This document shows, one piece after another, positions 1 to 64,000 of a DNA stretch of 64,000 nt. Position 1 is the first letter of the stretch; every line of letters starts with the position of its first letter. Under the pieces are notes generated by a model. It searched no databases. It was not told the origin of the DNA and saw only the letters and a program-made list of their open reading frames with translations. Both the position numbers and the translations under genes were made by a program. This stretch comes from Amnibacterium kyonggiense (GTDB lineage Bacteria; Actinomycetota; Actinomycetes; Actinomycetales; Microbacteriaceae). The stretch is from assembly GCF_004364555.1 (NCBI RefSeq), contig NZ_SOAM01000002.1, positions 186,001-250,000 on the forward strand, written 5' to 3'.

Positions 1-769
1 GATGCTGCGCGACAAGAAGAACAAGATCGTCGTCGACAAGAACGGCGACCCGAAGACGGCTCCGCTCGCGGTCGGGCCGGCGGCCGCGATCGGTACGGGG
101 AGCTCCATCGCGCCGATCGGCATGGCGCAGGCCTTCGGGACGATCGCGAACAAGGGCGTGACCTGCCAGTCCATCGGCATCGACAAGGTCGTCGACTCGG
201 ACGGCAAGTCGATCCCGGTGCCGAAGGCGAACTGCAAGCGGGTCGTGCCCGAGAACGTCGCGGTCGCCGCGGGCTACGACCTGCACAACGTACTGACCCG
301 CGGCACGATGGCCGGCGACAACTTCGTGAACAGCGGCCGCTTCATGATCGGCAAGACGGGCACGACCGACTTCGCGAAGGACACCTGGGCGATCGGCTCC
401 ACGACGAAGGTGACGACCGCGGTGTGGGTCGGCAACCGGGTCGGGAACGTGAACCTGCGGTCGATCTACCAGGGCCCGGCCTGCCCCAGCAACCCGAACC
501 GCTGGGCGGAGAAGCGCCACTGCGTGTTCCAGGGCATCGCCTCGCTCATGAACTCCGCGTACGGCGGCGCCTACTCGTGGCCGACGCCCGAGTCGCAGTT
601 CCTGTACGGCGGCAAGGCGATCGTCCACAAGGACGCCGCGCCGCAGAAGGCCGACAAGCCGTCGCAGCCGAAGGGCGGCAAGCAGGACAAGCCGGGCAAG
701 GGCGACAAGCCCGGCAAGCCGAGCGGCGGCGGCGGCGGCGACAAGGGCGGCAAGCCGATCACGCGCTGA
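1..769 (+). CDS. class A penicillin-binding protein, C-terminal part (5' end outside window)
   Basis: Only the end of the transpeptidase domain and the tail are present; the reading frame is open to the left edge. The GKTGTT sequence (KTG box, about residues 118-123 of the visible part) is the conserved active-site motif that flanks the catalytic serine in penicillin-binding transpeptidases; the SxxK and SxN motifs must lie upstream. The family cross-links peptidoglycan outside the cytoplasmic membrane, and class A members also polymerise glycan. After the domain come about 45 residues of low-complexity Lys/Pro/Gly/Asp sequence with a five-glycine run, typical of actinobacterial PBP1-type tails. 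A strong hairpin follows the stop. Assignment to class A rather than class B rests on the tail and on general resemblance, because the glycosyltransferase domain is not visible. Confidence 0.85.
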   Translation, partial: MLRDKKNKIVVDKNGDPKTAPLAVGPAAAIGTGSSIAPIGMAQAFGTIANKGVTCQSIGIDKVVDSDGKSIPVPKANCKRVVPENVAVAAGYDLHNVLTRGTMAGDNFVNSGRFMIGKTGTTDFAKDTWAIGSTTKVTTAVWVGNRVGNVNLRSIYQGPACPSNPNRWAEKRHCVFQGIASLMNSAYGGAYSWPTPESQFLYGGKAIVHKDAAPQKADKPSQPKGGKQDKPGKGDKPGKPSGGGGGDKGGKPITR

Positions 770-777
770 ACCGACCA

Positions 778-811
778 GGAGGGGCTCCCGCAGCGTCGCG
801 GGAGCCCCTCC
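778..811. terminator. bidirectional terminator hairpin
   Basis: A perfect 14-bp GC-rich stem (778-791 with 798-811) and a 6-base loop lie between the convergent PBP and DUF1905 genes. No T-run follows on either side, as is common in actinobacteria. Confidence 0.7.
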
Positions 812-818
812 GTCGCGG

Positions 819-1136
819 TCAGGGGTGCAGCTGCACCCAGACCGGCACGGGGTCGCCGAGCTCGAGGTCGTTCGCCGTCCGCACGCTCTTCTTGATCGGC
901 AGGACGTACTGCCCGTCGGCGTTCTGCGGGAACACCGACGTCCACCACTGCTTCGCACCGACGCGGGCGTGGGCCCGCACCGCGCCGAAGCCGCGCGGCA
1001 GGTCGCCCGCGAGGTCGCGGATCTCCTCGGTCGCCTCCGCGGGCAGCGACACGAAGGTCCAGAACTCGCGTCTGGCCTCCCAGCGCCACAGCGGGGCCGT
1101 GAACTCGAGCGTCAGGTCGTCCTGCAGCACCGTCAC
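819..1136 (-). CDS. DUF1905 domain-containing protein
   Basis: A 105-residue protein that is essentially one DUF1905 domain. It shows the early LEFTAPLWRW-like strand, a central GFGAVRAHARVG segment and the end PVWVQLHP. The family forms a small beta-barrel and its biochemical role is unknown. The GTG at 1136 was chosen because a -10-like TACGCT ends 8 bases upstream, which fits a leaderless transcript, and because the homologous region starts a few residues later. The open frame runs much further upstream, but only through sequence antisense to the divergent oxidoreductase gene. It converges on the PBP gene across a shared terminator. Confidence 0.75.
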   Translation of the reverse strand: MTVLQDDLTLEFTAPLWRWEARREFWTFVSLPAEATEEIRDLAGDLPRGFGAVRAHARVGAKQWWTSVFPQNADGQYVLPIKKSVRTANDLELGDPVPVWVQLHP

Positions 1137-1144
1137 GGTCGTCG

Positions 1145-1150
1145 AGCGTA
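1145..1150 (-). promoter_or_regulatory. -10 element TACGCT, leaderless
   Basis: Read on the minus strand, TACGCT ends 8 bases before the GTG of the DUF1905 gene, so the transcript would begin at or near the start codon. It supports the short gene model. Confidence 0.45.
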
Positions 1151-1220
1151 GCCACGGGGCCGCGGGCCGGACGTGACCGCGTCCGGTGCACGCCGAGCGC
1201 CGCGGGGGCATGCTGAGGGC

Positions 1221-2009
1221 ATGGCAGTCGAGGTGTCGATCGGGGTGCCGGGCGCGCTCGGCCCGGAGGCGGTGCGCGTGCTCGCGCCCAGGGTCGAGGC
1301 GGCGGGGTTCGCCGGGCTGTGGCTGAACGACAGCCCGCAGGGCGACTCGCTCGCCGGGCTCGCGGCGGCCGCGGAGGCGACGACGCACCTGCGGCTCGGC
1401 ACCGGCGTCGTACCGATCGACCGGCGCCGGCCCCTGGAGCTGCTCGCGGACGTGCACCGGACCGGGGTGCCGGAGGCGCGGCTGACGCTGGGGATCGGGT
1501 CCGGCCAGCTGCGGCGGGGCGCCGTCGACGCCGTGGCCGATGCGCTCGCGGCGCTGCGGCACGCGACCTCCGCCGCCCTCGTGGTCGGGGCGCTCGGTCC
1601 GCGCATGCGCCGGCTCGCGGCGGAGCACGCGGACGGCGTGCTGCTCAGCTGGCTGCCGCTCTCGGTCGCGGCGGAGCAGGCGGCGGAGCTGCGGGAGGCC
1701 GGGCGCCGCGCGCAGGGCGAGGCGCCGCGGGCCGTGCTCTACGCCCGGACGATCGTGGACGAGGCGGCCCGGCCGGTGCTCGAGCGGGAGGCGGCGCAGT
1801 ACGCCTCCTACCCGGCCTACGCGGCGAACTTCGAGCGCCTCGGCGTCGAGGCGGTCGACACGACGCTGCCGCGTGCCGGCGGGACGCTCGCGGAGGGCGT
1901 CGCCGCGTACGCCGCGGTGGACGAGCTGGTCCTCCGCGCGATCACGCCGACGGGATCGCTCGACGACCTCCTCGCCTTCGTCGACGAGGCGGCCGCGCAG
2001 CTGCTCTAG
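1221..2009 (+). CDS. short LLM-class (luciferase-like) flavin/F420-dependent oxidoreductase
   Basis: A 262-residue protein with the bacterial-luciferase-like TIM-barrel pattern: an N-terminal strand (VSIGVPGALG), the AGFAGLWLND segment, the LRLGTGVVPIDRR segment typical of the family, and the later ADGVLLSWLPL strand. The family uses FMN or F420, but the sequence does not tell which cofactor or substrate. It is shorter than usual LLM oxidoreductases (300-360 residues), with a compact middle region. The ATG at 1221 follows CATGCT by 6 bases, the leaderless spacing seen across this window. It ends at a large inverted repeat and a terminator shared with the convergent clp gene. Confidence 0.75.
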   Translation: MAVEVSIGVPGALGPEAVRVLAPRVEAAGFAGLWLNDSPQGDSLAGLAAAAEATTHLRLGTGVVPIDRRRPLELLADVHRTGVPEARLTLGIGSGQLRRGAVDAVADALAALRHATSAALVVGALGPRMRRLAAEHADGVLLSWLPLSVAAEQAAELREAGRRAQGEAPRAVLYARTIVDEAARPVLEREAAQYASYPAYAANFERLGVEAVDTTLPRAGGTLAEGVAAYAAVDELVLRAITPTGSLDDLLAFVDEAAAQLL

Positions 2010-2012
2010 CGC

Positions 2013-2070
2013 GTTCACGGATACGGAGATCCGGGGCGCTCCGCGCTGCGAGATCTCCGTATCCGTGAAC
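2013..2070. repeat. 18-bp inverted repeat with 22-base spacer
   Basis: Perfect 18-base arms (2013-2030 and 2053-2070; each carries the core GGATACGGAGAT or its complement) lie immediately downstream of the oxidoreductase stop. A second, independent hairpin follows at 2074. It may be a terminator or a copy of a dispersed intergenic element. No other copy is visible in this window. Confidence 0.7.
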
Positions 2071-2073
2071 AGG

Positions 2074-2110
2074 ACGGAGGGCCCGGATCGAATCGATCCG
2101 GGCCCTCCGT
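2074..2110. terminator. bidirectional terminator hairpin
   Basis: Near-perfect 18-base arms (2074-2091 and 2093-2110) leave only a few unpaired bases at the tip. The hairpin sits 12 bases from the stop codon of the convergent clp gene and probably ends transcription from both sides. Confidence 0.75.
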
Positions 2111-2122
2111 GGTTTGCATCGC

Positions 2123-4660
<2,538 letters not shown>

Positions 4661-4666
4661 AGCTTC

Positions 4667-4672
4667 CTCCTG
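4667..4672 (-). promoter_or_regulatory. ribosome binding site fixing a TTG start
   Basis: Minus-strand AGGAGG ends 6 bases before TTG 4660. No ATG or GTG is suitably placed, so the unusual TTG start of the clp gene rests on this site. Confidence 0.7.
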
Positions 4673-4678
4673 ATGGAA

Positions 4679-4699
4679 CTTGAGTGCCTTCGGCTCAAG
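4679..4699. promoter_or_regulatory. HAIR-like HspR operator upstream of the clp gene
   Basis: CTTGAGT, seven bases, then GCTCAAG: one mismatch to the actinobacterial HAIR consensus CTTGAGT-N7-ACTCAAG bound by the heat-shock repressor HspR. The symmetrical core ACTTGAG/CTCAAGT spans 4678-4700. A minus-strand TTGACT (4698-4703) overlaps its edge and could be the -35. Known HspR targets are dnaK, clpB and lon operons, so HspR repression of this ClpC paralogue is inferred. Confidence 0.7.
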
Positions 4700-4767
4700 T
4701 CAACGCAGCGCGGGCCCGGGCATTCCCGTTCGCGTGAACTCGGCGTCGACGGCTCTGCTCACTCACC

Positions 4768-4796
4768 TTCACAACCTTCACGAATCGGTGAATACT
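4768..4796 (+). promoter_or_regulatory. promoter with palindromic operator for the ABC exporter operon
   Basis: TTCACA (4768-4773), a 17-base spacer and AATACT (4791-4796) end 6 bases before the ATPase ATG, a leaderless layout. The palindrome TTCAC-N6-GTGAA (4777-4792) fills the spacer and touches the -10, and another TTCAC lies in the -35. This is a good candidate operator for the MarR/GbsR-like protein encoded by the third gene of the operon. Confidence 0.55.
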
Positions 4797-4802
4797 GCGG
4801 TC

Positions 4803-5687
4803 ATGGACACGGTGATCCGGGCGGAGGGCCTGGTCAAGACGTTCGGGCGTACGCGAGCGCTCGACGGGTTGGACCTCGAGGTGGCGGCGGGGGAGGTGCA
4901 CGGCTTTCTCGGCCCGAACGGCGCGGGCAAGTCGACGACAATCCGCGTCCTGCTCGGGATGCTGCGGGCGAAGGGTCGTGCGGACGTCTTCGGCATGGAC
5001 GCGTGGGCCGACGCCGTCGCGATCCACCGCCGGATCGCGTCGGTCCCCGGGGATGTGACGCTCTGGCCGAACCTCTCGGGCGGCGAGACCGTCGACCTCC
5101 TCACCCGGCTGCGCGGCGGCGCCGATCCGGACCTGCGCCGTCGCCTGCTCGACGACTTCCACCTGGACCCGCGGGTCAAGGCGCGCGCCTACTCGAAGGG
5201 CAACCGGCAGAAGGTGGCGCTCGTCGCCGCCTTCGCGCGCCGCGCCGACCTGTACGTGCTCGACGAGCCGACGAGCGGCCTCGACCCGGTGATGGAGGAG
5301 GTCTTCCGCGCGGAGGTGCGGCGGGTCCGCGACGAGGGGGCGGCCGTGCTGCTGTCCAGCCACATCCTCGACGAGGTCGAGCAGCTCGGCGACCGGGTCA
5401 CGATCGTGCGGAACGGCCGTGCGGTCGAGACCGGCACGCTCGCCGACCTCCGGCGCCTCACCCGGACGCGCTTCCGCGTCGCGGCCCGGCACGCGCCCGA
5501 CGGCCTCGCGCGGCTGGACGGCGTGCACGACCTCGCGTCCGACGGCGAGCACCTGTCGTTCGACGTCGACGGCCCTGCGATCGCGGCCGTGCTCGGCGTG
5601 CTCGGGTCGGCGGACGTCACGGCGCTCACGGCCGAGCCGCCGTCGCTCGAGGAGCTCTTCCTGCGCCAGTACGGGGCGCGGGCATGA
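4803..5687 (+). CDS. ABC transporter ATP-binding protein (drug/antibiotic exporter type)
   Basis: A 294-residue ATPase with Walker A GPNGAGKS (about residues 38-45), an SKGNRQKV signature instead of the usual LSGGQ, Walker B with VLDEPTSGLDP, and an H-loop in LLSSHILDEVEQL. A C-terminal accessory region of about 80 residues ends with EELFLRQYG, as in DrrA/CcmA-like exporters. It energises the permease encoded by the next gene (ATGA overlap of 4 bases). The AATACT hexamer 6 bases before the ATG supports this start. The substrate is unknown; the family includes exporters of polyketides, lipids and drugs. Confidence 0.9.
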   Translation: MDTVIRAEGLVKTFGRTRALDGLDLEVAAGEVHGFLGPNGAGKSTTIRVLLGMLRAKGRADVFGMDAWADAVAIHRRIASVPGDVTLWPNLSGGETVDLLTRLRGGADPDLRRRLLDDFHLDPRVKARAYSKGNRQKVALVAAFARRADLYVLDEPTSGLDPVMEEVFRAEVRRVRDEGAAVLLSSHILDEVEQLGDRVTIVRNGRAVETGTLADLRRLTRTRFRVAARHAPDGLARLDGVHDLASDGEHLSFDVDGPAIAAVLGVLGSADVTALTAEPPSLEELFLRQYGARA

Positions 5688-7273
5688 TCCGCCTCCTCGC
5701 CCTCCAGGCGCGCCGGGACCGCGTGACCCTCGCCGTCTGGGTCCTCGGCCTCGCCGTGCTGCTGCTCGTGACCGTGCAGGCCTCGCACGCCGAGTACGGC
5801 ACCGCGGCCGATCGCCGCTCCGTGCTGACGATCGCGCTCGCGACGCCCGCGATCCTCGCGTTCCGCGGCGTCGTCGACGGCGACTCCTTCGGCTCCGCGC
5901 TCTTCTTCCAGACCTACACGTGGATGGCGGTCGCGGTCGCGCTGATGAACACGTTCCTCGCCGTGCGGCACGGCCGCGGGGACGAGGCGGCCGGGCGCCG
6001 GGAGCTCGTCGACGCGACGCCGGTGGGGCGCCTCGCGGCGCCGGTCGCGACGATGCTGCTCGCCGTGGCCGCGGACGCGGCGTTCGGCGCGCTCGCGACC
6101 GCGTTCCTCGTGGCGGGCGGCATGCCGGCCGGCGGCTCGGCGCTGCTCGCGGCCGGCCTGACGCTCACCGGGCTCGGGTTCTTCGGCGTCGGCCTGCTCG
6201 CGAGCGAGGCGATGCCGACCTCCCGCGGCGCCAACGGGGTCGGGGTCGTGCTGGCGCTGCTCGCCTACGCGCTGCGAGCCGCGGGCGACGCGCTCGGCGT
6301 CCCGGACGGCGCCGCCCTGACCCTGGCCCCCGCGGCCGTCAGCGGGTTCTCGCCGATCGGCTGGGGGGAGCAGCTGCGGCCGTACACGACGCCGACCGCC
6401 TGGCCGCTGGCGGCGCTGGCCGGCTTCGCCGTCCTCCTGGTCGGCGCCGGTCTCGTGATCCACGCGCGCCGGGAGCCGGGCGCGAGCGCCGTCCGCGAAC
6501 GGGTCGGGCGGCCCGAGGGCCGGATCGCCGGCCCCCTCGGCCTGGCGCTGCGCCTCCAGTGGCCGTCCGCGCTCGCGTGGACGATCGGCGCCGGGGTCCT
6601 CGCACTGGTCACGCCGAACCTCGTCGCGGCCGCGTCGCGGTTCCGGCTCCAGGACGCCGTCATCGCCCGGGTCGTCGAGAGCCTCGGGCACACCCGCGGC
6701 GACCTCGAGCAGGGGTTCACGACCGGGATCCTGGTGCTCGTCGGCCTGCTCGCCGCCGCGGCCGGCGTGCAGGCGATGCTGCGAGCGCGGGAGGAGGAGG
6801 CCTCCGGACGGGCCGAGGCGCTGCTCGCCGGCCCGGTGTCCCGGCTCCGGCTCCTCGCCGCGTGGGGCGCGGTCGCGGTCGGCACGGTCGTCGCCGTGCT
6901 GCTCGTCTCCGCCGCCGCCGTCGCGGCCGGGACGCTCGGCCAGGGGCGGTCGGACGCGGTGGGGGAGCGCGTCCTACAGACGCTGGTGCAGGCGCCGTCG
7001 GCGCTCGCCCTGACCGCCGTCGCCGCCCTCCTGGTCGGCCTGCTGCCGCGCCTCGCCGTCCTCGGCGCCTGGGTCGTGTTCGGCGCGGCGGCTCTGATCG
7101 GCCTCTTCGGCGGGATCCTGGACCTGCCGGCCGACCTGGTCCGGTTCAGCCCGGTCGGCTCCGTGCCCGCGCTGCCGACGCACGACTGGGGGCCCACCTG
7201 GGCCGTGGGGGCCGCCGCCGTCGTGCTCGCGGCGCTCGCGGCCCTGTCCCAGCGTCGGCGGGAGGTCGCGTGA
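5684..7273 (+). CDS. ABC transporter permease, large two-half exporter type
   Basis: A 529-residue membrane protein with roughly twelve hydrophobic segments arranged as two similar halves, the layout of actinobacterial polyketide/antibiotic exporter permeases. Segments such as the one around residues 14-27 and several Leu/Ala/Val-rich stretches after residue 285 are clearly membrane-spanning. The middle loop (about 250-280) is charged. It overlaps the ATPase stop by ATGA and the regulator start by GTGA, so all three genes are probably translationally coupled. The exported compound cannot be read from the sequence. Confidence 0.85.
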   Translation: MIRLLALQARRDRVTLAVWVLGLAVLLLVTVQASHAEYGTAADRRSVLTIALATPAILAFRGVVDGDSFGSALFFQTYTWMAVAVALMNTFLAVRHGRGDEAAGRRELVDATPVGRLAAPVATMLLAVAADAAFGALATAFLVAGGMPAGGSALLAAGLTLTGLGFFGVGLLASEAMPTSRGANGVGVVLALLAYALRAAGDALGVPDGAALTLAPAAVSGFSPIGWGEQLRPYTTPTAWPLAALAGFAVLLVGAGLVIHARREPGASAVRERVGRPEGRIAGPLGLALRLQWPSALAWTIGAGVLALVTPNLVAAASRFRLQDAVIARVVESLGHTRGDLEQGFTTGILVLVGLLAAAAGVQAMLRAREEEASGRAEALLAGPVSRLRLLAAWGAVAVGTVVAVLLVSAAAVAAGTLGQGRSDAVGERVLQTLVQAPSALALTAVAALLVGLLPRLAVLGAWVVFGAAALIGLFGGILDLPADLVRFSPVGSVPALPTHDWGPTWAVGAAAVVLAALAALSQRRREVA

Positions 7274-7710
7274 GCGGCGAGTCGCTGGCGCGCGGCGTCG
7301 CCTCCGAGCTGGCGAACGAGGGCTTCCCGCGGGTGCCCGCGCAGATCCTCCTGCGCCTCATGGTCGAGCCCTCGGGCGCGATGACGTCGGGCGAGTTGAG
7401 CCGCGCGCTCGAGCTGAGCCCGGCCGCGGTGTCGGGGGGCGTGCGCTACCTCGGGGTGCTCGGCTTCGTGCGCACCGACGTCGTCCCCGGCACCCGTCGG
7501 CACGTCTACTCCCTCCCGGCGCTGCCCTGGTACGCGTCGACGCTCTCGCAGGACCGGTACAGCCCGCTCCTCGCGGTGCTCGAGGCGGGGCTCGGCGAGG
7601 TGGAGGCGGGTCCCGCACGGGACCGGCTCGCGGAGATGGCCGCGTTCTTCCGCTTCCTCCGGACCGAGATGCCGCGGCTTTGGGAGGCGTGGCAGCGCTC
7701 CCGCGGCTGA
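7270..7710 (+). CDS. MarR/GbsR-like winged-helix transcriptional regulator
   Basis: A 146-residue protein. A winged-helix DNA-binding domain covers about residues 20-75, with the recognition-helix region TSGELSRALELSPAAVSGGVRYL and a wing ending RRHVYSLP. The C-terminal part is helical and charged, suited to dimerisation. Proteins of this GbsR/MarR group often sit next to the ABC exporters they control. Here the gene is the last of the exporter operon, with a GTG start overlapping the permease stop, so it probably autoregulates the operon through the palindrome at 4777-4792. The ligand is unknown. Confidence 0.8.
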   Translation: MSGESLARGVASELANEGFPRVPAQILLRLMVEPSGAMTSGELSRALELSPAAVSGGVRYLGVLGFVRTDVVPGTRRHVYSLPALPWYASTLSQDRYSPLLAVLEAGLGEVEAGPARDRLAEMAAFFRFLRTEMPRLWEAWQRSRG

Positions 7711-7847
7711 CCGGATGCGCGTCGTCCGGAGGGTCGCGCCGCCGGTGTCACCCTTTCGGGGCAGGATCGGTGTCGGCGGATCACGGTCGCGGCACGAAAG
7801 CGCCGCGCGTGGTCGCCACCGGAGCAGGTCGATGAGAGTGTGGGGAC

Positions 7848-8372
7848 GTGGACAGCAGCCGATCGCACGATCCGCGCCGGGCCCCGGCCGCGAACTGGGC
7901 CGCGTCGTACCCGTACGCCACCGACGCGCCGCCCCGTACGACCGGGCCGCGCCAGGCGTCGATCCCGCAGCCGACGCCCGTCGGCCAGCAGGCGACCTAC
8001 CCCTACGCGCAGCGCCAGCAGCCGCGCTTCGAGCCGCCACCCGTGCTCCGCGCGCCGGAGCAGCGCCCGACCGGGCGCCGGCTCCTCGGCGTCCTCGCCT
8101 TCTTCGTGCTGACCGGGCTCAGCCTGCCGCTGCACGTCGCGGCGATCTTCTTCATCTACGTGGAGTTCGAGAGCCCGGGCGACCCGACGACGGCCGCCCT
8201 GCTCATCGGCGGTGCGTTCCTCGGCTCGTTCGTCGCTCTGCTCGTCACGGGGATCGTGTCGCAGCTCGTCGGCAAGTTCCCCGGCGTGTGGCGCGCACGG
8301 ATCACGTTCGCCGCGCTGTCGGGGATCATCGCGCTGGCCGTCGCGTACGTCGGGGCGTCCCGCCTCTTCTAG
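7848..8372 (+). CDS. proline-rich membrane protein of unknown function
   Basis: A 174-residue protein. Residues 1-75 are a Pro/Gln/Arg/Tyr-rich, probably disordered cytoplasmic part with two YPYA repeats (about 21-24 and 51-54). Three hydrophobic segments follow (about 80-103, 115-140 and 150-170), separated by short charged loops. I do not recognise a family. The GTG at 7848 follows GAGAGT by 8 bases, consistent with leaderless starts elsewhere here. It is convergent with the next gene, and the two stop codons interlock in the tetranucleotide CTAG. Confidence 0.6.
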   Translation: MDSSRSHDPRRAPAANWAASYPYATDAPPRTTGPRQASIPQPTPVGQQATYPYAQRQQPRFEPPPVLRAPEQRPTGRRLLGVLAFFVLTGLSLPLHVAAIFFIYVEFESPGDPTTAALLIGGAFLGSFVALLVTGIVSQLVGKFPGVWRARITFAALSGIIALAVAYVGASRLF

Positions 8373-8665
8373 CGCTCGGCGAGCAGCGCCGCGGGGACGG
8401 CGGTCGCCGCGGCGACCGCGACGACCGACGGCCAGGCGCCGAGCCGCTTCGCGAGCGGGTGCGAGCCGCCGAAGGCGCCGAGGTAGGCGAGCAGGACCGC
8501 GGTGGCGCGCCACGCGCCGCCGCGCCGGGCGACGAGCGCGAACACGGCGACGCCCACCGCGCCGAGCACGCCGCCGCCCGCCGCACGCACACCCGTGGCG
8601 CGGGCGACGCCGAACCCGCCGAGCAGGCCGGCGGAGGTGAGCAGGGGGACGACGAGGCGGTTCAC
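8369..8665 (-). CDS. small hydrophobic membrane protein
   Basis: A 98-residue protein, almost entirely Ala/Gly/Val/Leu-rich, with three likely membrane helices (about 4-22, 30-45 and 52-66) and a fourth weak one near the end. No family is recognised. The GTG at 8665 has the hexamer GACGAT 6 bases upstream, the spacing of the leaderless genes in this window. Codon use resembles its neighbours, so it is probably a real gene despite its size. Confidence 0.55.
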   Translation of the reverse strand: MNRLVVPLLTSAGLLGGFGVARATGVRAAGGGVLGAVGVAVFALVARRGGAWRATAVLLAYLGAFGGSHPLAKRLGAWPSVVAVAAATAVPAALLAER

Positions 8666-8717
8666 CCCATCATCGTCGCGGACGCAGGAGGCTGCCGGCG
8701 CCGGCGGACGACGACGT

Positions 8718-9131
8718 TCAGGAGCCGCTGATGTTCACCAGCCAGGAGACGCCGAACCGGTCGGTCAGCATGCCGAAGCTGTCGCCCCACGGCGCCTTCT
8801 CGAGCGGCTGCGTGACCGTCGCGCCCTCCGAGAGCGCGTTCCACCAGCCGGTCAGCACGGCCTCGTCGTCGCCCGACAGCGACACCGAGAAGGTGTTCTC
8901 GCCCGGCTTCCAGGCCATGTGGCCCGGCACGTCGGACGCCATGAGCCACGGCCGGCCGTCACGGTCGAGCTGACCGTGCATCACGAGGCCGCCCTCGCCA
9001 TCGCCGACCGGCATCCCGAAGTCGTCGAAGGTCCCGATGCGCGGCTCGGCGCCGAACACGGACCCGTAGAAGGTCAGGGCGTCGCGGGCGGTCCCGCGGA
9101 GGTTCAGATAGGCGTTGACGTTCGCAGACAC
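8718..9131 (-). CDS. VOC-family protein (PhnB/glyoxalase-like)
   Basis: A 137-residue single-domain protein of the PhnB type: VNAYLNLRGTARDALTFY at the start, then the FGAEPRIGTF strand, MHGQL, the tryptophan-rich GDSFGMLTDRFGVSW segment and a final WLVNI. PhnB-like VOC proteins fold as paired beta-alpha-beta-beta-beta modules; few have a known activity, and the older annotation as a demethylubiquinone methyltransferase is not justified. The GTG at 9131 has AAGGAG 8 bases upstream, which decides the start against longer in-frame options. Confidence 0.8.
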   Translation of the reverse strand: MSANVNAYLNLRGTARDALTFYGSVFGAEPRIGTFDDFGMPVGDGEGGLVMHGQLDRDGRPWLMASDVPGHMAWKPGENTFSVSLSGDDEAVLTGWWNALSEGATVTQPLEKAPWGDSFGMLTDRFGVSWLVNISGS

Positions 9132-9192
9132 GGGGTGCTCCTTCGCGGGTCGGGTGCCACCACGATGCCACCGGACGCCGGCGCCGTCGAGA

Positions 9193-10530
9193 TCACCCGG
9201 GCGGGGCCATCCGGTAGACGGCACCGGCCTCGTCGTCCGCGACGTACACCGCGCCGTCCGGACCGGTCACGGCGGCGACGGGCCGACCCCACCGGCTGCC
9301 GTCCGTCGACTGGAAGCCCCCGAGGAGCGTGCGCTCATCCTGGAGCGTGCCGTCCCGCCAGGGGAGGAAGGCCACCTCCGGCGCCCGCGGCGGCGTGCGG
9401 TTCCACGAGCCGTGGACGCCGACGAGCGCGCCGGCGCCGTAGGGCTCCGGCAGCGTCACGAAGGCGAGGCCGAGCGGCGCGGAGTGCGCGGGCAGGCCCT
9501 GCTCGACCCGCGGCAGCGCCGCGCAATCGAGCTTCGACCCGTCCGCGTTCGTCTCCTGGTCCCGGACGAAACCGCGGCCGGCGTAGTCGAAGGCGGTGTC
9601 GGGCGCGCCCGGATCGACGTCCGGATCGGGGTTGCAGTACGGCCAGCCGAGGTCCCTGCCCGCCGTCAGCCGGGCGACCGGCTCGAGCGGGTGGTCGTTC
9701 ACGTACGGCTGCAGCACGGCGCCCCGGTCCGACCCGCCGCCGCCCTCGTACGAGCGGTCGTACGGGTACGCGACGCGGTCGCGGTTGTTCACCGCGGTCC
9801 ACACGGAGCCGTCGGGAGCGATCGCGAGCCCCGTCCCGTTGCGGACGCCGCGGGCGAAGACGGTCGTCCTCCCGTCCTGAACGCGGAGGATCGCGGCGCG
9901 CTCGGGCGACGACGACCGATCCTCCGCGGAGGTGTTGCCGGTGCTCCCGACCGAGACGTAGACGCTGCCGTCGCGGCCCACCGCGACGCTCTTCAGCGCG
10001 TGCGCGTAGGCGCCGCGGAGCTCCGGCGTGCTCCCGTCCGGCAGTCCGTCGACCACCGTCCGCCGGTCGGACACCCTGCCGTCGGCGTAGCGGTAGGCGT
10101 CGACGCGGTCGCTCTCGGCGACGTAGAGCGTGTCGCCCGCGAATGCGAGCCCGTGCGGCTGCGTGAGCCCGTCGACGAGGGTCGCGGTCGTCGGCGGGGC
10201 GGCGGGATCGCGCCCGGGCGTCAGCACCTGCACGTCCCCGGACCCCGGCCGGGAGACGAGGAGGCGGGCGTCCGGGGTCCACGCGGCGAGGCGGGCGCCG
10301 TCGAGCCGCGCCCAGACCGACACGGTCCACCCGGCGGGCGCCTGCACCGTGCGGTGCTCGGCGAACGCACCGGTCGCGAGCCCCGCCGGCACCGAGAGCC
10401 GCACGCCCGTGAGCCCGGCCGGCGCGGCGGCCGTGGGCGCCGGTCCCGCCCCGGTCGGCGTGCACCCGGCGAGCAGCAGACCGGCGAGCGCCGCGGCCAC
10501 CGCGGCGCCGAGACGGAGGGGACGGGCCAT
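9193..10530 (-). CDS. lipoprotein, PQQ-type sugar dehydrogenase (sorbosone/glucose dehydrogenase beta-propeller)
   Basis: A 445-residue secreted lipoprotein with a lipobox LAGC (cysteine at about residue 22). A six-bladed beta-propeller follows, like soluble PQQ glucose dehydrogenase and L-sorbosone dehydrogenase: LTQPHGLAFAGDTLYVAES, RTVVDGLPDG, YVSVGSTGN, GVRNGTGLAIAPDGSVW, GWPYCNPDPD, GVHGSWNRTPP and a final AVYVADDEAGAVYRM. Such proteins oxidise sugars or sugar lactones at the cell surface if PQQ is available; many actinobacterial members are uncharacterised. The ATG at 10530 is preceded by GAGACT with 6 bases between. Confidence 0.8.
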   Translation of the reverse strand: MARPLRLGAAVAAALAGLLLAGCTPTGAGPAPTAAAPAGLTGVRLSVPAGLATGAFAEHRTVQAPAGWTVSVWARLDGARLAAWTPDARLLVSRPGSGDVQVLTPGRDPAAPPTTATLVDGLTQPHGLAFAGDTLYVAESDRVDAYRYADGRVSDRRTVVDGLPDGSTPELRGAYAHALKSVAVGRDGSVYVSVGSTGNTSAEDRSSSPERAAILRVQDGRTTVFARGVRNGTGLAIAPDGSVWTAVNNRDRVAYPYDRSYEGGGGSDRGAVLQPYVNDHPLEPVARLTAGRDLGWPYCNPDPDVDPGAPDTAFDYAGRGFVRDQETNADGSKLDCAALPRVEQGLPAHSAPLGLAFVTLPEPYGAGALVGVHGSWNRTPPRAPEVAFLPWRDGTLQDERTLLGGFQSTDGSRWGRPVAAVTGPDGAVYVADDEAGAVYRMAPPG

Positions 10531-10661
10531 GCCCGCAGTCTCGCCGAGCGGCGGGAGGCCGCTGCGTCCGGACGGTCGATGCGGAGCACCCGCCCAGGTC
10601 GCGAGGTCGCACGGCGGGCGTCATCGGAGTCCGCGGAGGTGCGGCGTGGGACGCTGTGCGG

Positions 10662-11264
10662 GTGCGCAGTCGCACCGCGTGTCCGGGATGCGGCCTCGTG
10701 CTGCCCGATCCGGTCGCGGTCGAGCACACGCGGCTGCACGCCACGCCCGCCTGCGAGGCGGTGCTGCACGAGCTGCTCGGCTTCGAGTTCCAGCACCCCG
10801 TGATGCTGCGCTACCACCAGCTGACCGTGGACGCCTACGGCGCGCAGCACGCCGGCGGGGAGGCACCGGAGATCCGCGTCGCCTACAGCCTGGCCGGGCT
10901 GTGGCTCGCGCTCGAGCACGGGTTCTCGGCCGAGGAGGTCCGGGCGGTGCACCGCCGCATGGGGCGCCCCACCCCGTCCTGGCCGCGGTTCGAGCCGCCG
11001 GCACCGCCGAAGCGCTGGCTCACCTGTCTGGACGTCGCGGAGGCGGGCGTCCGGCAGGGCTCCATCGGCGGCCACGCGCGCGCGGCCGGGCAGTGGGCCG
11101 AGAGCGTGTGGGCGGCCTGGCGCGGCACCGACCCGAGCGTGGACCAGGCGGTCGGATCGCTCCTGCGCTCGATCTTCGTCACGCCGGTCCGCCCGGTCGG
11201 ACTGCACGGCACGATCGGTCCGGCGGCAGCCGTCCACCGCCTGGTGGGACTCCTCGACGCATGA
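10662..11264 (+). CDS. DUF5946 family protein
   Basis: A 200-residue protein. It starts with a CPGCG zinc-knuckle-like motif (residues 7-11), followed by a histidine-rich helical domain: HATPACEAVLHELLGFEF, then MLRYHQLTVDAYGAQH, the hallmark of DUF5946, then a WLALEHGFS segment. The family has no established function. The CxxC pair and clustered histidines suggest metal binding, which is inference. GTG 10662 is preferred to GTG 10656 because GACGCT ends exactly 6 bases before it. A 15-bp hairpin terminates the gene. Confidence 0.7.
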   Translation: MRSRTACPGCGLVLPDPVAVEHTRLHATPACEAVLHELLGFEFQHPVMLRYHQLTVDAYGAQHAGGEAPEIRVAYSLAGLWLALEHGFSAEEVRAVHRRMGRPTPSWPRFEPPAPPKRWLTCLDVAEAGVRQGSIGGHARAAGQWAESVWAAWRGTDPSVDQAVGSLLRSIFVTPVRPVGLHGTIGPAAAVHRLVGLLDA

Positions 11265-11265
11265 C

Positions 11266-11296
11266 GAGGGGGCGGGGACCAGGTCCCCGCCCCCTC
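11266..11296. terminator. bidirectional terminator hairpin
   Basis: A perfect 15-bp GC stem (11266-11280 with 11282-11296) lies directly after the DUF5946 stop codon and 16 bases from the stop of the convergent MFS gene. Confidence 0.75.
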
Positions 11297-11311
11297 GCTC
11301 GACCCACCGGG

Positions 11312-12775
11312 TCAGTGGACGCCGATGCGCTCCTCGATCTTGTCGATGAAGTCGACGTCGCTGACGTCCTCGAGCGACTTCCGCTCCGCCGAGACGCCGA
11401 ACAGGAGGGCGATGAGCCCGCCCACGAGCATCACGGCGGCGCCGAGGTAGTACCCGGCGGCCAGCGGGCCGCGGCTCTGGCCGTCCCCGATCAGCGAGTT
11501 GTAGATGACGGGCGCGAAGGCGCCGACGAACTGGCCGACCGCGAAGACGTAGGAGATCGACTGGCCCCGGACCTGCAGCGGGAACGTCTCGCTGACCGTC
11601 AGGTACGCGGACGAGGCGCCGGCGGAGGCGAAGAAGAACGAGACGCTCCAGAGGATGGTCTGCGTCGTCGCGGTGAGGACGTCCGCCTGGAATAGCGCGG
11701 CGGAGACCGCGAGTACCACCGCCGCGAGGCCGTAGGTGGCGAAGATCATCTGCCGACGCCCGATCGTGTCGAACAGGTGCCCGAGGACCAGCGGACCGAT
11801 GAGGTTGCCGATCGCGAACGGGAAGAAGTAGATCGCCGCGTTCCCGACGCCGTAGAAGTTCTTCAGCACCTCCGCGTAGCTGAAGAAGATCGCGTTGTAG
11901 AGGAACGACTGCGTGATCATCATCGCGAAGGCGACGAACGCCCGCTTCGGGTACATCCGCGTGAAGACGTAGAGCACGACGCGGAACGGGACCCGGTCGT
12001 GGACCGGCACGTCGATGGCCTTCTCGTCCGGGACCCGGTCGAGGGCGGTGCCCGCCTCCTCCTCGACCTCCCGCTCGATGCGGTCGACGTTCTGCTCGGC
12101 CTCCTTCTCGTAGCCGTGCGTCAGCTGCCAGCGGGGGCTCTCCGGGATGTTGCGCCGGAGGAAGATGATGATCAGGCCGAGCACCGGGCCGATGAAGAAG
12201 CCGATGCGCCAGCCCCAGCCGGACGCCTCGAGCGCGCTGCCCGGCGCGAGCAGGAACAGGTTCGCCGCGGCGCCGAGGGCGGCACCGCCCCAGTACGTGC
12301 CGTTGATGGCGATGTCGACGCGGCCGCGGTACTTCGAGGGGATGATCTCGTCGATCGCGGAGTTGATCGCCGTGTACTCGCCGCCGATGCCCATGCCGGC
12401 GATGAAGCGGAAGATGTAGAGGAACCAGGGCGCGAACGAGAGGCCCGCGATGCCCGACGCGACGAGGTAGAGCGCGAGCGTCAGGACGAAGAACTTCTTG
12501 CGGCCGAGGCGGTCGGAGAGCCGCCCGAACACGAGCGCCCCGACGACCTGCCCGAGCAGGTAGACGGTGCCGGTGAGCCCGACCTCCGTCGAGTCCATCC
12601 CGAGCTGCTTGGCGTACCCGTTCGCGGACACCATCTGGATCTCGAGGCCGTCGAGGATCCAAGCGGTCCCGAGACCCAGGACAACCGTCCAGTGGAACCT
12701 CGTCCAGGGGAGGCGGTCCATCCGCGCCGGGATGAGACTGCGGATGCTGCTTCCTCGCGTCGCCGTCGTCGTCAC
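11312..12775 (-). CDS. MFS transporter, sugar/organic-acid porter type
   Basis: A 487-residue secondary transporter with twelve membrane helices. Visible family motifs are LDGLEIQ in helix 1, motif A GRLSDRLGRKK between helices 2 and 3, RFIAGMGIGGEY in helix 4, PESPRW before the central loop, and a charged central loop of about 60 residues (KEAEQNVDRIEREVEEEAG). These place it with sugar-porter and aromatic-acid/H+ symporter relatives. The substrate is not readable and no catabolic gene adjoins it. The GTG at 12775 lies 7 bases after TACGTT, a clear leaderless promoter. Confidence 0.85.
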   Translation of the reverse strand: MTTTATRGSSIRSLIPARMDRLPWTRFHWTVVLGLGTAWILDGLEIQMVSANGYAKQLGMDSTEVGLTGTVYLLGQVVGALVFGRLSDRLGRKKFFVLTLALYLVASGIAGLSFAPWFLYIFRFIAGMGIGGEYTAINSAIDEIIPSKYRGRVDIAINGTYWGGAALGAAANLFLLAPGSALEASGWGWRIGFFIGPVLGLIIIFLRRNIPESPRWQLTHGYEKEAEQNVDRIEREVEEEAGTALDRVPDEKAIDVPVHDRVPFRVVLYVFTRMYPKRAFVAFAMMITQSFLYNAIFFSYAEVLKNFYGVGNAAIYFFPFAIGNLIGPLVLGHLFDTIGRRQMIFATYGLAAVVLAVSAALFQADVLTATTQTILWSVSFFFASAGASSAYLTVSETFPLQVRGQSISYVFAVGQFVGAFAPVIYNSLIGDGQSRGPLAAGYYLGAAVMLVGGLIALLFGVSAERKSLEDVSDVDFIDKIEERIGVH

Positions 12776-12782
12776 AGCGTGG

Positions 12783-12788
12783 AACGTA
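12783..12788 (-). promoter_or_regulatory. -10 element TACGTT, leaderless
   Basis: Minus-strand TACGTT ends 7 bases before the GTG of the MFS transporter gene; no ribosome binding site is present. Confidence 0.5.
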
Positions 12789-12841
12789 CGCCCGGAACGC
12801 TGGACAACCGCTCAGACTTCTGTCAGGCGACTACCAGGGCC

Positions 12842-13510
12842 TCACGCGGCGATGCGCGCCGTCATGCTGATGGGCAGGTGGTCGGACTTGCCCTGCGGCA
12901 GCACCTCGAGGTCGCTGATCTCGAAGCCGCTCGAGGTCGCGAAGTCGAAGTACCCGCTGAACCGGACCCCGACGTAGGTGTGCGACGGCATGCGGGTGAG
13001 CTGGTAGCCGGTCGCCGCCAGCCGCCGCTCGAGGCCGCGGACGAACCACGGGTAGTTGAAGTCCCCGACCATCACCGAGGGCGTGCCCGGGCGCATGGCG
13101 CGCATCCCCTCGTGGGCAGCGGCGATCTGCTTCCGGCGCAGCGAGTTGGTGGCGCTGAGCGGCGCGGCGTGGAAGTCGCCGACGAGCACGTCCATCCCGG
13201 TCTCCCGGTCGAGCAGGTGCGCGGCGAGCAGCCGCTCGTTCGCCGGCTTCAGCACGCGGTCGTGCATCGACTTGCGCAGCGCGAAGACCTTCTTGCCCTT
13301 CACCTCGAACCGGTCGGCGCGGGCGTACATCGCGAGTCCGAGCCGGTTGGTCCGGGTCTGCTCGATGAGTTCGAGGTGCCCGATCGTCTGCGGCATGTCG
13401 GTGTGGTCGCACTCCTGCAGCGCGAGCACGTCGACGTCGTGCACGTCCGCCATCGCCTCGAGCTCGCCGCGTGCCGTGTGCTCGCGCAGGTTGTAGCTGA
13501 TGATCCTCAA
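12842..13510 (-). CDS. endonuclease/exonuclease/phosphatase (EEP) family protein
   Basis: A 222-residue metal-dependent hydrolase fold. The start has the RIISYNLRE strand (catalytic Asn), then DVLALQECDHT with the metal-binding Glu, DRVLKPANERL, a MVGDFNYPW segment with the Asp/Asn pair, and the terminal SDHLPI with the catalytic Asp-His. Substrates of this superfamily include DNA, inositol phosphates and sphingomyelin; none can be assigned. The TTG at 13510, with GGGGAAGGA 9 bases upstream, is proposed because a TAGATT -10 (13554-13559) falls inside the longer version from GTG 13567. If the longer start is used, 19 residues are added. Confidence 0.75.
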   Translation of the reverse strand: MRIISYNLREHTARGELEAMADVHDVDVLALQECDHTDMPQTIGHLELIEQTRTNRLGLAMYARADRFEVKGKKVFALRKSMHDRVLKPANERLLAAHLLDRETGMDVLVGDFHAAPLSATNSLRRKQIAAAHEGMRAMRPGTPSVMVGDFNYPWFVRGLERRLAATGYQLTRMPSHTYVGVRFSGYFDFATSSGFEISDLEVLPQGKSDHLPISMTARIAA

Positions 13511-13607
13511 CCGAACCGAATCCTTCCCCGCCGGGCCCCCGCGGCCCGGACCGAATCTAGCCTCCACGCACCTCGGAGGGTTCGGAGACCCCCTCGGTTC
13601 CGGAGGG

Positions 13608-14444
13608 TCAGGCCAGGACGTCGCGCGTGGTGAAGCGCCCGTACGCGAGCGCGCCGAACACCACGACGTACCCGAGCTGCAGGAGCGCGTTCGTCCCGAA
13701 CGTGCTCCAGAGCGGCGGGTCGCGCAGCAGATCGACGAGCCCCAGCCAGGAGTCGGACAGCAGGAACGGGTGCAGCGCCTCGAGCTGCGGCAGTTGGTCG
13801 AGCACCTGGCTCGTGACCGCGAGCACCACGGTCGCGGCCATCGCGCCGACCGGCACGTCGGTCAGGGTCGACACGAACAGCCCGACGGCGGTGAGCCCGA
13901 GCATGGCGACGCCGACGTAGGCCGCCATCGCCAGCAGCCGGAGCAGCCCCTCGCCGACCGGGACCTGGTCGCCCGAGAGGAGGGTGACCGGCCCGACCGG
14001 GAACAGGGCGAGGCCCGTCAGCGTGCCGGCGACGACGACGGCGAGCGGTGCGGCGAAGCAGAAGACCGCGGCGCCGAGGAACTTCACGACGAGCAGCCGC
14101 GGGCGGCCCGCCGGGGCGACGAGCAGATAGCGCAGGGTGCCCTGCGAGGCCTCCCCGGCGATCGTGTCGCCCGCGACCACGCCGATCGTGAGCGGCAGGA
14201 AGAGCGGGATCGCGAGGACGAGGGAGGCGACCCCGACGAACAGGCCGTTGCCCGCGATCTGGCTGAGGAACGACGGCCCGCGGCCGCTGTCGGGGCCGGA
14301 CGCGATCCTGATCGCGACGCCGACGAGGACCGGGACGGCGGCGAGGGCGATCAGCATCGCCCAGGTCCGCTTGCGCCGGAAGAGCACGGTGATCTCGGAC
14401 GCGAGGAGCGACAGGCCGAGGCGGCGGCGGTCAGGACTCGACAT
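13608..14444 (-). CDS. ABC-2 type transporter permease
   Basis: A 278-residue membrane protein with six hydrophobic segments (first at about residues 27-46) and the layout of ABC-2/NosY-like permeases, including the segment GEASQGTLRYLLVAPAGR that follows the second helix in this family. It pairs with the ATPase gene just upstream, with a 14-base overlap. ATG 14444 was chosen over GTG 14456. It is the last gene of the LolA-like/ATPase/permease operon. Confidence 0.85.
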   Translation of the reverse strand: MSSPDRRRLGLSLLASEITVLFRRKRTWAMLIALAAVPVLVGVAIRIASGPDSGRGPSFLSQIAGNGLFVGVASLVLAIPLFLPLTIGVVAGDTIAGEASQGTLRYLLVAPAGRPRLLVVKFLGAAVFCFAAPLAVVVAGTLTGLALFPVGPVTLLSGDQVPVGEGLLRLLAMAAYVGVAMLGLTAVGLFVSTLTDVPVGAMAATVVLAVTSQVLDQLPQLEALHPFLLSDSWLGLVDLLRDPPLWSTFGTNALLQLGYVVVFGALAYGRFTTRDVLA

Positions 14445-15366
14445 CGAAGCCCTCACCCGTCAGCGCGACGAAGCGGTCCTCGAGGCTCGCTTCGGCGAGC
14501 CGCACGCCGCGCACGCGGACGCCCGCGGCGACGAGGGCGGCGACGAGGTCCTCCACCGGACGGCCCTGGAGCGGTGCGACGACCTCCTGGCCGGAGAGCG
14601 AGGGGGTGAGCCCGGCGCCGGTCAGGGCCGCGAGCGCCTGCTCGGCGTCCGGCGTGCGGAGGTGCAGGCGGTCGTCACCCGCCGCGCCCCGCAGCTCGTC
14701 GAGCGTGCCCTGCGCGACGAGCCGCCCGGTCCGCATGACCGCGGCGTGCGTGCACATCTGCTCGATCTCGCTCAGCAGGTGGCTGGACACGAACACGGTC
14801 GTCCCGCCCTCCGCCAGCCCGCGCACGAGCGTCCGCACCTCCCGCGTCCCCTGGGGGTCGAGCCCGTTCGTGGGCTCGTCGAGCACGAGCAGGTCCCGCG
14901 GTCGCAGCAGCGCGTTCGCGATGCCGAGCCGCTGCTTCATCCCGAGCGAGTACGCCTTGACGCGCTTGCCGGCAGCGGCGCCGAGCCCGACGCGGTCGAG
15001 CGCCTCGCCGATGCGCCGCCGCCGCGTGCGCGGGTCCGCGAGCGGGTCGGCGGAGTCGAGCCGCGCGAGGTTCGCCGCGCCGGAGAGGTACCCGGCGAAG
15101 CCCGGGCCCTCGACGAGGGCGCCGACCCGGGGGAGCACCCCGGCGGCACCGTCGGGCATCGGGCTCCCGAGTACCGCGGCGGTTCCCGCGGTCGGGCTCA
15201 CGAGGCCGAGCAGCATGCGGATCGTCGTGGTCTTGCCCGACCCGTTCGGACCGAGGAACCCGAAGACGCTGCCGTCCGGCACCGCGAGCGCGACGTCGGC
15301 GACGGCGTCGTGCCCGCGGAATCGCTTGCTCAGGCCGTCGGTCTCGATCGCGAGGCCGGTGCTCAC
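14431..15366 (-). CDS. ABC transporter ATP-binding protein
   Basis: A 311-residue ATPase of the CcmA/bacitracin-exporter type: Walker A GPNGSGKT (about 38-45), signature YSLGMKQRLG, Walker B LLVLDEPTNGLDPQG, the H-loop VSSHLLSEIEQM, and a C-terminal regulatory region of about 90 residues. It partners the adjacent permease. Its GTG start overlaps the stop of the upstream LolA-like gene by GTGA. Co-transcription of a periplasmic lipoprotein-carrier-like protein with an ABC-2 exporter is common in actinobacteria and suggests a cell-envelope function, not demonstrated here. Confidence 0.9.
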   Translation of the reverse strand: MSTGLAIETDGLSKRFRGHDAVADVALAVPDGSVFGFLGPNGSGKTTTIRMLLGLVSPTAGTAAVLGSPMPDGAAGVLPRVGALVEGPGFAGYLSGAANLARLDSADPLADPRTRRRRIGEALDRVGLGAAAGKRVKAYSLGMKQRLGIANALLRPRDLLVLDEPTNGLDPQGTREVRTLVRGLAEGGTTVFVSSHLLSEIEQMCTHAAVMRTGRLVAQGTLDELRGAAGDDRLHLRTPDAEQALAALTGAGLTPSLSGQEVVAPLQGRPVEDLVAALVAAGVRVRGVRLAEASLEDRFVALTGEGFDVES

Positions 15367-16409
15367 CCCGCGGCGGACTCGAGCGCGGCCACCGGCACGG
15401 CGCCGGCGAGCACCCGCCCGTCGTCCGTGAGCAGCACGTTCACGAGCGCGGTCTTCAGCACCCGACCGCCCGCGACGGGCTCCGTCAGCCGGCGGACCGT
15501 GGGGTTCGACGCGAGGTCGGACGGCACGTCGGCGGCCGGGAGGGTGACGACGGTCGCCCAGCCGCTGCCGCTGACGACCGGCTTCGCGGGCAGGGCGCGG
15601 TGGTCGCGGGTCGCGCGGTCGGGCGCGGTGATCGTCTTCTCGGTCACCTTCGCGTCGGCGGGCGGCGTGAACGCGAAGGTCGACGCGGCGGGGACGGCGT
15701 AGGAGATGTCCGTGAACCCGGTCTCGAACGCCGGCGACGAGGCGCCGCGGGCGATCACCTGGACGTCGAGCGGCAGGCCCGTCTTCGCGTCGACGGCGAT
15801 CCGGACCGAGCCGACCGTGGTGGCGGCCGTGCGCGGCCGGAGCACGAGCGTGTAGGCGTCGCGGCCGGCGATCGACTGCGCCGTGTCGACGGTCACGGCG
15901 GTGGAGGGGCGGACCTCGGCGAGCAGGCGGGACGCGAGCTCCGCGGGCGACGTGGTCGTGGGGTCGGCGTCCGGTCGAGCGGTCCCCGTGGCGGTGACCT
16001 TCGTCGCGCTGTTCGTCTTCGAGTTCCAGACCCAGACGGTCCGGCCGTTCCGGATGACGTCGCGCTCCGCGGAGGGGTCGAGGACCGCGACGCGCTCCTT
16101 CGTCGCCCCGGCGACGGAGACCTTGGCGGTGTGGTCGCCCGTGATCAGCTCGAGCGCGGAGGCGGTCGAGGAGTCCGTACCCGCGCCGACGGTCGGGATG
16201 GAGCCCAGGCCGAGGTCGGAGGTCTGCTTGATCGTGCCGGAGAAGCCCTCGACGTCCTTCGCCTTCGCGACGAGCTCGAGCACCTGCTGCGCCGACCTCG
16301 TCGGCAGCTCGGGCGGCGTCGCGGCGGCGACGAGCGGGACGGCGACGACGCCGGCGACCACCACGGGGGCGACCGCCGCCGGGAGCCAGCGGAGGAGACG
16401 GTGCTGCAT
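15363..16409 (-). CDS. LolA/RsbN-like exported outer-layer protein (DUF2092-type)
   Basis: A 348-residue exported protein with a signal-anchor-like N-terminus (hydrophobic residues about 10-30). The mature part resembles the LolA/LppX beta-barrel: VLELVAKAKDVEGFSGTI, the AKVSVAGATKERVAVLD strand, VWVWNSKTNSATKV, AGRDAYTLVLRPR, and VRIAVDAKTGLPLDVQV. Relatives carry lipids or lipoproteins in the envelope; in actinobacteria the cargo is unknown. It is the first gene of a three-gene operon with an ABC ATPase and permease. The ATG at 16409 follows TACCCT by 6 bases. Confidence 0.75.
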   Translation of the reverse strand: MQHRLLRWLPAAVAPVVVAGVVAVPLVAAATPPELPTRSAQQVLELVAKAKDVEGFSGTIKQTSDLGLGSIPTVGAGTDSSTASALELITGDHTAKVSVAGATKERVAVLDPSAERDVIRNGRTVWVWNSKTNSATKVTATGTARPDADPTTTSPAELASRLLAEVRPSTAVTVDTAQSIAGRDAYTLVLRPRTAATTVGSVRIAVDAKTGLPLDVQVIARGASSPAFETGFTDISYAVPAASTFAFTPPADAKVTEKTITAPDRATRDHRALPAKPVVSGSGWATVVTLPAADVPSDLASNPTVRRLTEPVAGGRVLKTALVNVLLTDDGRVLAGAVPVAALESAAG

Positions 16410-16415
16410 CGTCCG

Positions 16416-16421
16416 AGGGTA
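16416..16421 (-). promoter_or_regulatory. -10 element TACCCT, leaderless
   Basis: Minus-strand TACCCT ends 6 bases before the ATG of the LolA-like gene and marks the head of the three-gene envelope operon. Confidence 0.5.
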
Positions 16422-16496
16422 CGTCCGCGCGCGCGGACCGGCGCGTGTCGGACGCGAGTTCATACCGGGGGATGAGGAAGCCGTCATCCCGGGGGA

Positions 16497-17000
16497 CTAC
16501 GCGGCGCGGTCCCGCGTGAAGAGGCCCTGCGCGCGGTGCCGGACGGCGGCGCGGAACAGCTCGAGGTCGGGGGAGGGCATCGGGTCGACGAGCACCTCGA
16601 GCACCAGCCCGAGCGCGGCGTCGGAGCGCCCCTGCTCGTGGAGCGCGAGCGCGAGGAAGGTGCGGAGCGACCGGGAGCCGGGGAACTCGTCGAGCCCCGT
16701 CTCGAGCGCCTCGACGGCCTCCTGGAACCGGCCGGCGCGACGCAGCGCGTCGCCGAGCTTCAGGAAGCAGCGGCGCAGCGCGGTGCCGTCGAGCCCCGCG
16801 AGCGCGGCGCGGTAGCCGTCGATCGCGCGGTCGAGGTCGCCGGCCTCGTCGTACGCCTCCGCGACCGCCTCCAGGGCGCCCGGGTGGCCGGGCCAGCGCT
16901 CGAGGAGCGCGTCGAACCCGGCCTCCGCGGGGGAGCGGCCCTGCTCGCGATCGGCGTGGCAGGCCTCCAGCGCGTCGAGGAGTGCGGGTTCGATGCTCAT
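16497..17000 (-). CDS. tetratricopeptide-repeat protein
   Basis: A 167-residue protein built of about four TPR-like helix pairs: ALEAVAEAYDEAGDLDRAIDGY, RCFLKLGDALRRAGRFQEAVEAL and RTFLALALHEQGRSDAALGL follow the classical TPR spacing of Gly/Ala/Tyr positions. No signal peptide or membrane helix is seen, so it is cytoplasmic and probably a protein-protein adaptor. It resembles the TPR proteins often annotated as DUF5107/tetratrico-peptide repeat in Microbacteriaceae; its partner is unknown. CACACT lies 6 bases before the ATG. Confidence 0.75.
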   Translation of the reverse strand: MSIEPALLDALEACHADREQGRSPAEAGFDALLERWPGHPGALEAVAEAYDEAGDLDRAIDGYRAALAGLDGTALRRCFLKLGDALRRAGRFQEAVEALETGLDEFPGSRSLRTFLALALHEQGRSDAALGLVLEVLVDPMPSPDLELFRAAVRHRAQGLFTRDRAA

Positions 17001-17092
17001 GCAACCAGTGTGAACCCGATGCGCACTCGTCCGCGACGCCGCGCGGGACCGGCAGCGGCCGTCACACGGCGTCGCCTCGGATCGGCCCGTCC

Positions 17093-17098
17093 TAGGCT
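17093..17098 (+). promoter_or_regulatory. -10 element TAGGCT for cysK
   Basis: A good -10 hexamer 39 bases before the cysK ATG. Unlike most heads in this window the transcript would be leadered, with GAAGG before the start codon. Confidence 0.4.
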
Positions 17099-17137
17099 TG
17101 GCCTCCGGCCCCGGTCCGTCACCTCTCGAAGGCAGTC

Positions 17138-18073
17138 ATGGCTCGCACCTACTCATCCATCACCGAGGCGTTCGGCAGGACGCCGCTCGTCCGCCTCAAC
17201 CGGCTGACCGAGGGCATCGACGCCACGGTCTACGCGAAGCTCGAGTTCTACAACCCTTCCTCGTCCGTGAAGGACCGGCTGGCGATCGCCATCGTCGACG
17301 CCGCCGAGCGGTCCGGGACGCTGCAGCCCGGCGGCACGATCGTCGAGGGCACGAGCGGCAACACGGGCATCGGCCTCGCGGCCGTGGGCGCGGCGCGCGG
17401 CTACAAGGTCGTCCTGACCATGCCGGAGTCGATGTCGGTCGAGCGCCGGAAGATCCTCCGCGCGTACGGCGCCGAGCTCGTCCTCACGCCGCCGTCGGAG
17501 GGGATGAAGGGCGCGGTCGCCCGCGCGGAGCAGATCGCCGCCGAGCGCCCGGGCGCCGTCCTCGCGAAGCAGTTCGAGAACGAGGCGAACCCCGCCATCC
17601 ACTACGCCACCACGGGCCCGGAGATCTGGGAGGACACCGACGGCGCCGTCGACGTCTTCGTCGCCGGCGTCGGCACGGGCGGCACCATCACGGGCACCGG
17701 CCGCTACCTCAAGGAGCGGAAGCCGGGCGTCTCGATCGTCGCGGTGGAGCCGAAGGAGTCGCCGATCCTGAACGGCGGCGCCCCCGGCCCGCACAAGATC
17801 CAGGGCATCGGCCCGAACTTCGTCCCCGCGATCCTCGACCGCGACGTCATCGACGAGGTCGTCGACGTCGACATCACCGAGTCCGTCGCCACTGCTCGGC
17901 GGCTCGCGACGGAGGAGGGCATCCTCGCCGGCATCTCGTCGGGCTCCACGGTGTTCGCCGCCCTCGAGGTGGCACGCCGTCCGGAGAACGCGGGCAAGAC
18001 GTTCGTCGTCGTCGTCGCCAGCTCCGGCGAGCGCTACCTCTCGACGGTGCTGTTCGAAGACCTGGACGTGTGA
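17138..18073 (+). CDS. cysK: cysteine synthase A (O-acetylserine sulfhydrylase)
   Basis: A 311-residue PLP enzyme of fold type II that makes L-cysteine from O-acetylserine and sulfide. The pyridoxal lysine is in SSSVKDRLA (about residue 46). The substrate loop [10 protein letters not shown], the PLP phosphate loop GTGGTITG and the late [12 protein letters not shown] segment are all intact. Length and order match CysK, not cystathionine synthase. It is followed by cysE with a GTGA overlap, so supply of O-acetylserine and its use are co-expressed and the two proteins may form the cysteine synthase complex; CysE ends in Ile, as required for docking. Confidence 0.95.
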
Positions 18074-18624
18074 GCGTCCTCACCACCCTCGTCGAGGACG
18101 TCCGTGCCGCCCGGCAGCGGGACCCCGCCGCGAAGTCCGACCTCGAGGTCGTGCTGACCTACCCGGGGATGCACGCGATCTGGGCGCACCGGCTCCACCA
18201 CCGGATGTGGCTGCGGGGGTGGCGGCTGCCGGCCCGGATCGTCTCGCAGCTCGTGCGGTCGTGGACCGGGGTGGAGATCCACCCCGGTGCCACGATCGGC
18301 CGCCGGTTCTTCATCGATCACGGCTCCGGCGTCGTGATCGGGGAGACGGCGGAGGTCGGCGACGACGTCACGCTCTTCCACGGGGTCACGCTCGGCGGCA
18401 CCGTCTGGCGCGCGGAGAAGCGGCACCCGACGGTCGGCGACCGCGTCATCGTGGGCGCCGGCGCGACGCTGCTCGGTGCGATCCGCATCGGCGCGGACAG
18501 CGTGGTGGGCGCCGGAGCGGTCGTCCTCCACGACGCGCCCGCGCACTCGCTCCTCGTCGGCGTTCCCGCGACGGCCCGGCCGCGGTCCCCGCTCGACGCG
18601 ACCGAGCACCACTGGGTGATCTGA
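18070..18624 (+). CDS. cysE: serine O-acetyltransferase
   Basis: A 184-residue short-form CysE that transfers acetyl from acetyl-CoA to L-serine. It has a helical N-terminal part (about 1-60), then a left-handed beta-helix of hexapeptide repeats ([50 protein letters not shown]) with the catalytic His in FIDHGSG and in LFHGVTLGG. The C-terminus ends WVI; the terminal isoleucine is what CysK binds in the cysteine synthase complex. Its GTG start overlaps the cysK stop, indicating coupled translation. Confidence 0.93.
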
Positions 18625-18633
18625 GCCGGTCGG

Positions 18634-19551
18634 CTACTCCTTCACGGCGCCGGACGCGCTGTTGGTGATCCGGCGCTGGAAGACGACGAAGAGCACGGCC
18701 ACCGGCACCGTCATCACGACCGCCGCGGCGAGGCGGACGGGGTACTGCGTGCCCGCACCGAGCTGCCCCGACGCGAGCGAGGCGACGCCCTTCGTGAGCG
18801 TGAACAGGTCCGGGTTCTGCGACGCGACGATGAAGTGCGACAGCTCGTTCCACGATCCCTGGAAGCTCAGGATGAAGATGGTCACGAGCGCGGGCCGCGC
18901 CATGGGCAGCACGACCGACCAGAACAGCCGGAGGGTCGAGGCGCCGTCGATGCGGGCCGCCTCCTCGACCGCCACGGGGATCGACTCGAAGAAGTTCTTC
19001 ATGATGAAGACGCCGGCCGCGTCGGCGACGAGCGGGATGATCAGCCCCGAGTACGCGTCGTACATGCCGAGCTGGTTGAGCACGAGGAACTTCGGGATCA
19101 GGAGCACGACGCCCGGGACGGCCATCACGCCGATGATGCCGGCGAAGATCACGCCGCGACCGGGGAAGCGCAGCCGTGCCAGCGCGTAACCGGCCGCCGA
19201 GTCGAAGAGCACCCGGCCGAGCGTCACGACGATCGTCACGACGGCGGAGTTCGCGAACCACCGCGGGAAGGCGGAGTTGAAGAACACCGTCTCGTAGGCC
19301 TGCGCGGTCCAGGTCGTCGGGATCAGGCTCAGCGGGTCCGCGGTCGCCTCGGCGTCCGTCTTGAAGGACGTCGCGATGTTGATGAGGAACGGGTAGATGT
19401 ACACGACCGCGAGCGCGATCAGGACCGCGTAGAGCAGAACCCGCCCGATCGGCGTTCGGCGGCGGCGCCCGGCGGGCGCGGACCGCGTCGACGGGGTCGC
19501 GGAGACCGGGGACGCCGTCGCGGTCGCTGTGGTGGAGGTCGTGGTGGTCAT
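18634..19551 (-). CDS. carbohydrate ABC transporter permease, MalG type
   Basis: A 305-residue permease with six membrane helices and an unusually Thr/Ser/Ala-rich N-terminal extension of about 35 residues. The EAA loop is EEAARIDGASTLRLFWSVVLP (consensus EAA---G---------I-LP). It forms the membrane channel with the MalF-type permease whose stop codon overlaps this ATG (TGATG). It is the last gene of the oligosaccharide uptake operon. No ATP-binding subunit is encoded nearby, so a shared MsiK-like ATPase is likely used. Confidence 0.9.
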   Translation of the reverse strand: MTTTTSTTATATASPVSATPSTRSAPAGRRRRTPIGRVLLYAVLIALAVVYIYPFLINIATSFKTDAEATADPLSLIPTTWTAQAYETVFFNSAFPRWFANSAVVTIVVTLGRVLFDSAAGYALARLRFPGRGVIFAGIIGVMAVPGVVLLIPKFLVLNQLGMYDAYSGLIIPLVADAAGVFIMKNFFESIPVAVEEAARIDGASTLRLFWSVVLPMARPALVTIFILSFQGSWNELSHFIVASQNPDLFTLTKGVASLASGQLGAGTQYPVRLAAAVVMTVPVAVLFVVFQRRITNSASGAVKE

Positions 19552-20738
19552 CAGAGGTCTCCTCCGCCGCCGCGTCGGTCAGCGACGCCGCCGGCGATCG
19601 CCGCGGCGGTGAGCGTGCGATCCGCGGTCCGGTACCGGCCGTCGTCGCCCGGGGTGAAGCCGTTCCGGCGCATGCGCCGCTTGGAGACGCCCCGCTCGCG
19701 CAGCACCCAGCGCTGGAAGAGGGTGAGCACGACGATGATCGCGAAGAGGACGAACGCGATCGCCGCCGCCTGACCCCACTGCTGGTTGATGAAGCCGGCC
19801 TGGTACGAGAGGTACGCCGGCGTCAGCGTCGTCTTCCCCGGGTCGCCCTTCGAGCCCGTGTAGACCTGGTCGAAGACCTGCCACGTGCCGATCAGCCCCA
19901 GCGTGAGCACGGTGAACAGGGTCGGCCGCAGCTGCGGCAGCGTGACGAGCCGGAAGCGCTGCCACGCGCTCGCGCCGTCGACCATCGCCGCCTCCTCCAC
20001 CTCCTGCGACAGGTTCTGCAGCGCGGCGATGAAGAGCAGCATGAACGTGCCCGAGGTCGTGAACACGGCGAGCGAGATGATGATCAGCATCCCGACGGAG
20101 GGCCCCGCCAGCCAGTCCCACCAGGTGATGCCGAGGAAGCCGCCGTTCGCGAGGAACGCGGGCGGGCTCTGCACGCCGACCAGGCCGAGCAGGTCGTGCA
20201 GCACCCCGTCGGCGTCCGCCGGCCAGTTGGGGCCCTTGATCCCGATCAGGCCGAGCAGCGCGTTCACCGCGCCGCTCGGGTTGAACAGGAAGAACCACAG
20301 CACGGTGATGGCGACCGAGCTCGTCACGGACGGGAAGTAGAACGCGGTCCGGAAGAAGCCCCGGCCGCGGAGGATCCGCGTGTTCACGAGGGACGCGAGG
20401 GCCAGCGCGAGCACCGTCTGCAGCGGGACCACGAGCAGGACGTACCAGAGGTTGTTCCGGAGCGACGTGCCGAAATCCGACTCCGCCAGGCCGCCGCCGG
20501 ACGTGATCGCGGCGTAGTTCTTCAGCCCGACGAAGTCGACCCCCGCCGAGAAGGGCGACCCGCGGCCACCCCAGTCGCTGACGCTGACCCAGAGCGCCAT
20601 GAGGATCGGGACCACGAGGAAGACGACGAGGAGGATCACCGCGGGTGCGGTGAACAGGAGCCCCGCCGCGGTCTGCCCGCGGCGGATCCCCGCTCCGTGC
20701 GGCCGTCGGCCGCCCGTCCGGACGGTGGCGCTCGTCAT
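19551..20738 (-). CDS. carbohydrate ABC transporter permease, MalF type
   Basis: A 395-residue permease. Hydrophobic helices start at about residue 23; the EAA loop is EEAAMVDGASAWQRFRLVTLP. An insertion between helices (about 170-215) and a charged C-terminal tail of about 50 residues make it longer than the usual 300-320 residues. It works with the downstream MalG-type permease and the upstream lipoprotein. The ATG at 20738 has GAGGAGG 7 bases upstream. Confidence 0.9.
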   Translation of the reverse strand: MTSATVRTGGRRPHGAGIRRGQTAAGLLFTAPAVILLVVFLVVPILMALWVSVSDWGGRGSPFSAGVDFVGLKNYAAITSGGGLAESDFGTSLRNNLWYVLLVVPLQTVLALALASLVNTRILRGRGFFRTAFYFPSVTSSVAITVLWFFLFNPSGAVNALLGLIGIKGPNWPADADGVLHDLLGLVGVQSPPAFLANGGFLGITWWDWLAGPSVGMLIIISLAVFTTSGTFMLLFIAALQNLSQEVEEAAMVDGASAWQRFRLVTLPQLRPTLFTVLTLGLIGTWQVFDQVYTGSKGDPGKTTLTPAYLSYQAGFINQQWGQAAAIAFVLFAIIVVLTLFQRWVLRERGVSKRRMRRNGFTPGDDGRYRTADRTLTAAAIAGGVADRRGGGGDL

Positions 20739-20770
20739 CGTGTGCCTCCTCGTGGTCCCGGCGCCCGGTG

Positions 20771-22024
20771 TCAGCCCTGGAGGGCGGACAGGTTCTTCTG
20801 CGTGGTGGCGAGGAGCGAGCCGATGTCCGCGGTCTTCAGGCTCGCGAGCTTCGAGTTCAGGTCGGTGACCACGTCGGTCGAGCCGACCGCGGTGGGCACG
20901 CCCTTGGCGAAGGCGGCGCTGTCGATGAAGGCCGAGTAGTCGGGGTACTCCTGCTTCCAGCCGTCGGCGGCGGACTCGATGGAGGGCATCGGGCCGAACG
21001 CCTTCGCGAAGGCGAGCTGGTCGTCGCTCGAGGTGAGCTGCTCGACGAGCTTCACGGCTGCGGCCTGGTTCGGGCTGTCGGCGGCGATGCCCCAGCAGTT
21101 CGTGAACTGCAGCGTGCCCTTGCCGGCGGGGCCGGCGGGCAGCGGGACGACCTTGTAGTCGATGCCCGGGTAGTCGGACTTCATCGCACCGGTGATCCAG
21201 TTGCCCTCGATGGTCATCGCGGCGAGCTGCTTGCCGAAGGCCTCGCCGCCCCAGCCGGCGCCGACGTCCTTCGTGAACTTCCACCAGCCGCTCTTCAGGC
21301 CGTCCTGCACGTAGGTCAGCGCCTGCTTGTTCGCGGCGCTGTCCGCCGTGGCCTTCGTGCTGGTGTCGTTCATGAGGTTGCCGCCGGCCTCCGTCATGAA
21401 GGCGCCGAGGCGCTGGTACTCGTTGCTCGTGACGAGCCCGGTGACCTTGCCCTTCGTGAGCTTCTGCGCCACCGTCTTCAGCTGGTCCCAGGTGGTCGGT
21501 ACGTCGGAGTCCTTCAGCCCGGCCGCGTCCCAGAGCTTCGTGTTGATCTCGAGCGCGAGCGTCGAGAAGTCCTTCGGGGCGCAGTAGAACTTGTTCTCGT
21601 AGGTGAAGCTCTTCACGAGGGCCGGGTAGTAGTCGCCCTTGTTCTTCAGCCGGTCGCCGTAGGCGAGCAGGCTGCCCTGCTTCGCGTAGTTCGCGAAGGT
21701 GTCCGCGCCGAGGTAGAAGACGTCGGCGGGCTTGCCGGACGCGAAGCCCTGGGAGAGCTGCTGGTTCAGGTCGCTCGCCGCCTGCACGGTCGCCTTCGTG
21801 CCGGAGGACTTCGACCAGTCCGCCACCTGCTGCTTCACGGCCGCGGTCTCGGCGTCGCCCGAGGAGCCGATGAGCACGGTCAGCGCGCCCTTGCCCGACG
21901 TGAGGCCGCCGGAGGCGGAGCCGGACGGCGAGGAGCCGCCGAAGCCGGAGCCGCACGCGGTGAGTGCCAGGACGCCCGCGGCGGCCACGAGGCCTGCTGC
22001 GAGTCGGGGGATGCGTCGTTGCAT
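20771..22024 (-). CDS. carbohydrate ABC transporter substrate-binding lipoprotein
   Basis: A 417-residue extracellular solute-binding protein of cluster 1. The signal peptide ends in lipobox LTAC (cysteine about residue 24), followed by a Ser/Gly-rich linker. The mature part has two lobes with family segments SQGFASGKPADVFYLG, LYGDRLKNKGDYYP, FYCAPKDFSTLALEINTKLW and FTNCWGIAADSPNQAAAVKLVEQL. It captures an oligosaccharide for the two permeases downstream. The neighbouring glucosidase-like gene suggests an alpha-glucan or related oligosaccharide. Preceded by GAGAGG. Confidence 0.9.
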   Translation of the reverse strand: MQRRIPRLAAGLVAAAGVLALTACGSGFGGSSPSGSASGGLTSGKGALTVLIGSSGDAETAAVKQQVADWSKSSGTKATVQAASDLNQQLSQGFASGKPADVFYLGADTFANYAKQGSLLAYGDRLKNKGDYYPALVKSFTYENKFYCAPKDFSTLALEINTKLWDAAGLKDSDVPTTWDQLKTVAQKLTKGKVTGLVTSNEYQRLGAFMTEAGGNLMNDTSTKATADSAANKQALTYVQDGLKSGWWKFTKDVGAGWGGEAFGKQLAAMTIEGNWITGAMKSDYPGIDYKVVPLPAGPAGKGTLQFTNCWGIAADSPNQAAAVKLVEQLTSSDDQLAFAKAFGPMPSIESAADGWKQEYPDYSAFIDSAAFAKGVPTAVGSTDVVTDLNSKLASLKTADIGSLLATTQKNLSALQG

Positions 22025-22049
22025 GGTGTGGTGCCTCTCGTGGTGGTGG

Positions 22050-23963
22050 TCAGCCCGCGGTGTCGGGCGACCCGGTCGGTGCGGGGATGCGCCCCCGCTG
22101 CGCGGATCCGCCGACGGCGTCGCGAACGACGACCGCCGCTGCGGCGGACCAGGCCTGGGGCCGGCACGCGGCCGGATAGGGGACGGGGGAGCCCGCCGCG
22201 GCGGGGTCGCCGCCGTGCAGCTCGGGCATCCGCCACGCGAACGCGCGCGCCGCGGCGAGCAGGCCGGTCGCGAGCCGCTCCGCCTCCGCCGGGAACCCGG
22301 CGCGCAGCAGCCCGTGGACCGCGATGGCGGTGTCGTGGGCCCAGACGCTGCCGCCGTGGTAGCTGAGGGGCCAGTAGCCGGCCGAGTCCGACGCCAGGGT
22401 GCGGAGCCCGAGCCCCGAGTCGAGGCGGGGGTCGACGAGCAGGGCGGCGACCCGGCGCTCGTCCTCCGCGTCGAGGATCCCGGTGCCGAGCAGGTGCCCG
22501 ATGTTGCTCGTGAGCGAGTCGACGCGGTGGCCGTCGGCGTCGAGGGCGATGGCCGGGAAGCCGCCGTCCGCGCCGTCGACCCAGAAGGCGTCCCGGAACC
22601 GGGCCTTCAGCGCCGCGGCCCACGTCCGCCACTCGGCGGCCCCGTCCGGGTCGCCGAAGGCCTGCAGCAGCACGACCGCGGCGAGGGCCGCCTCGTGGGC
22701 GTAGCCCTGGACCTCGCAGAGGGCGATCGGCCCCGTCGCGAGGCGCCCGTCGTGCCACTGGACGCTGTCGCCGGAGTCCTTCCAGCCCTGGTTCGCGAGG
22801 CCGTGCCCGGACGCGTCGTGGTAGCTCAGGAAGCCGTCCGCGGGCACCGCGTCGCGCAGCCAGCCGAGCGCGGCGCGGAGCGCCGGCAGCAGCCCCGCGA
22901 CCTCCTCGTCGCGCAGCCCCGCTCGCCAGGCGTCGTGGAGCAGCAGGATCCACAGCGGGGTCGCGTCGATCGTGCCGTAGTACCGGGGCGGGAGGACCGC
23001 CCCGTCGGACAGCGCGTTCTCGCCGCGGCGGAGCTCGTGGAGGACGCCGCCGGGGCGCTCGCCGCTCGCGTCGTCGGTCGTGGTGCCCTGCAGCGCGGCG
23101 AGCACCCGCAGGGTGCCGAGCGCGATCCGGGTGTCGAGCGGCAGCAGCATCCGGGCCGCCCAGATCGAGTCGCGGCCGAAGAGGGTGAGGAACCACGGGG
23201 CGCCGGCGGCGAGGAAGACCTCGCCCGGCGCGCTCGGGAGGACCAGCTGCAGGGCCTCGAGGTCGCCGAGCGCCCGCGTCGTCCACGCGTCGAGGTCCGG
23301 CACCCCGGTCGGGGCGGTCGCGAGCGCGATCGGCGCGGCGGGCGCCGCGACCACGGCGGCCGCATCCTGCGCGGTCACGGTCCAGGACGCGCTCGCCGTC
23401 CCGTGCGAATCCACGTGCGCGCGCCACTCGAGGAGGAGCGCGTCGCCGTCGCGCCGTGCTTCGAAGCCGTCCGTGCGCAGCTCGGCGGTCACCGAGCCGG
23501 CGCCCCAGGTCGCGCGGTCGCCGTCGACGGCCGGGACGGCGGGGTCCTGCGCGCCGCCGGCCTTCACGAGCGGCATCGGCGCGAGGTCGGACGCGATGCG
23601 TACCGCGATCACCGCGTCGACCGGCACGTCGCGGCCCGAGCGCACCGTCAGCACCTCGCGCATGCCGTCGGGGGAGACCGTCCGCACGCGGTCGAGCCGC
23701 ACGCGCGGGTCGGCGCCCTGCTCGGCGTCGAGGCCCCGGAGCAGCGCCGTGAACGCGACCTCGGAGGCGGAGGACGGCGAGGTCCTGACGGGCTCGATCG
23801 TGCTGCCTTCGACCGCGACGTCGAGCCGGCTCACCACGCGCACGTCCGACACGAAGAGGCCGTCGACGGGTGCCGCCATCGTCCCGTCCGCACGGCTCCA
23901 CGCCTGCGCCGGGGCGGCCAGCACGACCTCCGCGTCGTGCAGGAACGGTTGCCTCATCGCCAC
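22050..23963 (-). CDS. glycogen-debranching-type glycoside hydrolase (amylo-alpha-1,6-glucosidase/MGH1-like)
   Basis: A 637-residue protein. Residues about 1-200 are the glycogen-debranching N-terminal beta domain (DGLFVSDVRVVSRLDV). Residues about 240-600 form an (alpha/alpha)6 barrel with APWFLTLFGRDSIWAARMLLP, RYYGTIDATPLWI, SYHDASGHGLANQGWKDS and YWPLSYHGGSVWAHDTAIAVHG, the last carrying the probable general base. No signal peptide is seen, so it acts on imported sugar in the cytoplasm. It is the first gene of the uptake operon. GTG 23963 lies 6 bases after TAGTCT, and a LacI-type palindrome covers the -35. Confidence 0.85.
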   Translation of the reverse strand: MAMRQPFLHDAEVVLAAPAQAWSRADGTMAAPVDGLFVSDVRVVSRLDVAVEGSTIEPVRTSPSSASEVAFTALLRGLDAEQGADPRVRLDRVRTVSPDGMREVLTVRSGRDVPVDAVIAVRIASDLAPMPLVKAGGAQDPAVPAVDGDRATWGAGSVTAELRTDGFEARRDGDALLLEWRAHVDSHGTASASWTVTAQDAAAVVAAPAAPIALATAPTGVPDLDAWTTRALGDLEALQLVLPSAPGEVFLAAGAPWFLTLFGRDSIWAARMLLPLDTRIALGTLRVLAALQGTTTDDASGERPGGVLHELRRGENALSDGAVLPPRYYGTIDATPLWILLLHDAWRAGLRDEEVAGLLPALRAALGWLRDAVPADGFLSYHDASGHGLANQGWKDSGDSVQWHDGRLATGPIALCEVQGYAHEAALAAVVLLQAFGDPDGAAEWRTWAAALKARFRDAFWVDGADGGFPAIALDADGHRVDSLTSNIGHLLGTGILDAEDERRVAALLVDPRLDSGLGLRTLASDSAGYWPLSYHGGSVWAHDTAIAVHGLLRAGFPAEAERLATGLLAAARAFAWRMPELHGGDPAAAGSPVPYPAACRPQAWSAAAAVVVRDAVGGSAQRGRIPAPTGSPDTAG

Positions 23964-23969
23964 GCGGCG

Positions 23970-23998
23970 AGACTAGGCGCTGGAGTTTGATCGATCAA
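23970..23998 (-). promoter_or_regulatory. promoter of the oligosaccharide uptake operon
   Basis: On the minus strand TTGATC (23993-23998), a 17-base spacer and TAGTCT (23970-23975), then 6 bases to GTG 23963. This is one of the best -35/-10 pairs in the window and predicts a leaderless transcript. Confidence 0.65.
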
Positions 23999-23999
23999 A
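23986..23999. promoter_or_regulatory. LacI-family operator palindrome
   Basis: TTTGATCGATCAAA is a perfect 14-bp palindrome with a central CG, as expected for LacI-family sites. It overlaps the -35 and spacer of the uptake operon and lies 68 bases upstream of the divergent lacI-type gene. It is the only AT-rich palindrome in the intergenic region. Confidence 0.75.
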
Positions 24000-24027
24000 T
24001 GCTCGCCCGGCGATTCCCAGCCTCCTC

Positions 24028-24033
24028 TACGAT
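24028..24033 (+). promoter_or_regulatory. -10 element TACGAT for the LacI-type gene
   Basis: TACGAT lies 33 bases before GTG 24067, which is preceded by GAGGAGGAG, so this transcript has a leader with a ribosome binding site. Confidence 0.4.
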
Positions 24034-24066
24034 TCGGACGGGGACTCCAGGTCCGAGGAGGAGCGC

Positions 24067-25041
24067 GTGCGACGTCTGCCGACCGTCAGCGACGTGGCCG
24101 AGGCGGCCCGCGTCTCGCGCCAGACCGTCTCGAACGTGCTGAACACCCCGGAGATCGTGCGCCCGGAGACCCGGGAGCGGGTCGAGGTCGCGATCCGCCG
24201 GCTCGGCTACCGGCCGCACGCGTCCGCGCGCCGGCTGCGGACGCGGGTGAGCGCGACGATCGGCGTGCGGCTCGACCCCGGTACCGACGGGATGTCCGGG
24301 GCGCTCCTCGACCGCTTCCTCCACTCGCTCGTCGAGCAGGCCGACGCGGCCGGCCTCCGGGTCCTCCTGTACACCGCGGCCGACGAGGACGCCGAGATCC
24401 GCACGGTCGAGCGCCTGCTCGACGGAGCGGACGTCGACGCCTTCGTCCTCACGTCCACGCACTACGGCGACCGCCGGATCCCGTGGCTCATCGAGCACGA
24501 CGTCCGCTTCGTCACCTTCGGGCGGCCGTGGGGCGAGCACGACATGACCGACCGCTCGCACCGCTGGGTCGACGTCGACGGCAACGCCGGCCTGCGGGAG
24601 GCGACGACGTCGTTGCTCGCGCGGGGCCTCCGCCGGATCGCGTTCCTCGGCTGGCCGGAGGGGTCGGGCACCGGCGACGACCGGCGGGCCGGATGGCGGG
24701 CGGCCATGACCGAGGCCGGCACGGCGCCCGAGGTCCTCGACGAGCTCGACCTCGGCGTCGAGGAGGACCCGCACGACCTCGGCGTCGGCGGCAGCGCGGT
24801 CGCCGAGCTGGCACCTGCGGGCGTGGTCTGCGCGAGCGACTCGCTCGCCCTCGCCGCGCGGCTGGCGCTCGGACCGGACGTCCCCGTGATCGGCTACGAC
24901 GACACCCCGGTGGCGAGGGCCCTCGGCTTCGCGAGCGTCGCGCAGCCGCTCGAGGGCGTGGCGCAGGCGGTGCTGGAGCTCCTCCGGTCCGACGAGGGCC
25001 CGCACCACCGGCTGCTCGCGCCGGCGCTGGTCGAGCGCTGA
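24067..25041 (+). CDS. LacI-family transcriptional regulator
   Basis: A 324-residue repressor. The helix-turn-helix is at residues 5-25 (TVSDVAEAARVSRQTVSNVL), with the hinge region at about 45-60, followed by a periplasmic-binding-protein-like domain (ATIGVRLD; FGRPWG; the effector-domain end VIGYDDTPVARALG, SVAQPLEGVAQ). It is transcribed divergently from the glucosidase/ABC operon and most likely represses it through the palindrome at 23986-23999, with release by an imported sugar. Whether it also autoregulates is unclear. GTG start with GAGGAGG upstream. Confidence 0.9.
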   Translation: MRRLPTVSDVAEAARVSRQTVSNVLNTPEIVRPETRERVEVAIRRLGYRPHASARRLRTRVSATIGVRLDPGTDGMSGALLDRFLHSLVEQADAAGLRVLLYTAADEDAEIRTVERLLDGADVDAFVLTSTHYGDRRIPWLIEHDVRFVTFGRPWGEHDMTDRSHRWVDVDGNAGLREATTSLLARGLRRIAFLGWPEGSGTGDDRRAGWRAAMTEAGTAPEVLDELDLGVEEDPHDLGVGGSAVAELAPAGVVCASDSLALAARLALGPDVPVIGYDDTPVARALGFASVAQPLEGVAQAVLELLRSDEGPHHRLLAPALVER

Positions 25042-25054
25042 ACCGGGCGTCGCC

Positions 25055-25060
25055 TACCGT
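25055..25060 (+). promoter_or_regulatory. -10 element TACCGT, leaderless
   Basis: TACCGT ends 7 bases before GTG 25068; no ribosome binding site precedes that start. Confidence 0.45.
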
Positions 25061-25067
25061 TGCTGCG

Positions 25068-25505
25068 GTGACGATGTACTCGCCCGCCGCGGAGCGGGAG
25101 CGCCGGCGCACGCGCCGCGTCCGGCTCGTGGTCATCGGCGCGCTCGCCGTCGTGTTCGTCGGCGCCGCGCTGCTCTGGCCTCGGCCGACCCCGGGCGCCC
25201 TCACGGTGGCGACGGGGGAGCGGGTCGCCCCGGCGGGCGTGCTGCAGGGCGAGCTGAGCGCCGACCGCTCCGGCGAGCAGGTCTGCTACAGCGTCGCGAC
25301 GAGCACCGGCACCGCGGTGCTCCGCTTCGTGCCCGGGTGGAGCGCCGATGAGCGGCTCGGCCTGCGCGACGCCGCCGGCGGCGTGGTCGCGCAGCCGGGC
25401 GACGTCGTGCGCGTCCTCGGTGACCCCGGCCCGGTCGGCTCGGTCGCGGGCTGCGCCGAGCGCGGCCGCACGTGGACGGTCACGAGCGTCCAGATCCGCT
25501 CCTGA
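25068..25505 (+). CDS. single-pass membrane protein of unknown function
   Basis: A 145-residue protein with an Arg-rich cytoplasmic N-terminus (about residues 8-18), one membrane helix (about 19-37) and an extracytoplasmic beta-rich domain of about 105 residues. That domain has two cysteines (VCYSVAT and VAGCAER) that could form a disulfide, and a segment AGGVVAQPGDVVRVLGDPG resembling a small OB/SH3-like barrel. No family is recognised. GTG 25068 fits the leaderless spacing; ATG 25074 is an alternative start. It abuts the convergent chaB-like gene with no gap. Confidence 0.65.
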   Translation: MTMYSPAAERERRRTRRVRLVVIGALAVVFVGAALLWPRPTPGALTVATGERVAPAGVLQGELSADRSGEQVCYSVATSTGTAVLRFVPGWSADERLGLRDAAGGVVAQPGDVVRVLGDPGPVGSVAGCAERGRTWTVTSVQIRS

Positions 25506-25904
25506 TCAGCGCTCCCGCGCCTTCCGGGTCGCGCGGTCGTTGGCCTTGCCGATCGCGTCGACCAGCTCGTCCTTCGTCATGGTCGAGCGGCCGTGGACGT
25601 CGAGCTCCCGGGCCACATCCAGCAGGTGCTCCTTGGACGCGTTCGCGTCCACGCCCCCCTTCGTCGGGTGCGCCCCCGGTCCGGACTGCGCCGCGCCCGC
25701 GTCCGACGGGCCCTGCTCGTCCTTCGGCTCCCAGTGGTCGCCGACCTTCTCGTACGAGTGCTTCAGCGCCGCGAACGCGGTGCGGTGCGCGCGCTCGCCG
25801 TCGCCGTACTGCTCCTCCGCCGAGTCGAGCGTGTCGCCGTAGATCGCCTGCGCGTGCTCGTCCGAGCGCTGCAGCGTGGACGGCAGATCCTTCTTCGCGG
25901 GCAT
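25506..25904 (-). CDS. ChaB-like protein with C-terminal Rho-N/SAP-like motif
   Basis: A 132-residue protein. Residues 1-62 are a ChaB domain (MPAKKDLPSTLQRS, QAIYGDTLDSAEEQYGD, RAHRTAFAALKHSYEK). A Gly/Ser-rich linker follows, and residues about 90-120 form a helix-extended loop-helix motif (LLDVARELDVHGRSTMTKDEL) like the SAP/Rho-N nucleic-acid-binding fold. ChaB was named for cation-transport regulation in Escherichia coli, but this fusion in actinobacteria has no known role; DNA or RNA binding is inferred. A GGAGGGACCCC sequence precedes ATG 25904. Confidence 0.8.
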   Translation of the reverse strand: MPAKKDLPSTLQRSDEHAQAIYGDTLDSAEEQYGDGERAHRTAFAALKHSYEKVGDHWEPKDEQGPSDAGAAQSGPGAHPTKGGVDANASKEHLLDVARELDVHGRSTMTKDELVDAIGKANDRATRKARER

Positions 25905-25938
25905 GGGGTCCCTCCTCGATCGGCGCCGACGGTAGCGC

Positions 25939-26781
25939 TCAGCCCTGGGCGTCGCGCCAGGAGCGGCTGGGACTCCAGCCGAGCTCGCGGCGCGCCTTGT
26001 CGATGGACAGCAGGGTGCCCGTGCCCTCGACGGGACGCCGGAAGGGCACCCCCGGGAACTCGGCGGCGGCGAGCTCGGCGCTCGGCGTCCGCATGACTGT
26101 GTCCGCGTTCGCGATGATGTAGCGCTCGAAGCCGGGACCCCGCACCTCGAGCGCGAGGCGGATCGCGTCGGCGGCGTCGCGGGCGTCGATGTAGCCCCAC
26201 GCGTTCCAGCGGCGCACGGCCGGGTCGTCCTGCCACGCCTCGAAGCCGGCGTAGTCCTCCTCGACCATCACGTTGGAGAAGCGCATCGCGGTGATCGACA
26301 GCGCCGGGTCCCAGCGGCAGAAGGTGAGCGCCATCTGCTCCTCGAGGAGCTTGCCCATCGAGTAGGTCGAGTTCGGCAGCGTCACCTCCTCGTCGACGGG
26401 GAAGTACTCGGGCGGCACCGTCATCGGCAGGCCCAGCAGCGTCTCGCTCGACGCGGTCACGATGCGCCGGACACCGGCCCGCCTGGCGGCCTGGAACACG
26501 TGGTGCGTCCCGAGCACGTTGTTCTCGAACGTCGCGACGTCCGGCCGGATGCCGGGGGCCGGGATCGCGGCGAGGTGGACGATCGCGTCGACGCCCTCGT
26601 GGAGGTCCTCCACCCCCGCGACCGCGTCGAGGACCTCGCCCGCGTCGGTGAGGTCGACCGGGACGCCCTCCCCGCGGCGGGCCGCCTTGTCGAACACGAC
26701 GACGGTGTGGTCCGCGGCGCGGAGGGACTCGACGACGACCGCGCCGAGCTTGCCGCTGCCGCCGGTGACGATGATGCGCAT
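25939..26781 (-). CDS. NAD-dependent epimerase/dehydratase (extended SDR)
   Basis: A 280-residue Rossmann protein. The N-terminal TGGSGKLG (residues 6-13) is the nucleotide loop; FDKAAR follows beta2; IVHLAAIPAPG follows beta4. The catalytic pair is YSMGK (Tyr and Lys, about 164-168) with Ser in TASSETLLG. The end has the LGWSPSRSWRD substrate domain typical of sugar-nucleotide epimerase relatives. The actual sugar substrate is unknown. It is divergent from the NnrE-type epimerase, sharing a 43-base promoter region. Confidence 0.8.
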   Translation of the reverse strand: MRIIVTGGSGKLGAVVVESLRAADHTVVVFDKAARRGEGVPVDLTDAGEVLDAVAGVEDLHEGVDAIVHLAAIPAPGIRPDVATFENNVLGTHHVFQAARRAGVRRIVTASSETLLGLPMTVPPEYFPVDEEVTLPNSTYSMGKLLEEQMALTFCRWDPALSITAMRFSNVMVEEDYAGFEAWQDDPAVRRWNAWGYIDARDAADAIRLALEVRGPGFERYIIANADTVMRTPSAELAAAEFPGVPFRRPVEGTGTLLSIDKARRELGWSPSRSWRDAQG

Positions 26782-26824
26782 GAGGGAGATGGTGCTCCAC
26801 GCCGCCTCCGAGGAGCATGACGGC

Positions 26825-27505
26825 ATGGACGTCGACCTCCGGACCGGGTGGACCGCGCAGCAGGTGCGGGACGCCGAGCGCCCCCTGCTCGACGCCGGCG
26901 AGCCGCTGATGGCGGTGGCCGCGGCGGGGCTCGCTCGGGAGGCGCGGCGCGTGCTCGAGGCCCGCGGCGCACGGGCGGGCCGCGTGCTCGTCCTCGTCGG
27001 GACCGGCAGCAACGGCGGCGACGCGCTGTACGCCGCGGCCGAGCTGGCCCGCGCCGGGAGCCCGGTCGTGGTGGCCCGGCTCGGGCGCCGTGCGCACGAG
27101 CCGGCCCTGCGGGCCGTCGAGCGGGCGGGCGCGCGCGTCCTGCCGCCGGACGCCATCGCGGGCGCGATCGCCGCGGAGGCGGCCCGGGCGGCGCTCGTCC
27201 TCGACGGGATCCTCGGGACCGGTGCGCGCGGCGGCCTCCGGTCGCCGGCCCGGCAGGTCGTCGCGCGACTGCTCGAGCAGGGCGGTCCGCGCGGGGCGGT
27301 CGTCGCGGTCGACCTGCCGAGCGGCGTCGACCCGGACACGGGCGCCGTCGCGGGGCCGTCGCTGCGCGCCGACGCGACCGTGACCTTCGGCGCGGTGAAG
27401 GCCGGGCTGCTGCGACCGCCGGGCCGCTCGCGCGCCGGGCGGCTGGTCCTCGTCGACATCGGGCTCGGGCCGCACCTCGCGGCGCCCGCGGTGCGAGCCC
27501 GTTGA
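26825..27505 (+). CDS. NAD(P)H-hydrate epimerase (NnrE/YjeF N-terminal domain)
   Basis: A 226-residue stand-alone YjeF_N domain that interconverts R- and S-NAD(P)HX so that damaged cofactor can be repaired. Visible motifs are the VGTGSNGGDAL loop (consensus GxGNNGGDG, here with Ser for the first Asn and Ala for the last Gly), LDGILGTGARGG, and AVDLPSGVDPDTG. The C-terminal dehydratase half (NnrD) found in bifunctional enzymes is absent and not encoded nearby. The loop substitutions make activity probable but not certain. GAGCAT precedes the ATG by 6 bases. Confidence 0.75.
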   Translation: MDVDLRTGWTAQQVRDAERPLLDAGEPLMAVAAAGLAREARRVLEARGARAGRVLVLVGTGSNGGDALYAAAELARAGSPVVVARLGRRAHEPALRAVERAGARVLPPDAIAGAIAAEAARAALVLDGILGTGARGGLRSPARQVVARLLEQGGPRGAVVAVDLPSGVDPDTGAVAGPSLRADATVTFGAVKAGLLRPPGRSRAGRLVLVDIGLGPHLAAPAVRAR

Positions 27506-27603
27506 GGCGCGCTCCCGGTCTCGGCGTTCGGCCAGGAACCGTTCAGGCCGTGGTGGGACGGTCGACGCGACGGTGGCGCCGGGCCGCCGGCGAGGGGACG
27601 GGC

Positions 27604-28932
27604 ATGCCGACTGCGCGCCAGAAGATCGTGATCCTGGGCGGCGGCTACGTCGGCCTGTACGTGGCGTGGACGCTGGAGAAGCACGCCGAGCTGCCGATCG
27701 ACGTGACGCTGATCGAGCCGCGGGCGTACATGACCTACCAGCCGCTGCTGCCGGAGGTGGCGGGCGGCCACGTCAGCCCGCGGGACGTCACGGTCGACCT
27801 GCGCCAGGCGCTCAAGCACACGAACGTCGTCCGCGGCAGCGTGACCGCGCTCGACTCGAAGGCGAAGACCGTGACCGTCGCGCCCGCGGCCGGCGGCGAG
27901 ACGGTCTACGACTACGACCACGTCGTGGTCGGCCTCGGTGCGGTGACCCGGACGTTCCCGACGCCCGGCCTCGCCGAGCACGGCGTCGGCTTCAAGACGA
28001 TCGAGGAGGCGGCGCACACGCGCAACACCGTCCTCCTCAACGTCGCGAAGGCCGCGGCGACGACGGACCCGGCCGAGCGGGAGAAGCTCCTCACCTTCGT
28101 CATGATCGGGGGCGGGTACACCGGCGTCGAGGCGCTCGGCGAGCTCTCCGACCTGTCGAAGCGGGCGATCGCCGCGCAGCCCGCGCTGCAGGGCGTGGAG
28201 CCGCACTGGATCCTCATCGAGGCGCTCGATCGCGTCGCGCCCGAGGTGGGTCCGGAGCTGTCCGCCTGGACGCTCGGCGAGCTGCGCAAGCGCGGCATCG
28301 ACATCCGGCTGAAGACCACGATGCCGTCCTGCGAGGACGGCGTCGCGAAGTTCAGCGACGGCACCGAGGCGCCCTTCGGCATGCTCGTGTGGACCGCGGG
28401 TGTGAAGCCGAACCCGGTGCTGGACGAGACGGATCTGCCGCGCGGTCCGCGCGGCCACGTCAACACCAGCCCGCGGCTCCAGGTGGTCCGGGAGGACGGC
28501 GGCTGGGTCCGCGGCGTGTGGGCCGCGGGCGATGTCGCGCAGGTCCCCGACCTGACGAAGCCGCAGCCGGCCTACTACCCGCCGAACGCGCAGAACGCGG
28601 TGCGGCAGGCGGTCGTCCTGGGCGCGAACATCGCCCGCGCCGTCCGGCACCGCCGGCCGCAGAAGTACGTCCACTACAGCCTCGGCACGGTCGCGGAGTA
28701 CGGCCTCTTCCACGGCGCCGCGAACATCTACGGCGTCCAGCTCAAGGAGCTGCCCGCGTGGCTCGCGCACCGCGCGTACCACCTCTACGCGATGCCGACG
28801 CTGGACCGGAAGGTCCGGATCTTCGCCGGCTGGGTCGCCGACTTCGTCGGCAAGCCGGACCTGACGCCGACGGACGACCTCGAGGACCCGACGCACGACT
28901 TCCGCATCGCCGCAGGAGGGAAGGCCGAGTGA
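27604..28932 (+). CDS. type II NADH:quinone dehydrogenase (NDH-2-like FAD oxidoreductase)
   Basis: A 442-residue flavoprotein. The FAD-binding GGGYVGLYVA (residues 11-20) and the NADH-binding MIGGGYTGVEALGEL (about 163-177) give the two-dinucleotide fold; LVWTAGVKPNP and GVWAAGDVAQVPD complete the FAD site. A YYPPNAQNAVRQA segment and an amphipathic C-terminal region (about 385-420) match NDH-2 membrane attachment. It passes electrons from NADH to menaquinone without proton pumping. A GAGGGGAC ribosome site precedes ATG 27604. It is followed with TGATG overlap by a tiny acidic gene. Confidence 0.85.
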   Translation: MPTARQKIVILGGGYVGLYVAWTLEKHAELPIDVTLIEPRAYMTYQPLLPEVAGGHVSPRDVTVDLRQALKHTNVVRGSVTALDSKAKTVTVAPAAGGETVYDYDHVVVGLGAVTRTFPTPGLAEHGVGFKTIEEAAHTRNTVLLNVAKAAATTDPAEREKLLTFVMIGGGYTGVEALGELSDLSKRAIAAQPALQGVEPHWILIEALDRVAPEVGPELSAWTLGELRKRGIDIRLKTTMPSCEDGVAKFSDGTEAPFGMLVWTAGVKPNPVLDETDLPRGPRGHVNTSPRLQVVREDGGWVRGVWAAGDVAQVPDLTKPQPAYYPPNAQNAVRQAVVLGANIARAVRHRRPQKYVHYSLGTVAEYGLFHGAANIYGVQLKELPAWLAHRAYHLYAMPTLDRKVRIFAGWVADFVGKPDLTPTDDLEDPTHDFRIAAGGKAE

Positions 28933-29111
28933 TGAGCGACGCACCGAGCGAGTACGACGAGCAGCACCCCTCGCAGGCCGAGGGGGAGGATCCGGCGGCC
29001 CCGGAGGCCGAGATCGTCCTCACGGGCGAGGGCCGCGCGTCGCAGGCGGAGGGCGAGGACCCCGACCACCCGGACGAGCACGAGGTGCTCGACCCGGCCG
29101 ACCCCGACTGA
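28932..29111 (+). CDS. small acidic protein with an internal duplicated motif
   Basis: A 59-residue highly acidic protein (Asp/Glu about one third of residues). Its ATG overlaps the NDH-2 stop by one base (TGATG), so translation is probably coupled. The octapeptide SQAEGEDP occurs twice (residues 14-21 and 37-44), each followed by an acidic/proline stretch, suggesting a tandem duplication. No cysteine, aromatic core or signal sequence is present; it is probably disordered. No family is recognised. It could be a soluble accessory of NDH-2 or a chance acidic tail gene. Confidence 0.6.
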   Translation: MSDAPSEYDEQHPSQAEGEDPAAPEAEIVLTGEGRASQAEGEDPDHPDEHEVLDPADPD

Positions 29112-29113
29112 CC

Positions 29114-29476
29114 TTGGGGCTGACCCTCGGCGCGATCGTGCTGCGCGTGGCGGACCTCGACCGGATGGTCGCGTTCTGGTCGGCCGCGCTCGACCTCGTG
29201 CCGCGGGAGGAGCCCTCCGGGGACTGGGCGTCGCTCCAGCCCCGCTCCGGCGGCGGTCCGAACCTGTCGTTCGACCTCCGGCGCTCCGAGTACGAGCTGC
29301 CGCCGCGGTTCCACCTCGACCTCTACGCGGACGACCGTCCGGCCGAGGTCGCTCGGCTCGTCGCGCTCGGTGCGAGGGAGATCCCGCTCCACCACCACGA
29401 GGAGGTCGACTGGACGCTGCTCGAGGACCCCGAGGGGAACCGCTTCGACGTGGCGGACCGACCGCGCGACGCGTGA
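29114..29476 (+). CDS. VOC (glyoxalase/bleomycin resistance-like) family protein
   Basis: A 120-residue single VOC domain: the start LGAIVLRVADLDRMVAFWSAALDLV, then FHLDLYADD with the second metal-site His, and LLEDPEGNRFDVADR with the final Glu/Asp segment. The function of small stand-alone members ranges from lyases to resistance proteins; none can be chosen. The TTG start at 29114 lies 2 bases after the stop of the acidic gene, so it probably depends on upstream translation. Confidence 0.75.
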   Translation: MGLTLGAIVLRVADLDRMVAFWSAALDLVPREEPSGDWASLQPRSGGGPNLSFDLRRSEYELPPRFHLDLYADDRPAEVARLVALGAREIPLHHHEEVDWTLLEDPEGNRFDVADRPRDA

Positions 29477-29549
29477 CCTGCGACCGCTGCTCGCGCTCCG
29501 TCCTGCCGATCCTCCTCACTCCGGAGGCGCCGTCCTCCGATGCTGCGGG

Positions 29550-29912
29550 TCAGTAGCCGCGGAGGCGGGTGATGTCGCGCCGGTCCTTCTTCGTCGGCCG
29601 GCCCGTCGCGAGGTCGCGGAGGATCGACGCGGGCGTCTCCACCTTCGGCGGTGGCGGCGGCGTCCGGTCCTCGACCGCGAGCGCGGCCTCCGGGGCGCCC
29701 CCGCGCTTCAGCGGCAGCGCCTTGACGCCGAGGATCTTCTCGTGCGCGAGGGTCGCGCGCACCTCGTCGCCGACGCGGACGAGGTGCGAGGGCTTCACCT
29801 TCGCGCCGTTGATGGCGACGTGCCCCGCCTTGCAGGCCGCCGTCGCGAGCGAGCGCGTGCGGTAGACGCGCACGGCCCACAGCCACACGTCGATCCGCGC
29901 CGAATCCGCCAC
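29550..29912 (-). CDS. RNA-binding S4 domain protein (Hsp15-like)
   Basis: A 120-residue protein. The S4 domain covers residues 7-70 (RIDVWLWAVRVYRTRSLATAACKAGHVAINGAKVKPSHLV read in short pieces), the RNA-binding fold of Hsp15/RlmB-associated proteins. A basic, proline-rich tail ends KKDRRDITRLRGY. Hsp15 in Escherichia coli binds free 50S subunits with a stalled nascent chain; the same role is inferred. GTG 29912 lies 6 bases after TAGCGT. Confidence 0.85.
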   Translation of the reverse strand: MADSARIDVWLWAVRVYRTRSLATAACKAGHVAINGAKVKPSHLVRVGDEVRATLAHEKILGVKALPLKRGGAPEAALAVEDRTPPPPPKVETPASILRDLATGRPTKKDRRDITRLRGY

Positions 29913-29918
29913 CGCTCC

Positions 29919-29924
29919 ACGCTA
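29919..29924 (-). promoter_or_regulatory. -10 element TAGCGT, leaderless
   Basis: Minus-strand TAGCGT ends 6 bases before the GTG of the S4/Hsp15-like gene. Confidence 0.5.
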
Positions 29925-29992
29925 ACGGGGCCGTCCGCTGCAGATGTGCGGGTGCGCACCGTCCTGCGTGCAGCGGAGGGCCCCGCCAGTGG

Positions 29993-31831
29993 CTAGAGGT
30001 GCGTCGCCAGGAACCGGACGAGGGCGTGCAGGAGGCGCCGGCGGGAGGCCGCGCGCCGGTACTCGTGCCCCTCGCCGGGCAGCTCGAGGTACTCCACGGG
30101 CCGGTCGAGCCGCTGCAGCGCATCGACGATGCGCCGCGCCTCGCCGACCGGCACGTTCGTGTCGAGCTCGCCGTGGACGACGAGCAGCGGGACGTCGATC
30201 GCCTCGGCCTGCCGCAGCGGCGAGATCGCCTCGAGCAGCGCGCGGTCCCGCTCCGGGTGCCCGTACTTCGTGACGGCCGCCGCGCCGATCCACGGCTCGG
30301 TCTCCTCGTAGAACCGCGTCAGGTCGCTCATCCCGCAGACGTCCACCCCGGCGGCGAAGACGCCGGGGGAGAAGGCGAGCGAGGCGAGCGTGAGGTAGCC
30401 CCCGTAGGAGCGGCCGGTCACGCCGATGCGGCGCCGGTCCGCGACGCCGGAGGCGACGAGGTGGTGCGCCGCGGCGCGCACGTCGCCGAACGCGTCGAAG
30501 CGACCGCCGAGGTCGTCCGCGTGCACGAACTCCCGGCCGAAGCCCGAGGAGCCGCGGATGTTCACGCCGAAGACGCTGACCCCGGCCGCCGCGAGCGCCT
30601 GGTGCTGCGGGCTGAACGTCGGGCGCTCCTGCGCCTCCGGGCCGCCGTGGAGGAACACGACGGCCGCCCGGGACCCCGCTGCGCGGTAGAGCCAGCCGGT
30701 GAGCGGCAGCCCGTCCTCGCCGTGGAAGGTCTCGAGGGTCGGCACGACGAGCCGGCTCTGCGGTTCCGGCGCCGCGGTGACGCGCGTCCAGCGCCGGCTG
30801 TGGGTGTCGAGGTGCCAGAGCTCGTTCGAGCGCTCCGGACCCTCCACCCCGAGGATCACCGAGCCGCCGTCGCGCGACAGCACCGGTGTCGTCGCGACGA
30901 GGCCGGGCATCCCGGTGATCGGCTGCCGCTCGTGGGTGGCGGTGTGGAAGAGCTCCAGCTCGCTGCGGCCGGCCGTGTTCCAGACGAGCAGCAGCAGCTC
31001 GCCGGCGTCGTCGGCGTCGACCGCCTCCAGCTCCGCGTCGTCGCGGTACGCGAGCGTCCGCGGCTCGCCGCGGTGCCCGTTCGGCCCGAAGGGGAGGCCG
31101 ATCAGCTGCCGCCGGCTCAGCCCGACGTCGGAGGCGAGGTAGACGTAGAGCGGCCCGGACTCGCCCTCGGGCGCCGGGCGGACCAGTGCCGTGTCGGTCG
31201 AGCCCGTGCCGCTCGGCAGCAGCGGGAAGTGCTGGTCCTCCAGCCGGTCGACGACGGAGCAGAACTGCCGGCCGCGCTCGCCGTCGAGCAGGATCAGGAA
31301 CCGCTCCTCGAGGGAGACGTCGAGCACGTGGACGAGGTCGCCCTCGGCGAGGGGGTCGAGGCGCCCGGTCCGCGGGTCGGCGAGGAACGACCGCGTCGGC
31401 CGTCCGGGCGCGGGGGAGGGGAACGTCACGACCACGCGGTGGCCGCTGCGGGTCCACGGGCCGAGCTCCGCGTGCTCGTCGTGGTCGCCGGCGATGCGGC
31501 GGGCCTCCGAGCCGTCCGGACGCACGACCCAGACCTGCGTCCGCACGCCGCCGTCGGTCGCGACCGTGCAGGCGAGCCAGCGGCTGTCCGCGGACCAGGA
31601 GACGGCGATCACGGGGTCCGCCGAGAGCGGGATGCGCTGCGCCGGGGGGGCCTCGCCCGTGAGCACGACCTCCTGCACCCAGACCTCGGGCGCACCGGAG
31701 CGGTCGCTGATGAACGCGACGCGCTTCGCGTCGGGCGTCATCGTCGGGCACCAGCTGCCCCAGACGCCGACGAGCTCGTCCCCGAGCCGGACGGCGGCGT
31801 CGATGCGGTCGTCGGTCGCGGTGTCCGTCAC
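29993..31831 (-). CDS. S9 family peptidase (prolyl oligopeptidase/acylaminoacyl-peptidase type)
   Basis: A 612-residue cytoplasmic serine peptidase. Residues about 20-340 form a beta-propeller (repeated WSADSRWLACTV and LSRDGGSVILGV blades) that limits access to short peptides. Residues about 370-612 are the alpha/beta hydrolase with FLHGGPEAQERP, the nucleophile Ser475 in GRSYGGY, the Asp in HGELDTNVP and the His in PGEGHEYRR. It lies 33 bases downstream of the HAD gene in the amide-ligase locus and may be co-transcribed or use its own CAGACT hexamer, 6 bases before GTG 31831. A role in degrading the peptide made by that locus is inference. Confidence 0.85.
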   Translation of the reverse strand: MTDTATDDRIDAAVRLGDELVGVWGSWCPTMTPDAKRVAFISDRSGAPEVWVQEVVLTGEAPPAQRIPLSADPVIAVSWSADSRWLACTVATDGGVRTQVWVVRPDGSEARRIAGDHDEHAELGPWTRSGHRVVVTFPSPAPGRPTRSFLADPRTGRLDPLAEGDLVHVLDVSLEERFLILLDGERGRQFCSVVDRLEDQHFPLLPSGTGSTDTALVRPAPEGESGPLYVYLASDVGLSRRQLIGLPFGPNGHRGEPRTLAYRDDAELEAVDADDAGELLLLVWNTAGRSELELFHTATHERQPITGMPGLVATTPVLSRDGGSVILGVEGPERSNELWHLDTHSRRWTRVTAAPEPQSRLVVPTLETFHGEDGLPLTGWLYRAAGSRAAVVFLHGGPEAQERPTFSPQHQALAAAGVSVFGVNIRGSSGFGREFVHADDLGGRFDAFGDVRAAAHHLVASGVADRRRIGVTGRSYGGYLTLASLAFSPGVFAAGVDVCGMSDLTRFYEETEPWIGAAAVTKYGHPERDRALLEAISPLRQAEAIDVPLLVVHGELDTNVPVGEARRIVDALQRLDRPVEYLELPGEGHEYRRAASRRRLLHALVRFLATHL

Positions 31832-31864
31832 GGCCCCAGTCTGGCGCGCCCCGGGTGAGCGCGG

Positions 31865-32548
31865 TCAGCGGACGAGTGCCGGCAGCTCCGCCAGGGACCG
31901 GATGACGGCCGTCTCGTCCGGCGGCGCCGTGCCGTCGCGGTCGAGCAGCACCGCGCCGAGGCCGGCGCCGCGCGCGCCGAGCACGTCCACCTCGTGCTCG
32001 TCGCCGACGTACAGCACGGCGGACGGGTCCGCCCCGATCCGCTCGCACGCGACGAGGAAGGCGCGCGGGTCCGGCTTCCGCAGCCCGAGCGCGCCGGCCG
32101 TCAGCACCGGGCCGACGAGGTCCAGCAGGCCGATCGTGCGCAGCTTCGCGGTCTGCTGGTCCTCGGCGCCGTTCGTGAGGACCGCGGTGCGGACGCCGGC
32201 GTCGTGGAGCGCGCGGATCGCGGGACCGGCGTCCTCGAAGCCGTGCCAGGACCGACGGTAGGCCGCGCCGTAGCCGGACGCCCACTGCGCGTCGAGCTCG
32301 TCGTCCGTCCCGATCCGCTCGCCCAGCACGGGGAGCACGTCGCGCAGTCGCGCGCGGCGCTGCTCCTCCCAGCCGAGTCCGCCGGCCCGCCACTGCGCGA
32401 GGCGGAGGTCCTGCGCGGCGAACCAGGCCGCCTCGACCTCCGGGGTCAGCCGGGCGCCGAGCCAGGCGCGGACGGCCTCCCGGGCCGCACTCGTGTGGTC
32501 CATGAGCACGCCGTCGAGGTCGAGCAGCACCGTGCGGACGTCGCTCAC
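31865..32548 (-). CDS. HAD-superfamily hydrolase
   Basis: A 227-residue haloacid-dehalogenase-like phosphatase. Motif I is LLDLDGVLMDH with the nucleophilic and acid Asp residues; motif II is LTNGAED; motif III/IV includes KPDPRAF and YVGDEHEVDVLGARGAG. The alpha-helical cap sits between motifs I and II, as in the HAD-IA/PGP-like group. The substrate is unknown. Its GTG overlaps the stop of the asnO-like gene (GTGA), so it belongs to the amide-ligase operon. Confidence 0.85.
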   Translation of the reverse strand: MSDVRTVLLDLDGVLMDHTSAAREAVRAWLGARLTPEVEAAWFAAQDLRLAQWRAGGLGWEEQRRARLRDVLPVLGERIGTDDELDAQWASGYGAAYRRSWHGFEDAGPAIRALHDAGVRTAVLTNGAEDQQTAKLRTIGLLDLVGPVLTAGALGLRKPDPRAFLVACERIGADPSAVLYVGDEHEVDVLGARGAGLGAVLLDRDGTAPPDETAVIRSLAELPALVR

Positions 32549-34329
32549 GGGATGCGGTTCGACTGCAGCCAGAGCTCGAGCAGGCCGAGCTGCCAGAGCG
32601 CGTTGCTGCCGAGCGTCGTGCGCTCGGTGTTCGGGTCCGCGAGGAGGCGGTCGACGGTGTCGCGGCGGAACAGGTCCCGGCGGCGCGCTGCCGGGTCGAG
32701 CAGCGCGTCCCGGACCAGGTCGAGCATCGCCCCGTCGAGCTGCCGGATCGCCGGGACCGGGAAGTGCCCCTTCGTCCGGTCGATGACCTCATCGGGGACG
32801 AGGCCGCGACTCGCGCGCTTCAGCACGCCCTTGCCGCCGTCCGCGAGCTTCAGCTCGGGCGGGATGCGCCCCGCCAGCTCGACGAGCTCGTGGTCGAGGA
32901 AGGGCACCCGGCCCTCCAGCCCCCACGCCATCGTCATGGTGTCGACCCGCTTCACCGGGTCCTCGACGAGCATCGTCGTGGTGTCGACCCGGAGGGCGGC
33001 GTCGACGGCGGTCGTCGCGCCCGGGGCGCCGAACGCGGCGTCGAGGAACGCACGTGGCACGTCGGACTCCGCGAGCCAGGCGGGGTTCAGCCAGGTCGCC
33101 ATCTCGGCCCACGGCCGGTCCACGAACGCCGCCGCGTACGCGTCGGTCGCGTCGACCCGGCCGACGTCCGCGAGCGGCGGGTACCACTCGTAGCCGCCGA
33201 GCACCTCGTCGGCGCCCTGGCCGGACTGCACGACCTTGATCGACTTCGCGACCTCCTGCGACAGGAGGTAGAACGCGACGCAGTCGTGGCTGACCATCGG
33301 CTCGCTCATCGCCGCGACCGTCCCGCCGATCGCGGGCACGAGGCGCTCGGTCGCGATCGGGATGCGGTGGTGCCGGGTGCCGAACCGCTCGGCGACGAGG
33401 TCGGAGTACGAGAACTCGTCGCCGGCCTCGCCGCCCGCGTCCTCGAACCCGATGCTGTAGGTCGCGAGGTCCGTCTGCCCCAGCTCCGCCAGCAGGGCGA
33501 CGATGAGGGACGAGTCGAATCCGCCGGACAGGAGCACGCCGACCGGCACGTCCGCGACCATCCGCCGCTCCACGGCGACCCGTGTCGCCTCCAGCAGCGC
33601 GTCCTGCCAGTCCTCCGCGCTCAGGCCGGAGTCGGCCGGTCGCCGCTCGAAGGACGGGCGCCAGTAGACGGTGTCGGCGGCGGTCCCGTCGGGCTCGACG
33701 ACCCGGACGGTCGCGGGCGGCAGCTTGGTGATCCCGGCGAGGATCGTGCGGGGCGCTGGGACGACCGAGTGGAAGCTCATGTACGCCGCGAGCGCCTCCC
33801 GGGCGACGGTCGTGTCGACGCCGCCCGCCGCGAGCAGCGCCTGGGGCGTGGAGGCGAAGCGGAGGAGGCCGGGCCGCTCGTCGAGGTAGAGCGGCTTGAT
33901 GCCGAGCCGGTCCCGCACGAGCACCGTCCGCCCGCTCGCGTGCTCGTGGATCGCGATCGCGAACATGCCGCGGAACCGGTCGACGAACCCGACGCCCCAC
34001 TCGTGCCAGGCCTTGAGGATCACCTCGGTGTCGGAGGCGGAGCGGAACACGTGCCCGAGCCGCCGCAGCTCGTCGCGGAGCTCGTGGTGGTTGTAGATGC
34101 AGCCGTTGAAGACGATCGTCGCGCCGGTCTCGTCGTCGACCATCGGCTGCGCCCCGGCCGGCGAGAGGTCGATGATCGCGAGGCGCCGGTGCCCGAACGC
34201 CGCGGCGCCCTCCGCCCGGACGCCCTCACCGTCGGGTCCGCGGTGCACGAGGCAGGCGGTCATGCGGCCGACCGCGTCCAGATCGGCCGGTCGGCCGTCG
34301 AATCGGAGCTCGCCCGCCAGTCCGCACAT
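32545..34329 (-). CDS. AsnO-like glutamine-dependent amidotransferase (N-acetylglutaminylglutamine amidotransferase type)
   Basis: A 594-residue class II amidotransferase. The N-terminal glutaminase has the nucleophile Cys2 (MCGLAG), RGPDGEG, FNGCIYN and SDTEVILKA. The C-terminal ATP pyrophosphatase domain has the PP-loop SGGFDSS at 268-274 and SGQGADEVLGGY. The sequence follows the AsnO branch that forms the terminal amide of N-acetylglutaminylglutamine amide more closely than housekeeping AsnB. It lies 22 bases after a ligase/ATP-grasp fusion, which could supply the peptide to be amidated. GAGGAGG precedes ATG 34329. Plain asparagine synthesis cannot be excluded. Confidence 0.8.
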   Translation of the reverse strand: MCGLAGELRFDGRPADLDAVGRMTACLVHRGPDGEGVRAEGAAAFGHRRLAIIDLSPAGAQPMVDDETGATIVFNGCIYNHHELRDELRRLGHVFRSASDTEVILKAWHEWGVGFVDRFRGMFAIAIHEHASGRTVLVRDRLGIKPLYLDERPGLLRFASTPQALLAAGGVDTTVAREALAAYMSFHSVVPAPRTILAGITKLPPATVRVVEPDGTAADTVYWRPSFERRPADSGLSAEDWQDALLEATRVAVERRMVADVPVGVLLSGGFDSSLIVALLAELGQTDLATYSIGFEDAGGEAGDEFSYSDLVAERFGTRHHRIPIATERLVPAIGGTVAAMSEPMVSHDCVAFYLLSQEVAKSIKVVQSGQGADEVLGGYEWYPPLADVGRVDATDAYAAAFVDRPWAEMATWLNPAWLAESDVPRAFLDAAFGAPGATTAVDAALRVDTTTMLVEDPVKRVDTMTMAWGLEGRVPFLDHELVELAGRIPPELKLADGGKGVLKRASRGLVPDEVIDRTKGHFPVPAIRQLDGAMLDLVRDALLDPAARRRDLFRRDTVDRLLADPNTERTTLGSNALWQLGLLELWLQSNRIP

Positions 34330-34351
34330 CGGCTTCCTCCTCGTCCGCGCG

Positions 34352-36886
34352 TCAGCGCAGGCGGTGCTCCGGCAGCACCACCCAGGTGTCCTTCGCCCCG
34401 CCGCCGCGCGAGGAGTTGACGACCAGGCTGCCCTCCGGCGCCACCCGCGTCAGCGCGAGATCGGCGAGCCGGTAGTCCCGCTTCCGGTGCCCGGTCGCGT
34501 AGACGAACGCGCGGAGGTCGACGTGCCGGGGCTGCAGCAGCCCCTCCTCGAGCGACGGGACGGAGGACAGCGACACGACCTCCTGCGCCACCCAGGCCGC
34601 CGGGTGCTCGGCGATCTCCGCCCGGCGGAGGGCCACCTCGGCCGCATCGGCCGCGGGCCCCACGAGGACGCCGCGGCCGCCGGAGCCGTCGACCGGCTTC
34701 GTCACGAGCTCGCCGACGCGCTCGAGGACCGCCTGCCGCTCGGTCTCGTCGCCGAGCCGGTAGGTCGGCACGCTCTCGAGCAGCGGCCGCTCGTCGAGGT
34801 AGTACCCGATCAGCTCCGGCACCGAGCGGTACATCGCCTTGTCGTCGGCGACCCCGTTGCCCGGCGCGTTCACGAGCGTGACGCCGCCGGCCGCGGCGAC
34901 GTCCATCACCTCGGCGCCGATCGGGCGCCCGTCGGCGTCGACGAGGTCGGGCAGCTCGACGTCGATCCGCAGGTAGAGGCTGCCGATCCGGTCCCCGGTC
35001 GTGCGCTGGACCACCGTGCCGCCGTCCACCGCGAGGTCGGTCGGGACGGCGAGCAGCAGCCCGGCGCCGTCCGCCAGCCGCCGGTGCTCGAACCAGGCGG
35101 AGCTGCCCTCGCCGGACGACAGGAGCGCGCCGCGCGTGCCCGGCTTGGCTCCGGCGAGCACGGTCCGCCGCAGCTGCTCGAGCGCGGTCGCCGGGTCGGC
35201 GAGGTGGTCCGGCCGCGGCATGTCGGGCACCACCGCGTCCATCAGCTGTCGGATCGCGATCGCGTACGCCACCCCGGACGGGTTCCGCACGTTGTCCTCG
35301 AGCACGCGCCAGCCGCCGTACTCGTTCCGGACGAGGTCGAAGCCCTGGATCGGTGCCCGCAGCACGCCCGGCGGCAGGCGCGTCGCGGCCGCGAGCCAGC
35401 CCGGCGCGCCGAGCACGGCGGACTCCGGCAGCACGCCGTCGGCGAGGATCCGGCGCTCGCCGTACACGTCGGCGAGGAACGCCTCGATCGCGCGCGCCCG
35501 CTGCGTGAGCCCGGCCTCGAGCTCCGCCCACTCGTAGGGCTGCACGAGCCGCGGCACGAGGTCGACGCGGAACGGCTGCTTCGTGCCGGCGACGCCGAAG
35601 TCGAACGAGTGCTGCTCGGTCCAGACGTCGCGCGCGGCCTCGCGCTCGACGATGCCGCCGGCACCGAGCGAGCGGACGTGGTCGACGACGGGCCGGTAGT
35701 TCGGCCGGGCGACGGCGTTGGCGTCGATGCCCTCGTCGCCCGCCCGAACCCGGTATCGCCGGAGGGCCGGCGCGGTGGGGATCGGGCCGGAGGCGGGACC
35801 CTGCGTCTCCTCGACGACGCTCCGCATGACGTCGGCGAGGTCGCCCCGCTGGACGAAGGCGGCGCGCTGGCGGTCGGCGGAGTTGCCGCGGGCGAGCACC
35901 GTCTCCGCGAGCTCCGCGACCTCCTCCCAGTCGCCGAGCTCCTCGAGGGTGTCGCGCAGATCGCCGACGAGCCGCCGCACCGCCTCCGGCGCGGGGAGCG
36001 GGCGCGGATGCTCGGAGTCGTCGAGCAGCCGGCCGGTGAGCCCCCCGCGGGCGGCCTGCCAGATGCCGGCGCGGTGCAGCGGCAGCGCGCGCTGGAGGCG
36101 CGGCGCCCCGGCCTCGATCGACCGCTCGGCGTCCCGGACCATCGCGCGGAAGAGGCCTGCGATCAGGACCGCGTCGTCGACGAGCGGGCAGGCGTCGCAG
36201 ATCCGCAGCTCGAGCGTCGGCGCGTGGGCGGACGGCCGGACGTCGAAGTACGCCATCTTCGCGTCCGCGATGACGCCGGAGGCGATGAGGTCCTGCAGCA
36301 GCTCGTCGTAGGCCGCCGCGTCCGCCAGCGGTCCGGTCGCCCCGGCGCTCGGCCAGCGCTGCCAGATGATCGTGCGGATGGACGCGTACCCGGTGTCGAG
36401 GCCGTTCCAGTAGGGCGAGCTGGCGGAGAGCGCGAGCAGCACGGGCAGGCGCGGCGCGATCCGCTGCGCGATCTCGACGGCGAGGTCGCGGTCGGCGACG
36501 CCGACGTGGATCTGCGTGCCGCAGATCAGCTGCTCGTCGACGAGCAGGCGGTATTGCTCCTGCATGCGCCCGTAGCGGCCGGTCGCCGTGAGCTCGAAGT
36601 CCCGGAACTCGCTGCGCGGCGCCGTGCCGACCGCGGCGATCCCGAGCCCCTCCTTCGCGGCCACGTCGACCACGCGCCGGCGGAGGCGCAGCAGCTCCGA
36701 GCGGAGGCCGTCGAGCGTCGTGACGACGTCGGTGTTCGTCTCCACCGTCGTGCGCTGGATCTCGGCGGAGAAGTTCTCCCGGGGGAGCTTCGCGAGCAGC
36801 TGCGGCGCGCGAGCGGCGAGCTGCCAGCGCTCGAGGTCGATGAGGTGCAGCTCCTCCTCGGCGCCGAGCGTCAGTGCGGCGGCCAT
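34352..36886 (-). CDS. fused carboxylate-amine ligase (GCS2/YbdK) and circularly permuted type 2 ATP-grasp protein
   Basis: An 844-residue two-domain protein. Residues 1-365 are a glutamate-cysteine-ligase-2-like domain (GAEEELHLID, residues 8-17, and CGTQIHVGVADRD with metal-binding residues). Residues about 390-844 are a circularly permuted ATP-grasp: EDNVRNPSG at 530-538, NAPGNGVADDKAMY at 673-686 and a glycine-rich GGRGV at 736-740. Both domains form amide bonds with ATP, so it may join amino acids in two steps. It is the first gene of the operon that continues with an AsnO-like amidotransferase, a HAD phosphatase and an S9 peptidase. ATG 36886 lies 6 bases after TAAGGT. Confidence 0.85.
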   Translation of the reverse strand: MAAALTLGAEEELHLIDLERWQLAARAPQLLAKLPRENFSAEIQRTTVETNTDVVTTLDGLRSELLRLRRRVVDVAAKEGLGIAAVGTAPRSEFRDFELTATGRYGRMQEQYRLLVDEQLICGTQIHVGVADRDLAVEIAQRIAPRLPVLLALSASSPYWNGLDTGYASIRTIIWQRWPSAGATGPLADAAAYDELLQDLIASGVIADAKMAYFDVRPSAHAPTLELRICDACPLVDDAVLIAGLFRAMVRDAERSIEAGAPRLQRALPLHRAGIWQAARGGLTGRLLDDSEHPRPLPAPEAVRRLVGDLRDTLEELGDWEEVAELAETVLARGNSADRQRAAFVQRGDLADVMRSVVEETQGPASGPIPTAPALRRYRVRAGDEGIDANAVARPNYRPVVDHVRSLGAGGIVEREAARDVWTEQHSFDFGVAGTKQPFRVDLVPRLVQPYEWAELEAGLTQRARAIEAFLADVYGERRILADGVLPESAVLGAPGWLAAATRLPPGVLRAPIQGFDLVRNEYGGWRVLEDNVRNPSGVAYAIAIRQLMDAVVPDMPRPDHLADPATALEQLRRTVLAGAKPGTRGALLSSGEGSSAWFEHRRLADGAGLLLAVPTDLAVDGGTVVQRTTGDRIGSLYLRIDVELPDLVDADGRPIGAEVMDVAAAGGVTLVNAPGNGVADDKAMYRSVPELIGYYLDERPLLESVPTYRLGDETERQAVLERVGELVTKPVDGSGGRGVLVGPAADAAEVALRRAEIAEHPAAWVAQEVVSLSSVPSLEEGLLQPRHVDLRAFVYATGHRKRDYRLADLALTRVAPEGSLVVNSSRGGGAKDTWVVLPEHRLR

Positions 36887-36892
36887 CCGCGA

Positions 36893-36898
36893 ACCTTA
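36893..36898 (-). promoter_or_regulatory. -10 element TAAGGT, leaderless
   Basis: Minus-strand TAAGGT ends 6 bases before the ATG of the ligase fusion and marks the head of the amide-ligase operon. Confidence 0.5.
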
Positions 36899-36931
36899 GC
36901 GACCCCGCCCAGGAGTCGCCCGGCGATCCGG

Positions 36932-37492
36932 TCAGGCGAGCCCGGTCGTACCGACGAGCAGACCGATCGACCAGGTCGCCGCGAGGGCGAGGCCGCCGCC
37001 GACGAGCGTGCGGATCGTCGGCCGAAGCGCGGGCGCGCCGCCGAGCCGGGCGCCCGCAGCGCCGGTGAGGGCGAGCGCCAGCAGGACCACGAGGACCGTG
37101 ACGGGGACGCGGGCGGCCCCCTGCGCCAGCACGACCGCGATGAGCGGCAGCACGCCGCCCGTGAGGAAGGAGCCAGCGGAGGCGAGCGCGGCCGCCCAGG
37201 GGTTCGCGCCGCTCTCCATGCTCGCGGCCCGCTCGCCGTCGCGCTGGCTCGAGACGGAGACGTACTCGCCGAGCGCCATCGACACCGCGCCGCCGATCAG
37301 CGCGGCGAGCCCGGCGAGCAGCACGGCGCCGTGCGCCGAGGAGGCGCCCGCGACGCCGACGACGATGGCCGCGACGGACACGATGCCGTCGTTCGCCCCG
37401 AGCACGCCGGCACGCAGCGTGTTCGCCCGACCGGCGACGACGCCGCGGTCGGGGGACGCGCCGTGCGTGAGGACAGCCAGGATCGAGGTCAT
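36932..37492 (-). CDS. VIT1/CCC1-family metal transporter
   Basis: A 186-residue membrane protein with five hydrophobic helices. The signature RAGVLGANDGIVSVAAIVVGVAG (helix 1, read from residue 26) and GGAVSMALGEYVSVSSQRD (helix 2 with acidic metal ligands) identify the vacuolar iron transporter family, which moves Fe(II) or Mn(II) out of the cytoplasm in bacteria. The cytoplasmic loop between helices 2 and 3 is short, with no ferritin-like insertion. GAGCAT lies 6 bases before ATG 37492, and a weak DtxR/IdeR-like box lies 42 bases upstream, so iron control is possible. Confidence 0.85.
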   Translation of the reverse strand: MTSILAVLTHGASPDRGVVAGRANTLRAGVLGANDGIVSVAAIVVGVAGASSAHGAVLLAGLAALIGGAVSMALGEYVSVSSQRDGERAASMESGANPWAAALASAGSFLTGGVLPLIAVVLAQGAARVPVTVLVVLLALALTGAAGARLGGAPALRPTIRTLVGGGLALAATWSIGLLVGTTGLA

Positions 37493-37533
37493 ACCGGCAT
37501 GCTCGTCCTCGCGCGCGGTGCCCGCCAGCAAGG

Positions 37534-37552
37534 GAAGGCAAGCCTCAGCGCT
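37534..37552. promoter_or_regulatory. weak candidate DtxR/IdeR iron box
   Basis: On the minus strand the half GAGGCTTGCCT resembles the right part of the consensus TTAGGTTAGGCTAACCTAA; I count 12 of 19 positions. It lies 42 bases upstream of the VIT1-type transporter gene, a sensible place for metal control, but the left half is poor. Confidence 0.25.
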
Positions 37553-37594
37553 GGTCAGAGGGCGGTTCCGGGCCGCGGTCCAGCGGACGACGAG

Positions 37595-37600
37595 TAGGGT
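37595..37600 (+). promoter_or_regulatory. -10 element TAGGGT, leaderless
   Basis: TAGGGT ends 8 bases before GTG 37609. Its last base is the first of a competing TTG at 37600, so the promoter excludes that longer start. Confidence 0.45.
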
Positions 37601-37608
37601 TGGTTGAC

Positions 37609-38214
37609 GTGTCACCTCATCACCCGTACCCGGAGGCCAAGTCGCCGCAGCTCGTCCTCCTCCGCCACGGCGAGACGGAGTGGAGCCGCACCGGCAAGCA
37701 CACCGGCAGGACCGACATCCCGCTGACCGCCGAGGGCGAGCGCCGCGCCGCGGCGCTCGAGCCGGTGCTGGCCGGCCGGGACTTCGCGCTCGTGCTGGCG
37801 AGCCCGCGGCAGCGCGCCGTCCGCACCGCGGAGCTCGCGGGCTTCGCCGGCCGGATCGAGACGACCGAGGACCTGGCCGAGTTCGACTACGGCTCCTACG
37901 AGGGGCTCACCTCGCCGCAGATCGCGGAGGAGCGGCCGGGCTGGGACCTGTGGCGCGACGGGGCGCCGGACGGCGAGACGGCCGCCGAGGTGCGCGTCCG
38001 GGTCGAGCGCGTCATCGCGCGCGCCCAGCGGGTGCTCGACGACGGCCGGGACGTGCTGCTCGTCGCGCACGGTCACGTGCTGCGCGCGCTCGGCGCGGCG
38101 TGGATCGACCTCCCGCCCGAGGGCGGCTCCCGGCTCGTGCTCTCGACCGCCGGGCTGGCGGAGCTCGGGTACGAGCACGGCAATCGCGTCATCGACCTGT
38201 GGAACGCTGCGTGA
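37609..38214 (+). CDS. histidine phosphatase family protein (phosphoglycerate-mutase-like)
   Basis: A 201-residue single-domain phosphatase. The catalytic RHGETEW is at about residues 19-25, with the second catalytic His in VAHGHVLRALG and the substrate Glu in AEFDYGSYEGL. This set fits acid phosphatases of the CobC/phosphoglycerate mutase superfamily rather than a true mutase. The substrate is unknown. It is followed after one base by a methyltransferase gene and is probably co-transcribed with it. Confidence 0.85.
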   Translation: MSPHHPYPEAKSPQLVLLRHGETEWSRTGKHTGRTDIPLTAEGERRAAALEPVLAGRDFALVLASPRQRAVRTAELAGFAGRIETTEDLAEFDYGSYEGLTSPQIAEERPGWDLWRDGAPDGETAAEVRVRVERVIARAQRVLDDGRDVLLVAHGHVLRALGAAWIDLPPEGGSRLVLSTAGLAELGYEHGNRVIDLWNAA

Positions 38215-38215
38215 T

Positions 38216-38956
38216 GTGACCGACAGGGACGAGGCGCTCGCGGGCAGGCGGTTCGGCGACGCGGCGGACGCGTACGTCGCGGGCCGCCCCGACTACCCCC
38301 GGGAGGTGGTCGACTGGTTGATCGGCGACGCGCGGGCGATCGCGGACGTCGGCGCGGGGACCGGCAAGCTCACGGCGGCGCTCGTCGGTCCGGACCGGGA
38401 CGTCGTCGCGGTCGAGCCGGACGCCGGCATGCTCGCCGCCCTCGCCCGCGAGGTGCCGGCGGCGCGCACCGAGCAGGGGACCGCGGAGGCGCTCCCGCTC
38501 GCCGACGCGTCCGTCGACGCGGTCGTGTACGGGCAGGCGTGGCATTGGGTCGAGGAGCCGCAGGCCTCGGCGGAGGCCGCGCGGGTGCTCCGACCCGGGG
38601 GCGTCCTCGGCCTCGTCTGGAACGTCCGCGACTCGTCGGTCGACTGGGTCGACGAGCTGGGCCGGGTGATCCGCGGGAGCGCCGCCGAGCGAATGATCGA
38701 GTCGGACTCGGTGCGGGTCGACCCGCCGTTCGGGCCGCTCGAGCGCCGCGACCTCCGCTGGACGAGGGCGATGACGGTGGAGGAGCTCGTCGCCATGGCG
38801 GCCTCCCGCTCCTACGTCATCGCGCTCCCGCCGGAGGAGCGGGCGGCGGTGCTCGACGGCGTGCGCGCGCTCATCGCGACGCACCCGGCGACCAGGGGCC
38901 GCGAGCGCGTCGACCTCCCGTACGTCACGAGCGCCTTCCGCACCCGCCGCCCGTAG
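38216..38956 (+). CDS. class I SAM-dependent methyltransferase
   Basis: A 246-residue Rossmann-type methyltransferase: motif I ADVGAGTGKLTAAL (about 42-55), acidic end of beta2 in AVEPDAGML, motif II GTAEALPLADASVDAVVYGQAWHW, and post-motif VLRPGGVLGLVWN. The WHW stretch resembles methyltransferase type 11 members that act on small molecules. The GTG start lies one base after the stop of the phosphatase gene. No product can be assigned. Confidence 0.85.
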   Translation: MTDRDEALAGRRFGDAADAYVAGRPDYPREVVDWLIGDARAIADVGAGTGKLTAALVGPDRDVVAVEPDAGMLAALAREVPAARTEQGTAEALPLADASVDAVVYGQAWHWVEEPQASAEAARVLRPGGVLGLVWNVRDSSVDWVDELGRVIRGSAAERMIESDSVRVDPPFGPLERRDLRWTRAMTVEELVAMAASRSYVIALPPEERAAVLDGVRALIATHPATRGRERVDLPYVTSAFRTRRP

Positions 38957-38968
38957 CCGCCTCGCTCG

Positions 38969-39634
38969 TCAGGGCGTGGGGGTGCCGCCGTTCACGGCGA
39001 GCGTCGCGCCGACGACGAAGCTCGACTCGGGGGAGCTGAAGAACACGTAGGCCGGTGCCAGCTCCGCCGGCTGCGCAGCGCGGCCGAGCGGGGTGTCGGA
39101 GCCGTAGTCGGCGATCTCCTCCTCCGGGATGCCGCCCGAGACCTGGAGCGCCGTCCAGGTCGGGCCGGGCGCGACCACGTTCACCCGGATGCCCTGCCCG
39201 GCGAGCTGCTGCGCCATGCCCTTGCCGAGGTTGTTGATCGCGGCCTTCGTGCTCGCGGAGTCGATCCGCTCGGGCGACGCCTGGTACGTCTCGAGGGAGG
39301 CGGTGAGCACGATCGTCGACCCCGGCGGGAGCAGCGGCACGGCCGCCTGCACGATGCGGAACGCCGAGAAGACGTTCACCTCGTACGTCTCGACGAACTG
39401 CTCGTCCGGCAGCGCGGTGAGGTCCGTCGAGGTGATCTGCTTGCCCGCGACGATCGCGAGCGCGTCGAGGCCGCCCAGCGCCTCGTGCGCCTGCGTCACC
39501 AGGTCGCGGCAGAACGCCGCGTCCGTCAGGTCGCCGGCGATGCCCGAGTCGCCGCCCGTGACGAGCGCCTTCCGGCCGGTCAAGCGGCCGGTGCCGCGGT
39601 AGGTCGACTCGCCGAGGTCGGGGACGGGCGTCAT
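38969..39634 (-). pseudogene. YghA-like short-chain dehydrogenase with internal deletion and damaged 5' end
   Basis: The frame reads like the YghA/YdaD SDR group: TPVPDLGESTYRGTGRL, then RKALVTGGDSGI, but it then jumps directly to AGDLTDAAFCRDLV. The roughly 45 residues that normally follow (rest of the glycine-rich loop, beta2, alphaC, beta3) are missing without a frameshift, so the cofactor site cannot form as usual. Family members also start 25-40 residues further upstream; a PGLQSAM match continues upstream of ATG 39634 but then runs into GC-rich hairpin sequence. The catalytic STKAAI and DTPLGRAAQPAEL regions remain, but the usual Tyr of YxxxK reads Ser (DSASTKAA). Probably non-functional, though still open. 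Confidence 0.65.
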
Positions 39635-39779
39635 GGCCGACTGCAGACCCGGCGAAGCCTGGGCGTCCGCCCCGGAGCGGCAGCCCCGCCCGCGCGGGCG
39701 GGCGGGACCGCCGCTCGGCGGCGGACCAGCAGGACGCCCCCGTCGCCTGAGCACTCGGGGGCGTCGGCCGCGCTGCCGC

Positions 39780-39785
39780 TACCGT
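39780..39785 (+). promoter_or_regulatory. -10 element TACCGT, leaderless
   Basis: TACCGT ends 7 bases before the ATG of the photolyase gene; no ribosome binding site is present. Confidence 0.45.
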
Positions 39786-39792
39786 CCCCGGC

Positions 39793-41259
39793 ATGGCACG
39801 GCAGCGGATCCTGTTCGGCGAGCAGCTCGGCCCGCTGTTCGACGACGACGAGGAGTCGATCCTGCTCGTCGAGTCGCTCGCGGCGTTCCGGAAGCGGCCG
39901 ACGCACCGGCAGAAGGCGCACCTCTACCTCTCCGCGCTGCGGCACCGCGCCGAGGAGCTGGGGGACCGCGCGGAGGTCGTCCGCGCGGGCACCTTCCGGG
40001 AGGTGCTCCGCGGTCGCGAGCTCGTCGCCGTCGACCCGCCGTCCTACGCGGCGCGGCGCCTCGTGCGGGAGGTGGGCGCGGAGGTGCTGCCGAGCCGCGG
40101 CTTCGTCACGAGCGAGGCGGACTTCGCCGGCTGGGTGCGGAACCGGGACGACCGCGGGCTCGTGATGGACCAGTTCTACCGCTGGGTGCGCGAGCGCGAG
40201 GGCATCCTGATGACCCGCGCCGGCAAGCCGGTCGGCGGCCGCTTCAGCTACGACGCCGACAACCGGCAGCCGCCGCCGAAGCGGCAGGAGCGCCTCGACC
40301 TGCCCGAGCCCTGGTGGCCGCAGGAGGACGCGATCGACGAGCAGCTGCGCGCCGACCTCGACCGGTGGGAGCGGGACGGCACCCTGCACCTCATCGGCGA
40401 GGACGGGCCCCGCCGCTTCGCGGTGACCCACCGGGAGGGCCGCAGCGCGCTGCGCCGCTTCGTGCGGGACCGGCTGCCGACCTTCGGACCCTACGAGGAC
40501 GCGACGCTCAGCGCCGACTGGACGATGTCGCACTCCCTGCTGTCCGTCCCGATGAACCTCGGGGTGCTCGATCCGCGCGAGGTCGTGGACGCGGCCCTGG
40601 AGGCGTTCGCCGACGGCGCCGCTCCGCTCAACTCCGTCGAGGGCTTCGTCCGGCAGATCGTCGGCTGGCGCGACTGGATGTGGCACCTCTACTGGCACCT
40701 CGGCGAGCGCTACGTGCACCGGAACGCGCTGCAGGCGCGCCGCCGCGTCCCCGACTCGTTCTGGGAGCTCGACCCGGACGCGATCGAGGCGAACTGCCTG
40801 TCGTCCGTGATCGGCGACGTCCGCGAGCACGGCTGGGCGCACCACATCCAGCGGCTGATGATGCTCGGCAACTTCGCCCTCGAACGCGGCTGGTCGCCCG
40901 CGGAGACGACCGAGTGGTTCACCGGCGCCTTCGTCGACGGCACCCCGTGGGTCATGCCGACGAACGTCGTCGGGATGAGCCTGCACGCCGACGGCGGCGT
41001 CGTGGCGACGAAGCCGTACGCGTCCGGCGGCGCCTACATCGACCGCATGACGGACTACTGCGGCGGCTGCCGGTTCGACCCGAAGGTGCGGGTGGGGGAG
41101 GACGCGTGCCCGTTCACCGCGGGGTACTGGGCGTTCCTCGAGCGGCACAGGGAGCGGTTCGCCTCGAATCCCCGGATGGCGCAGCCGCTCGCGGGGCTCG
41201 GCCGGCTGAAGGACCTCGACGAGGTCGTCGAGCAGGAGGCGCACCGCACCCGCTGGTGA
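39793..41259 (+). CDS. iron-sulfur bacterial cryptochrome/(6-4) photolyase (FeS-BCP)
   Basis: A 488-residue photolyase-related protein that uses FAD and light, and in characterised members repairs (6-4) photoproducts in DNA. The four cysteines Cys335, Cys423, Cys426 and Cys439 have the same spacing (88, 3, 13) as the [4Fe-4S] ligands of Agrobacterium PhrB, in EANCLSSVI, DYCGGCRFDP and EDACPF. The FAD-binding helices include GWRDWMWHLYW and HIQRLMMLGNFAL. The N-terminal antenna domain starts FGEQLGPLF. It ends 8 bases from a convergent reductase gene. Repair rather than signalling is inferred from the family. Confidence 0.9.
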   Translation: MARQRILFGEQLGPLFDDDEESILLVESLAAFRKRPTHRQKAHLYLSALRHRAEELGDRAEVVRAGTFREVLRGRELVAVDPPSYAARRLVREVGAEVLPSRGFVTSEADFAGWVRNRDDRGLVMDQFYRWVREREGILMTRAGKPVGGRFSYDADNRQPPPKRQERLDLPEPWWPQEDAIDEQLRADLDRWERDGTLHLIGEDGPRRFAVTHREGRSALRRFVRDRLPTFGPYEDATLSADWTMSHSLLSVPMNLGVLDPREVVDAALEAFADGAAPLNSVEGFVRQIVGWRDWMWHLYWHLGERYVHRNALQARRRVPDSFWELDPDAIEANCLSSVIGDVREHGWAHHIQRLMMLGNFALERGWSPAETTEWFTGAFVDGTPWVMPTNVVGMSLHADGGVVATKPYASGGAYIDRMTDYCGGCRFDPKVRVGEDACPFTAGYWAFLERHRERFASNPRMAQPLAGLGRLKDLDEVVEQEAHRTRW

Positions 41260-41267
41260 CCCCGGCG

Positions 41268-42269
41268 TCAGACGTCGATGAGCACCTTGCCGACGGCGCC
41301 CTGCTCGACCGCGGCGTGCGCGTCCCCGGTGCGCTCGAGCGGGAAGCGGGTCAGCGGCAGCCCCGCCTCCTCGCCGACGCGCAGCGCTCCGGCGGCGACG
41401 GCCGCCCGCACCCCGTCGACCGCGGCCGCCTTCTCGGCGGCGGGCGCCGTGTAGACGAGCAGGAAGCGCCAGCGGAGGTTCTTCGCCATGAACGGCCGCA
41501 CCGCGAAGGCGAGCGGCTCCGGGGTGTCCGTCGCGTACACGGCGATCGTGCCGTCCGGCGCGAGGACCTCCGCGTCGAGCTCGGCGTTCGCGTTCGGGTT
41601 CACCTCGACGACGAGGTCGACGCCGTCGGGGGCGATCCGCCGGATCGCGGCAGCCGCGTCCTCCGCCCGGTAGTCGACGACGTGGTGCGCTCCCGCGGCG
41701 CGAGCGAGCGCGGCCTTCGCGGGGGAGGACACCGTCGTGATCACGGTGGCGCCGGCCCAGCCCGCGAGCTCGATCGCCGCGTGCCCGACGGCTCCGGCGC
41801 CGCCCGCGACGAGCACCGTGCGACCGGACAGCTCGCCCGGCGCGAGCGGCAGCGGCACCGGGTCGCCGGCCCGCAGCGCGATGTGCGCGGTGAGCGCCGG
41901 GACGCCGAGCGCCGCGCCGAGGTCGAAGGAGGCGCCGTCGGGCAGCGGCACCACCCGGTCCGCGGGCACGACCGCCAGCTCCTCGGCGGTGCCGTCCGGG
42001 TTCCGGTACGCGGCCTCGAAGACCCAGACGCGGTCGCCCGGCTCGAGGTCGACGTCCTCGCCGACCGCGTCGACGGTGCCGGACCCGTCCTGGTCCGGCG
42101 TCTGCGGCGCCTCCGGGTCCGTGCCCGAGCGGGACTTCCAGTCCGTCGGGTTCACGCCGGACACGGCGATCCGCACCCGCACCTCGCCGGGACCCGGCTC
42201 GCGCGGCTCCTTGTCGACGAGCCGCAGGACTTCCGGGCCGCCGGCCCGGTCGTAGACGATCGCACGCAT
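41268..42269 (-). CDS. zinc-independent quinone oxidoreductase (MDR superfamily)
   Basis: A 333-residue NADPH:quinone-reductase-like protein. The N-terminal GroES-like domain has GVNPTDWKSRSG and the QDGSGTVDAVGEDV strand; the nucleotide domain has AGGAGAVGHAAIELAGWAG (about 161-179) and TVSSPAKAALARAAGAHHVVDY. No catalytic or structural zinc cysteines are present, as in crotonase-type QOR enzymes. It reduces small quinones or enones with NADPH; the true substrate is unknown. GAGACT lies 6 bases before ATG 42269. Confidence 0.85.
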   Translation of the reverse strand: MRAIVYDRAGGPEVLRLVDKEPREPGPGEVRVRIAVSGVNPTDWKSRSGTDPEAPQTPDQDGSGTVDAVGEDVDLEPGDRVWVFEAAYRNPDGTAEELAVVPADRVVPLPDGASFDLGAALGVPALTAHIALRAGDPVPLPLAPGELSGRTVLVAGGAGAVGHAAIELAGWAGATVITTVSSPAKAALARAAGAHHVVDYRAEDAAAAIRRIAPDGVDLVVEVNPNANAELDAEVLAPDGTIAVYATDTPEPLAFAVRPFMAKNLRWRFLLVYTAPAAEKAAAVDGVRAAVAAGALRVGEEAGLPLTRFPLERTGDAHAAVEQGAVGKVLIDV

Positions 42270-42372
42270 GCGCCAAGTCTCGTCCCGAGGCGTTGTGCGC
42301 GCGCGGTGAGGGCGTCGGACCGCATGCGCAAGCCCCTCTTCCGCTCCCGCTCCTCCGTGTCATGCTTCCCGC

Positions 42373-43281
42373 ATGGCGGCGCGGCTCGTGATCGCGGTGA
42401 ACGCCACCGCGGGGAGCGGGCGCGCGGCGCGGGTCGGCGAGCGGGCCGAGGCGGCGCTGCGGGCGGCCGGGCACGCGGTCCGCCGGCTCGAGGCCGGTTC
42501 GCCGACCGTCATGGAGGCGTCCATCCGCGCGGCGATCGCGACGGGCGACGTCGACGGGGTCGTCGTGGTCGGCGGGGACGGCGCGATCCACCACGCGGTC
42601 AACGCGGTCGTGCACACCGGTGTGCCGCTCGGCATCGTCGCGGCCGGCAGCGGGAACGACGTCGCGCGCTGCCTCGACCTGCCGCACGACGATCCGGATG
42701 CGGGGCTGCAGCGCGTGATCGCCGCGCTCGCCGGCGAGCGCCCCGCCGCCCGCGCGGTGGACGCCGTGCGGGTGAGCACCGGCCGCTGGTTCGTCGGCAT
42801 GCTGTCCGCCGGGTTCGACGCGGCGGTGAACGAGCGGGCGAACGGCATGCAGCGGCTGCAGGGCACGCCGCGGTACGTCGTCGCCGTGCTGCTCGAGGTC
42901 GTCCGCCTGCACGCCCGCCGCTACCGGATCACGATCGACCGCGACACGCGGCGGCTCGCGGCGGTGCTCGTGACCGTCGGCAACACGGCGAGCATCGGCG
43001 GCGGGATGCGGCTCGCCCCCGACGCGAAGGTGGACGACGGGCTGCTCGACGTGCTCGTCGCGACCCCGCTGTCCCGGATGAAGCTCCTGCGGCTGCTCCC
43101 GAAGGTCTTCACCGGTCGGCACGTCGACGACGAGCACGTGTCGATCGAGCGCGGCCGGGTCGTCACGATCGACGTCGACGACCGCGGCCCCGTGCCGGTC
43201 ACCTACGCCGACGGCGAGCGCTTCGGCCCGCTCCCGGTCACCCTCGAGGTCGTGCCGGGCGCGCTGCTCGTCCTCACCTAG
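42373..43281 (+). CDS. diacylglycerol/lipid kinase family protein
   Basis: A 302-residue lipid kinase. The start VIAVNATAGSGRA is the DAGK nucleotide strand; VVVVGGDGAIHHAVNAV carries the GGDG catalytic loop; AAGSGNDVARCL is the GTGND-like motif; NTASIGGGMRLAPDAKVDDGLLDV is the conserved C-terminal segment. Relatives phosphorylate diacylglycerol or sphingosine-like lipids at the membrane surface, for phospholipid recycling or phosphatidylinositol-mannoside-related steps. CATGCT lies 6 bases before the ATG. Confidence 0.9.
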   Translation: MAARLVIAVNATAGSGRAARVGERAEAALRAAGHAVRRLEAGSPTVMEASIRAAIATGDVDGVVVVGGDGAIHHAVNAVVHTGVPLGIVAAGSGNDVARCLDLPHDDPDAGLQRVIAALAGERPAARAVDAVRVSTGRWFVGMLSAGFDAAVNERANGMQRLQGTPRYVVAVLLEVVRLHARRYRITIDRDTRRLAAVLVTVGNTASIGGGMRLAPDAKVDDGLLDVLVATPLSRMKLLRLLPKVFTGRHVDDEHVSIERGRVVTIDVDDRGPVPVTYADGERFGPLPVTLEVVPGALLVLT

Positions 43282-43284
43282 CCT
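43279..43284 (+). promoter_or_regulatory. -10 element TAGCCT, leaderless
   Basis: TAGCCT starts with the TAG stop codon of the lipid kinase gene and ends 6 bases before GTG 43291 of the acetyltransferase gene. Confidence 0.4.
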
Positions 43285-43290
43285 GGAGGC

Positions 43291-43788
43291 GTGGAGGAGC
43301 GCTGGGTCGCGGCGGACGACCCCGTCCTCCGGCCCCTGCTCGAGGACCTCGCCCGCGACTACGACGCCCGCTACGGGCCGACGAACGGCGTGCCGTCGTC
43401 CGCGGAGCTGACGCGCTACCCGCCCGAGGCCTTCGCCGCGGAGCGCGGCGGGGCGTTCCTCGCGGTGCTCGACGACGGGGTGCTCGTGGCCGGCGGGGCG
43501 CTGAAGCGCGGCGGCACCGGACCGGACGGGCGACCGCTCGCCGAGGTGAAGCGCATGTGGTCGCACCCGGAGCGGCGTCGGCTCGGGCTGGCCGGCCGGG
43601 TGCTCGCCCTGCTCGAGCAGCGGGCGGCGGAGCTCGGCTACACCGGCCTCGAGCTCACGACCGGGGCGCGGCAGCCGGAGGCGGTCGCCCTCTACCTGCG
43701 GCACGGCTGGACGCCGGACTTCGACCCGACGGCGCCGCAGGACGAGGCCGCCTACCTCCGGTTCACGAAGCCCGCGCCGCGCGGCTGA
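43291..43788 (+). CDS. GNAT family N-acetyltransferase
   Basis: A 165-residue acetyl-CoA-dependent transferase. Motif A is EVKRMWSHPERRRLGLAGRVLALLE, where RRRLGLAG is the pyrophosphate-binding R/Q-x-x-G-x-G/A loop. A preceding strand (LVAGGALKRGG) and the final GARQPEAVALYLRHGW (motif B) complete the fold. The acceptor is unknown. It converges on the ammonia-lyase operon across a hairpin-rich gap of 99 bases. Confidence 0.85.
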   Translation: MEERWVAADDPVLRPLLEDLARDYDARYGPTNGVPSSAELTRYPPEAFAAERGGAFLAVLDDGVLVAGGALKRGGTGPDGRPLAEVKRMWSHPERRRLGLAGRVLALLEQRAAELGYTGLELTTGARQPEAVALYLRHGWTPDFDPTAPQDEAAYLRFTKPAPRG

Positions 43789-43830
43789 CGGGCGCGGAGC
43801 GCCGACGATCCCGGGCGCCATCCGACGAAG

Positions 43831-43850
43831 CGGGCGTGCGAGGACGCCCG
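43831..43850. terminator. hairpin between convergent units
   Basis: CGGGCGT (43831-43837), a 6-base loop and ACGCCCG (43844-43850). A second CACGCCCG at 43863-43870 can pair alternatively with the left arm. It lies between the GNAT gene and the convergent ammonia-lyase-like gene. Confidence 0.45.
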
Positions 43851-43887
43851 TCCTGTCGTATCACGCCCGTCGAGCGGGGCGGACGGA

Positions 43888-45360
43888 TCAGACCCCGGCG
43901 AGGACGTCCGCGGCGCCGCGGACGAGCTCCTCCGCGCCGCCCCCGTGCTCGACGACCCGCGCGAGGGCGGCGATGAGGGGACCGGTCCCGGCGCCGAGGC
44001 GCAGGTCCGCGCCGCGGAGCAGCGACGCCGCGTGCAGCGCCTCGATCGCCAGCAGGTCGGCCGCCGCGTCGATCGCGTCGTGCGTCGTCCTGGCCGCGGT
44101 CCAGCCCCACGTCGCGTAGTCCTCGACCTCCGACAGCACGACGTCGTCGAGGCTCACCGGAGCGGCGAGCCGGCGCAGGTCGTTCAACCGCTCGGCACCC
44201 GTGTACGCGAGCAGGCCGGGGATGCCCGCCCGGCCCTCGGCCCGCAGCGGGCGGGCCAGCGCCGAGAGGACCGCGGTCCGGCGCGCCGAGAGCCGGCCCA
44301 CGTGCGTGAGGGCGACCCGCACGGCCTCCAGCCCGATCACGAGGTCGGGCGAGGCGAAGTTGCCGTTCGGGACCACGGTCCGGGTCTCGACGTCGATGAG
44401 CGGGTTCTCCGGGCGCACGAGGAGCGCGTCGTCGGTCGCGTCGACCAGGTCCTCGGCGCGCTCGGCGAGGGCGCCGTGGACCTGCGGCGCGCACCGGAAC
44501 GAGAGCTCGTCCTGCGTCCGCCGCTCCGCGGCGTCGTGGAGGAAGGAGCCCTGCAGCAGCTCGCGGACCGTCATCGCCGAGCGCCACGCCCCGCCGCCCT
44601 CGACGTCCGCGAACACGGTGGCCGAGTACGGCCCGAGGTCGCCCGAGGCGCGGTGCGCGGCCGCCGCCTCGAGCGCGAGTGCCACGGTCCGGTCCGCGAC
44701 CTCCGCGAGCTCGTCCAGCCGCGGGCCCGCGAGCACGGCCGACCCGAGCGTGAACGTGTTCGTGTTGAGGAGCGACAGGGCCTCGTGCGTCTCGAGCTCG
44801 AGCGGCGTCAGGCCCGCGGCGGCGAGCGCCTCCGCGCCGGACGTCACCGCGCCGTCCTCGGTGAGGACGGCGCCCTCCCCGATCACCACCTGGGCGACGG
44901 CGGCGTTCAGCGCGAGGTCCGCCATCCCGACCGAGCCCCGATCGGGGACGAACGGCACGACGCCCGTCGTCAGCAGGCCGACGAGCGCGTCGGCGACCTC
45001 GGCGCGCACCCCGCTGCCGCCGAGGGCGAACTGCGCGAGGCGCACGGTCATCGCCGCGCGGACGACCAGCGGGTCGACCGCGTCGCCGATCGCGCCGGCG
45101 TGGTTGCGGATCACCTGCAGCTGGAACGCGGCCTGCTCGTCGACGGCGTCGTCCGCGCCCGCGCCGAGGCGCCGGGTGCTCCCGTACACGGCGTCGCCGC
45201 GCTCGACCGCCTCGAGGAGGACGGCGCGCGACACGGCGATCCGCGCCCGGGCGGCGGCGCCGATCCGCACGTCCGCGCCCGCGGCGACCGCGAGCACGTC
45301 CTCCGCCGTCAGCGGCTCCGTCGCGATCGTCAGCGGACGGGGCGATCCCGCCCGCGCCAT
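43888..45360 (-). CDS. histidine/aromatic ammonia-lyase homologue lacking the MIO triad
   Basis: A 490-residue HAL/PAL-fold protein. Family segments are clear: LQVIRNHAGAIG (canonical LQ-NL--SH--G region), QDELSFRCAPQVHGAL and VVPNGNFASPDLVIGLEAV. But the place of the self-cyclising Ala-Ser-Gly is RGSVGMADLAL (141-151): one residue shorter than GSVGASGDLAPL and without Ser or the second Gly. The YGVNTGFG motif reads YGSTRRLG (59-66). It therefore cannot form the MIO electrophile in the known way, and ammonia-lyase activity is doubtful. Its ATG overlaps the monooxygenase stop (TGATG); it is the third gene of a PLP enzyme/monooxygenase/lyase operon. Confidence 0.85.
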   Translation of the reverse strand: MARAGSPRPLTIATEPLTAEDVLAVAAGADVRIGAAARARIAVSRAVLLEAVERGDAVYGSTRRLGAGADDAVDEQAAFQLQVIRNHAGAIGDAVDPLVVRAAMTVRLAQFALGGSGVRAEVADALVGLLTTGVVPFVPDRGSVGMADLALNAAVAQVVIGEGAVLTEDGAVTSGAEALAAAGLTPLELETHEALSLLNTNTFTLGSAVLAGPRLDELAEVADRTVALALEAAAAHRASGDLGPYSATVFADVEGGGAWRSAMTVRELLQGSFLHDAAERRTQDELSFRCAPQVHGALAERAEDLVDATDDALLVRPENPLIDVETRTVVPNGNFASPDLVIGLEAVRVALTHVGRLSARRTAVLSALARPLRAEGRAGIPGLLAYTGAERLNDLRRLAAPVSLDDVVLSEVEDYATWGWTAARTTHDAIDAAADLLAIEALHAASLLRGADLRLGAGTGPLIAALARVVEHGGGAEELVRGAADVLAGV

Positions 45361-46658
45361 CAGCGCGCAGCCAGGTTGCCGCGCAGCGTGGTCGCCGGCA
45401 GCTCGCGCTGCAGCAGGCCGGCGGCGCGGAGGGCGGGGACGAGCGGGTCGAGGGTCCGGTGCACGTGAGCAGGATGCACCTGCCCCGTGAAGAGGAACCC
45501 GTCCGCGCCGCTGCCTTCGGCGAGCTCGCCGAGCCGGTCGGTGATCTCCGTCGGCGTGCCGACGATCGCGAGGCCGTCGGCCTTCGCCCGTGCGGCGAGC
45601 ACCTCCCGCAGCGTCGCACCGGCGGGCGCGCTCTTCACGAAGTTCTCGAGCGTGCCCCGGTTGCTGTTCGTCTCGAACGACGGGAGCGGCTCGTCGAGGT
45701 CGAACGCGGCGAAGTCGACGTTCGTGAGGTACGAGATCGACTGCAGCTGCTCGTCGATCGCGGCCTGCGTCAGCGCGGAGCGGGCGGCGCGCACGGACGC
45801 GGTCTCCGCCGCGTTGGCCGTCGGGATCGGGTTGACGACGAAGAGCACCGTGATCGCGTCCGGGTCGCGTCCCGCGTCCGCGGCGGCCTGCCGCACCTGG
45901 TCGCGGTGCGCCTTCATCCGCTCGGGCGTGGACGCGAGCGCGAGCACGACGTCGGAGTGCTTCCCCGCGAAGGCCTGCCCGCGGCCGGAGGCGCCGGCCT
46001 GGATCATGACCGGCTCCTCCTCGGGCGGGAGGGCGTTCAGCGGCCCGCGGACGCGGAAGAAGCGCCCCTCGTGGTCGATGGTGTGCACCTTGGTGAAGTC
46101 GGCGTAGACGCCGTGCGCGACGTCCTCCACCACGGCGCCCGGCTCCCAGCTGCGCCAGAGCTTCCGCACGACGTCGATCCACTCGTCCGCGCGGTCGTAG
46201 CGGAGGTCGTGCTCGGTCTGCTTGTCGAGCCCGTAGTTCTGCGCCGCGAGGTCGGAGCCGGAGGTGACGACGTTGAAGCCGAGGCGGCCGTGCGCGAAGT
46301 GCTGCAGCGTCGCGAGGAGCCGGGCCGCGGTGTACGGCTCCCAGAAGCTCGCGGAGATCGTCGGGACGATCCCGATCCGCTCTGTCGCGCCGAGCAGGTA
46401 CGGCACGAGCGGGAAGGGGTCGTGCTTCGGGACGAAGCGGGCGGCCGCGAGGTTGACCTCCGACGTGCGGCGGTACGTGTCCGGCACGGCGACGCCGTCC
46501 TCGATGATCAGCACGTCGAGGGCCGCCCCCTCGAACGCGCGCACGGCGTCCTGGTAGACGGCGGGCTGCTTCCAGTCGTACCCGACGCCGTAGGTCGGGT
46601 CGCCCCAGCCCTGGACGCCGAAGCCGGCGCCGAGGAACCAGCCGAAGTGCACCGTCAT
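45360..46658 (-). CDS. NtaA/SnaA/DszA-type FMN-dependent monooxygenase
   Basis: A 432-residue LLM monooxygenase of the nitrilotriacetate group: FGWFLGAGFGVQGWGDP at the start, FWEPYTAARLLATLQHFAHGRLGFNVVTSG (family hallmark, read in parts), NYGLDKQTEHDLRYDRADEW, and VMIQAGASGRGQAFAGKHSDVVL. Such enzymes use FMNH2 from a separate reductase and O2 to cleave C-N or C-S bonds; relatives include YxeK, which acts on N-acetyl-S-(2-succino)cysteine. ATG 46658 overlaps the CysK-like stop (ATGA), so sulfur-compound breakdown is an attractive hypothesis. No flavin reductase gene is adjacent. Confidence 0.88.
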   Translation of the reverse strand: MTVHFGWFLGAGFGVQGWGDPTYGVGYDWKQPAVYQDAVRAFEGAALDVLIIEDGVAVPDTYRRTSEVNLAAARFVPKHDPFPLVPYLLGATERIGIVPTISASFWEPYTAARLLATLQHFAHGRLGFNVVTSGSDLAAQNYGLDKQTEHDLRYDRADEWIDVVRKLWRSWEPGAVVEDVAHGVYADFTKVHTIDHEGRFFRVRGPLNALPPEEEPVMIQAGASGRGQAFAGKHSDVVLALASTPERMKAHRDQVRQAAADAGRDPDAITVLFVVNPIPTANAAETASVRAARSALTQAAIDEQLQSISYLTNVDFAAFDLDEPLPSFETNSNRGTLENFVKSAPAGATLREVLAARAKADGLAIVGTPTEITDRLGELAEGSGADGFLFTGQVHPAHVHRTLDPLVPALRAAGLLQRELPATTLRGNLAAR

Positions 46659-47623
46659 CGGGCCAGCAGCCCGAGGTAGTTCGTCGCCGAGTCCGGCGCG
46701 ATCGCGACGACCACGGCATCCGGGTCGAGGTCCGCGGCCACCTGGAGGGCGACGCCGACCGCCAGGCCGGAGGACGGGCCGACGAGGATCGCCTCCTCCG
46801 CCGCCAGGCGGGCGACGGTGTCGAACACGACCGCGTCCTCGATCGTGCGGATCTCGTGCGGCACGGACCGGTCCAGGTTCTTCGGCCAGTGGCTGCTCGG
46901 CCAGGTGGTCCCGACGCCCTCGACCCGGACCGGGCCGACCGCGCCGCCGCCGTAGGCCGACCCTTCCGGGTTCGCACCGATCACGCGGACGCGTCCGTCG
47001 GACACCTCGCGCAGGAACCGCCCCGCGCCGGAGATCGTGCCGCCGGTGCCGATGCCGGCGACGAGGTGCGTGATGGCGCCGCCCGTCTGCCGCCAGATCT
47101 CGGGGCCCGTGTACCGGTAGTGCGCGTCCGGGTTCGCCGGGTTGTCGTACTGCTGGCTGCGCCAGCCCCCGCGCTCGAGCGCGATCCGGTCGGCCACGGC
47201 GCGCGGGTTCCCCGGGTCCTCGGGTCCGGCGGTCCAGTCCGCCTCGACGAGCTCGGCGCCGTACAGGCGGAGGAGGGCGAGCTTCTCCGGCGACATCGCC
47301 CCGCCGTGCACGATCACGACCGGGTGACCGGTGACCCGGCCGACCAGCGCCAGGCCGATGCCGGTGTTGCCGGAGGTCGACTCGACGATCGGCGCGCCGG
47401 GCGGGAGCGCTCCGGTCGCCTCGGCGTGCCGGACGAGCGACAGGGCCGGCCGGTCCTTCGCGCTGCCGCCCGGGTTGCTGCCCTCGAGCTTCACGAGCAC
47501 CTGGGCGCCGCCCTCCGGAGCGAGGCGGCGGAGCCGCACGACCGGGGTCTCGCCGATGAGGTCGAGGACCGAGTCGGCGACGCCCGGCAACGACGGCGGT
47601 GCGGAGACGGTGGAGGTGGTCAT
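46655..47623 (-). CDS. cysteine-synthase-family PLP enzyme (CysK/CysM-like paralogue)
   Basis: A 322-residue fold type II PLP enzyme. The pyridoxal lysine is in NPGGSAKDRPAL (about residue 57), with the substrate loop [13 protein letters not shown] and the phosphate loop GIGTGGTISGAG. It differs from CysK at 17.1 kb: Gly/Ala replace the usual Ser/Val before the lysine, the ALLRLYGAELVEAD region diverges, and TWPSSHWPKNLD occurs where CysK has GIGPNFVP. It heads the operon with an NtaA-type monooxygenase and a HAL-like protein, so it may act in salvage of a modified cysteine rather than in bulk synthesis. ATG 47623 lies 7 bases after TACGGT. Confidence 0.85.
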   Translation of the reverse strand: MTTSTVSAPPSLPGVADSVLDLIGETPVVRLRRLAPEGGAQVLVKLEGSNPGGSAKDRPALSLVRHAEATGALPPGAPIVESTSGNTGIGLALVGRVTGHPVVIVHGGAMSPEKLALLRLYGAELVEADWTAGPEDPGNPRAVADRIALERGGWRSQQYDNPANPDAHYRYTGPEIWRQTGGAITHLVAGIGTGGTISGAGRFLREVSDGRVRVIGANPEGSAYGGGAVGPVRVEGVGTTWPSSHWPKNLDRSVPHEIRTIEDAVVFDTVARLAAEEAILVGPSSGLAVGVALQVAADLDPDAVVVAIAPDSATNYLGLLAR

Positions 47624-47630
47624 CCCCGGA

Positions 47631-47636
47631 ACCGTA
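47631..47636 (-). promoter_or_regulatory. -10 element TACGGT, leaderless
   Basis: Minus-strand TACGGT ends 7 bases before the ATG of the CysK-like gene and marks the head of the three-gene PLP enzyme/monooxygenase/lyase-like operon. Confidence 0.5.
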
Positions 47637-47720
47637 CGTCGAGCGCCGCCCCGCCCGCGCGAGTGTGACGCGGTGTGGCACCGTCGCCCCGCCCCGTCCC
47701 GCCTCCGCTGGTCGAGGTGC

Positions 47721-48482
47721 TCAGCTCGCGCGGAGGCGCTCCAGCAGCGCGGCCTTCGGCAGGTTCGACGTCCCGGTCAGCCCGCGCTGCTTCGCCGCCG
47801 CGCGGAGGCGGAGCAGCGTCCAGGACTCGTTCGGCTCGTCGTCCGCGGGCTGCTCGGGCAGGGGCGGCGTCAGCTCGGACGGCGTCACGGTCGGCTCCGC
47901 GCCGGCGTCGGCGGACGCGAACACCGCGGCGGCCTCCGCGGCCTCGCCCTCGTGCGACGGCTCCTCCGGCGCGACCTCGGCCTCGGCGACGATCTCGTCG
48001 AGCTCCTCGGCGATCACCTCGGCCTCCGCCGCCGGGTCGATCGCGGGATCCGCCGCGAGCTCGGCTTCGATCACGGCCTCCTCGACCGTCGCGGCGACAG
48101 CGGCGTCGACGACCGCGTCCGCGACGACCTCCTCGAGCTCCTGCTCGTCGCGCTTCCGGAAGTCGGCGACCTGCTGCTCGAGCGCCTCGACCTTGCGCTC
48201 GGCGTCGGTGAGCTTCGCCTCGGTGGAGCGGAGCGCGAGCTGCAGCAGCTCCGCTTCGCTCGGCTTCGCCTTCGGTGCGGGCGCGCCCGCCGCGACGGCC
48301 TTCGCCTGCGCCTTGTCGGCGTCCTTCTGCGCCTTCGCCGCCACCTTGGCGGCCTTCTTCGCGTCGTCGACGAGGGCGGCGAGCTTCGCAGCGGCCTTGG
48401 CCTTGGCCTTCACCTCGGCCTTCTTGGCCTGGTCGGCCTGCTTCGCCTTCGCGTCCTTCTTCGACTTCTTCGACTTGGCCAT
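47721..48482 (-). CDS. Lys/Ala/Glu-rich coiled-coil protein with C-terminal Rho-N/SAP-like motif
   Basis: A 253-residue low-complexity protein. Residues 1-75 are very Lys/Ala-rich and histone-H1-like. About 78-120 form a heptad-like coiled coil (AELLQLALRSTEAKLTDAERKVEALEQQV, in short pieces). About 120-200 are Glu/Ala-rich and acidic. The last 35 residues (LLRLRAAAKQRGLTGTSNLPKAALLERL) fit a helix-loop-helix SAP/Rho-N motif. DNA or RNA binding is inferred; the charge split (basic start, acidic middle) resembles actinobacterial nucleoid proteins. ATG 48482 has CAGGAGC upstream, which decides it over an ATG 51 bases earlier. Confidence 0.7.
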   Translation of the reverse strand: MAKSKKSKKDAKAKQADQAKKAEVKAKAKAAAKLAALVDDAKKAAKVAAKAQKDADKAQAKAVAAGAPAPKAKPSEAELLQLALRSTEAKLTDAERKVEALEQQVADFRKRDEQELEEVVADAVVDAAVAATVEEAVIEAELAADPAIDPAAEAEVIAEELDEIVAEAEVAPEEPSHEGEAAEAAAVFASADAGAEPTVTPSELTPPLPEQPADDEPNESWTLLRLRAAAKQRGLTGTSNLPKAALLERLRAS

Positions 48483-48615
48483 GCGCGCTCCTGTCAGCTC
48501 CGGGTGAGGTCTCGGCGTGTCGCCGATCGCCACGCTAGCGACACGCGGTGAACGCGGCGCAGGGCGTCCGACCGCTCAGCGGAAGCGCATCGGAGCGGCT
48601 CGGGAAGGACTCGGC

Positions 48616-49617
48616 TCAGAACAGGAAGCCGTCGGGGAACGGGTCGGTCGCGTCCAGCACGTACTCGGCCCGTCCGGTGATCCACGCGCGGCCCGTGACC
48701 GTCGGCACGACGGCGGGCCGCCCGGCGACCGTCGTCTCGCCGACGAGGCGGCCGACGAACCGGCTTCCGATGAACGACTCGTTCACGAAGTCGGTGCCCA
48801 GCGGCAGCTCGCCGCGGGCGTGCAGCTCCGCCATCCGCGCCGAGGTGCCGGTGCCGCAGGGGGAGCGGTCGAACCAGCCGGGGAAGATCGCCATCGCGTG
48901 CCGCGAGAGCCGCGCGTCGGAGCCCGGGGCGATGAACTCGACGTGGTGGCAGTGGTCGACGCCGGCGATCTCGGGGTGGTGCGGCGGCGCCTGCTCGTTG
49001 ATCGCGGCCATGATCGCGAGACCGGCCTCGACGATGTCCCGCTGGCGGCTCCGGTCGAACGGCAGCCCGACCGCGTCGAGGTCGACGAGCGCGTAGAAGT
49101 TGCCGCCGAACGCGAGGCTGTACGGCACCGTGCCGAGCCCGGGCACCTCGATCCGGGCGTCGAGCCGGTCGGTCCAGCTGGGCACGTTCTCGATGGTCAC
49201 CGCGTCGGCGTGCCCGTCGGTGACGGCGACGCGGGCGACGACGAGCCCGGCGGGGGTGTCGAGGCGGATCGTCGTCACCGGCTCGACGACCTCCACGAGC
49301 CGTTCCTCCACGAGCACGGTCGCGACCCCGATCGTGCCGTGCCCGCACATGGGGAGGCAGCCGGACACCTCGATGTAGACGACGCCCCAGTCGCAGTCGT
49401 CGCGCGCCGGCGGCTGCAGGATCGCGCCGGACATGGCGGCGTGGCCGCGCGGCTCGTCCATGAGGAAGTGCCGGAGGTGGTCGAGGTGCGCCATGAAGTG
49501 GAGGCGCTTCTCGTTCATCGTCGATCCGGGGATCTCGCCGACGCCGTCGACGACCACGCGCGTCGGCATGCCCTCCGTGTGGGAGTCGATCGCGACGATC
49601 GAGCGGATCGGGATCAC
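48616..49617 (-). CDS. proline racemase family protein, probable 4-hydroxyproline 2-epimerase
   Basis: A 333-residue PLP-independent racemase fold. Both catalytic cysteines are present: Cys91 in PMCGHGT and Cys254 in SPCGTGTSA. This indicates racemase/epimerase activity rather than the dehydratase branch, where one is Thr or Ser. The 4-hydroxyproline epimerases of bacteria share MCGHGTIG and the DHCHHVEF-type segment (VDHCHHVEFIA here). The preceding gene encodes a DHDPS-family protein like the pyrroline-hydroxycarboxylate deaminase of the same pathway, with GTGA overlap. The D-hydroxyproline oxidase and semialdehyde dehydrogenase are not in the window. Confidence 0.85.
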   Translation of the reverse strand: MIPIRSIVAIDSHTEGMPTRVVVDGVGEIPGSTMNEKRLHFMAHLDHLRHFLMDEPRGHAAMSGAILQPPARDDCDWGVVYIEVSGCLPMCGHGTIGVATVLVEERLVEVVEPVTTIRLDTPAGLVVARVAVTDGHADAVTIENVPSWTDRLDARIEVPGLGTVPYSLAFGGNFYALVDLDAVGLPFDRSRQRDIVEAGLAIMAAINEQAPPHHPEIAGVDHCHHVEFIAPGSDARLSRHAMAIFPGWFDRSPCGTGTSARMAELHARGELPLGTDFVNESFIGSRFVGRLVGETTVAGRPAVVPTVTGRAWITGRAEYVLDATDPFPDGFLF

Positions 49618-50537
49618 GCGGCGGGGGAGCGGAGGGAGGCGCCGGCCCGGAGGGCGCGCTCCGTGTCGCGGCGCACGACCGCGCGCTGCGCCTCCGTGAG
49701 CGGACCGCGCGGCGGCCGGGTCGGACCGCCGACGCTCTCGCCGGCGACGTCGATGGAGAACTTGATCGCCTGGACGAACTCCGTCTTCGAGTCCCACGCG
49801 AAGACCGGCGCCATCTCGGTGAACAGGTCGCGCGCCTCGGCGACCCGGTCGGCGCTGAGCAGCTCGTAGAGCCGCACGGCCTCGCGCGGGAACGCGTTCG
49901 GGTACCCGGCGAACCAGCCGGTGGCGCCCGCGACGAGCGCCTCGAAGAGCAGGTCGTCCGCGCCCGCGATGACGTCGATGTCGCAGAGGTCCTTGATCTC
50001 GCGGACCCGGCGGGCGTCGAGGGAGAACTCCTTCACCGCGACGACGTGGTCGAGCTCGTACAGCTCCGCGATCAGGTCGGGCGTCAGGTCGACCTTCGTG
50101 TCGATCGGGTTGTTGTACATCATGATCGGCAGGCCGACCTCGTCGACCTTCGCGTAGTGGTGCAGCACCTCGTCGCGGTTCGCCCGGTACAGCGTCGGGG
50201 GCAGCAGGAGCACGCCGTCCGCCCCGTCCTCCGCGGCCGCTTCGGCCCAGGCTCGGGCCTGGTGCCAGCCGACGCCGTGGACGCCCGCGACGACGAGCGC
50301 GCGGTCGCCGACGGCCTCGACCGCGGTCCGCACGACGCGGCGGCGCTCCTCGTCGGTGAGGGAGGAGTACTCGCCGAGCGACCCGTTCGGGCCGACTCCG
50401 CGGCAGCCGTTGTCGACGAGCCAGGCGCAGTGCTCCGCGTACCGCTCGTAGTCGACGGCGAGCCCCGCGGGCGCGTCGTCGTCGGGCCGGAAGGGGAGGG
50501 TCGTCGCGACGATGACGCCGCCGAGGTCGAGGGGCAT
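49614..50537 (-). CDS. dihydrodipicolinate synthase family protein (possible pyrroline-hydroxycarboxylate deaminase)
   Basis: A 307-residue TIM-barrel aldolase. The Schiff-base lysine is Lys169 (VVAVKEFS), the catalytic tyrosine is Tyr141 (MMYNNP), and the N-terminal GPNGSLGEYSSLT (49-61) binds the keto-acid carboxylate. DapA itself has a GTTGE motif; the GPNGSLGE variant and the adjacent hydroxyproline epimerase fit the deaminase of 4-hydroxyproline breakdown. Other family activities cannot be excluded. A GGAG sits 11 bases before ATG 50537. Operon with the epimerase (4-base overlap). Confidence 0.85.
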   Translation of the reverse strand: MPLDLGGVIVATTLPFRPDDDAPAGLAVDYERYAEHCAWLVDNGCRGVGPNGSLGEYSSLTDEERRRVVRTAVEAVGDRALVVAGVHGVGWHQARAWAEAAAEDGADGVLLLPPTLYRANRDEVLHHYAKVDEVGLPIMMYNNPIDTKVDLTPDLIAELYELDHVVAVKEFSLDARRVREIKDLCDIDVIAGADDLLFEALVAGATGWFAGYPNAFPREAVRLYELLSADRVAEARDLFTEMAPVFAWDSKTEFVQAIKFSIDVAGESVGGPTRPPRGPLTEAQRAVVRRDTERALRAGASLRSPAA

Positions 50538-50648
50538 GGGTCGGGGCTCCGATCGGTCGCGGTGTGCGCTCCGCCACATCCTCCCGGATGCGTCGCGTCC
50601 CGGGGGACGCGGACGGGGCGGCCAGGCAGGCTGGAGGACACTGGCGTC

Positions 50649-51629
50649 GTGGCTCTCGACATCCTGTTCCTCGGCGGCACCGGCGCCATCAGCACCGCGA
50701 GCGTCCGGCTCGCCGTCGAGCGCGGGCACCGCGTCACGGTGCTGAACCGCGGGCGCACCACCTCCCGCTCCGTGCCCGACGCGGTCGAGCACCTCGTCGG
50801 CGACGTGGCCGACCCGGCGAGCGTCGACGCCGCCGTCGCCGGCCGGGAGTTCGACGTCGTCGCGCAGTTCCGCGCGTTCACGACCGACACCGTGCAGGGC
50901 GACGTGGACCGCTTCCGCGGCCGGGTCGGCCAGTACGTCTTCATCTCGAGCGCCTCGGCGTACCAGAAGCCGCCCGCTGCGATCCCGGTCACCGAGTCGA
51001 CGCCGCTGAAGAACCCGTTCTGGCAGTACTCGCGCGACAAGATCGCGTGCGAGGACCTGCTCGTGACCGAGGACCGCGAGCGCGACTTCCCGGTGACGAT
51101 CGTGCGGCCGAGCCACACCTACGACGACGGCCTGCTGCCGACCATGGGCGGTTGGACCGACATCGCCCGCATGCGCGCCGGCAAGCCGGTGCTCGTGCAC
51201 GGCGACGGCACGACCCCGTGGACGCTGACCCACAGCGACGACTTCGCCGTCGGGTTCGTCGGGCTCCTCGGCCGGCCGGAGGCGCTCGGCAACGCGTACA
51301 CGATCACGGGGGAGTCGGCCCCGACCTGGAACCAGGTCTACACGTGGCTCGGCCGCGCGGCCGGCGTCGAACCGGAGCTCGTGCACCTCTCGAGCGAGCG
51401 GATCGCGAAGGAGGTGCCGGACCTCGGCCCCGGCCTCGTCGGCGACAAGGCCCACGCGATGCTCTTCGACACCACGAAGCTGCGGCGGCTCGTCCCCGAG
51501 TTCACGACGACGATCCCGTACGCGGAGGGCGCGCGCCGGCAGATCGCCTGGTACGACGCCCATCCGGAGGCGCAGGTCGTCGACGAGGAGCTCGACGCGA
51601 CCTTCGACCGGCTCATCGCGCTGGCCTGA
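50649..51629 (+). CDS. NAD-dependent epimerase/reductase (atypical SDR)
   Basis: A 326-residue extended SDR with the nucleotide loop FLGGTGAISTASV (about 7-19) and NRGR after beta2. FISSASAYQ carries the catalytic Ser, but the usual YxxxK reads YSRDK (Tyr and Lys, about 125-129 after the KNPFWQ segment). It resembles atypical SDRs annotated as isoflavone-reductase-like or mRNA-binding CSP41-like. Substrate unknown. GTG 50649 follows GACACT by 6 bases. Its 3' end is followed by a nested inverted repeat, which may terminate it. Confidence 0.8.
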   Translation: MALDILFLGGTGAISTASVRLAVERGHRVTVLNRGRTTSRSVPDAVEHLVGDVADPASVDAAVAGREFDVVAQFRAFTTDTVQGDVDRFRGRVGQYVFISSASAYQKPPAAIPVTESTPLKNPFWQYSRDKIACEDLLVTEDRERDFPVTIVRPSHTYDDGLLPTMGGWTDIARMRAGKPVLVHGDGTTPWTLTHSDDFAVGFVGLLGRPEALGNAYTITGESAPTWNQVYTWLGRAAGVEPELVHLSSERIAKEVPDLGPGLVGDKAHAMLFDTTKLRRLVPEFTTTIPYAEGARRQIAWYDAHPEAQVVDEELDATFDRLIALA

Positions 51630-51655
51630 CCCGGACGGCACCGCGCCGGATCGCG

Positions 51656-51764
51656 GAGCACGACAGCAGGAATTCCGGAGTCCTTCGGCAGGAACCGGGC
51701 GCTTCAGCAGGAACCGGAGGCGCGCTGCTTCCTGCCGACGCGCCTCCTTCCTGCTGTCGTGCTC
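51656..51764. repeat. nested inverted-repeat element with recurring GCAGGAA units
   Basis: Outer arms of 17 bases are perfect (51656-51672 and 51748-51764). Between them the unit GCAGGAA recurs directly (near 51688 and 51706) and inverted as TTCCTGC (near 51729). Five copies lie in 109 bases, so several alternative hairpins are possible. It carries no open frame and sits between an epimerase gene and the deoR-type promoter. Confidence 0.75.
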
Positions 51765-51827
51765 GACCCGCCGGCCCGCTCGGCGGGCCCGTGCGCGCCC
51801 GCGCCTGCGTCCGCTCGCGATTCGATC

Positions 51828-51869
51828 TGTACATCTGTGGGATTCGTGGTTAATCTCACACGAACACAG
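51828..51869 (+). promoter_or_regulatory. promoter and DeoR-type operator of the fructose PTS operon
   Basis: TGTACA (51828-51833), 17 bases, TAATCT (51851-51856). Around the -10 lies an inverted repeat, TTCGTG (51843-51848) with CACGAA (51859-51864), flanked by CTGTG (51835-51839) and CACAG (51865-51869). It is a strong candidate site for autoregulation by the DeoR-family protein encoded immediately downstream. Confidence 0.65.
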
Positions 51870-51904
51870 ATCGTCGGCATCGGAGCCGGCGCGAGGACGG
51901 ATCC

Positions 51905-52681
51905 ATGTACGCGACGGAGCGGCACGCCCGCATCATCGACGAGCTCGACGCGGCCGGCCGGGTGTCGGTCGCCTCGCTCTCGCGCGATCTCGACGTCACC
52001 GCCGAGACGATCCGCCGCGACCTCGACGCGCTCGAGGCGGCCGGCGCGCTGCGCCGGGTCCACGGCGGCGCGGTGCGGCGATCGAGCCTCGTCGAGCTGA
52101 ACCTCGGCGAGCGCGAGCGGCGCAACACCCCCGCGAAGCGCGCCATCGCCGGGAAGGCGCTCGAGCTGCTGGTCCAGGCCGCACCGGCGGCGATCAGCGT
52201 CGACGCGGGCACGACGACCCGCGCCTTCGCGGACCTCCTCGCCGAGCACGTGCCGGCGGAGGGCCTGCTCGACGTCGTCACGCACGCCGTCCCCATCGTG
52301 CTGCGCCTCCAGGACAACCGCGCCCTCACCGTCCACGCGGTCGGCGGGGTCGTGCGCCCGGAGACCTCCGCCGCGGTCGGTCAGCCGGCGCTCGACGGGT
52401 TCGCGCGGATGCGCTGCGACCTCGCCTTCGTCGGCGCGAACGGTCTCTCGGGCGGGTTCGGCCTCTCGACCCCGGACGAGCGCGAGGCCGCCGTGAAGAC
52501 GGCGATGGTCCGCGCCGCGCGCCGGACCGTGGCGCTCGTCGACTCGTCGAAGCACGACGAGGAGTCGTTCGTGCGCTTCGCCGAGCTCGCCGACGTCGAC
52601 GTGCTCGTCACCGACCGCGAGCCCGGGCGCGAGCTCGCCGCCGCCCTCGACGCCGCCGGCGTCGAGGTCCTCGTCCCCTGA
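51905..52681 (+). CDS. DeoR/GlpR family transcriptional repressor (fructose-type)
   Basis: A 258-residue regulator. The DeoR helix-turn-helix is at residues 1-57 (ERHARIIDELDAAGRVSVASLSRDLDVTAETIRRDL, in parts). The sugar-phosphate sensor domain follows, with SVDAGTTTRAFADLL, VFVGANGLSGGFGLSTPDE and VALVDSSKHDEESFVRFAEL. It is followed by the fructose PTS gene, so it probably represses that gene until fructose 1-phosphate appears, through the inverted repeat at 51835-51869. ATG 51905 is preceded by CGAGGACGG. Confidence 0.88.
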   Translation: MYATERHARIIDELDAAGRVSVASLSRDLDVTAETIRRDLDALEAAGALRRVHGGAVRRSSLVELNLGERERRNTPAKRAIAGKALELLVQAAPAAISVDAGTTTRAFADLLAEHVPAEGLLDVVTHAVPIVLRLQDNRALTVHAVGGVVRPETSAAVGQPALDGFARMRCDLAFVGANGLSGGFGLSTPDEREAAVKTAMVRAARRTVALVDSSKHDEESFVRFAELADVDVLVTDREPGRELAAALDAAGVEVLVP

Positions 52682-52730
52682 CCCCCATCACCGACAGCGC
52701 ACCGCTGCGCCGAACCGAAGGAGCCCCCCG

Positions 52731-54779
52731 ATGCCGGCCCTGATCACCCGTGACCTCGTCATGCTCGACGCGGACCTCGGTCCCGACCGGAAGGACGTGA
52801 TCCGCGCGCTCGCGACGTCGGTCGTCGACGCCGGTCGCGCGACCGAGGTCGAGTCCCTCTTCGCCGACGCCTGGGCGCGTGAGCAGAAGACGGACACGGG
52901 CCTCGGCGGCGGGATCGCGATCCCGCACTGCCGCTCCGCCTCGGTGACCGAGCCCACCCTCGCGTTCGCCCGCGTCGCACCGAAGGTCGACTTCGGCGGT
53001 TTCGACGGCCCCGCGGACATCGTCTTCATGATCGCCGCGCCGGCCGGCGGCGACGAGCTGCACCTCCAGCTCCTCGCCAAGCTCGCCCGCAGCCTCGTGG
53101 ACGAGGACTTCGTCGCGGCCCTGCGGTCCGCGACGACCGCGGACGAGATCGTCGCACTCGTCGAGCGGGCCACCTCCGACGAGCAGGCCCCCGCCCCCGC
53201 GGCCGCCGCGGCCGCCGGCTCGTCGGACCTGCCGCTGCTCGTCGGTGTGACCTCCTGCGCCACGGGCATCGCGCACACCTACATGGCCGCCGACGCGCTG
53301 ACGAACGCCGCGCGGAAGCTGGGCGCCGAGCTCCACATCGAGACGCAGGGCTCGGCCGGCATGACCCCGCTCGACCCGGCGCTCATCGCTCGCGCCGGCG
53401 CGGTCATCTTCGCGAACGACGTCGACGTGCGGGACCGTGGCCGGTTCGCCGGCAAGCCGGTCGTGCAGGCGCCCGTGAAGCGCGGCATCGACCACCCCGA
53501 GGACATGGTCCGGGAGGCGCTCGCCGCGGCGAAGGACCCGAACGCGCAGCGCGTGCAGGGCGCCGGCGCCGCGGCGCAGAGCACGGCCCGCGCGACGAGC
53601 CCGGGCGCGGAGATCAAGCGCATCCTGCTGACGGGCGTCAGCTACATGATCCCGTTCGTCGCGGGCGGTGGTCTGCTGATCGCGATCGGCTTCCTGCTCG
53701 CGGGCATCGGCTCGGGCATCTACGGCTATCAGGTGGTGCTGCCCGGCCCGGGGAACAGCACGGGCGGACTCGCGTACAACGACTGGGCGATCCAGAACTT
53801 CAGCCTGGCGAACCTCCCGCCGCAGGGCCTGCTGTTCTACCTCGGCGCCGCCGCGGCGAAGATCGGGCAGCTGAGCCTCGGCTTCCTCGTCCCCGCGCTG
53901 TCCGGGTACATCGCCTACGCGATCGCCGACCGACCGGGCATCGCGCCGGGCTTCGTCGTCGGGGCGGTCTCCGGCTACCTCGGCGCCGGCTTCATCGGCG
54001 GCATCGTCGGCGGCCTGCTCGCGGGCTACACGGCGAAGCTGATCGGCCGTCCCGCGGTGCCGCGCTGGCTGCGCGGCCTCATGCCGGTCGTGATCATCCC
54101 GCTGCTCGCGTCCATCGTCGCCTCCGGGCTCATGATCCTGGTCCTCGGCGGCCCGATCGCGGCGCTGACCAAGGGGCTGAACGAGGCGCTGACCGGGCTG
54201 TCCGGCGGGGCCGCGATCGTCCTCGGCGTCATCCTCGGCCTGATGATGTGCTTCGACCTCGGCGGTCCGATCAACAAGGTCGCCTACGCCTTCGCGGTCG
54301 CGGGCCTGGCGAGCGGCACGACGGCGAGCCTGCACATCATGGCGACGGTCATGGCGGCGGGCATGGTGCCGCCGATCGGCATGGCTTTCGCGTCCACGGT
54401 GCTGTACCGCAAGGGCTTCACGCAGGTGGAGCGCGAGAACGGCGCGGCGGCCTGGCTGCTCGGCGCCTCCTTCATCTCCGAGGGCGCCATCCCGTTCGCC
54501 GCCGCGGACCCGCTGCGCGTCATCCCGTCGAACCTCGTCGGCGGCGCGATCACCGGCGCGCTCACGATGGCGTTCGGCGTCACCAGCCGGGCGCCGCACG
54601 GCGGGATCTTCGTGTTCTTCGCGATCGACGACTTCTGGCTCTGGGCGCTGTCGATCCTGATCGGCGCGGCCGTCACCGGCTTCGTCCTCGTCGGGCTCAA
54701 GCGGTTCGTCGGCCCCCGGGCCCCGCGGACCGTGGAGGAGCCGGCGCTCGCGTCCTCCGCGCAGCCCGTCGCCGCCTGA
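52731..54779 (+). CDS. fruA: fructose PTS enzyme IIABC
   Basis: A 682-residue membrane phosphotransferase that imports fructose as fructose 1-phosphate. EIIA covers residues 1-150, with the phospho-His66 in GGIAIPHCRS. EIIB covers about 168-270, with phospho-Cys176 in VTSCATGIAHTYMAA. EIIC covers about 300-660, with eight or more helices, including YMIPFVAGGGLLIAIGF and MMCFDLGGPINKVAY. The linkers are Ala-rich. It lies 49 bases after deoR-type fruR, with GAAGGAG before ATG 52731. Unusually, no 1-phosphofructokinase or HPr gene is present in the operon; a strong hairpin follows. Confidence 0.93.
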   Translation: MPALITRDLVMLDADLGPDRKDVIRALATSVVDAGRATEVESLFADAWAREQKTDTGLGGGIAIPHCRSASVTEPTLAFARVAPKVDFGGFDGPADIVFMIAAPAGGDELHLQLLAKLARSLVDEDFVAALRSATTADEIVALVERATSDEQAPAPAAAAAAGSSDLPLLVGVTSCATGIAHTYMAADALTNAARKLGAELHIETQGSAGMTPLDPALIARAGAVIFANDVDVRDRGRFAGKPVVQAPVKRGIDHPEDMVREALAAAKDPNAQRVQGAGAAAQSTARATSPGAEIKRILLTGVSYMIPFVAGGGLLIAIGFLLAGIGSGIYGYQVVLPGPGNSTGGLAYNDWAIQNFSLANLPPQGLLFYLGAAAAKIGQLSLGFLVPALSGYIAYAIADRPGIAPGFVVGAVSGYLGAGFIGGIVGGLLAGYTAKLIGRPAVPRWLRGLMPVVIIPLLASIVASGLMILVLGGPIAALTKGLNEALTGLSGGAAIVLGVILGLMMCFDLGGPINKVAYAFAVAGLASGTTASLHIMATVMAAGMVPPIGMAFASTVLYRKGFTQVERENGAAAWLLGASFISEGAIPFAAADPLRVIPSNLVGGAITGALTMAFGVTSRAPHGGIFVFFAIDDFWLWALSILIGAAVTGFVLVGLKRFVGPRAPRTVEEPALASSAQPVAA

Positions 54780-54790
54780 CCGGCAGCCGC

Positions 54791-54830
54791 ACGACCGCGA
54801 CCCCGGGGACGTCCCCGGGGTCGTGGTCGT
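54791..54830. terminator. strong terminator after the fructose PTS gene
   Basis: Twenty-base arms (54791-54810 and 54811-54830) pair with a single mismatch. It ends immediately before the -10 of the next gene. Confidence 0.75.
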
Positions 54831-54836
54831 TACGGT
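54831..54836 (+). promoter_or_regulatory. -10 element TACGGT, leaderless
   Basis: TACGGT ends 6 bases before GTG 54843 of the NUDIX gene and directly follows the terminator stem. Confidence 0.5.
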
Positions 54837-54842
54837 GGAGCC

Positions 54843-55727
54843 GTGACCGACCTGCCGCCCGGACCGCCGCCGGGCCCGCGGGACCCGGCTGACGGCTGGG
54901 TCGAGCTGCCGGACGGCCGCCGCTTCTGGGGCAGGGCCGGTGCGGCCGGCCTGCTCGTCGTCGCGCCCGACGGGGCCGTCCTGCTGCAGCACCGCGTCGG
55001 CTGGAGCCACTTCGGCGGCACGTGGGGGCTGCCCGGCGGCGCCCGGCACGTGGGGGAGTCCGCGCTCGCGGGCGCGCTCCGCGAGACGAACGAGGAGACC
55101 GGCATCGAGGTCGCGGCGCTGCGGCCGCGCTTCGCCGTCCGGCTGGACCTCGACGTCTGGAGCTACACCACGGTCGCGGCCGACGCGCCCTCCGCGCTCC
55201 CCGTCGCGGTCACGGACCGGGAGAGCACCGCGCTCGAGTGGGTGCCGGCCGACCGCGTCGCCGACCGCGACCTGCACCCGGGCTTCGGCGCCGCGTGGCC
55301 GCGGCTGCAGGAGGCGCTCCGCGAGCCCGCCCGGGTCCTGGTCGTCGACGTCGCGAACGTCATGGGGAGCCGGCCGGACGGCTGGTGGAAGGACCGCGCC
55401 GGCGCCGCCGGGCGCCTGCTCGCATCCTTGTCCGTCCTCGCCGTCGTGGGGATCCCGGAGGAGTCGGGGCCCGGCCCGCTGCCCGTCGTGCGCCGCTGGC
55501 CGCGCGTGGTCGCCGTGCTCGAGGGCGCGGCGCGGGCCGCCGCCGACGAGGACGGCCTCGTCGTCGTCCGCGCGGCCGGCTCCGGCGACGACGAGGTCGT
55601 CGCGCAGGCGGAGGCCGCCGCCGGTGCCCCGGTGACGGTCGTCACCGCGGACCGCGGCCTCGCGGAGCGCGTGCGGGCCGTCGGCTCCGACGTGCTGGGG
55701 CCCGGGCGGCTCCTCGACCTGCTCTGA
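54843..55727 (+). CDS. NUDIX hydrolase with C-terminal NYN/PIN-like domain
   Basis: A 294-residue two-domain protein. The NUDIX domain covers residues 25-155, with the complete box GARHVGESALAGALRETNEETG (positions of G, E, REx-EE-G intact, about 66-87). After a linker, residues about 165-294 look like a NYN/PIN-type nuclease fold: VLVVDVANVMGSRPDGWWKD, SGDDEVVAQAEA and VTVVTADRGLAERV contain the acidic residues expected for metal binding. The combination suggests hydrolysis of a nucleotide-linked compound together with RNA cleavage, which is inference. The closest known partner arrangement is YacP-like. Confidence 0.75.
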   Translation: MTDLPPGPPPGPRDPADGWVELPDGRRFWGRAGAAGLLVVAPDGAVLLQHRVGWSHFGGTWGLPGGARHVGESALAGALRETNEETGIEVAALRPRFAVRLDLDVWSYTTVAADAPSALPVAVTDRESTALEWVPADRVADRDLHPGFGAAWPRLQEALREPARVLVVDVANVMGSRPDGWWKDRAGAAGRLLASLSVLAVVGIPEESGPGPLPVVRRWPRVVAVLEGAARAAADEDGLVVVRAAGSGDDEVVAQAEAAAGAPVTVVTADRGLAERVRAVGSDVLGPGRLLDLL

Positions 55728-55755
55728 GCGTCGCGTCGATCCGCGAGCCGACCGG

Positions 55756-56199
55756 TCAGGCCGGCTGCTCGGCGCCGATCCGCCAGCCCGCGAGACGGGC
55801 GACCTGCGCGTCCGGGTCCGACTCCAGCTCCCGCACGCGCTCGTCCGGCAGCAGGGGGTTCAGCACTGCCCAGCAGCGGACGCGGGCGTCCCGGTCGTGG
55901 CTGAGCACGGCGACGAGGGCGGCGTCCGTCGCCTCGTTCTTCGCCACCTCGCCGCGCACGCCGGCGTCGCGGTCGCCCGCGAGCGCGACCAGCAGGTCGT
56001 GCGGCGCGTGCCGGTTCGACGCGACGCTCTGCCGGATGGAGGGCCGGCCGTGCTCCGCGAGCAGCCGGAGCCGCGCGATCTTGCTCTCCGTGACCGGGGG
56101 CGAGAGGTGCAGGATCGCCTGGTCCCCGGCGGCGAGCGCGGCCGCGTCGTGCCGCATCGCCGCGCGCTGCGCGGACGTGTTGAACCGGATGCAGGACAT
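55756..56199 (-). CDS. HEAT/variant leucine-rich repeat protein
   Basis: A 147-residue protein with a repeating unit of about 24 residues: SIRQSVASNRHAPHDLLVALAGD, then AGVRGEVAKNEATDAALVAVLSHD, then ARVRCWAVLNPLLPDERVRELESD. The pattern of VR, A-N and LL-LA-D matches variant leucine-rich/HEAT-like repeats. It is probably a cytoplasmic binding scaffold; the partner is unknown. ATG 56199 lies 6 bases after TACCGT. Confidence 0.75.
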   Translation of the reverse strand: MSCIRFNTSAQRAAMRHDAAALAAGDQAILHLSPPVTESKIARLRLLAEHGRPSIRQSVASNRHAPHDLLVALAGDRDAGVRGEVAKNEATDAALVAVLSHDRDARVRCWAVLNPLLPDERVRELESDPDAQVARLAGWRIGAEQPA

Positions 56200-56205
56200 G
56201 GCGCA

Positions 56206-56211
56206 ACGGTA
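56206..56211 (-). promoter_or_regulatory. -10 element TACCGT, leaderless
   Basis: Minus-strand TACCGT ends 6 bases before the ATG of the repeat protein gene. Confidence 0.5.
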
Positions 56212-56309
56212 TCGGCGGTCGCCGACAGCGGCCCCGGACGCCGTGCGACGGGGGGCGGCGGCGGGCCCTCCCGGTCCGCTACCCTGGACCGCCATGAGGA
56301 GGTCGCCGG

Positions 56310-56789
56310 ATGTCGGATGAGCGCGATGGTCGCCCCCGCAGGCGACGGGAGGAGCCGTCGAGCGGTCCGGAGACGACCGCCTCGTTCGGATACGAGTTCG
56401 GATCCCGGCTCGCCGAGCTGACCGGGTCCTCCGCGGAGGAGCAGGCGGCGGTCAGCGCGCTGCCGAGCGGGTCGGCGCTGCTCGTCGTCCGCCGCGGACC
56501 GAACATCGGTGCCCGCTTCCTCCTCGACCAGGACGAGACGACCGCGGGCCGCCATCCGTCCGCGGACATCTTCCTCGACGACGTCACCGTCTCCCGGCGG
56601 CACGCGCAGTTCCTCCGGCACGGCACCGCGTTCGAGGTCAAGGACCTCGGCAGCCTGAACGGCACGTTCTTCGACGGCGTCCGGATCGAGACGGCCCTGC
56701 TGTCCGACGGCGCCGAGGTGCAGATCGGCAAGTTCCGGCTCACCTTCTACGCGTCGCGACTCGACCTCGCGGGGATCGCCGCGCGATGA
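56310..56789 (+). CDS. garA: FHA-domain regulator of 2-oxoglutarate metabolism (GarA/OdhI)
   Basis: A 159-residue protein. The N-terminal tail has the phosphorylation motif ETT at 21-23 (target of PknB/PknG-type kinases in GarA and OdhI). The FHA domain covers about 55-150, with conserved Arg81 (GRH), Ser95 (VSRRH) and Asn117 (LNGTF). Unphosphorylated OdhI inhibits the 2-oxoglutarate dehydrogenase complex, and phosphorylated OdhI binds its own tail. GAGGAGG lies 8 bases before ATG 56310. The gene overlaps the ftsR-like gene by ATGA, as in the conserved actinobacterial order. Confidence 0.9.
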   Translation: MSDERDGRPRRRREEPSSGPETTASFGYEFGSRLAELTGSSAEEQAAVSALPSGSALLVVRRGPNIGARFLLDQDETTAGRHPSADIFLDDVTVSRRHAQFLRHGTAFEVKDLGSLNGTFFDGVRIETALLSDGAEVQIGKFRLTFYASRLDLAGIAAR

Positions 56790-57487
56790 GCACCGCGCTT
56801 CCGGCCCGTCGGGAGCCGTCCACCGCCACCGGGTCGATCTCCATCGGCCAGGTGCTCGCGAAGCTCGAGCCGGACTTCCCGGAGCTGTCGCCGTCGAAGC
56901 TCCGGTTCCTCGAGGACCGGGGCCTCATCCACCCGGCGCGGACCGCCTCCGGGTACCGCAACTTCTCCGAGTCGGACATCGCGCGGATCAAGCTCGTGCT
57001 GCTCATGCAGCGCGATCACTACCTGCCGCTCAAGGTGATCCGGAAGTACCTGGCCGACCTCGACGCCGGCCGCAACCCGGAGTGGCCGGGCACGCAGACC
57101 GGCGCGATCACCATCCTCGGCGCCGAGCACCGCTGGACGCGCGACGAGCTGCTCGCGGAGGCCGACGCCGCGTCCGACCTCCTCGCCGAGGCGGTCGCCG
57201 CCGGGCTCATGCGGGCCGTCGACGTCTACGGGGACGACGACGTCGCGACCATGAAGGCGCTCGTCGACCTGCGCAGCGCCGGCATCGAGCCGCGGCACCT
57301 CCGCGCCATGCGGGTCGCGGTCGAGCGGGAGCTCGAGCTCGTCGCGAACGCCCTCCTGCCGCTCCGCCGCCGCGCCGACGCGGCGAGCCGACAGCGGGCG
57401 GACGAGCGCGCGAACGAGCTCGCCGGGGACATCGAGGCCGTCCGCGCATCGCTCGTGCGACGCACCCTCGAGAAGCACGTCTCCTGA
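56786..57487 (+). CDS. ftsR: MerR-family regulator, FtsR type
   Basis: A 233-residue protein. The MerR DNA-binding domain covers about 17-85: SIGQVLAKLEPDFPELSPSKLRFLEDRGLIHPARTASGYRNF, seen in short pieces, with the recognition helix and the wing RTASGYR. The C-terminal 120 residues are helical, without metal-binding cysteines. In Corynebacterium glutamicum the homologue next to odhI (FtsR) activates ftsZ and controls cell division; the same role is inferred from position and length. Its ATG overlaps the garA stop. Confidence 0.85.
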   Translation: MSTALPARREPSTATGSISIGQVLAKLEPDFPELSPSKLRFLEDRGLIHPARTASGYRNFSESDIARIKLVLLMQRDHYLPLKVIRKYLADLDAGRNPEWPGTQTGAITILGAEHRWTRDELLAEADAASDLLAEAVAAGLMRAVDVYGDDDVATMKALVDLRSAGIEPRHLRAMRVAVERELELVANALLPLRRRADAASRQRADERANELAGDIEAVRASLVRRTLEKHVS

Positions 57488-57540
57488 TCCCGGTGCCCGC
57501 GGATCGGCGCGACACGCCGGAATCCCGAACCCGGATGTCG

Positions 57541-57569
57541 TTGCCCGGGTCACCCGCGGTCTGTAGCGT
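57541..57569 (+). promoter_or_regulatory. promoter for the second merR-type gene
   Basis: TTGCCC (57541-57546), a 17-base spacer and TAGCGT (57564-57569), followed by a 60-base leader with GGAAGG before TTG 57632. It shows that this gene has its own transcript despite the upstream operon. Confidence 0.55.
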
Positions 57570-57631
57570 GACCCGAAGAACGCGCCTCTGCTGCCCGCAG
57601 GGACCGCGTGGGGGGTGGAAGGCAGTCCAAA

Positions 57632-58174
57632 TTGACTGAGGTGAATCGGAGCGAAGACCGATACGACCTCGGCTTGCTGTTCACGGACGGCATGCCGGAG
57701 TTGGACGACTCGGCAGGGTACCGCGGTGTCATCGCCGCGCGCGCTGCGGGGATCACGTATCGGCAGCTCGACTACTGGGCCCGGACCGGGCTCGTGGAGC
57801 CGACGATCCGCGGCGCGGCCGGCAGCGGCTCGCAGCGGTTGTACGGGTTCCGCGACATCCTGGTGCTCAAGCTCGTCAAACGGCTGCTGGACACCGGCAT
57901 CTCGCTGCAGCAGATCCGCACGGCGGTCGAGCAGCTCCGTGATTGGGGGATCACGGATCTTGCGCAGACCACGCTGATGTCGGACGGCGCGAGCGTGTAC
58001 CTGTGCACGTCCAAGGAGGAGGTCTTCGACGTCCTCCAGCGCGGTCAGGGCGTCTTCGGCATCGCGGTGAGCAAGGTGCTCACCGACGTGCAGTCGGACC
58101 TCGTGCAGCTCGAGTCCGAGCAGGCGGACCCGATGGACGAGCTCTCCCTCCGCCGCGCCAAGCGCGCGGGCTAG
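57632..58174 (+). CDS. MerR-family regulator (mycobacterial Rv1830-like)
   Basis: A 180-residue protein. The MerR domain covers about 35-105 (YRGVIAARAAGITYRQLDYWARTGLVEP, in pieces; QRLYGFRDILVLKLVKRLLDTG), then a helical C-terminus ending in a charged DELSLRRAKRAG. In mycobacteria and corynebacteria the order is garA, merR, a DUF151 nuclease gene, merR; here the DUF151 gene is missing and only 144 bases separate the two merR genes. TTG 57632 was chosen because GGAAGG is 9 bases upstream; GTG 57641 is an alternative. Proposed to act in cell-division or metabolic control. Confidence 0.85.
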   Translation: MTEVNRSEDRYDLGLLFTDGMPELDDSAGYRGVIAARAAGITYRQLDYWARTGLVEPTIRGAAGSGSQRLYGFRDILVLKLVKRLLDTGISLQQIRTAVEQLRDWGITDLAQTTLMSDGASVYLCTSKEEVFDVLQRGQGVFGIAVSKVLTDVQSDLVQLESEQADPMDELSLRRAKRAG

Positions 58175-58186
58175 GAACTTCGCACG

Positions 58187-58215
58187 AGGGCCCGGGGCGA
58201 TACCGCTCCGGGCCT
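58187..58215. terminator. possible terminator after the second merR-type gene
   Basis: The short stem GGCCCGG/CCGGGCC (58189-58195 with 58208-58214), an inner loop of 12 bases and a following TTCGG. Weak compared with the other terminators of the window. Confidence 0.4.
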
Positions 58216-58276
58216 TCGGTGCGCCCGCACCGGCTTCGAGCACGGCATGGTGAGCACGTCGGCAGGCTGATCTCTG

Positions 58277-58352
58277 TTCCGCAGGCTGCGGAGGTCGATC
58301 TCGGCCTGCGGAAGTGCATCCGGCCTGTCGGGCTGCTCGTCCGGCCTGTCGG
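58277..58352. repeat. inverted and direct repeats between merR and parA
   Basis: Ten-base arms TTCCGCAGGC (58277-58286) and GCCTGCGGAA (58304-58313), followed by a direct repeat of TCCGGCCTGTCGG (58319-58331 and 58340-58352). The region 58175-58382 has no credible gene. Confidence 0.65.
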
Positions 58353-58382
58353 AGTGCGCGCGCGGCTCGAGGCCGAGGCGGC

Positions 58383-59219
58383 TCAGGCCGAGCGGCCGGC
58401 CGGCAGCTGCGTCGGGATCTCGGACGTGGCGAACTCGCCGACGCGTCCGGTGCGCAGCACGCGCTCGAGGAGCTGATCGAACATCCGCGCGAGCTCCTGC
58501 GCGCTCTCGCCGGGCCACACGTGGAGCGGCTTGGCGGCGCCCTGCGCCTGCTGCAGCGAGGTGCGCTCCGGCAGCTGCGGGCTGAGCACGAGCGGCCCGA
58601 ACATGTCGCGCAGCTCCTTGATGCGGAACTGGTGCTCGAGGCTCTGCATGCGGGCGCGGTTGACGATGATCCCGAGCGGCTGCAGCCGCGGGGAGAGACC
58701 GCGGCGGATCTCCTCGATCGCCCGCAGCGCGCGGTCGGCGGCCGCGACGGAGAACAGCCCGGGCTCGGTGACGACGGAGACCCGGTCGGACGCGGCCCAC
58801 GCGGTGCGGGTGAGCGCGTTCAACGACGGGGCGCAGTCGACGAGGACCAGCTCGTACTCGGCCTCGACGTGCGCGAGCGCCTCCTCGAGCTTCCAGATGT
58901 CCCGGACGGACGGGTGCGGCCCGTCGAAGTTGATGGCGGCGGGCGAGCCGACCATGACGTCGACGACCCCGCCTCGGCCGCGCGTCCAGCCCGACGGCGT
59001 GATGGCCGCGCGGACCACCTTCTCCTTCGGGCTCGCGAGCACGTCGGCGACGTTGACGGCCGCGACCGGCACGTCCATGCCGGTCGAGACGTCGGCCTGC
59101 GGGTCGAGGTCGACCACGAGCGTCGAGACGCCCCGGGCGAACGCCGCGGAGGCGAGTCCGAGCGTCACCGTGGTCTTCCCGACCCCGCCCTTCAGCGAGG
59201 AGACGCTCAGCACATGCAC
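58383..59219 (-). CDS. ParA-family ATPase
   Basis: A 278-residue P-loop ATPase with the deviant Walker A KGGVGKTT (residues 10-17), the switch regions VVDLDPQADVSTG and LVDCAPSLNALTRTA, and VIVNRAR-type (IIVNRAR) Walker B-like segment. It has no partner ParB gene beside it, so an orphan role in positioning a protein complex is more likely than chromosome partitioning. GTG 59219 follows TAACCT by 7 bases, and this hexamer overlaps the -10 of the divergent pyc gene. Confidence 0.85.
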   Translation of the reverse strand: MHVLSVSSLKGGVGKTTVTLGLASAAFARGVSTLVVDLDPQADVSTGMDVPVAAVNVADVLASPKEKVVRAAITPSGWTRGRGGVVDVMVGSPAAINFDGPHPSVRDIWKLEEALAHVEAEYELVLVDCAPSLNALTRTAWAASDRVSVVTEPGLFSVAAADRALRAIEEIRRGLSPRLQPLGIIVNRARMQSLEHQFRIKELRDMFGPLVLSPQLPERTSLQQAQGAAKPLHVWPGESAQELARMFDQLLERVLRTGRVGEFATSEIPTQLPAGRSA

Positions 59220-59225
59220 GACCAG

Positions 59226-59232
59226 TAGGTTA
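59226..59232. promoter_or_regulatory. overlapping divergent -10 elements of parA and pyc
   Basis: TAGGTT (59226-59231, plus strand) and TAACCT (59227-59232, minus strand) share five bases. The minus hexamer ends 7 bases before parA GTG 59219; the plus hexamer lies about 59 bases before pyc ATG 59291. RNA polymerase could occupy only one at a time. Confidence 0.45.
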
Positions 59233-59290
59233 GCCGGGATGCCCCCACGGGCCGGGGAAGCGCCGCGCCCATGACGCAGGGAGAACGGCG

Positions 59291-62200
59291 ATGTTCCAGA
59301 AGATCCTGGTCGCGAACCGGGGCGAGATCGCGATCAGGGCCTTCCGCGCGGCGTACGAGCTCGGCGCCCGCACCGTCGCCGTCTTCCCGTACGAGGACCG
59401 CGAGTCGCTGCACCGGCAGAAGGCCGACGAGTCGTACCAGATCGGGGAGCCCGGCCACCCGGTCCGCGCCTACCTCGACGTCGCGGAGATCATCCGGGTC
59501 GCGAAGCTCGCGGGCGCGGACGCGGTCTACCCGGGCTACGGGTTCCTGTCCGAGAACCCGGAGCTCGCGGAGGCGTGCGAGCGCGAGGGCATCGCCTTCA
59601 TCGGGCCGCCCGCCCGCGTGCTGCGGAGCGCCGGCAACAAGGTGACGGCGAAGGAGCAGGCGATCGCCGCCGGTGTGCCGGTCCTGAAGTCGTCGAGGCC
59701 GAGCAGGGACCTCGACGAGCTGCTCGATGCAGCCGACGCGATCGGCTTCCCGGTCTTCGCGAAGGCGGTCGCGGGCGGCGGCGGCCGCGGGATGCGGCGT
59801 GTCGAGACGAAGGCGGAGCTGCGGGAGGCCCTCGAGGCCGCGATGCGGGAGGCGGACAGCGCGTTCGGCGACCCGACGATGTTCCTCGAGCAGGCGGTGC
59901 TGCGGCCCCGGCACATCGAGGTGCAGATCCTCGCCGACGGCGCCGGGACGACCCTCCACCTGTTCGAACGCGACTGCTCCGTGCAGCGCCGCCACCAGAA
60001 GGTCGTGGAGATCGCGCCGGCGCCGAACCTCGACCAGTCGATCCGCGACGCCCTGTACCGCGACGCCGTCGCGTTCGCCCGATCGATCGGGTACGTGAAC
60101 GCCGGGACGGTCGAGTTCCTCGTCGACACGGCGGGGGAGCGGGCGGGCGAGCACGTGTTCATCGAGATGAACCCCCGGATCCAGGTCGAGCACACGGTCA
60201 CGGAGGAGATCACCGACGTCGACCTCGTCGGCTCGCAGATGCGCATCGCGGCCGGCGAGACGATGGCCGACCTCGGGCTGACGCAGGAGGGCCTGCAGAT
60301 CCGCGGCGCCGCGCTGCAGTGCCGCATCACGACGGAGGACCCGACGCAGGGCTTCCGCCCGGACACCGGCCGGATCACGACGTACCGGTCGCCCGGCGGC
60401 GCGGGCGTCCGACTCGACGGCGGCACCATCAACCCCGGCGCGCAGATCAGCCCGCACTTCGACTCGATGCTCGCGAAGCTCACCTGCCGCGGACGGGACT
60501 TCGCCGCGGCGGTGGCGCGGGAGAAGCGCGCGCTGGCCGAGTTCCGGATCCGCGGCGTCGCGACGAACATCCCGTTCCTCCAGGCGCTGCTCGACGACCC
60601 GGCGTTCGTCGCCGGGGACCTCTCGACCGGGTTCATCGAGGAGCGCCCGCACCTCGTGCGGCAGCGTCCCAGCCGCGACCGGGCGACGAAGATCCTGAAC
60701 TGGCTCGCGGACGTCAGGGTGAACCAGCCGAACGGCCCGATGCCCCCGGGGCCGCGGCCCGCGGACAAGCTGCCCGCCGTCGACCCGGCGACGCCGGCGC
60801 CCGCCGGATCGAAGCAGCGGCTCGACGCGCTCGGCCCCGCGGGCTGGGCGAAGGCGCTGCGGGAGCAGACCGCCCTCGCGGTGACCGAGACGACGTTCCG
60901 GGACGCCCACCAGTCGCTGCTGGCGACGCGGGTCCGCACGCGCGACCTGGTCGCCGCCGGCCCCGCGCTCGCACGGCTCACGCCCCAGCTGCTCAGCGTC
61001 GAGGCGTGGGGCGGCGCGACGTACGACGTCGCCCTCCGCTTCCTCGGGGAGGACCCGTGGGAGCGCCTCGCCGCGCTGCGGGAGGCGATCCCGAACGTCG
61101 CGATCCAGATGCTGCTCCGCGGCCGCAACACCGTCGGCTACACGCCGTACCTGACCGCGGTGACCGACGCCTTCGTCGCGGAGGCGGCCGCGACCGGGGT
61201 GGACGTCTTCCGCATCTTCGACGCCCTGAACGACGTCGAGCAGATCCGACCCGCCGTCGACGCCGTGCTCGCGACGGGCACCGCGGTCGCCGAGACGGCC
61301 GTCTGCTACACGGCCGATCTGCTCGACCCGGCCGAGACGCTCTACACGCTCGACTACTACCTCCGTCTCGCGGAGCGCATGGTCGCCGCCGGTGCGCACG
61401 TGCTCGCGGTCAAGGACATGGCGGGCCTCCTCCGGCCGCGGGCCGCGGCGAAGCTCGTCGAGGCGTTCCGGCGCGAGTTCGACCTGCCGGTGCACGTCCA
61501 CACCCACGACACCGCGGGCGGGCAGCTCGCCACGCTGCTCGCCGCCAGCGACGCCGGCGCGGACGCCGTCGACGTCGCCTCCGCCCCGATGGCGGGCACG
61601 ACGAGTCAGCCCTCCTTCTCGGCCCTGGTCGCCGCCCTCGCGCACACGGAGCGCGACACCGGCATCCCGCTCGCCGCGGTGACCGACCTCGAGCCGTACT
61701 GGGAGGCCGTCCGGGCGCTCTACCGGCCGTTCGAGTCCGGGCTGCCCGGCCCCACCGGTCGGGTCTACCGGCACGAGATCCCCGGCGGCCAGCTGTCGAA
61801 CCTCCGGCAGCAGGCGATCGCGCTCGGGCTCGCCGACCGCTTCGAGACCATCGAGGACCTGTACGCGGCGAGCAACGACATCCTCGGGCGCATCCCGAAG
61901 GTGACGCCCTCGTCCAAGGTCGTCGGCGACCTCGCGCTCCAGCTCGCGGCCACCGACGCCGACCCGCACGACTTCGCCGAGCACCCGGAGCGGTACGACA
62001 TCCCGGAGTCGGTCGTCGGCTTCATGGCCGGGGAGCTCGGCGACCTGCCCGGCGGCTGGCCCGAGCCGTTCCGCTCGAAGGTGCTCGCGGGCCGCACCGT
62101 GCGCGTCGGGACCACGGAGCTCACCGCCGCCGACCGGGAGGCGCTCGGGGCCGATGCCGCCACGCGGCGGGCCGCGCTCAACCGCCTCCTCTTCCCCGGG

Positions 62201-62689
62201 CCGACGAAGCAGTTCGGGGAGCTGCACGACCTGTTCGGCGACCTCTCCGTGCTCGACACCGCGGACTACCTCTACGGGCTGCGGCCCGGCGCCGAGCACG
62301 CCGTCGCCATCCAGCGCGGCGTCGAGCTGTTCATCGGGCTGGAGGCGATCGGCGAGCCCGACGAGAAGGGCGTCCGCACGGTGATGACCACGCTGAACGG
62401 CCAGCTGCGGCCGGTCTACGTGCGCGACCGGAGCATCGCCGTGACCACCGCGTCGGCGGAGAAGGCGGACCCGAACAGGGCCGGGCAGGTCGCCGCGCCC
62501 TTCGCGGGCGTCGTCACGCTCAAGGTGCAGCAGGGGGCGGCGGTGGCGGTCGGCGACACGATCGCGACGATCGAGGCGATGAAGATGGAGGCGGCGATCA
62601 CGACGCCCGTCGCGGGCGTCGTCCGCCGGCTCGCGGTGCACGGCACCGCGCAGGTCGAGGCGCAGGACCTGCTGGTCGTCGTCGAGTAG
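59291..62689 (+). CDS. pyc: pyruvate carboxylase
   Basis: A 1132-residue biotin enzyme that makes oxaloacetate from pyruvate and bicarbonate to refill the TCA cycle. The biotin carboxylase domain covers about 1-450 (GFLSENPELAEA, GGGGRGMRRV, EMNPRIQVEHTVTEEI). The carboxyltransferase domain covers about 530-830 (FRDAHQSLLATRVRT, LRGRNTVGYTPY, HVHTHDTAGGQLATL), with the carboxyl-transfer Lys in AVKDMAG. The C-terminal biotin carrier has EAMKME, with Lys1098 as the biotinylation site. Length is full. GGGAGAA precedes ATG 59291. It is divergent from parA. Confidence 0.97.
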   Translation: MFQKILVANRGEIAIRAFRAAYELGARTVAVFPYEDRESLHRQKADESYQIGEPGHPVRAYLDVAEIIRVAKLAGADAVYPGYGFLSENPELAEACEREGIAFIGPPARVLRSAGNKVTAKEQAIAAGVPVLKSSRPSRDLDELLDAADAIGFPVFAKAVAGGGGRGMRRVETKAELREALEAAMREADSAFGDPTMFLEQAVLRPRHIEVQILADGAGTTLHLFERDCSVQRRHQKVVEIAPAPNLDQSIRDALYRDAVAFARSIGYVNAGTVEFLVDTAGERAGEHVFIEMNPRIQVEHTVTEEITDVDLVGSQMRIAAGETMADLGLTQEGLQIRGAALQCRITTEDPTQGFRPDTGRITTYRSPGGAGVRLDGGTINPGAQISPHFDSMLAKLTCRGRDFAAAVAREKRALAEFRIRGVATNIPFLQALLDDPAFVAGDLSTGFIEERPHLVRQRPSRDRATKILNWLADVRVNQPNGPMPPGPRPADKLPAVDPATPAPAGSKQRLDALGPAGWAKALREQTALAVTETTFRDAHQSLLATRVRTRDLVAAGPALARLTPQLLSVEAWGGATYDVALRFLGEDPWERLAALREAIPNVAIQMLLRGRNTVGYTPYLTAVTDAFVAEAAATGVDVFRIFDALNDVEQIRPAVDAVLATGTAVAETAVCYTADLLDPAETLYTLDYYLRLAERMVAAGAHVLAVKDMAGLLRPRAAAKLVEAFRREFDLPVHVHTHDTAGGQLATLLAASDAGADAVDVASAPMAGTTSQPSFSALVAALAHTERDTGIPLAAVTDLEPYWEAVRALYRPFESGLPGPTGRVYRHEIPGGQLSNLRQQAIALGLADRFETIEDLYAASNDILGRIPKVTPSSKVVGDLALQLAATDADPHDFAEHPERYDIPESVVGFMAGELGDLPGGWPEPFRSKVLAGRTVRVGTTELTAADREALGADAATRRAALNRLLFPGPTKQFGELHDLFGDLSVLDTADYLYGLRPGAEHAVAIQRGVELFIGLEAIGEPDEKGVRTVMTTLNGQLRPVYVRDRSIAVTTASAEKADPNRAGQVAAPFAGVVTLKVQQGAAVAVGDTIATIEAMKMEAAITTPVAGVVRRLAVHGTAQVEAQDLLVVVE

Positions 62690-62936
62690 CCCGCCTCCGT
62701 CCCCGCCGCTCAGGGGCGTCGCGGGCCCGGTCGCCGGGTCCCCGGGGCGTCGATCGCACGCGGTCCGCGGGGGACAGGGTGCACACTGGGAGGCGCGCGA
62801 CCCACGCGCACGCCCCCGGAACCCTCGGGACACGCCCCCAGTTCGGGGCCTCGGCCGCCGCGCCGTGCCGCTTCCGGGGGTCGGAGAAGTCTCAAGTTAC
62901 AGTCGAAGCATCGACCCGCTCGAGGAAGTGGAAGCC

Positions 62937-64000
62937 GTGGCCAACAAGCGCACGAAGCCGGATGCCGCCGGCGGTCTTCAGGGCGGCACCCACCTGGACG
63001 AGGACGCCGGATTCCGCGACGGCCCGGTGCAGGTGGCCCTCGTGACGCGCGCCGCCGGGGTCGACCTCTCCTCGATCCCGCGCTTCCCGCAGCCGCACCC
63101 GTCGATCGAGATCGACCTCCCGCCCCTGCCGAAGTCGGAGGTCCCGGAGGACGAGGCCGCCGTCGCGATCGACGACGTGGCCGTCGACCCCGGATCCCTC
63201 GCCGCCGCGACGTCGAGCGTCGAGATCATGCCCGGTGACACGGGGGACGTGCCCGACGTGCGGTCGCTGACGACGGGGTCGCTCGGCTCGCTTGTCACGG
63301 GCCCGACCCCGCGCTCGTCGCTCACGACCGGCTCGCTCTCCCGGACGACCGGGTCCATGTCGCGCCCGACCGGCTCGATGCCCGCGCCCCGCCGCACCGG
63401 CAGCGCCTACGACGCGCTGCTCGGCGCGCCGGTGTCGCCGCCCGGCCCGCTGGGCGGCCACCTGCCCGGTTCGACCGGTGAGTTCCCGCGCCTCGACGGC
63501 GCAGGCACCGCGACCCGTCGCGAGCGCCGCACCGGCACCGCCCCGGTCGCGGGCGAGCCGGAGTCGGCCGCGATGCTCACCCCCGACCGGCTCATCGAGA
63601 ACGGCGGCCGCGTCCGCGAGAAGCCGACCGGCGCCTGGAACAGGTTCGTCTACGCCGCGACCCTCCACCGCCTCAACCTCGGCGACTCCGCCGACGTGCG
63701 GATCGCGAAGGACGAGATCGCGCGCATCACGAAGCCGTTCGAGGGCGGCACCCGCTTCGTCCCGGTGCTCACGCGCAAGGGCGGCGTCGGCAAGACGACG
63801 GTCACCACCCTGCTCGGGATGACGATGGCGACGCTGCGCGAGGACCGCGTCATCGCGATCGACGCGAACCCGGACCGCGGCACGCTGTCGGAGCGCGTCA
63901 CGAAGCAGACCCGCGCCACCGTGCGCGACGTCGTCACCCGGGCGAACGCGATCGGCGGCTTCACGGACTTCTCGACGCTCGTGTCGCGGGACGAGACGCG
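62937..64000 (+). CDS. large MinD/ParA-like ATPase with Thr-Gly-Ser-rich N-terminal region (3' end outside window)
   Basis: At least 354 residues, open to the right edge. Residues about 1-100 are acidic and variable. About 100-155 is a low-complexity stretch with the unit TTGS/TGS repeated seven times. Residues 275 onwards hold the ParA/MinD ATPase: RKGGVGKTT with first Lys 281 and VIAIDANPDRGTLSERV (Walker A' and switch). N-terminally extended MinD-like proteins of this kind are found next to type VII secretion genes (EspI-like) or act in polar positioning in actinobacteria; neither can be decided here. GTG 62937 was chosen because GAGGAA lies about 10 bases upstream; GTG 62928 is possible. 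The 247 bases before it are non-coding, with a TACAGT hexamer at 62898. Confidence 0.8.
   Translation, partial: MANKRTKPDAAGGLQGGTHLDEDAGFRDGPVQVALVTRAAGVDLSSIPRFPQPHPSIEIDLPPLPKSEVPEDEAAVAIDDVAVDPGSLAAATSSVEIMPGDTGDVPDVRSLTTGSLGSLVTGPTPRSSLTTGSLSRTTGSMSRPTGSMPAPRRTGSAYDALLGAPVSPPGPLGGHLPGSTGEFPRLDGAGTATRRERRTGTAPVAGEPESAAMLTPDRLIENGGRVREKPTGAWNRFVYAATLHRLNLGDSADVRIAKDEIARITKPFEGGTRFVPVLTRKGGVGKTTVTTLLGMTMATLREDRVIAIDANPDRGTLSERVTKQTRATVRDVVTRANAIGGFTDFSTLVSRDET

What the first reader, a model, noticed from the sequence alone, without database searches (positions are those of the whole stretch)
29993..36886. Putative small-peptide-amide synthesis operon: GCS2/ATP-grasp fusion, AsnO-like amidotransferase, HAD phosphatase, S9 peptidase
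Four minus-strand genes lie with gaps of 22 bases, a 4-base overlap, and 33 bases. The first encodes two fused ATP-dependent carboxylate-amine ligases and the second a class II amidotransferase of the AsnO branch. In the known N-acetylglutaminylglutamine amide system the amidotransferase works with a GNAT/ATP-grasp ligase and an M42 peptidase. Here the ligase is a different fusion and the peptidase is of family S9, so the locus looks like a parallel, probably uncharacterised route to an amidated di- or tripeptide (compatible solute, redox thiol or signal) with its own turnover enzyme.
Basis: partly seen in the sequence, partly recalled or inferred. Interest (0 to 1): 0.78.

Follow-up and report, generated by a model that had tools for sequence, protein, structure and literature searches.

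The report
Peptide-amide pathway with swapped ligase
An actinobacterium carries a conserved gene set that probably builds a small peptide with two fused ligases, caps its end as an amide and later breaks it down, using the same kind of capping enzyme as a known osmoprotectant pathway but a different ligase and a different peptidase.

Summary
The ligase is an 844-residue fusion of a GCS2/YbdK domain and a circularly permuted ATP-grasp domain. The second gene is a full match to NCBIfam TIGR03104, the N-acetylglutaminylglutamine (NAGGN) amidotransferase (AT; 910 bits, cut-off 570). The genome has no NAGGN ligase (TIGR03103) or peptidase (TIGR03106) over the cut-offs. The conserved unit is three genes: fusion, AT, S9 peptidase; the HAD gene is incidental. 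Of 80 fusion loci fetched, 65 have the AT beside the fusion, 3 have it unlinked, and 12 genomes lack it. AT and S9 go together: all 68 AT-positive genomes have an S9 (3 only a 39-41% homolog), while 11 of 12 AT-less genomes lack the S9 ortholog. In a phylum sample, 31 of 296 genomes carry this AT, each beside a peptide ligase, of four architectures. Best reading: a GshF-like two-step ligase makes a gamma-glutamyl-type tripeptide, AT amidates its end, S9 recycles it. The product and every enzymatic step are inferred, not shown. I rate it a new variant of the NAGGN kind. A redox-thiol reading is weak: 36 of 44 fusion genomes tested have MshC.

The parts
34352..36886 (-). Ligase fusion, 844 aa: GCS2/YbdK-like ligase plus circularly permuted type 2 ATP-grasp ligase
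   Evidence: Pfam and NCBIfam matches; AlphaFold2 model pLDDT 88; Foldseek matches to YbdK and glutathione synthetases
35801..36877 (-). GCS2 domain, residues 4-362 of the fusion
   Evidence: NCBIfam NF010041 match to residues 4-362; G8, E10, E12 invariant in 41 aligned fusions
34439..35554 (-). Circularly permuted ATP-grasp domain, residues 445-816 of the fusion
   Evidence: PF14403 358 bits; D681-D682-K683 and K730 invariant in 41 aligned fusions
32545..34329 (-). Class II amidotransferase of family TIGR03104, 594 aa
   Evidence: 910 bits against cut-off 570; Cys2 and the SGGxDSS loop invariant in 42 aligned sequences
29993..31831 (-). S9 peptidase, 612 aa, PD40 propeller match plus catalytic domain; no signal peptide seen by eye
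   Evidence: PF00326 149 bits on residues 405-612; motifs GRSYG at 473, HGELD at 553, GEGH at 586 (triad assignment by recalled convention)
31865..32548 (-). HAD hydrolase, 227 aa; overlaps AT by 4 bases; not part of the conserved core
   Evidence: PF00702; no match over 70 bits in 80 fusion loci, one 59% homolog in L156

Best explanation
The locus is a synthesis-and-turnover module for a small, C-terminally amidated, gamma-glutamyl-type peptide. Step 1 (inferred): the GCS2 domain phosphorylates a side-chain carboxylate, most likely that of glutamate, and joins it to an amino acid. Step 2 (inferred): the ATP-grasp domain, whose fold matches glutathione and glutathionylspermidine synthetases, activates the free carboxylate of that dipeptide and adds a second amino acid, so the fusion works like GshF but is built from other families. 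Step 3 (inferred from the family): the amidotransferase converts the terminal alpha-carboxylate to the amide with glutamine nitrogen, as its NAGGN relatives do. Step 4 (inferred from co-occurrence): the S9 peptidase recycles the capped peptide. Shown here: gene order, domains, conserved motifs, conservation, co-occurrence, tree structure. The likeliest role is a stress-related compatible solute; a peptide ending in glutamine amide, such as gamma-Glu-X-Gln-NH2, is the first candidate at low confidence.
For: AT scores 910 bits on TIGR03104, cut-off 570. AT beside the fusion in 65 of 80 loci (63 by matches over 70 bits, L129 at a contig end, L140's genome on another contig). All 68 AT-positive fusion genomes have an S9, 11 of 12 AT-less ones lack the S9 ortholog. 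In the phylum sample 31 of 31 TIGR03104 genes lie beside a peptide ligase. GCS2-AT-S9 without the ATP-grasp domain exists in 4 f5 loci and in Nonomuraea, and the fusion's GCS2 domain groups with these at support 99. Model of the fusion matches YbdK, plant glutamate-cysteine ligase and glutathione synthetases. Motif residues of both ligase domains are invariant in 41 fusions. Only 3 columns are fixed and different between 65 fusion-linked and 23 NAGGN-ligase-linked ATs, which suggests that they cap similar ends.
Against: No substrate or product is known. Twelve of 80 fusion genomes lack the AT, so the ligase product need not be amidated. The co-loss of AT and S9 rests on few independent events: sign test p 0.0625. 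One AT-less genome (L145, a MAG) keeps S9, and three AT-positive genomes have only a 39-41% S9 homolog elsewhere. GCS2 proteins are not all glutamate-specific, so the gamma-glutamyl bond is a family-level guess. No stress-type promoter motif was found upstream: 0 of 81 loci for the full SigF-like motif. No control shows how few AT differences descent alone would give.
Confidence: 0.5

Rival explanations
1. A low-molecular-weight thiol system: the fusion makes gamma-Glu-Cys-X, a glutathione-like thiol, in bacteria that lack mycothiol.
For: GCS2 plus glutathione-synthetase-like fold. The own genome has no MshC over the cut-off (260 against 485 bits); 8 of 44 other fusion genomes tested, among them both Amnibacterium and all four Naasia genomes tested, also lack it.
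Against: 36 of 44 fusion genomes tested have MshC. Three same-family genomes without the full fusion lack MshC too, so the absence does not track the fusion. An amide cap is not known to me for thiols.
Confidence: 0.1
2. It is another route to NAGGN itself, with the fusion replacing the GNAT/ATP-grasp ligase.
For: AT passes the NAGGN model by 340 bits and differs from NAGGN-linked ATs at only 3 fixed columns.
Against: No acetyltransferase domain in the locus. Ten of 50 fusion genomes searched also carry the NAGGN ligase, 7 of them beside their own fusion-linked AT, so the two are not simple substitutes.
Confidence: 0.07
3. A peptide-tagging or protein-modification system like the one proposed for other circularly permuted ATP-grasp genes.
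For: The ATP-grasp domain is homologous to those proteins.
Against: Partners differ: AT and S9 instead of a transglutaminase-like protease; a separate CP ATP-grasp gene with such a neighbour is elsewhere in this genome (L152). The ATP-grasp domains of the fusions form their own group at 95.
Confidence: 0.08
4. The second gene is an ordinary asparagine synthetase and the neighbours are unrelated to it.
For: It also passes the TIGR01536 cut-off (420 against 267 bits).
Against: TIGR03104 fits by 490 bits more; a ligase lies beside this family in 31 of 31 phylum loci; Gln371 is invariant in 42 ATs where two of three AsnB-like outgroup rows have Glu.
Confidence: 0.04

Closest known systems
NAGGN pathway (AsnO, Ngg and M42 peptidase; TIGR03104, TIGR03103, TIGR03106)
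   Same: Amidotransferase of the same NCBIfam model; operon of ligase, amidotransferase and peptidase
   Different: Ligase is a GCS2/ATP-grasp fusion without acetyltransferase; peptidase is S9; the genome lacks TIGR03103 and TIGR03106 over the cut-offs
GshF (GshAB), bifunctional glutathione synthetase
   Same: Two successive ligases in one chain: a gamma-glutamyl ligase fold, then a glutathione-synthetase-like ATP-grasp fold
   Different: Built from GCS2 and circularly permuted ATP-grasp families; no match to the GshF models at E 0.01
YbdK family carboxylate-amine ligases (TIGR02050)
   Same: N-terminal domain passes the model, 268 against 176 bits
   Different: Fused to an ATP-grasp domain and linked to an amidotransferase
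Circularly permuted type 2 ATP-grasp proteins (3n6x)
   Same: Homologous ATP-grasp domain, Foldseek rank 1, 36% identity
   Different: Other partners; the genome's separate copy has a transglutaminase-like neighbour
GCS2-AT-S9 cassette of the f5 loci and Nonomuraea (found here)
   Same: Same amidotransferase and S9 families and a GCS2 of the same group
   Different: No ATP-grasp domain

Membership tests
NAGGN system | amidotransferase over the TIGR03104 cut-off | tested here: met
   910 against 570 bits
NAGGN system | GNAT/ATP-grasp ligase TIGR03103 | tested here: not met
   Own genome: best 31 bits, cut-off 569
NAGGN system | M42 peptidase TIGR03106 | tested here: not met
   No match at E 0.001 in the own genome; it is also absent from many GNAT loci (11 of 21 have it), so it is a weak criterion
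NAGGN system | product is N-acetylglutaminylglutamine amide | not testable with these tools
   needs metabolite analysis
GshF | match to GshF models (TIGR01435, NF002688) | tested here: not met
   Not among the 12 families at E 0.01
YbdK family (TIGR02050) | score over the curated cut-off | tested here: met
   268 against 176.4 bits
EgtA (TIGR03444) | score over the curated cut-off | tested here: not met
   23.8 against 370.8 bits
Asparagine synthase (TIGR01536) | score over the curated cut-off | tested here: met
   420 against 267 bits, but TIGR03104 is better by 490 bits
Asparagine synthase (TIGR01536) | makes asparagine from aspartate | not testable with these tools
   needs an enzyme assay
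CP ATP-grasp with transglutaminase-like and alpha-E partners (recalled from Iyer et al. 2009) | such partners beside the ATP-grasp gene | tested here: not met
   Neighbours of the fusion are AT, HAD, S9, VIT1 and S4 genes; the transglutaminase-like gene lies beside the other copy, L152

The most novel reading that the evidence does not exclude
The NAGGN amidotransferase is a general C-terminal amide-capping module. Lineages of the phylum pair it with ligases of different make-up (GNAT/ATP-grasp, GCS2, GCS2-ATP-grasp fusion, ATP-grasp alone), often each with its own hydrolase (M42, S9, DUF1028), giving a family of uncharacterised amidated peptides. The fusion lineage extended an older GCS2-AT-S9 dipeptide pathway to a tripeptide by gaining an ATP-grasp domain.
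Probability: 0.5. Interest if true: 0.68.

Novelty: new variant of a known kind. Interest (0 to 1): 0.55.

Why it matters
NCBI's model names this enzyme N-acetylglutaminylglutamine amidotransferase. In 10 of the 31 phylum genomes that carry it over the cut-off, the partner ligase beside it is not the NAGGN one, so a prediction of NAGGN from this gene alone is probably wrong there. The neighbourhoods point to amidated peptides that have not, to my knowledge, been isolated. The natural series (GCS2 with cap, fusion with cap, fusion without cap) makes each step testable with purified enzymes.

Tried and rejected
Four-gene operon as the unit: rejected. HAD shows no match over 70 bits in the 80 fetched fusion loci and none over 55 bits in the 30 phylum loci; one homolog at 59% lies between AT and S9 in L156. 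In 55 of 56 cassettes measured the AT-S9 gap is 600 bases or less, too short for a HAD gene of this length; the exception is L066, about 1.9 kb, whose one ORF tested matched NAD_binding_10 weakly.

A GCS2-AT fused protein in L045, suggested by a long ORF: rejected. Pfam and NCBIfam found only the amidotransferase in that ORF, and the coordinates put the GCS2 match in another frame, so it is a separate gene just upstream.

SigF-type promoter upstream of the fusion: 0 of 81 loci for two stricter motifs, 2 of 81 for a loose one against a shuffled mean of 1.4. The lead was PMC4694148 (passages only), which lists an asparagine synthase and a carboxylate-amine ligase of M. smegmatis, both down in a sigF mutant; I did not test whether those genes belong to the families here.

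Sigma-70 and terminator scans found 0 sites. The inverted-repeat scan gave nothing that I could use. Mycothiol replacement is not supported as a general explanation. The three loci with an unlinked AT have it paired with a NAGGN-type ligase, which would fit a shared cap enzyme, but they are one clade, so this is one event.

Literature: ten searches listed no paper on this cassette that I recognised. Papers seen as passages only: PMC8070244, PMC4431377, PMC2588565, PMC7824335, PMC12568646, PMC4694148. The 2009 amidoligase survey (Iyer et al.) and the 2010 NAGGN paper (Sagot et al.) are not held. A passage of PMC4431377 says that linked ATP-grasp, COOH-NH2 ligase and GNAT genes were seen before in many operons and often act in succession, citing that survey, so the general idea is in print and absence of this cassette from print is not claimed.

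Full report
Observation. The window lies in a 3.7 Mb genome of six contigs. Its closest named relative by the ligase is Amnibacterium setariae at 88%, so the host is probably a Microbacteriaceae.

The ligase. Residues 4-362 match GCS2/YbdK models (TIGR02050 268 bits, cut-off 176.4) and residues 445-816 match CP_ATPgrasp_2 (358 bits). In an alignment of 41 fusions the residues G8, E10, E12 of the GCS2 part and E530-D531-N532, D681-D682-K683, K730 and K832-D833 of the ATP-grasp part are invariant. G8, E10 and E12 fit the GhExE signature that PMC2588565 describes for GCS2 (passages). The set includes eight fusions from genomes without the amidotransferase, so those ligases look intact too. An AlphaFold2 model (pLDDT 88, pTM 0.85) matches in Foldseek 3n6x (putative glutathionylspermidine synthase), YbdK 1r8g, plant glutamate-cysteine ligase 2gwc, and human and plant glutathione synthetases. 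The layout thus resembles GshF in logic: a gamma-glutamyl ligase followed by a glutathione-synthetase-like ligase; by model match it is not a GshF member. The same list holds Cp1B, a fungal ATP-grasp enzyme that forms a pseudodipeptide from trans-epoxysuccinic acid and an amino acid (PMC12568646, passages).

The amidotransferase (AT). It scores 910 bits on TIGR03104, cut-off 570. Cys2 and the SGGxDSS loop are invariant in 42 aligned ATs. In P. aeruginosa the NAGGN operon is described as asparagine synthase, GNAT-family protein and aminopeptidase, with AsnO moving glutamine nitrogen to the second glutamine of N-acetylglutaminylglutamine (PMC8070244, passages). The own genome has neither that ligase over the cut-off (best 31 bits of 569) nor the M42 peptidase. 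All 42 aligned ATs carry Gln371, where two of three AsnB-like outgroup rows have Glu.

Conservation of the unit. A scan of species genomes with the fusion found 329 relatives and kept the best 80 loci. By matches over 70 bits, 58 have both AT and S9 in the fetched stretch, 5 AT only, 4 S9 only, 13 neither; in one of the 58 (L124) the S9 match is a 66-residue fragment, with a 73% ortholog elsewhere in that genome. Two of the 13 are contig ends: L129 ends in the first 35 residues of an AT, and the genome of L140 continues on another contig with the rest of the fusion, AT, HAD and S9. So 65 have the AT beside the fusion. Three more (L085, L087, L107) have an AT elsewhere, paired there with a NAGGN-type ligase. 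Twelve genomes have no AT over the cut-off; 11 of them also lack the S9 ortholog (best matches 35% or less and partial), and the twelfth, L145, a MAG, keeps it. All 68 AT-positive genomes have an S9: 65 a match of about 50% identity or more, some cut by contig ends, and 3 (L070, L077, L088) only a 39-41% full-length homolog elsewhere. On the best fusion tree (66 of 81 rows) the AT state needs at least 8 changes and the S9 state 7, with AT-positive and AT-negative members inside Subtercola boreus and inside Naasia, as repeated joint loss would give. The independent-pairs test gives 5 same, 0 opposite, 1 no difference, p 0.0625: too few pairs for significance. The scan ranks loci by closeness to the window protein, so they are not an even sample.

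An even sample. In 296 genomes spread over the phylum, 31 have TIGR03104 over its cut-off. I read the neighbourhood of 30 and the own locus. All 31 have a peptide ligase beside the AT: 21 GNAT/ATP-grasp (11 with an M42 in the fetched stretch), 4 GCS2 with S9 (all in family f5, 4 of its 8 genomes in the sample), 3 circularly permuted ATP-grasp with a DUF1028 gene (family f18), 1 divergent GCS2 (L045), and 2 fusions with S9. One GNAT and one M42 gene were checked against NCBIfam; the other assignments rest on tblastn to these. Two GNAT loci (L049, L054) show a weak 55-bit S9-like match nearby, so S9 may not be exclusive. Nonomuraea also has GCS2-AT-S9. Among the listed matches, the full-length fusion occurs in 2 of the 296 genomes, both times beside the AT.

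Trees (quick method, SH-aLRT only). ATs linked to the fusion fall on one side of a branch: 42 rows at 100, 43 with L041 at 79. GNAT-linked ATs, with the ATP-grasp-linked and L045 rows among them, group at 94. The GCS2 domains of the fusion and the AT-linked standalone GCS2 genes share a group at 99, together with two unlinked genes (L153 of family f5 and the M. branderi plasmid gene); L045 lies outside it (midpoint root). The ATP-grasp domains of the fusions are one group at 95 and are not specially close to the AT-linked ATP-grasp of f18. The simplest history is a GCS2-AT-S9 pathway to which one lineage added an ATP-grasp domain by fusion, while f18 built its own combination separately.

What the AT says about the product. 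Between 55 fusion loci and 4 f5 loci, the share of well-conserved columns that are fixed but different is 0.093 for AT, 0.197 for GCS2 and 0.298 for S9. Between 65 fusion-linked and 23 GNAT-linked ATs only 3 columns (401, 528, 570) are fixed and different. So the capping step and the end that it caps are likely alike, while the rest of the peptide differs. I ran no control for how few differences descent alone would leave.

Not simply NAGGN again, and not simply a thiol. Of 50 fusion genomes searched (50 of 80; the 11 with fusion alone were not among them), 10 carry the NAGGN ligase over the cut-off, 7 of them besides a fusion-linked AT of their own. MshC, the mycothiol ligase, is over its cut-off in 36 of 44 fusion genomes tested and not in 8, nor in the own genome. 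Three same-family genomes without a TIGR03104 over the cut-off and without the full fusion lack MshC too. A thiol role stays possible in Amnibacterium and Naasia but does not explain the spread.

The HAD gene overlaps the AT by four bases here and is probably co-transcribed, but apart from L156 no HAD match was seen in the loci examined. I leave it out of the mechanism.

Novelty. Each protein family is known, and linked peptide ligases in operons are known in general (PMC4431377, passages). I found no account of a GCS2/ATP-grasp fusion with a NAGGN-type cap and an S9 peptidase in the ten searches listed under Tried and rejected, but the most relevant survey could not be read.

Noticed in passing
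L057:7636-11684, L058, L062 (family f18): A circularly permuted ATP-grasp gene, a TIGR03104 amidotransferase and a DUF1028 gene lie in a row: a further variant, with DUF1028 where other variants have a peptidase.
   Followed up: partly
L045:9080-11949: A divergent GCS2-like gene (29-32% to the window's) directly upstream of a TIGR03104 amidotransferase, without S9 in the fetched stretch.
   Followed up: partly
L152:6851-11758 (own genome, contig 1): A second circularly permuted ATP-grasp gene in the same genome, with a transglutaminase-like gene close by.
   Followed up: partly
own genome; G319, G329, G321, G332, G300, G307: No MshC over the cut-off in the own genome, two other Amnibacterium and four Naasia genomes, which suggests that they lack mycothiol; only MshC was searched.
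   Followed up: partly
L140, L156: A record titled as an Acidobacteria MAG carries a fusion 86% identical to the window's and a neighbourhood like it, including HAD; probably a mis-binned Amnibacterium relative.
   Followed up: no
window 36932-37615 and 37600-38214: A VIT1-family gene lies 45 bases upstream of the ligase on the same strand, with a histidine phosphatase gene divergent to it; homologs of both are upstream of the fusion in L066 and L140.
   Followed up: no
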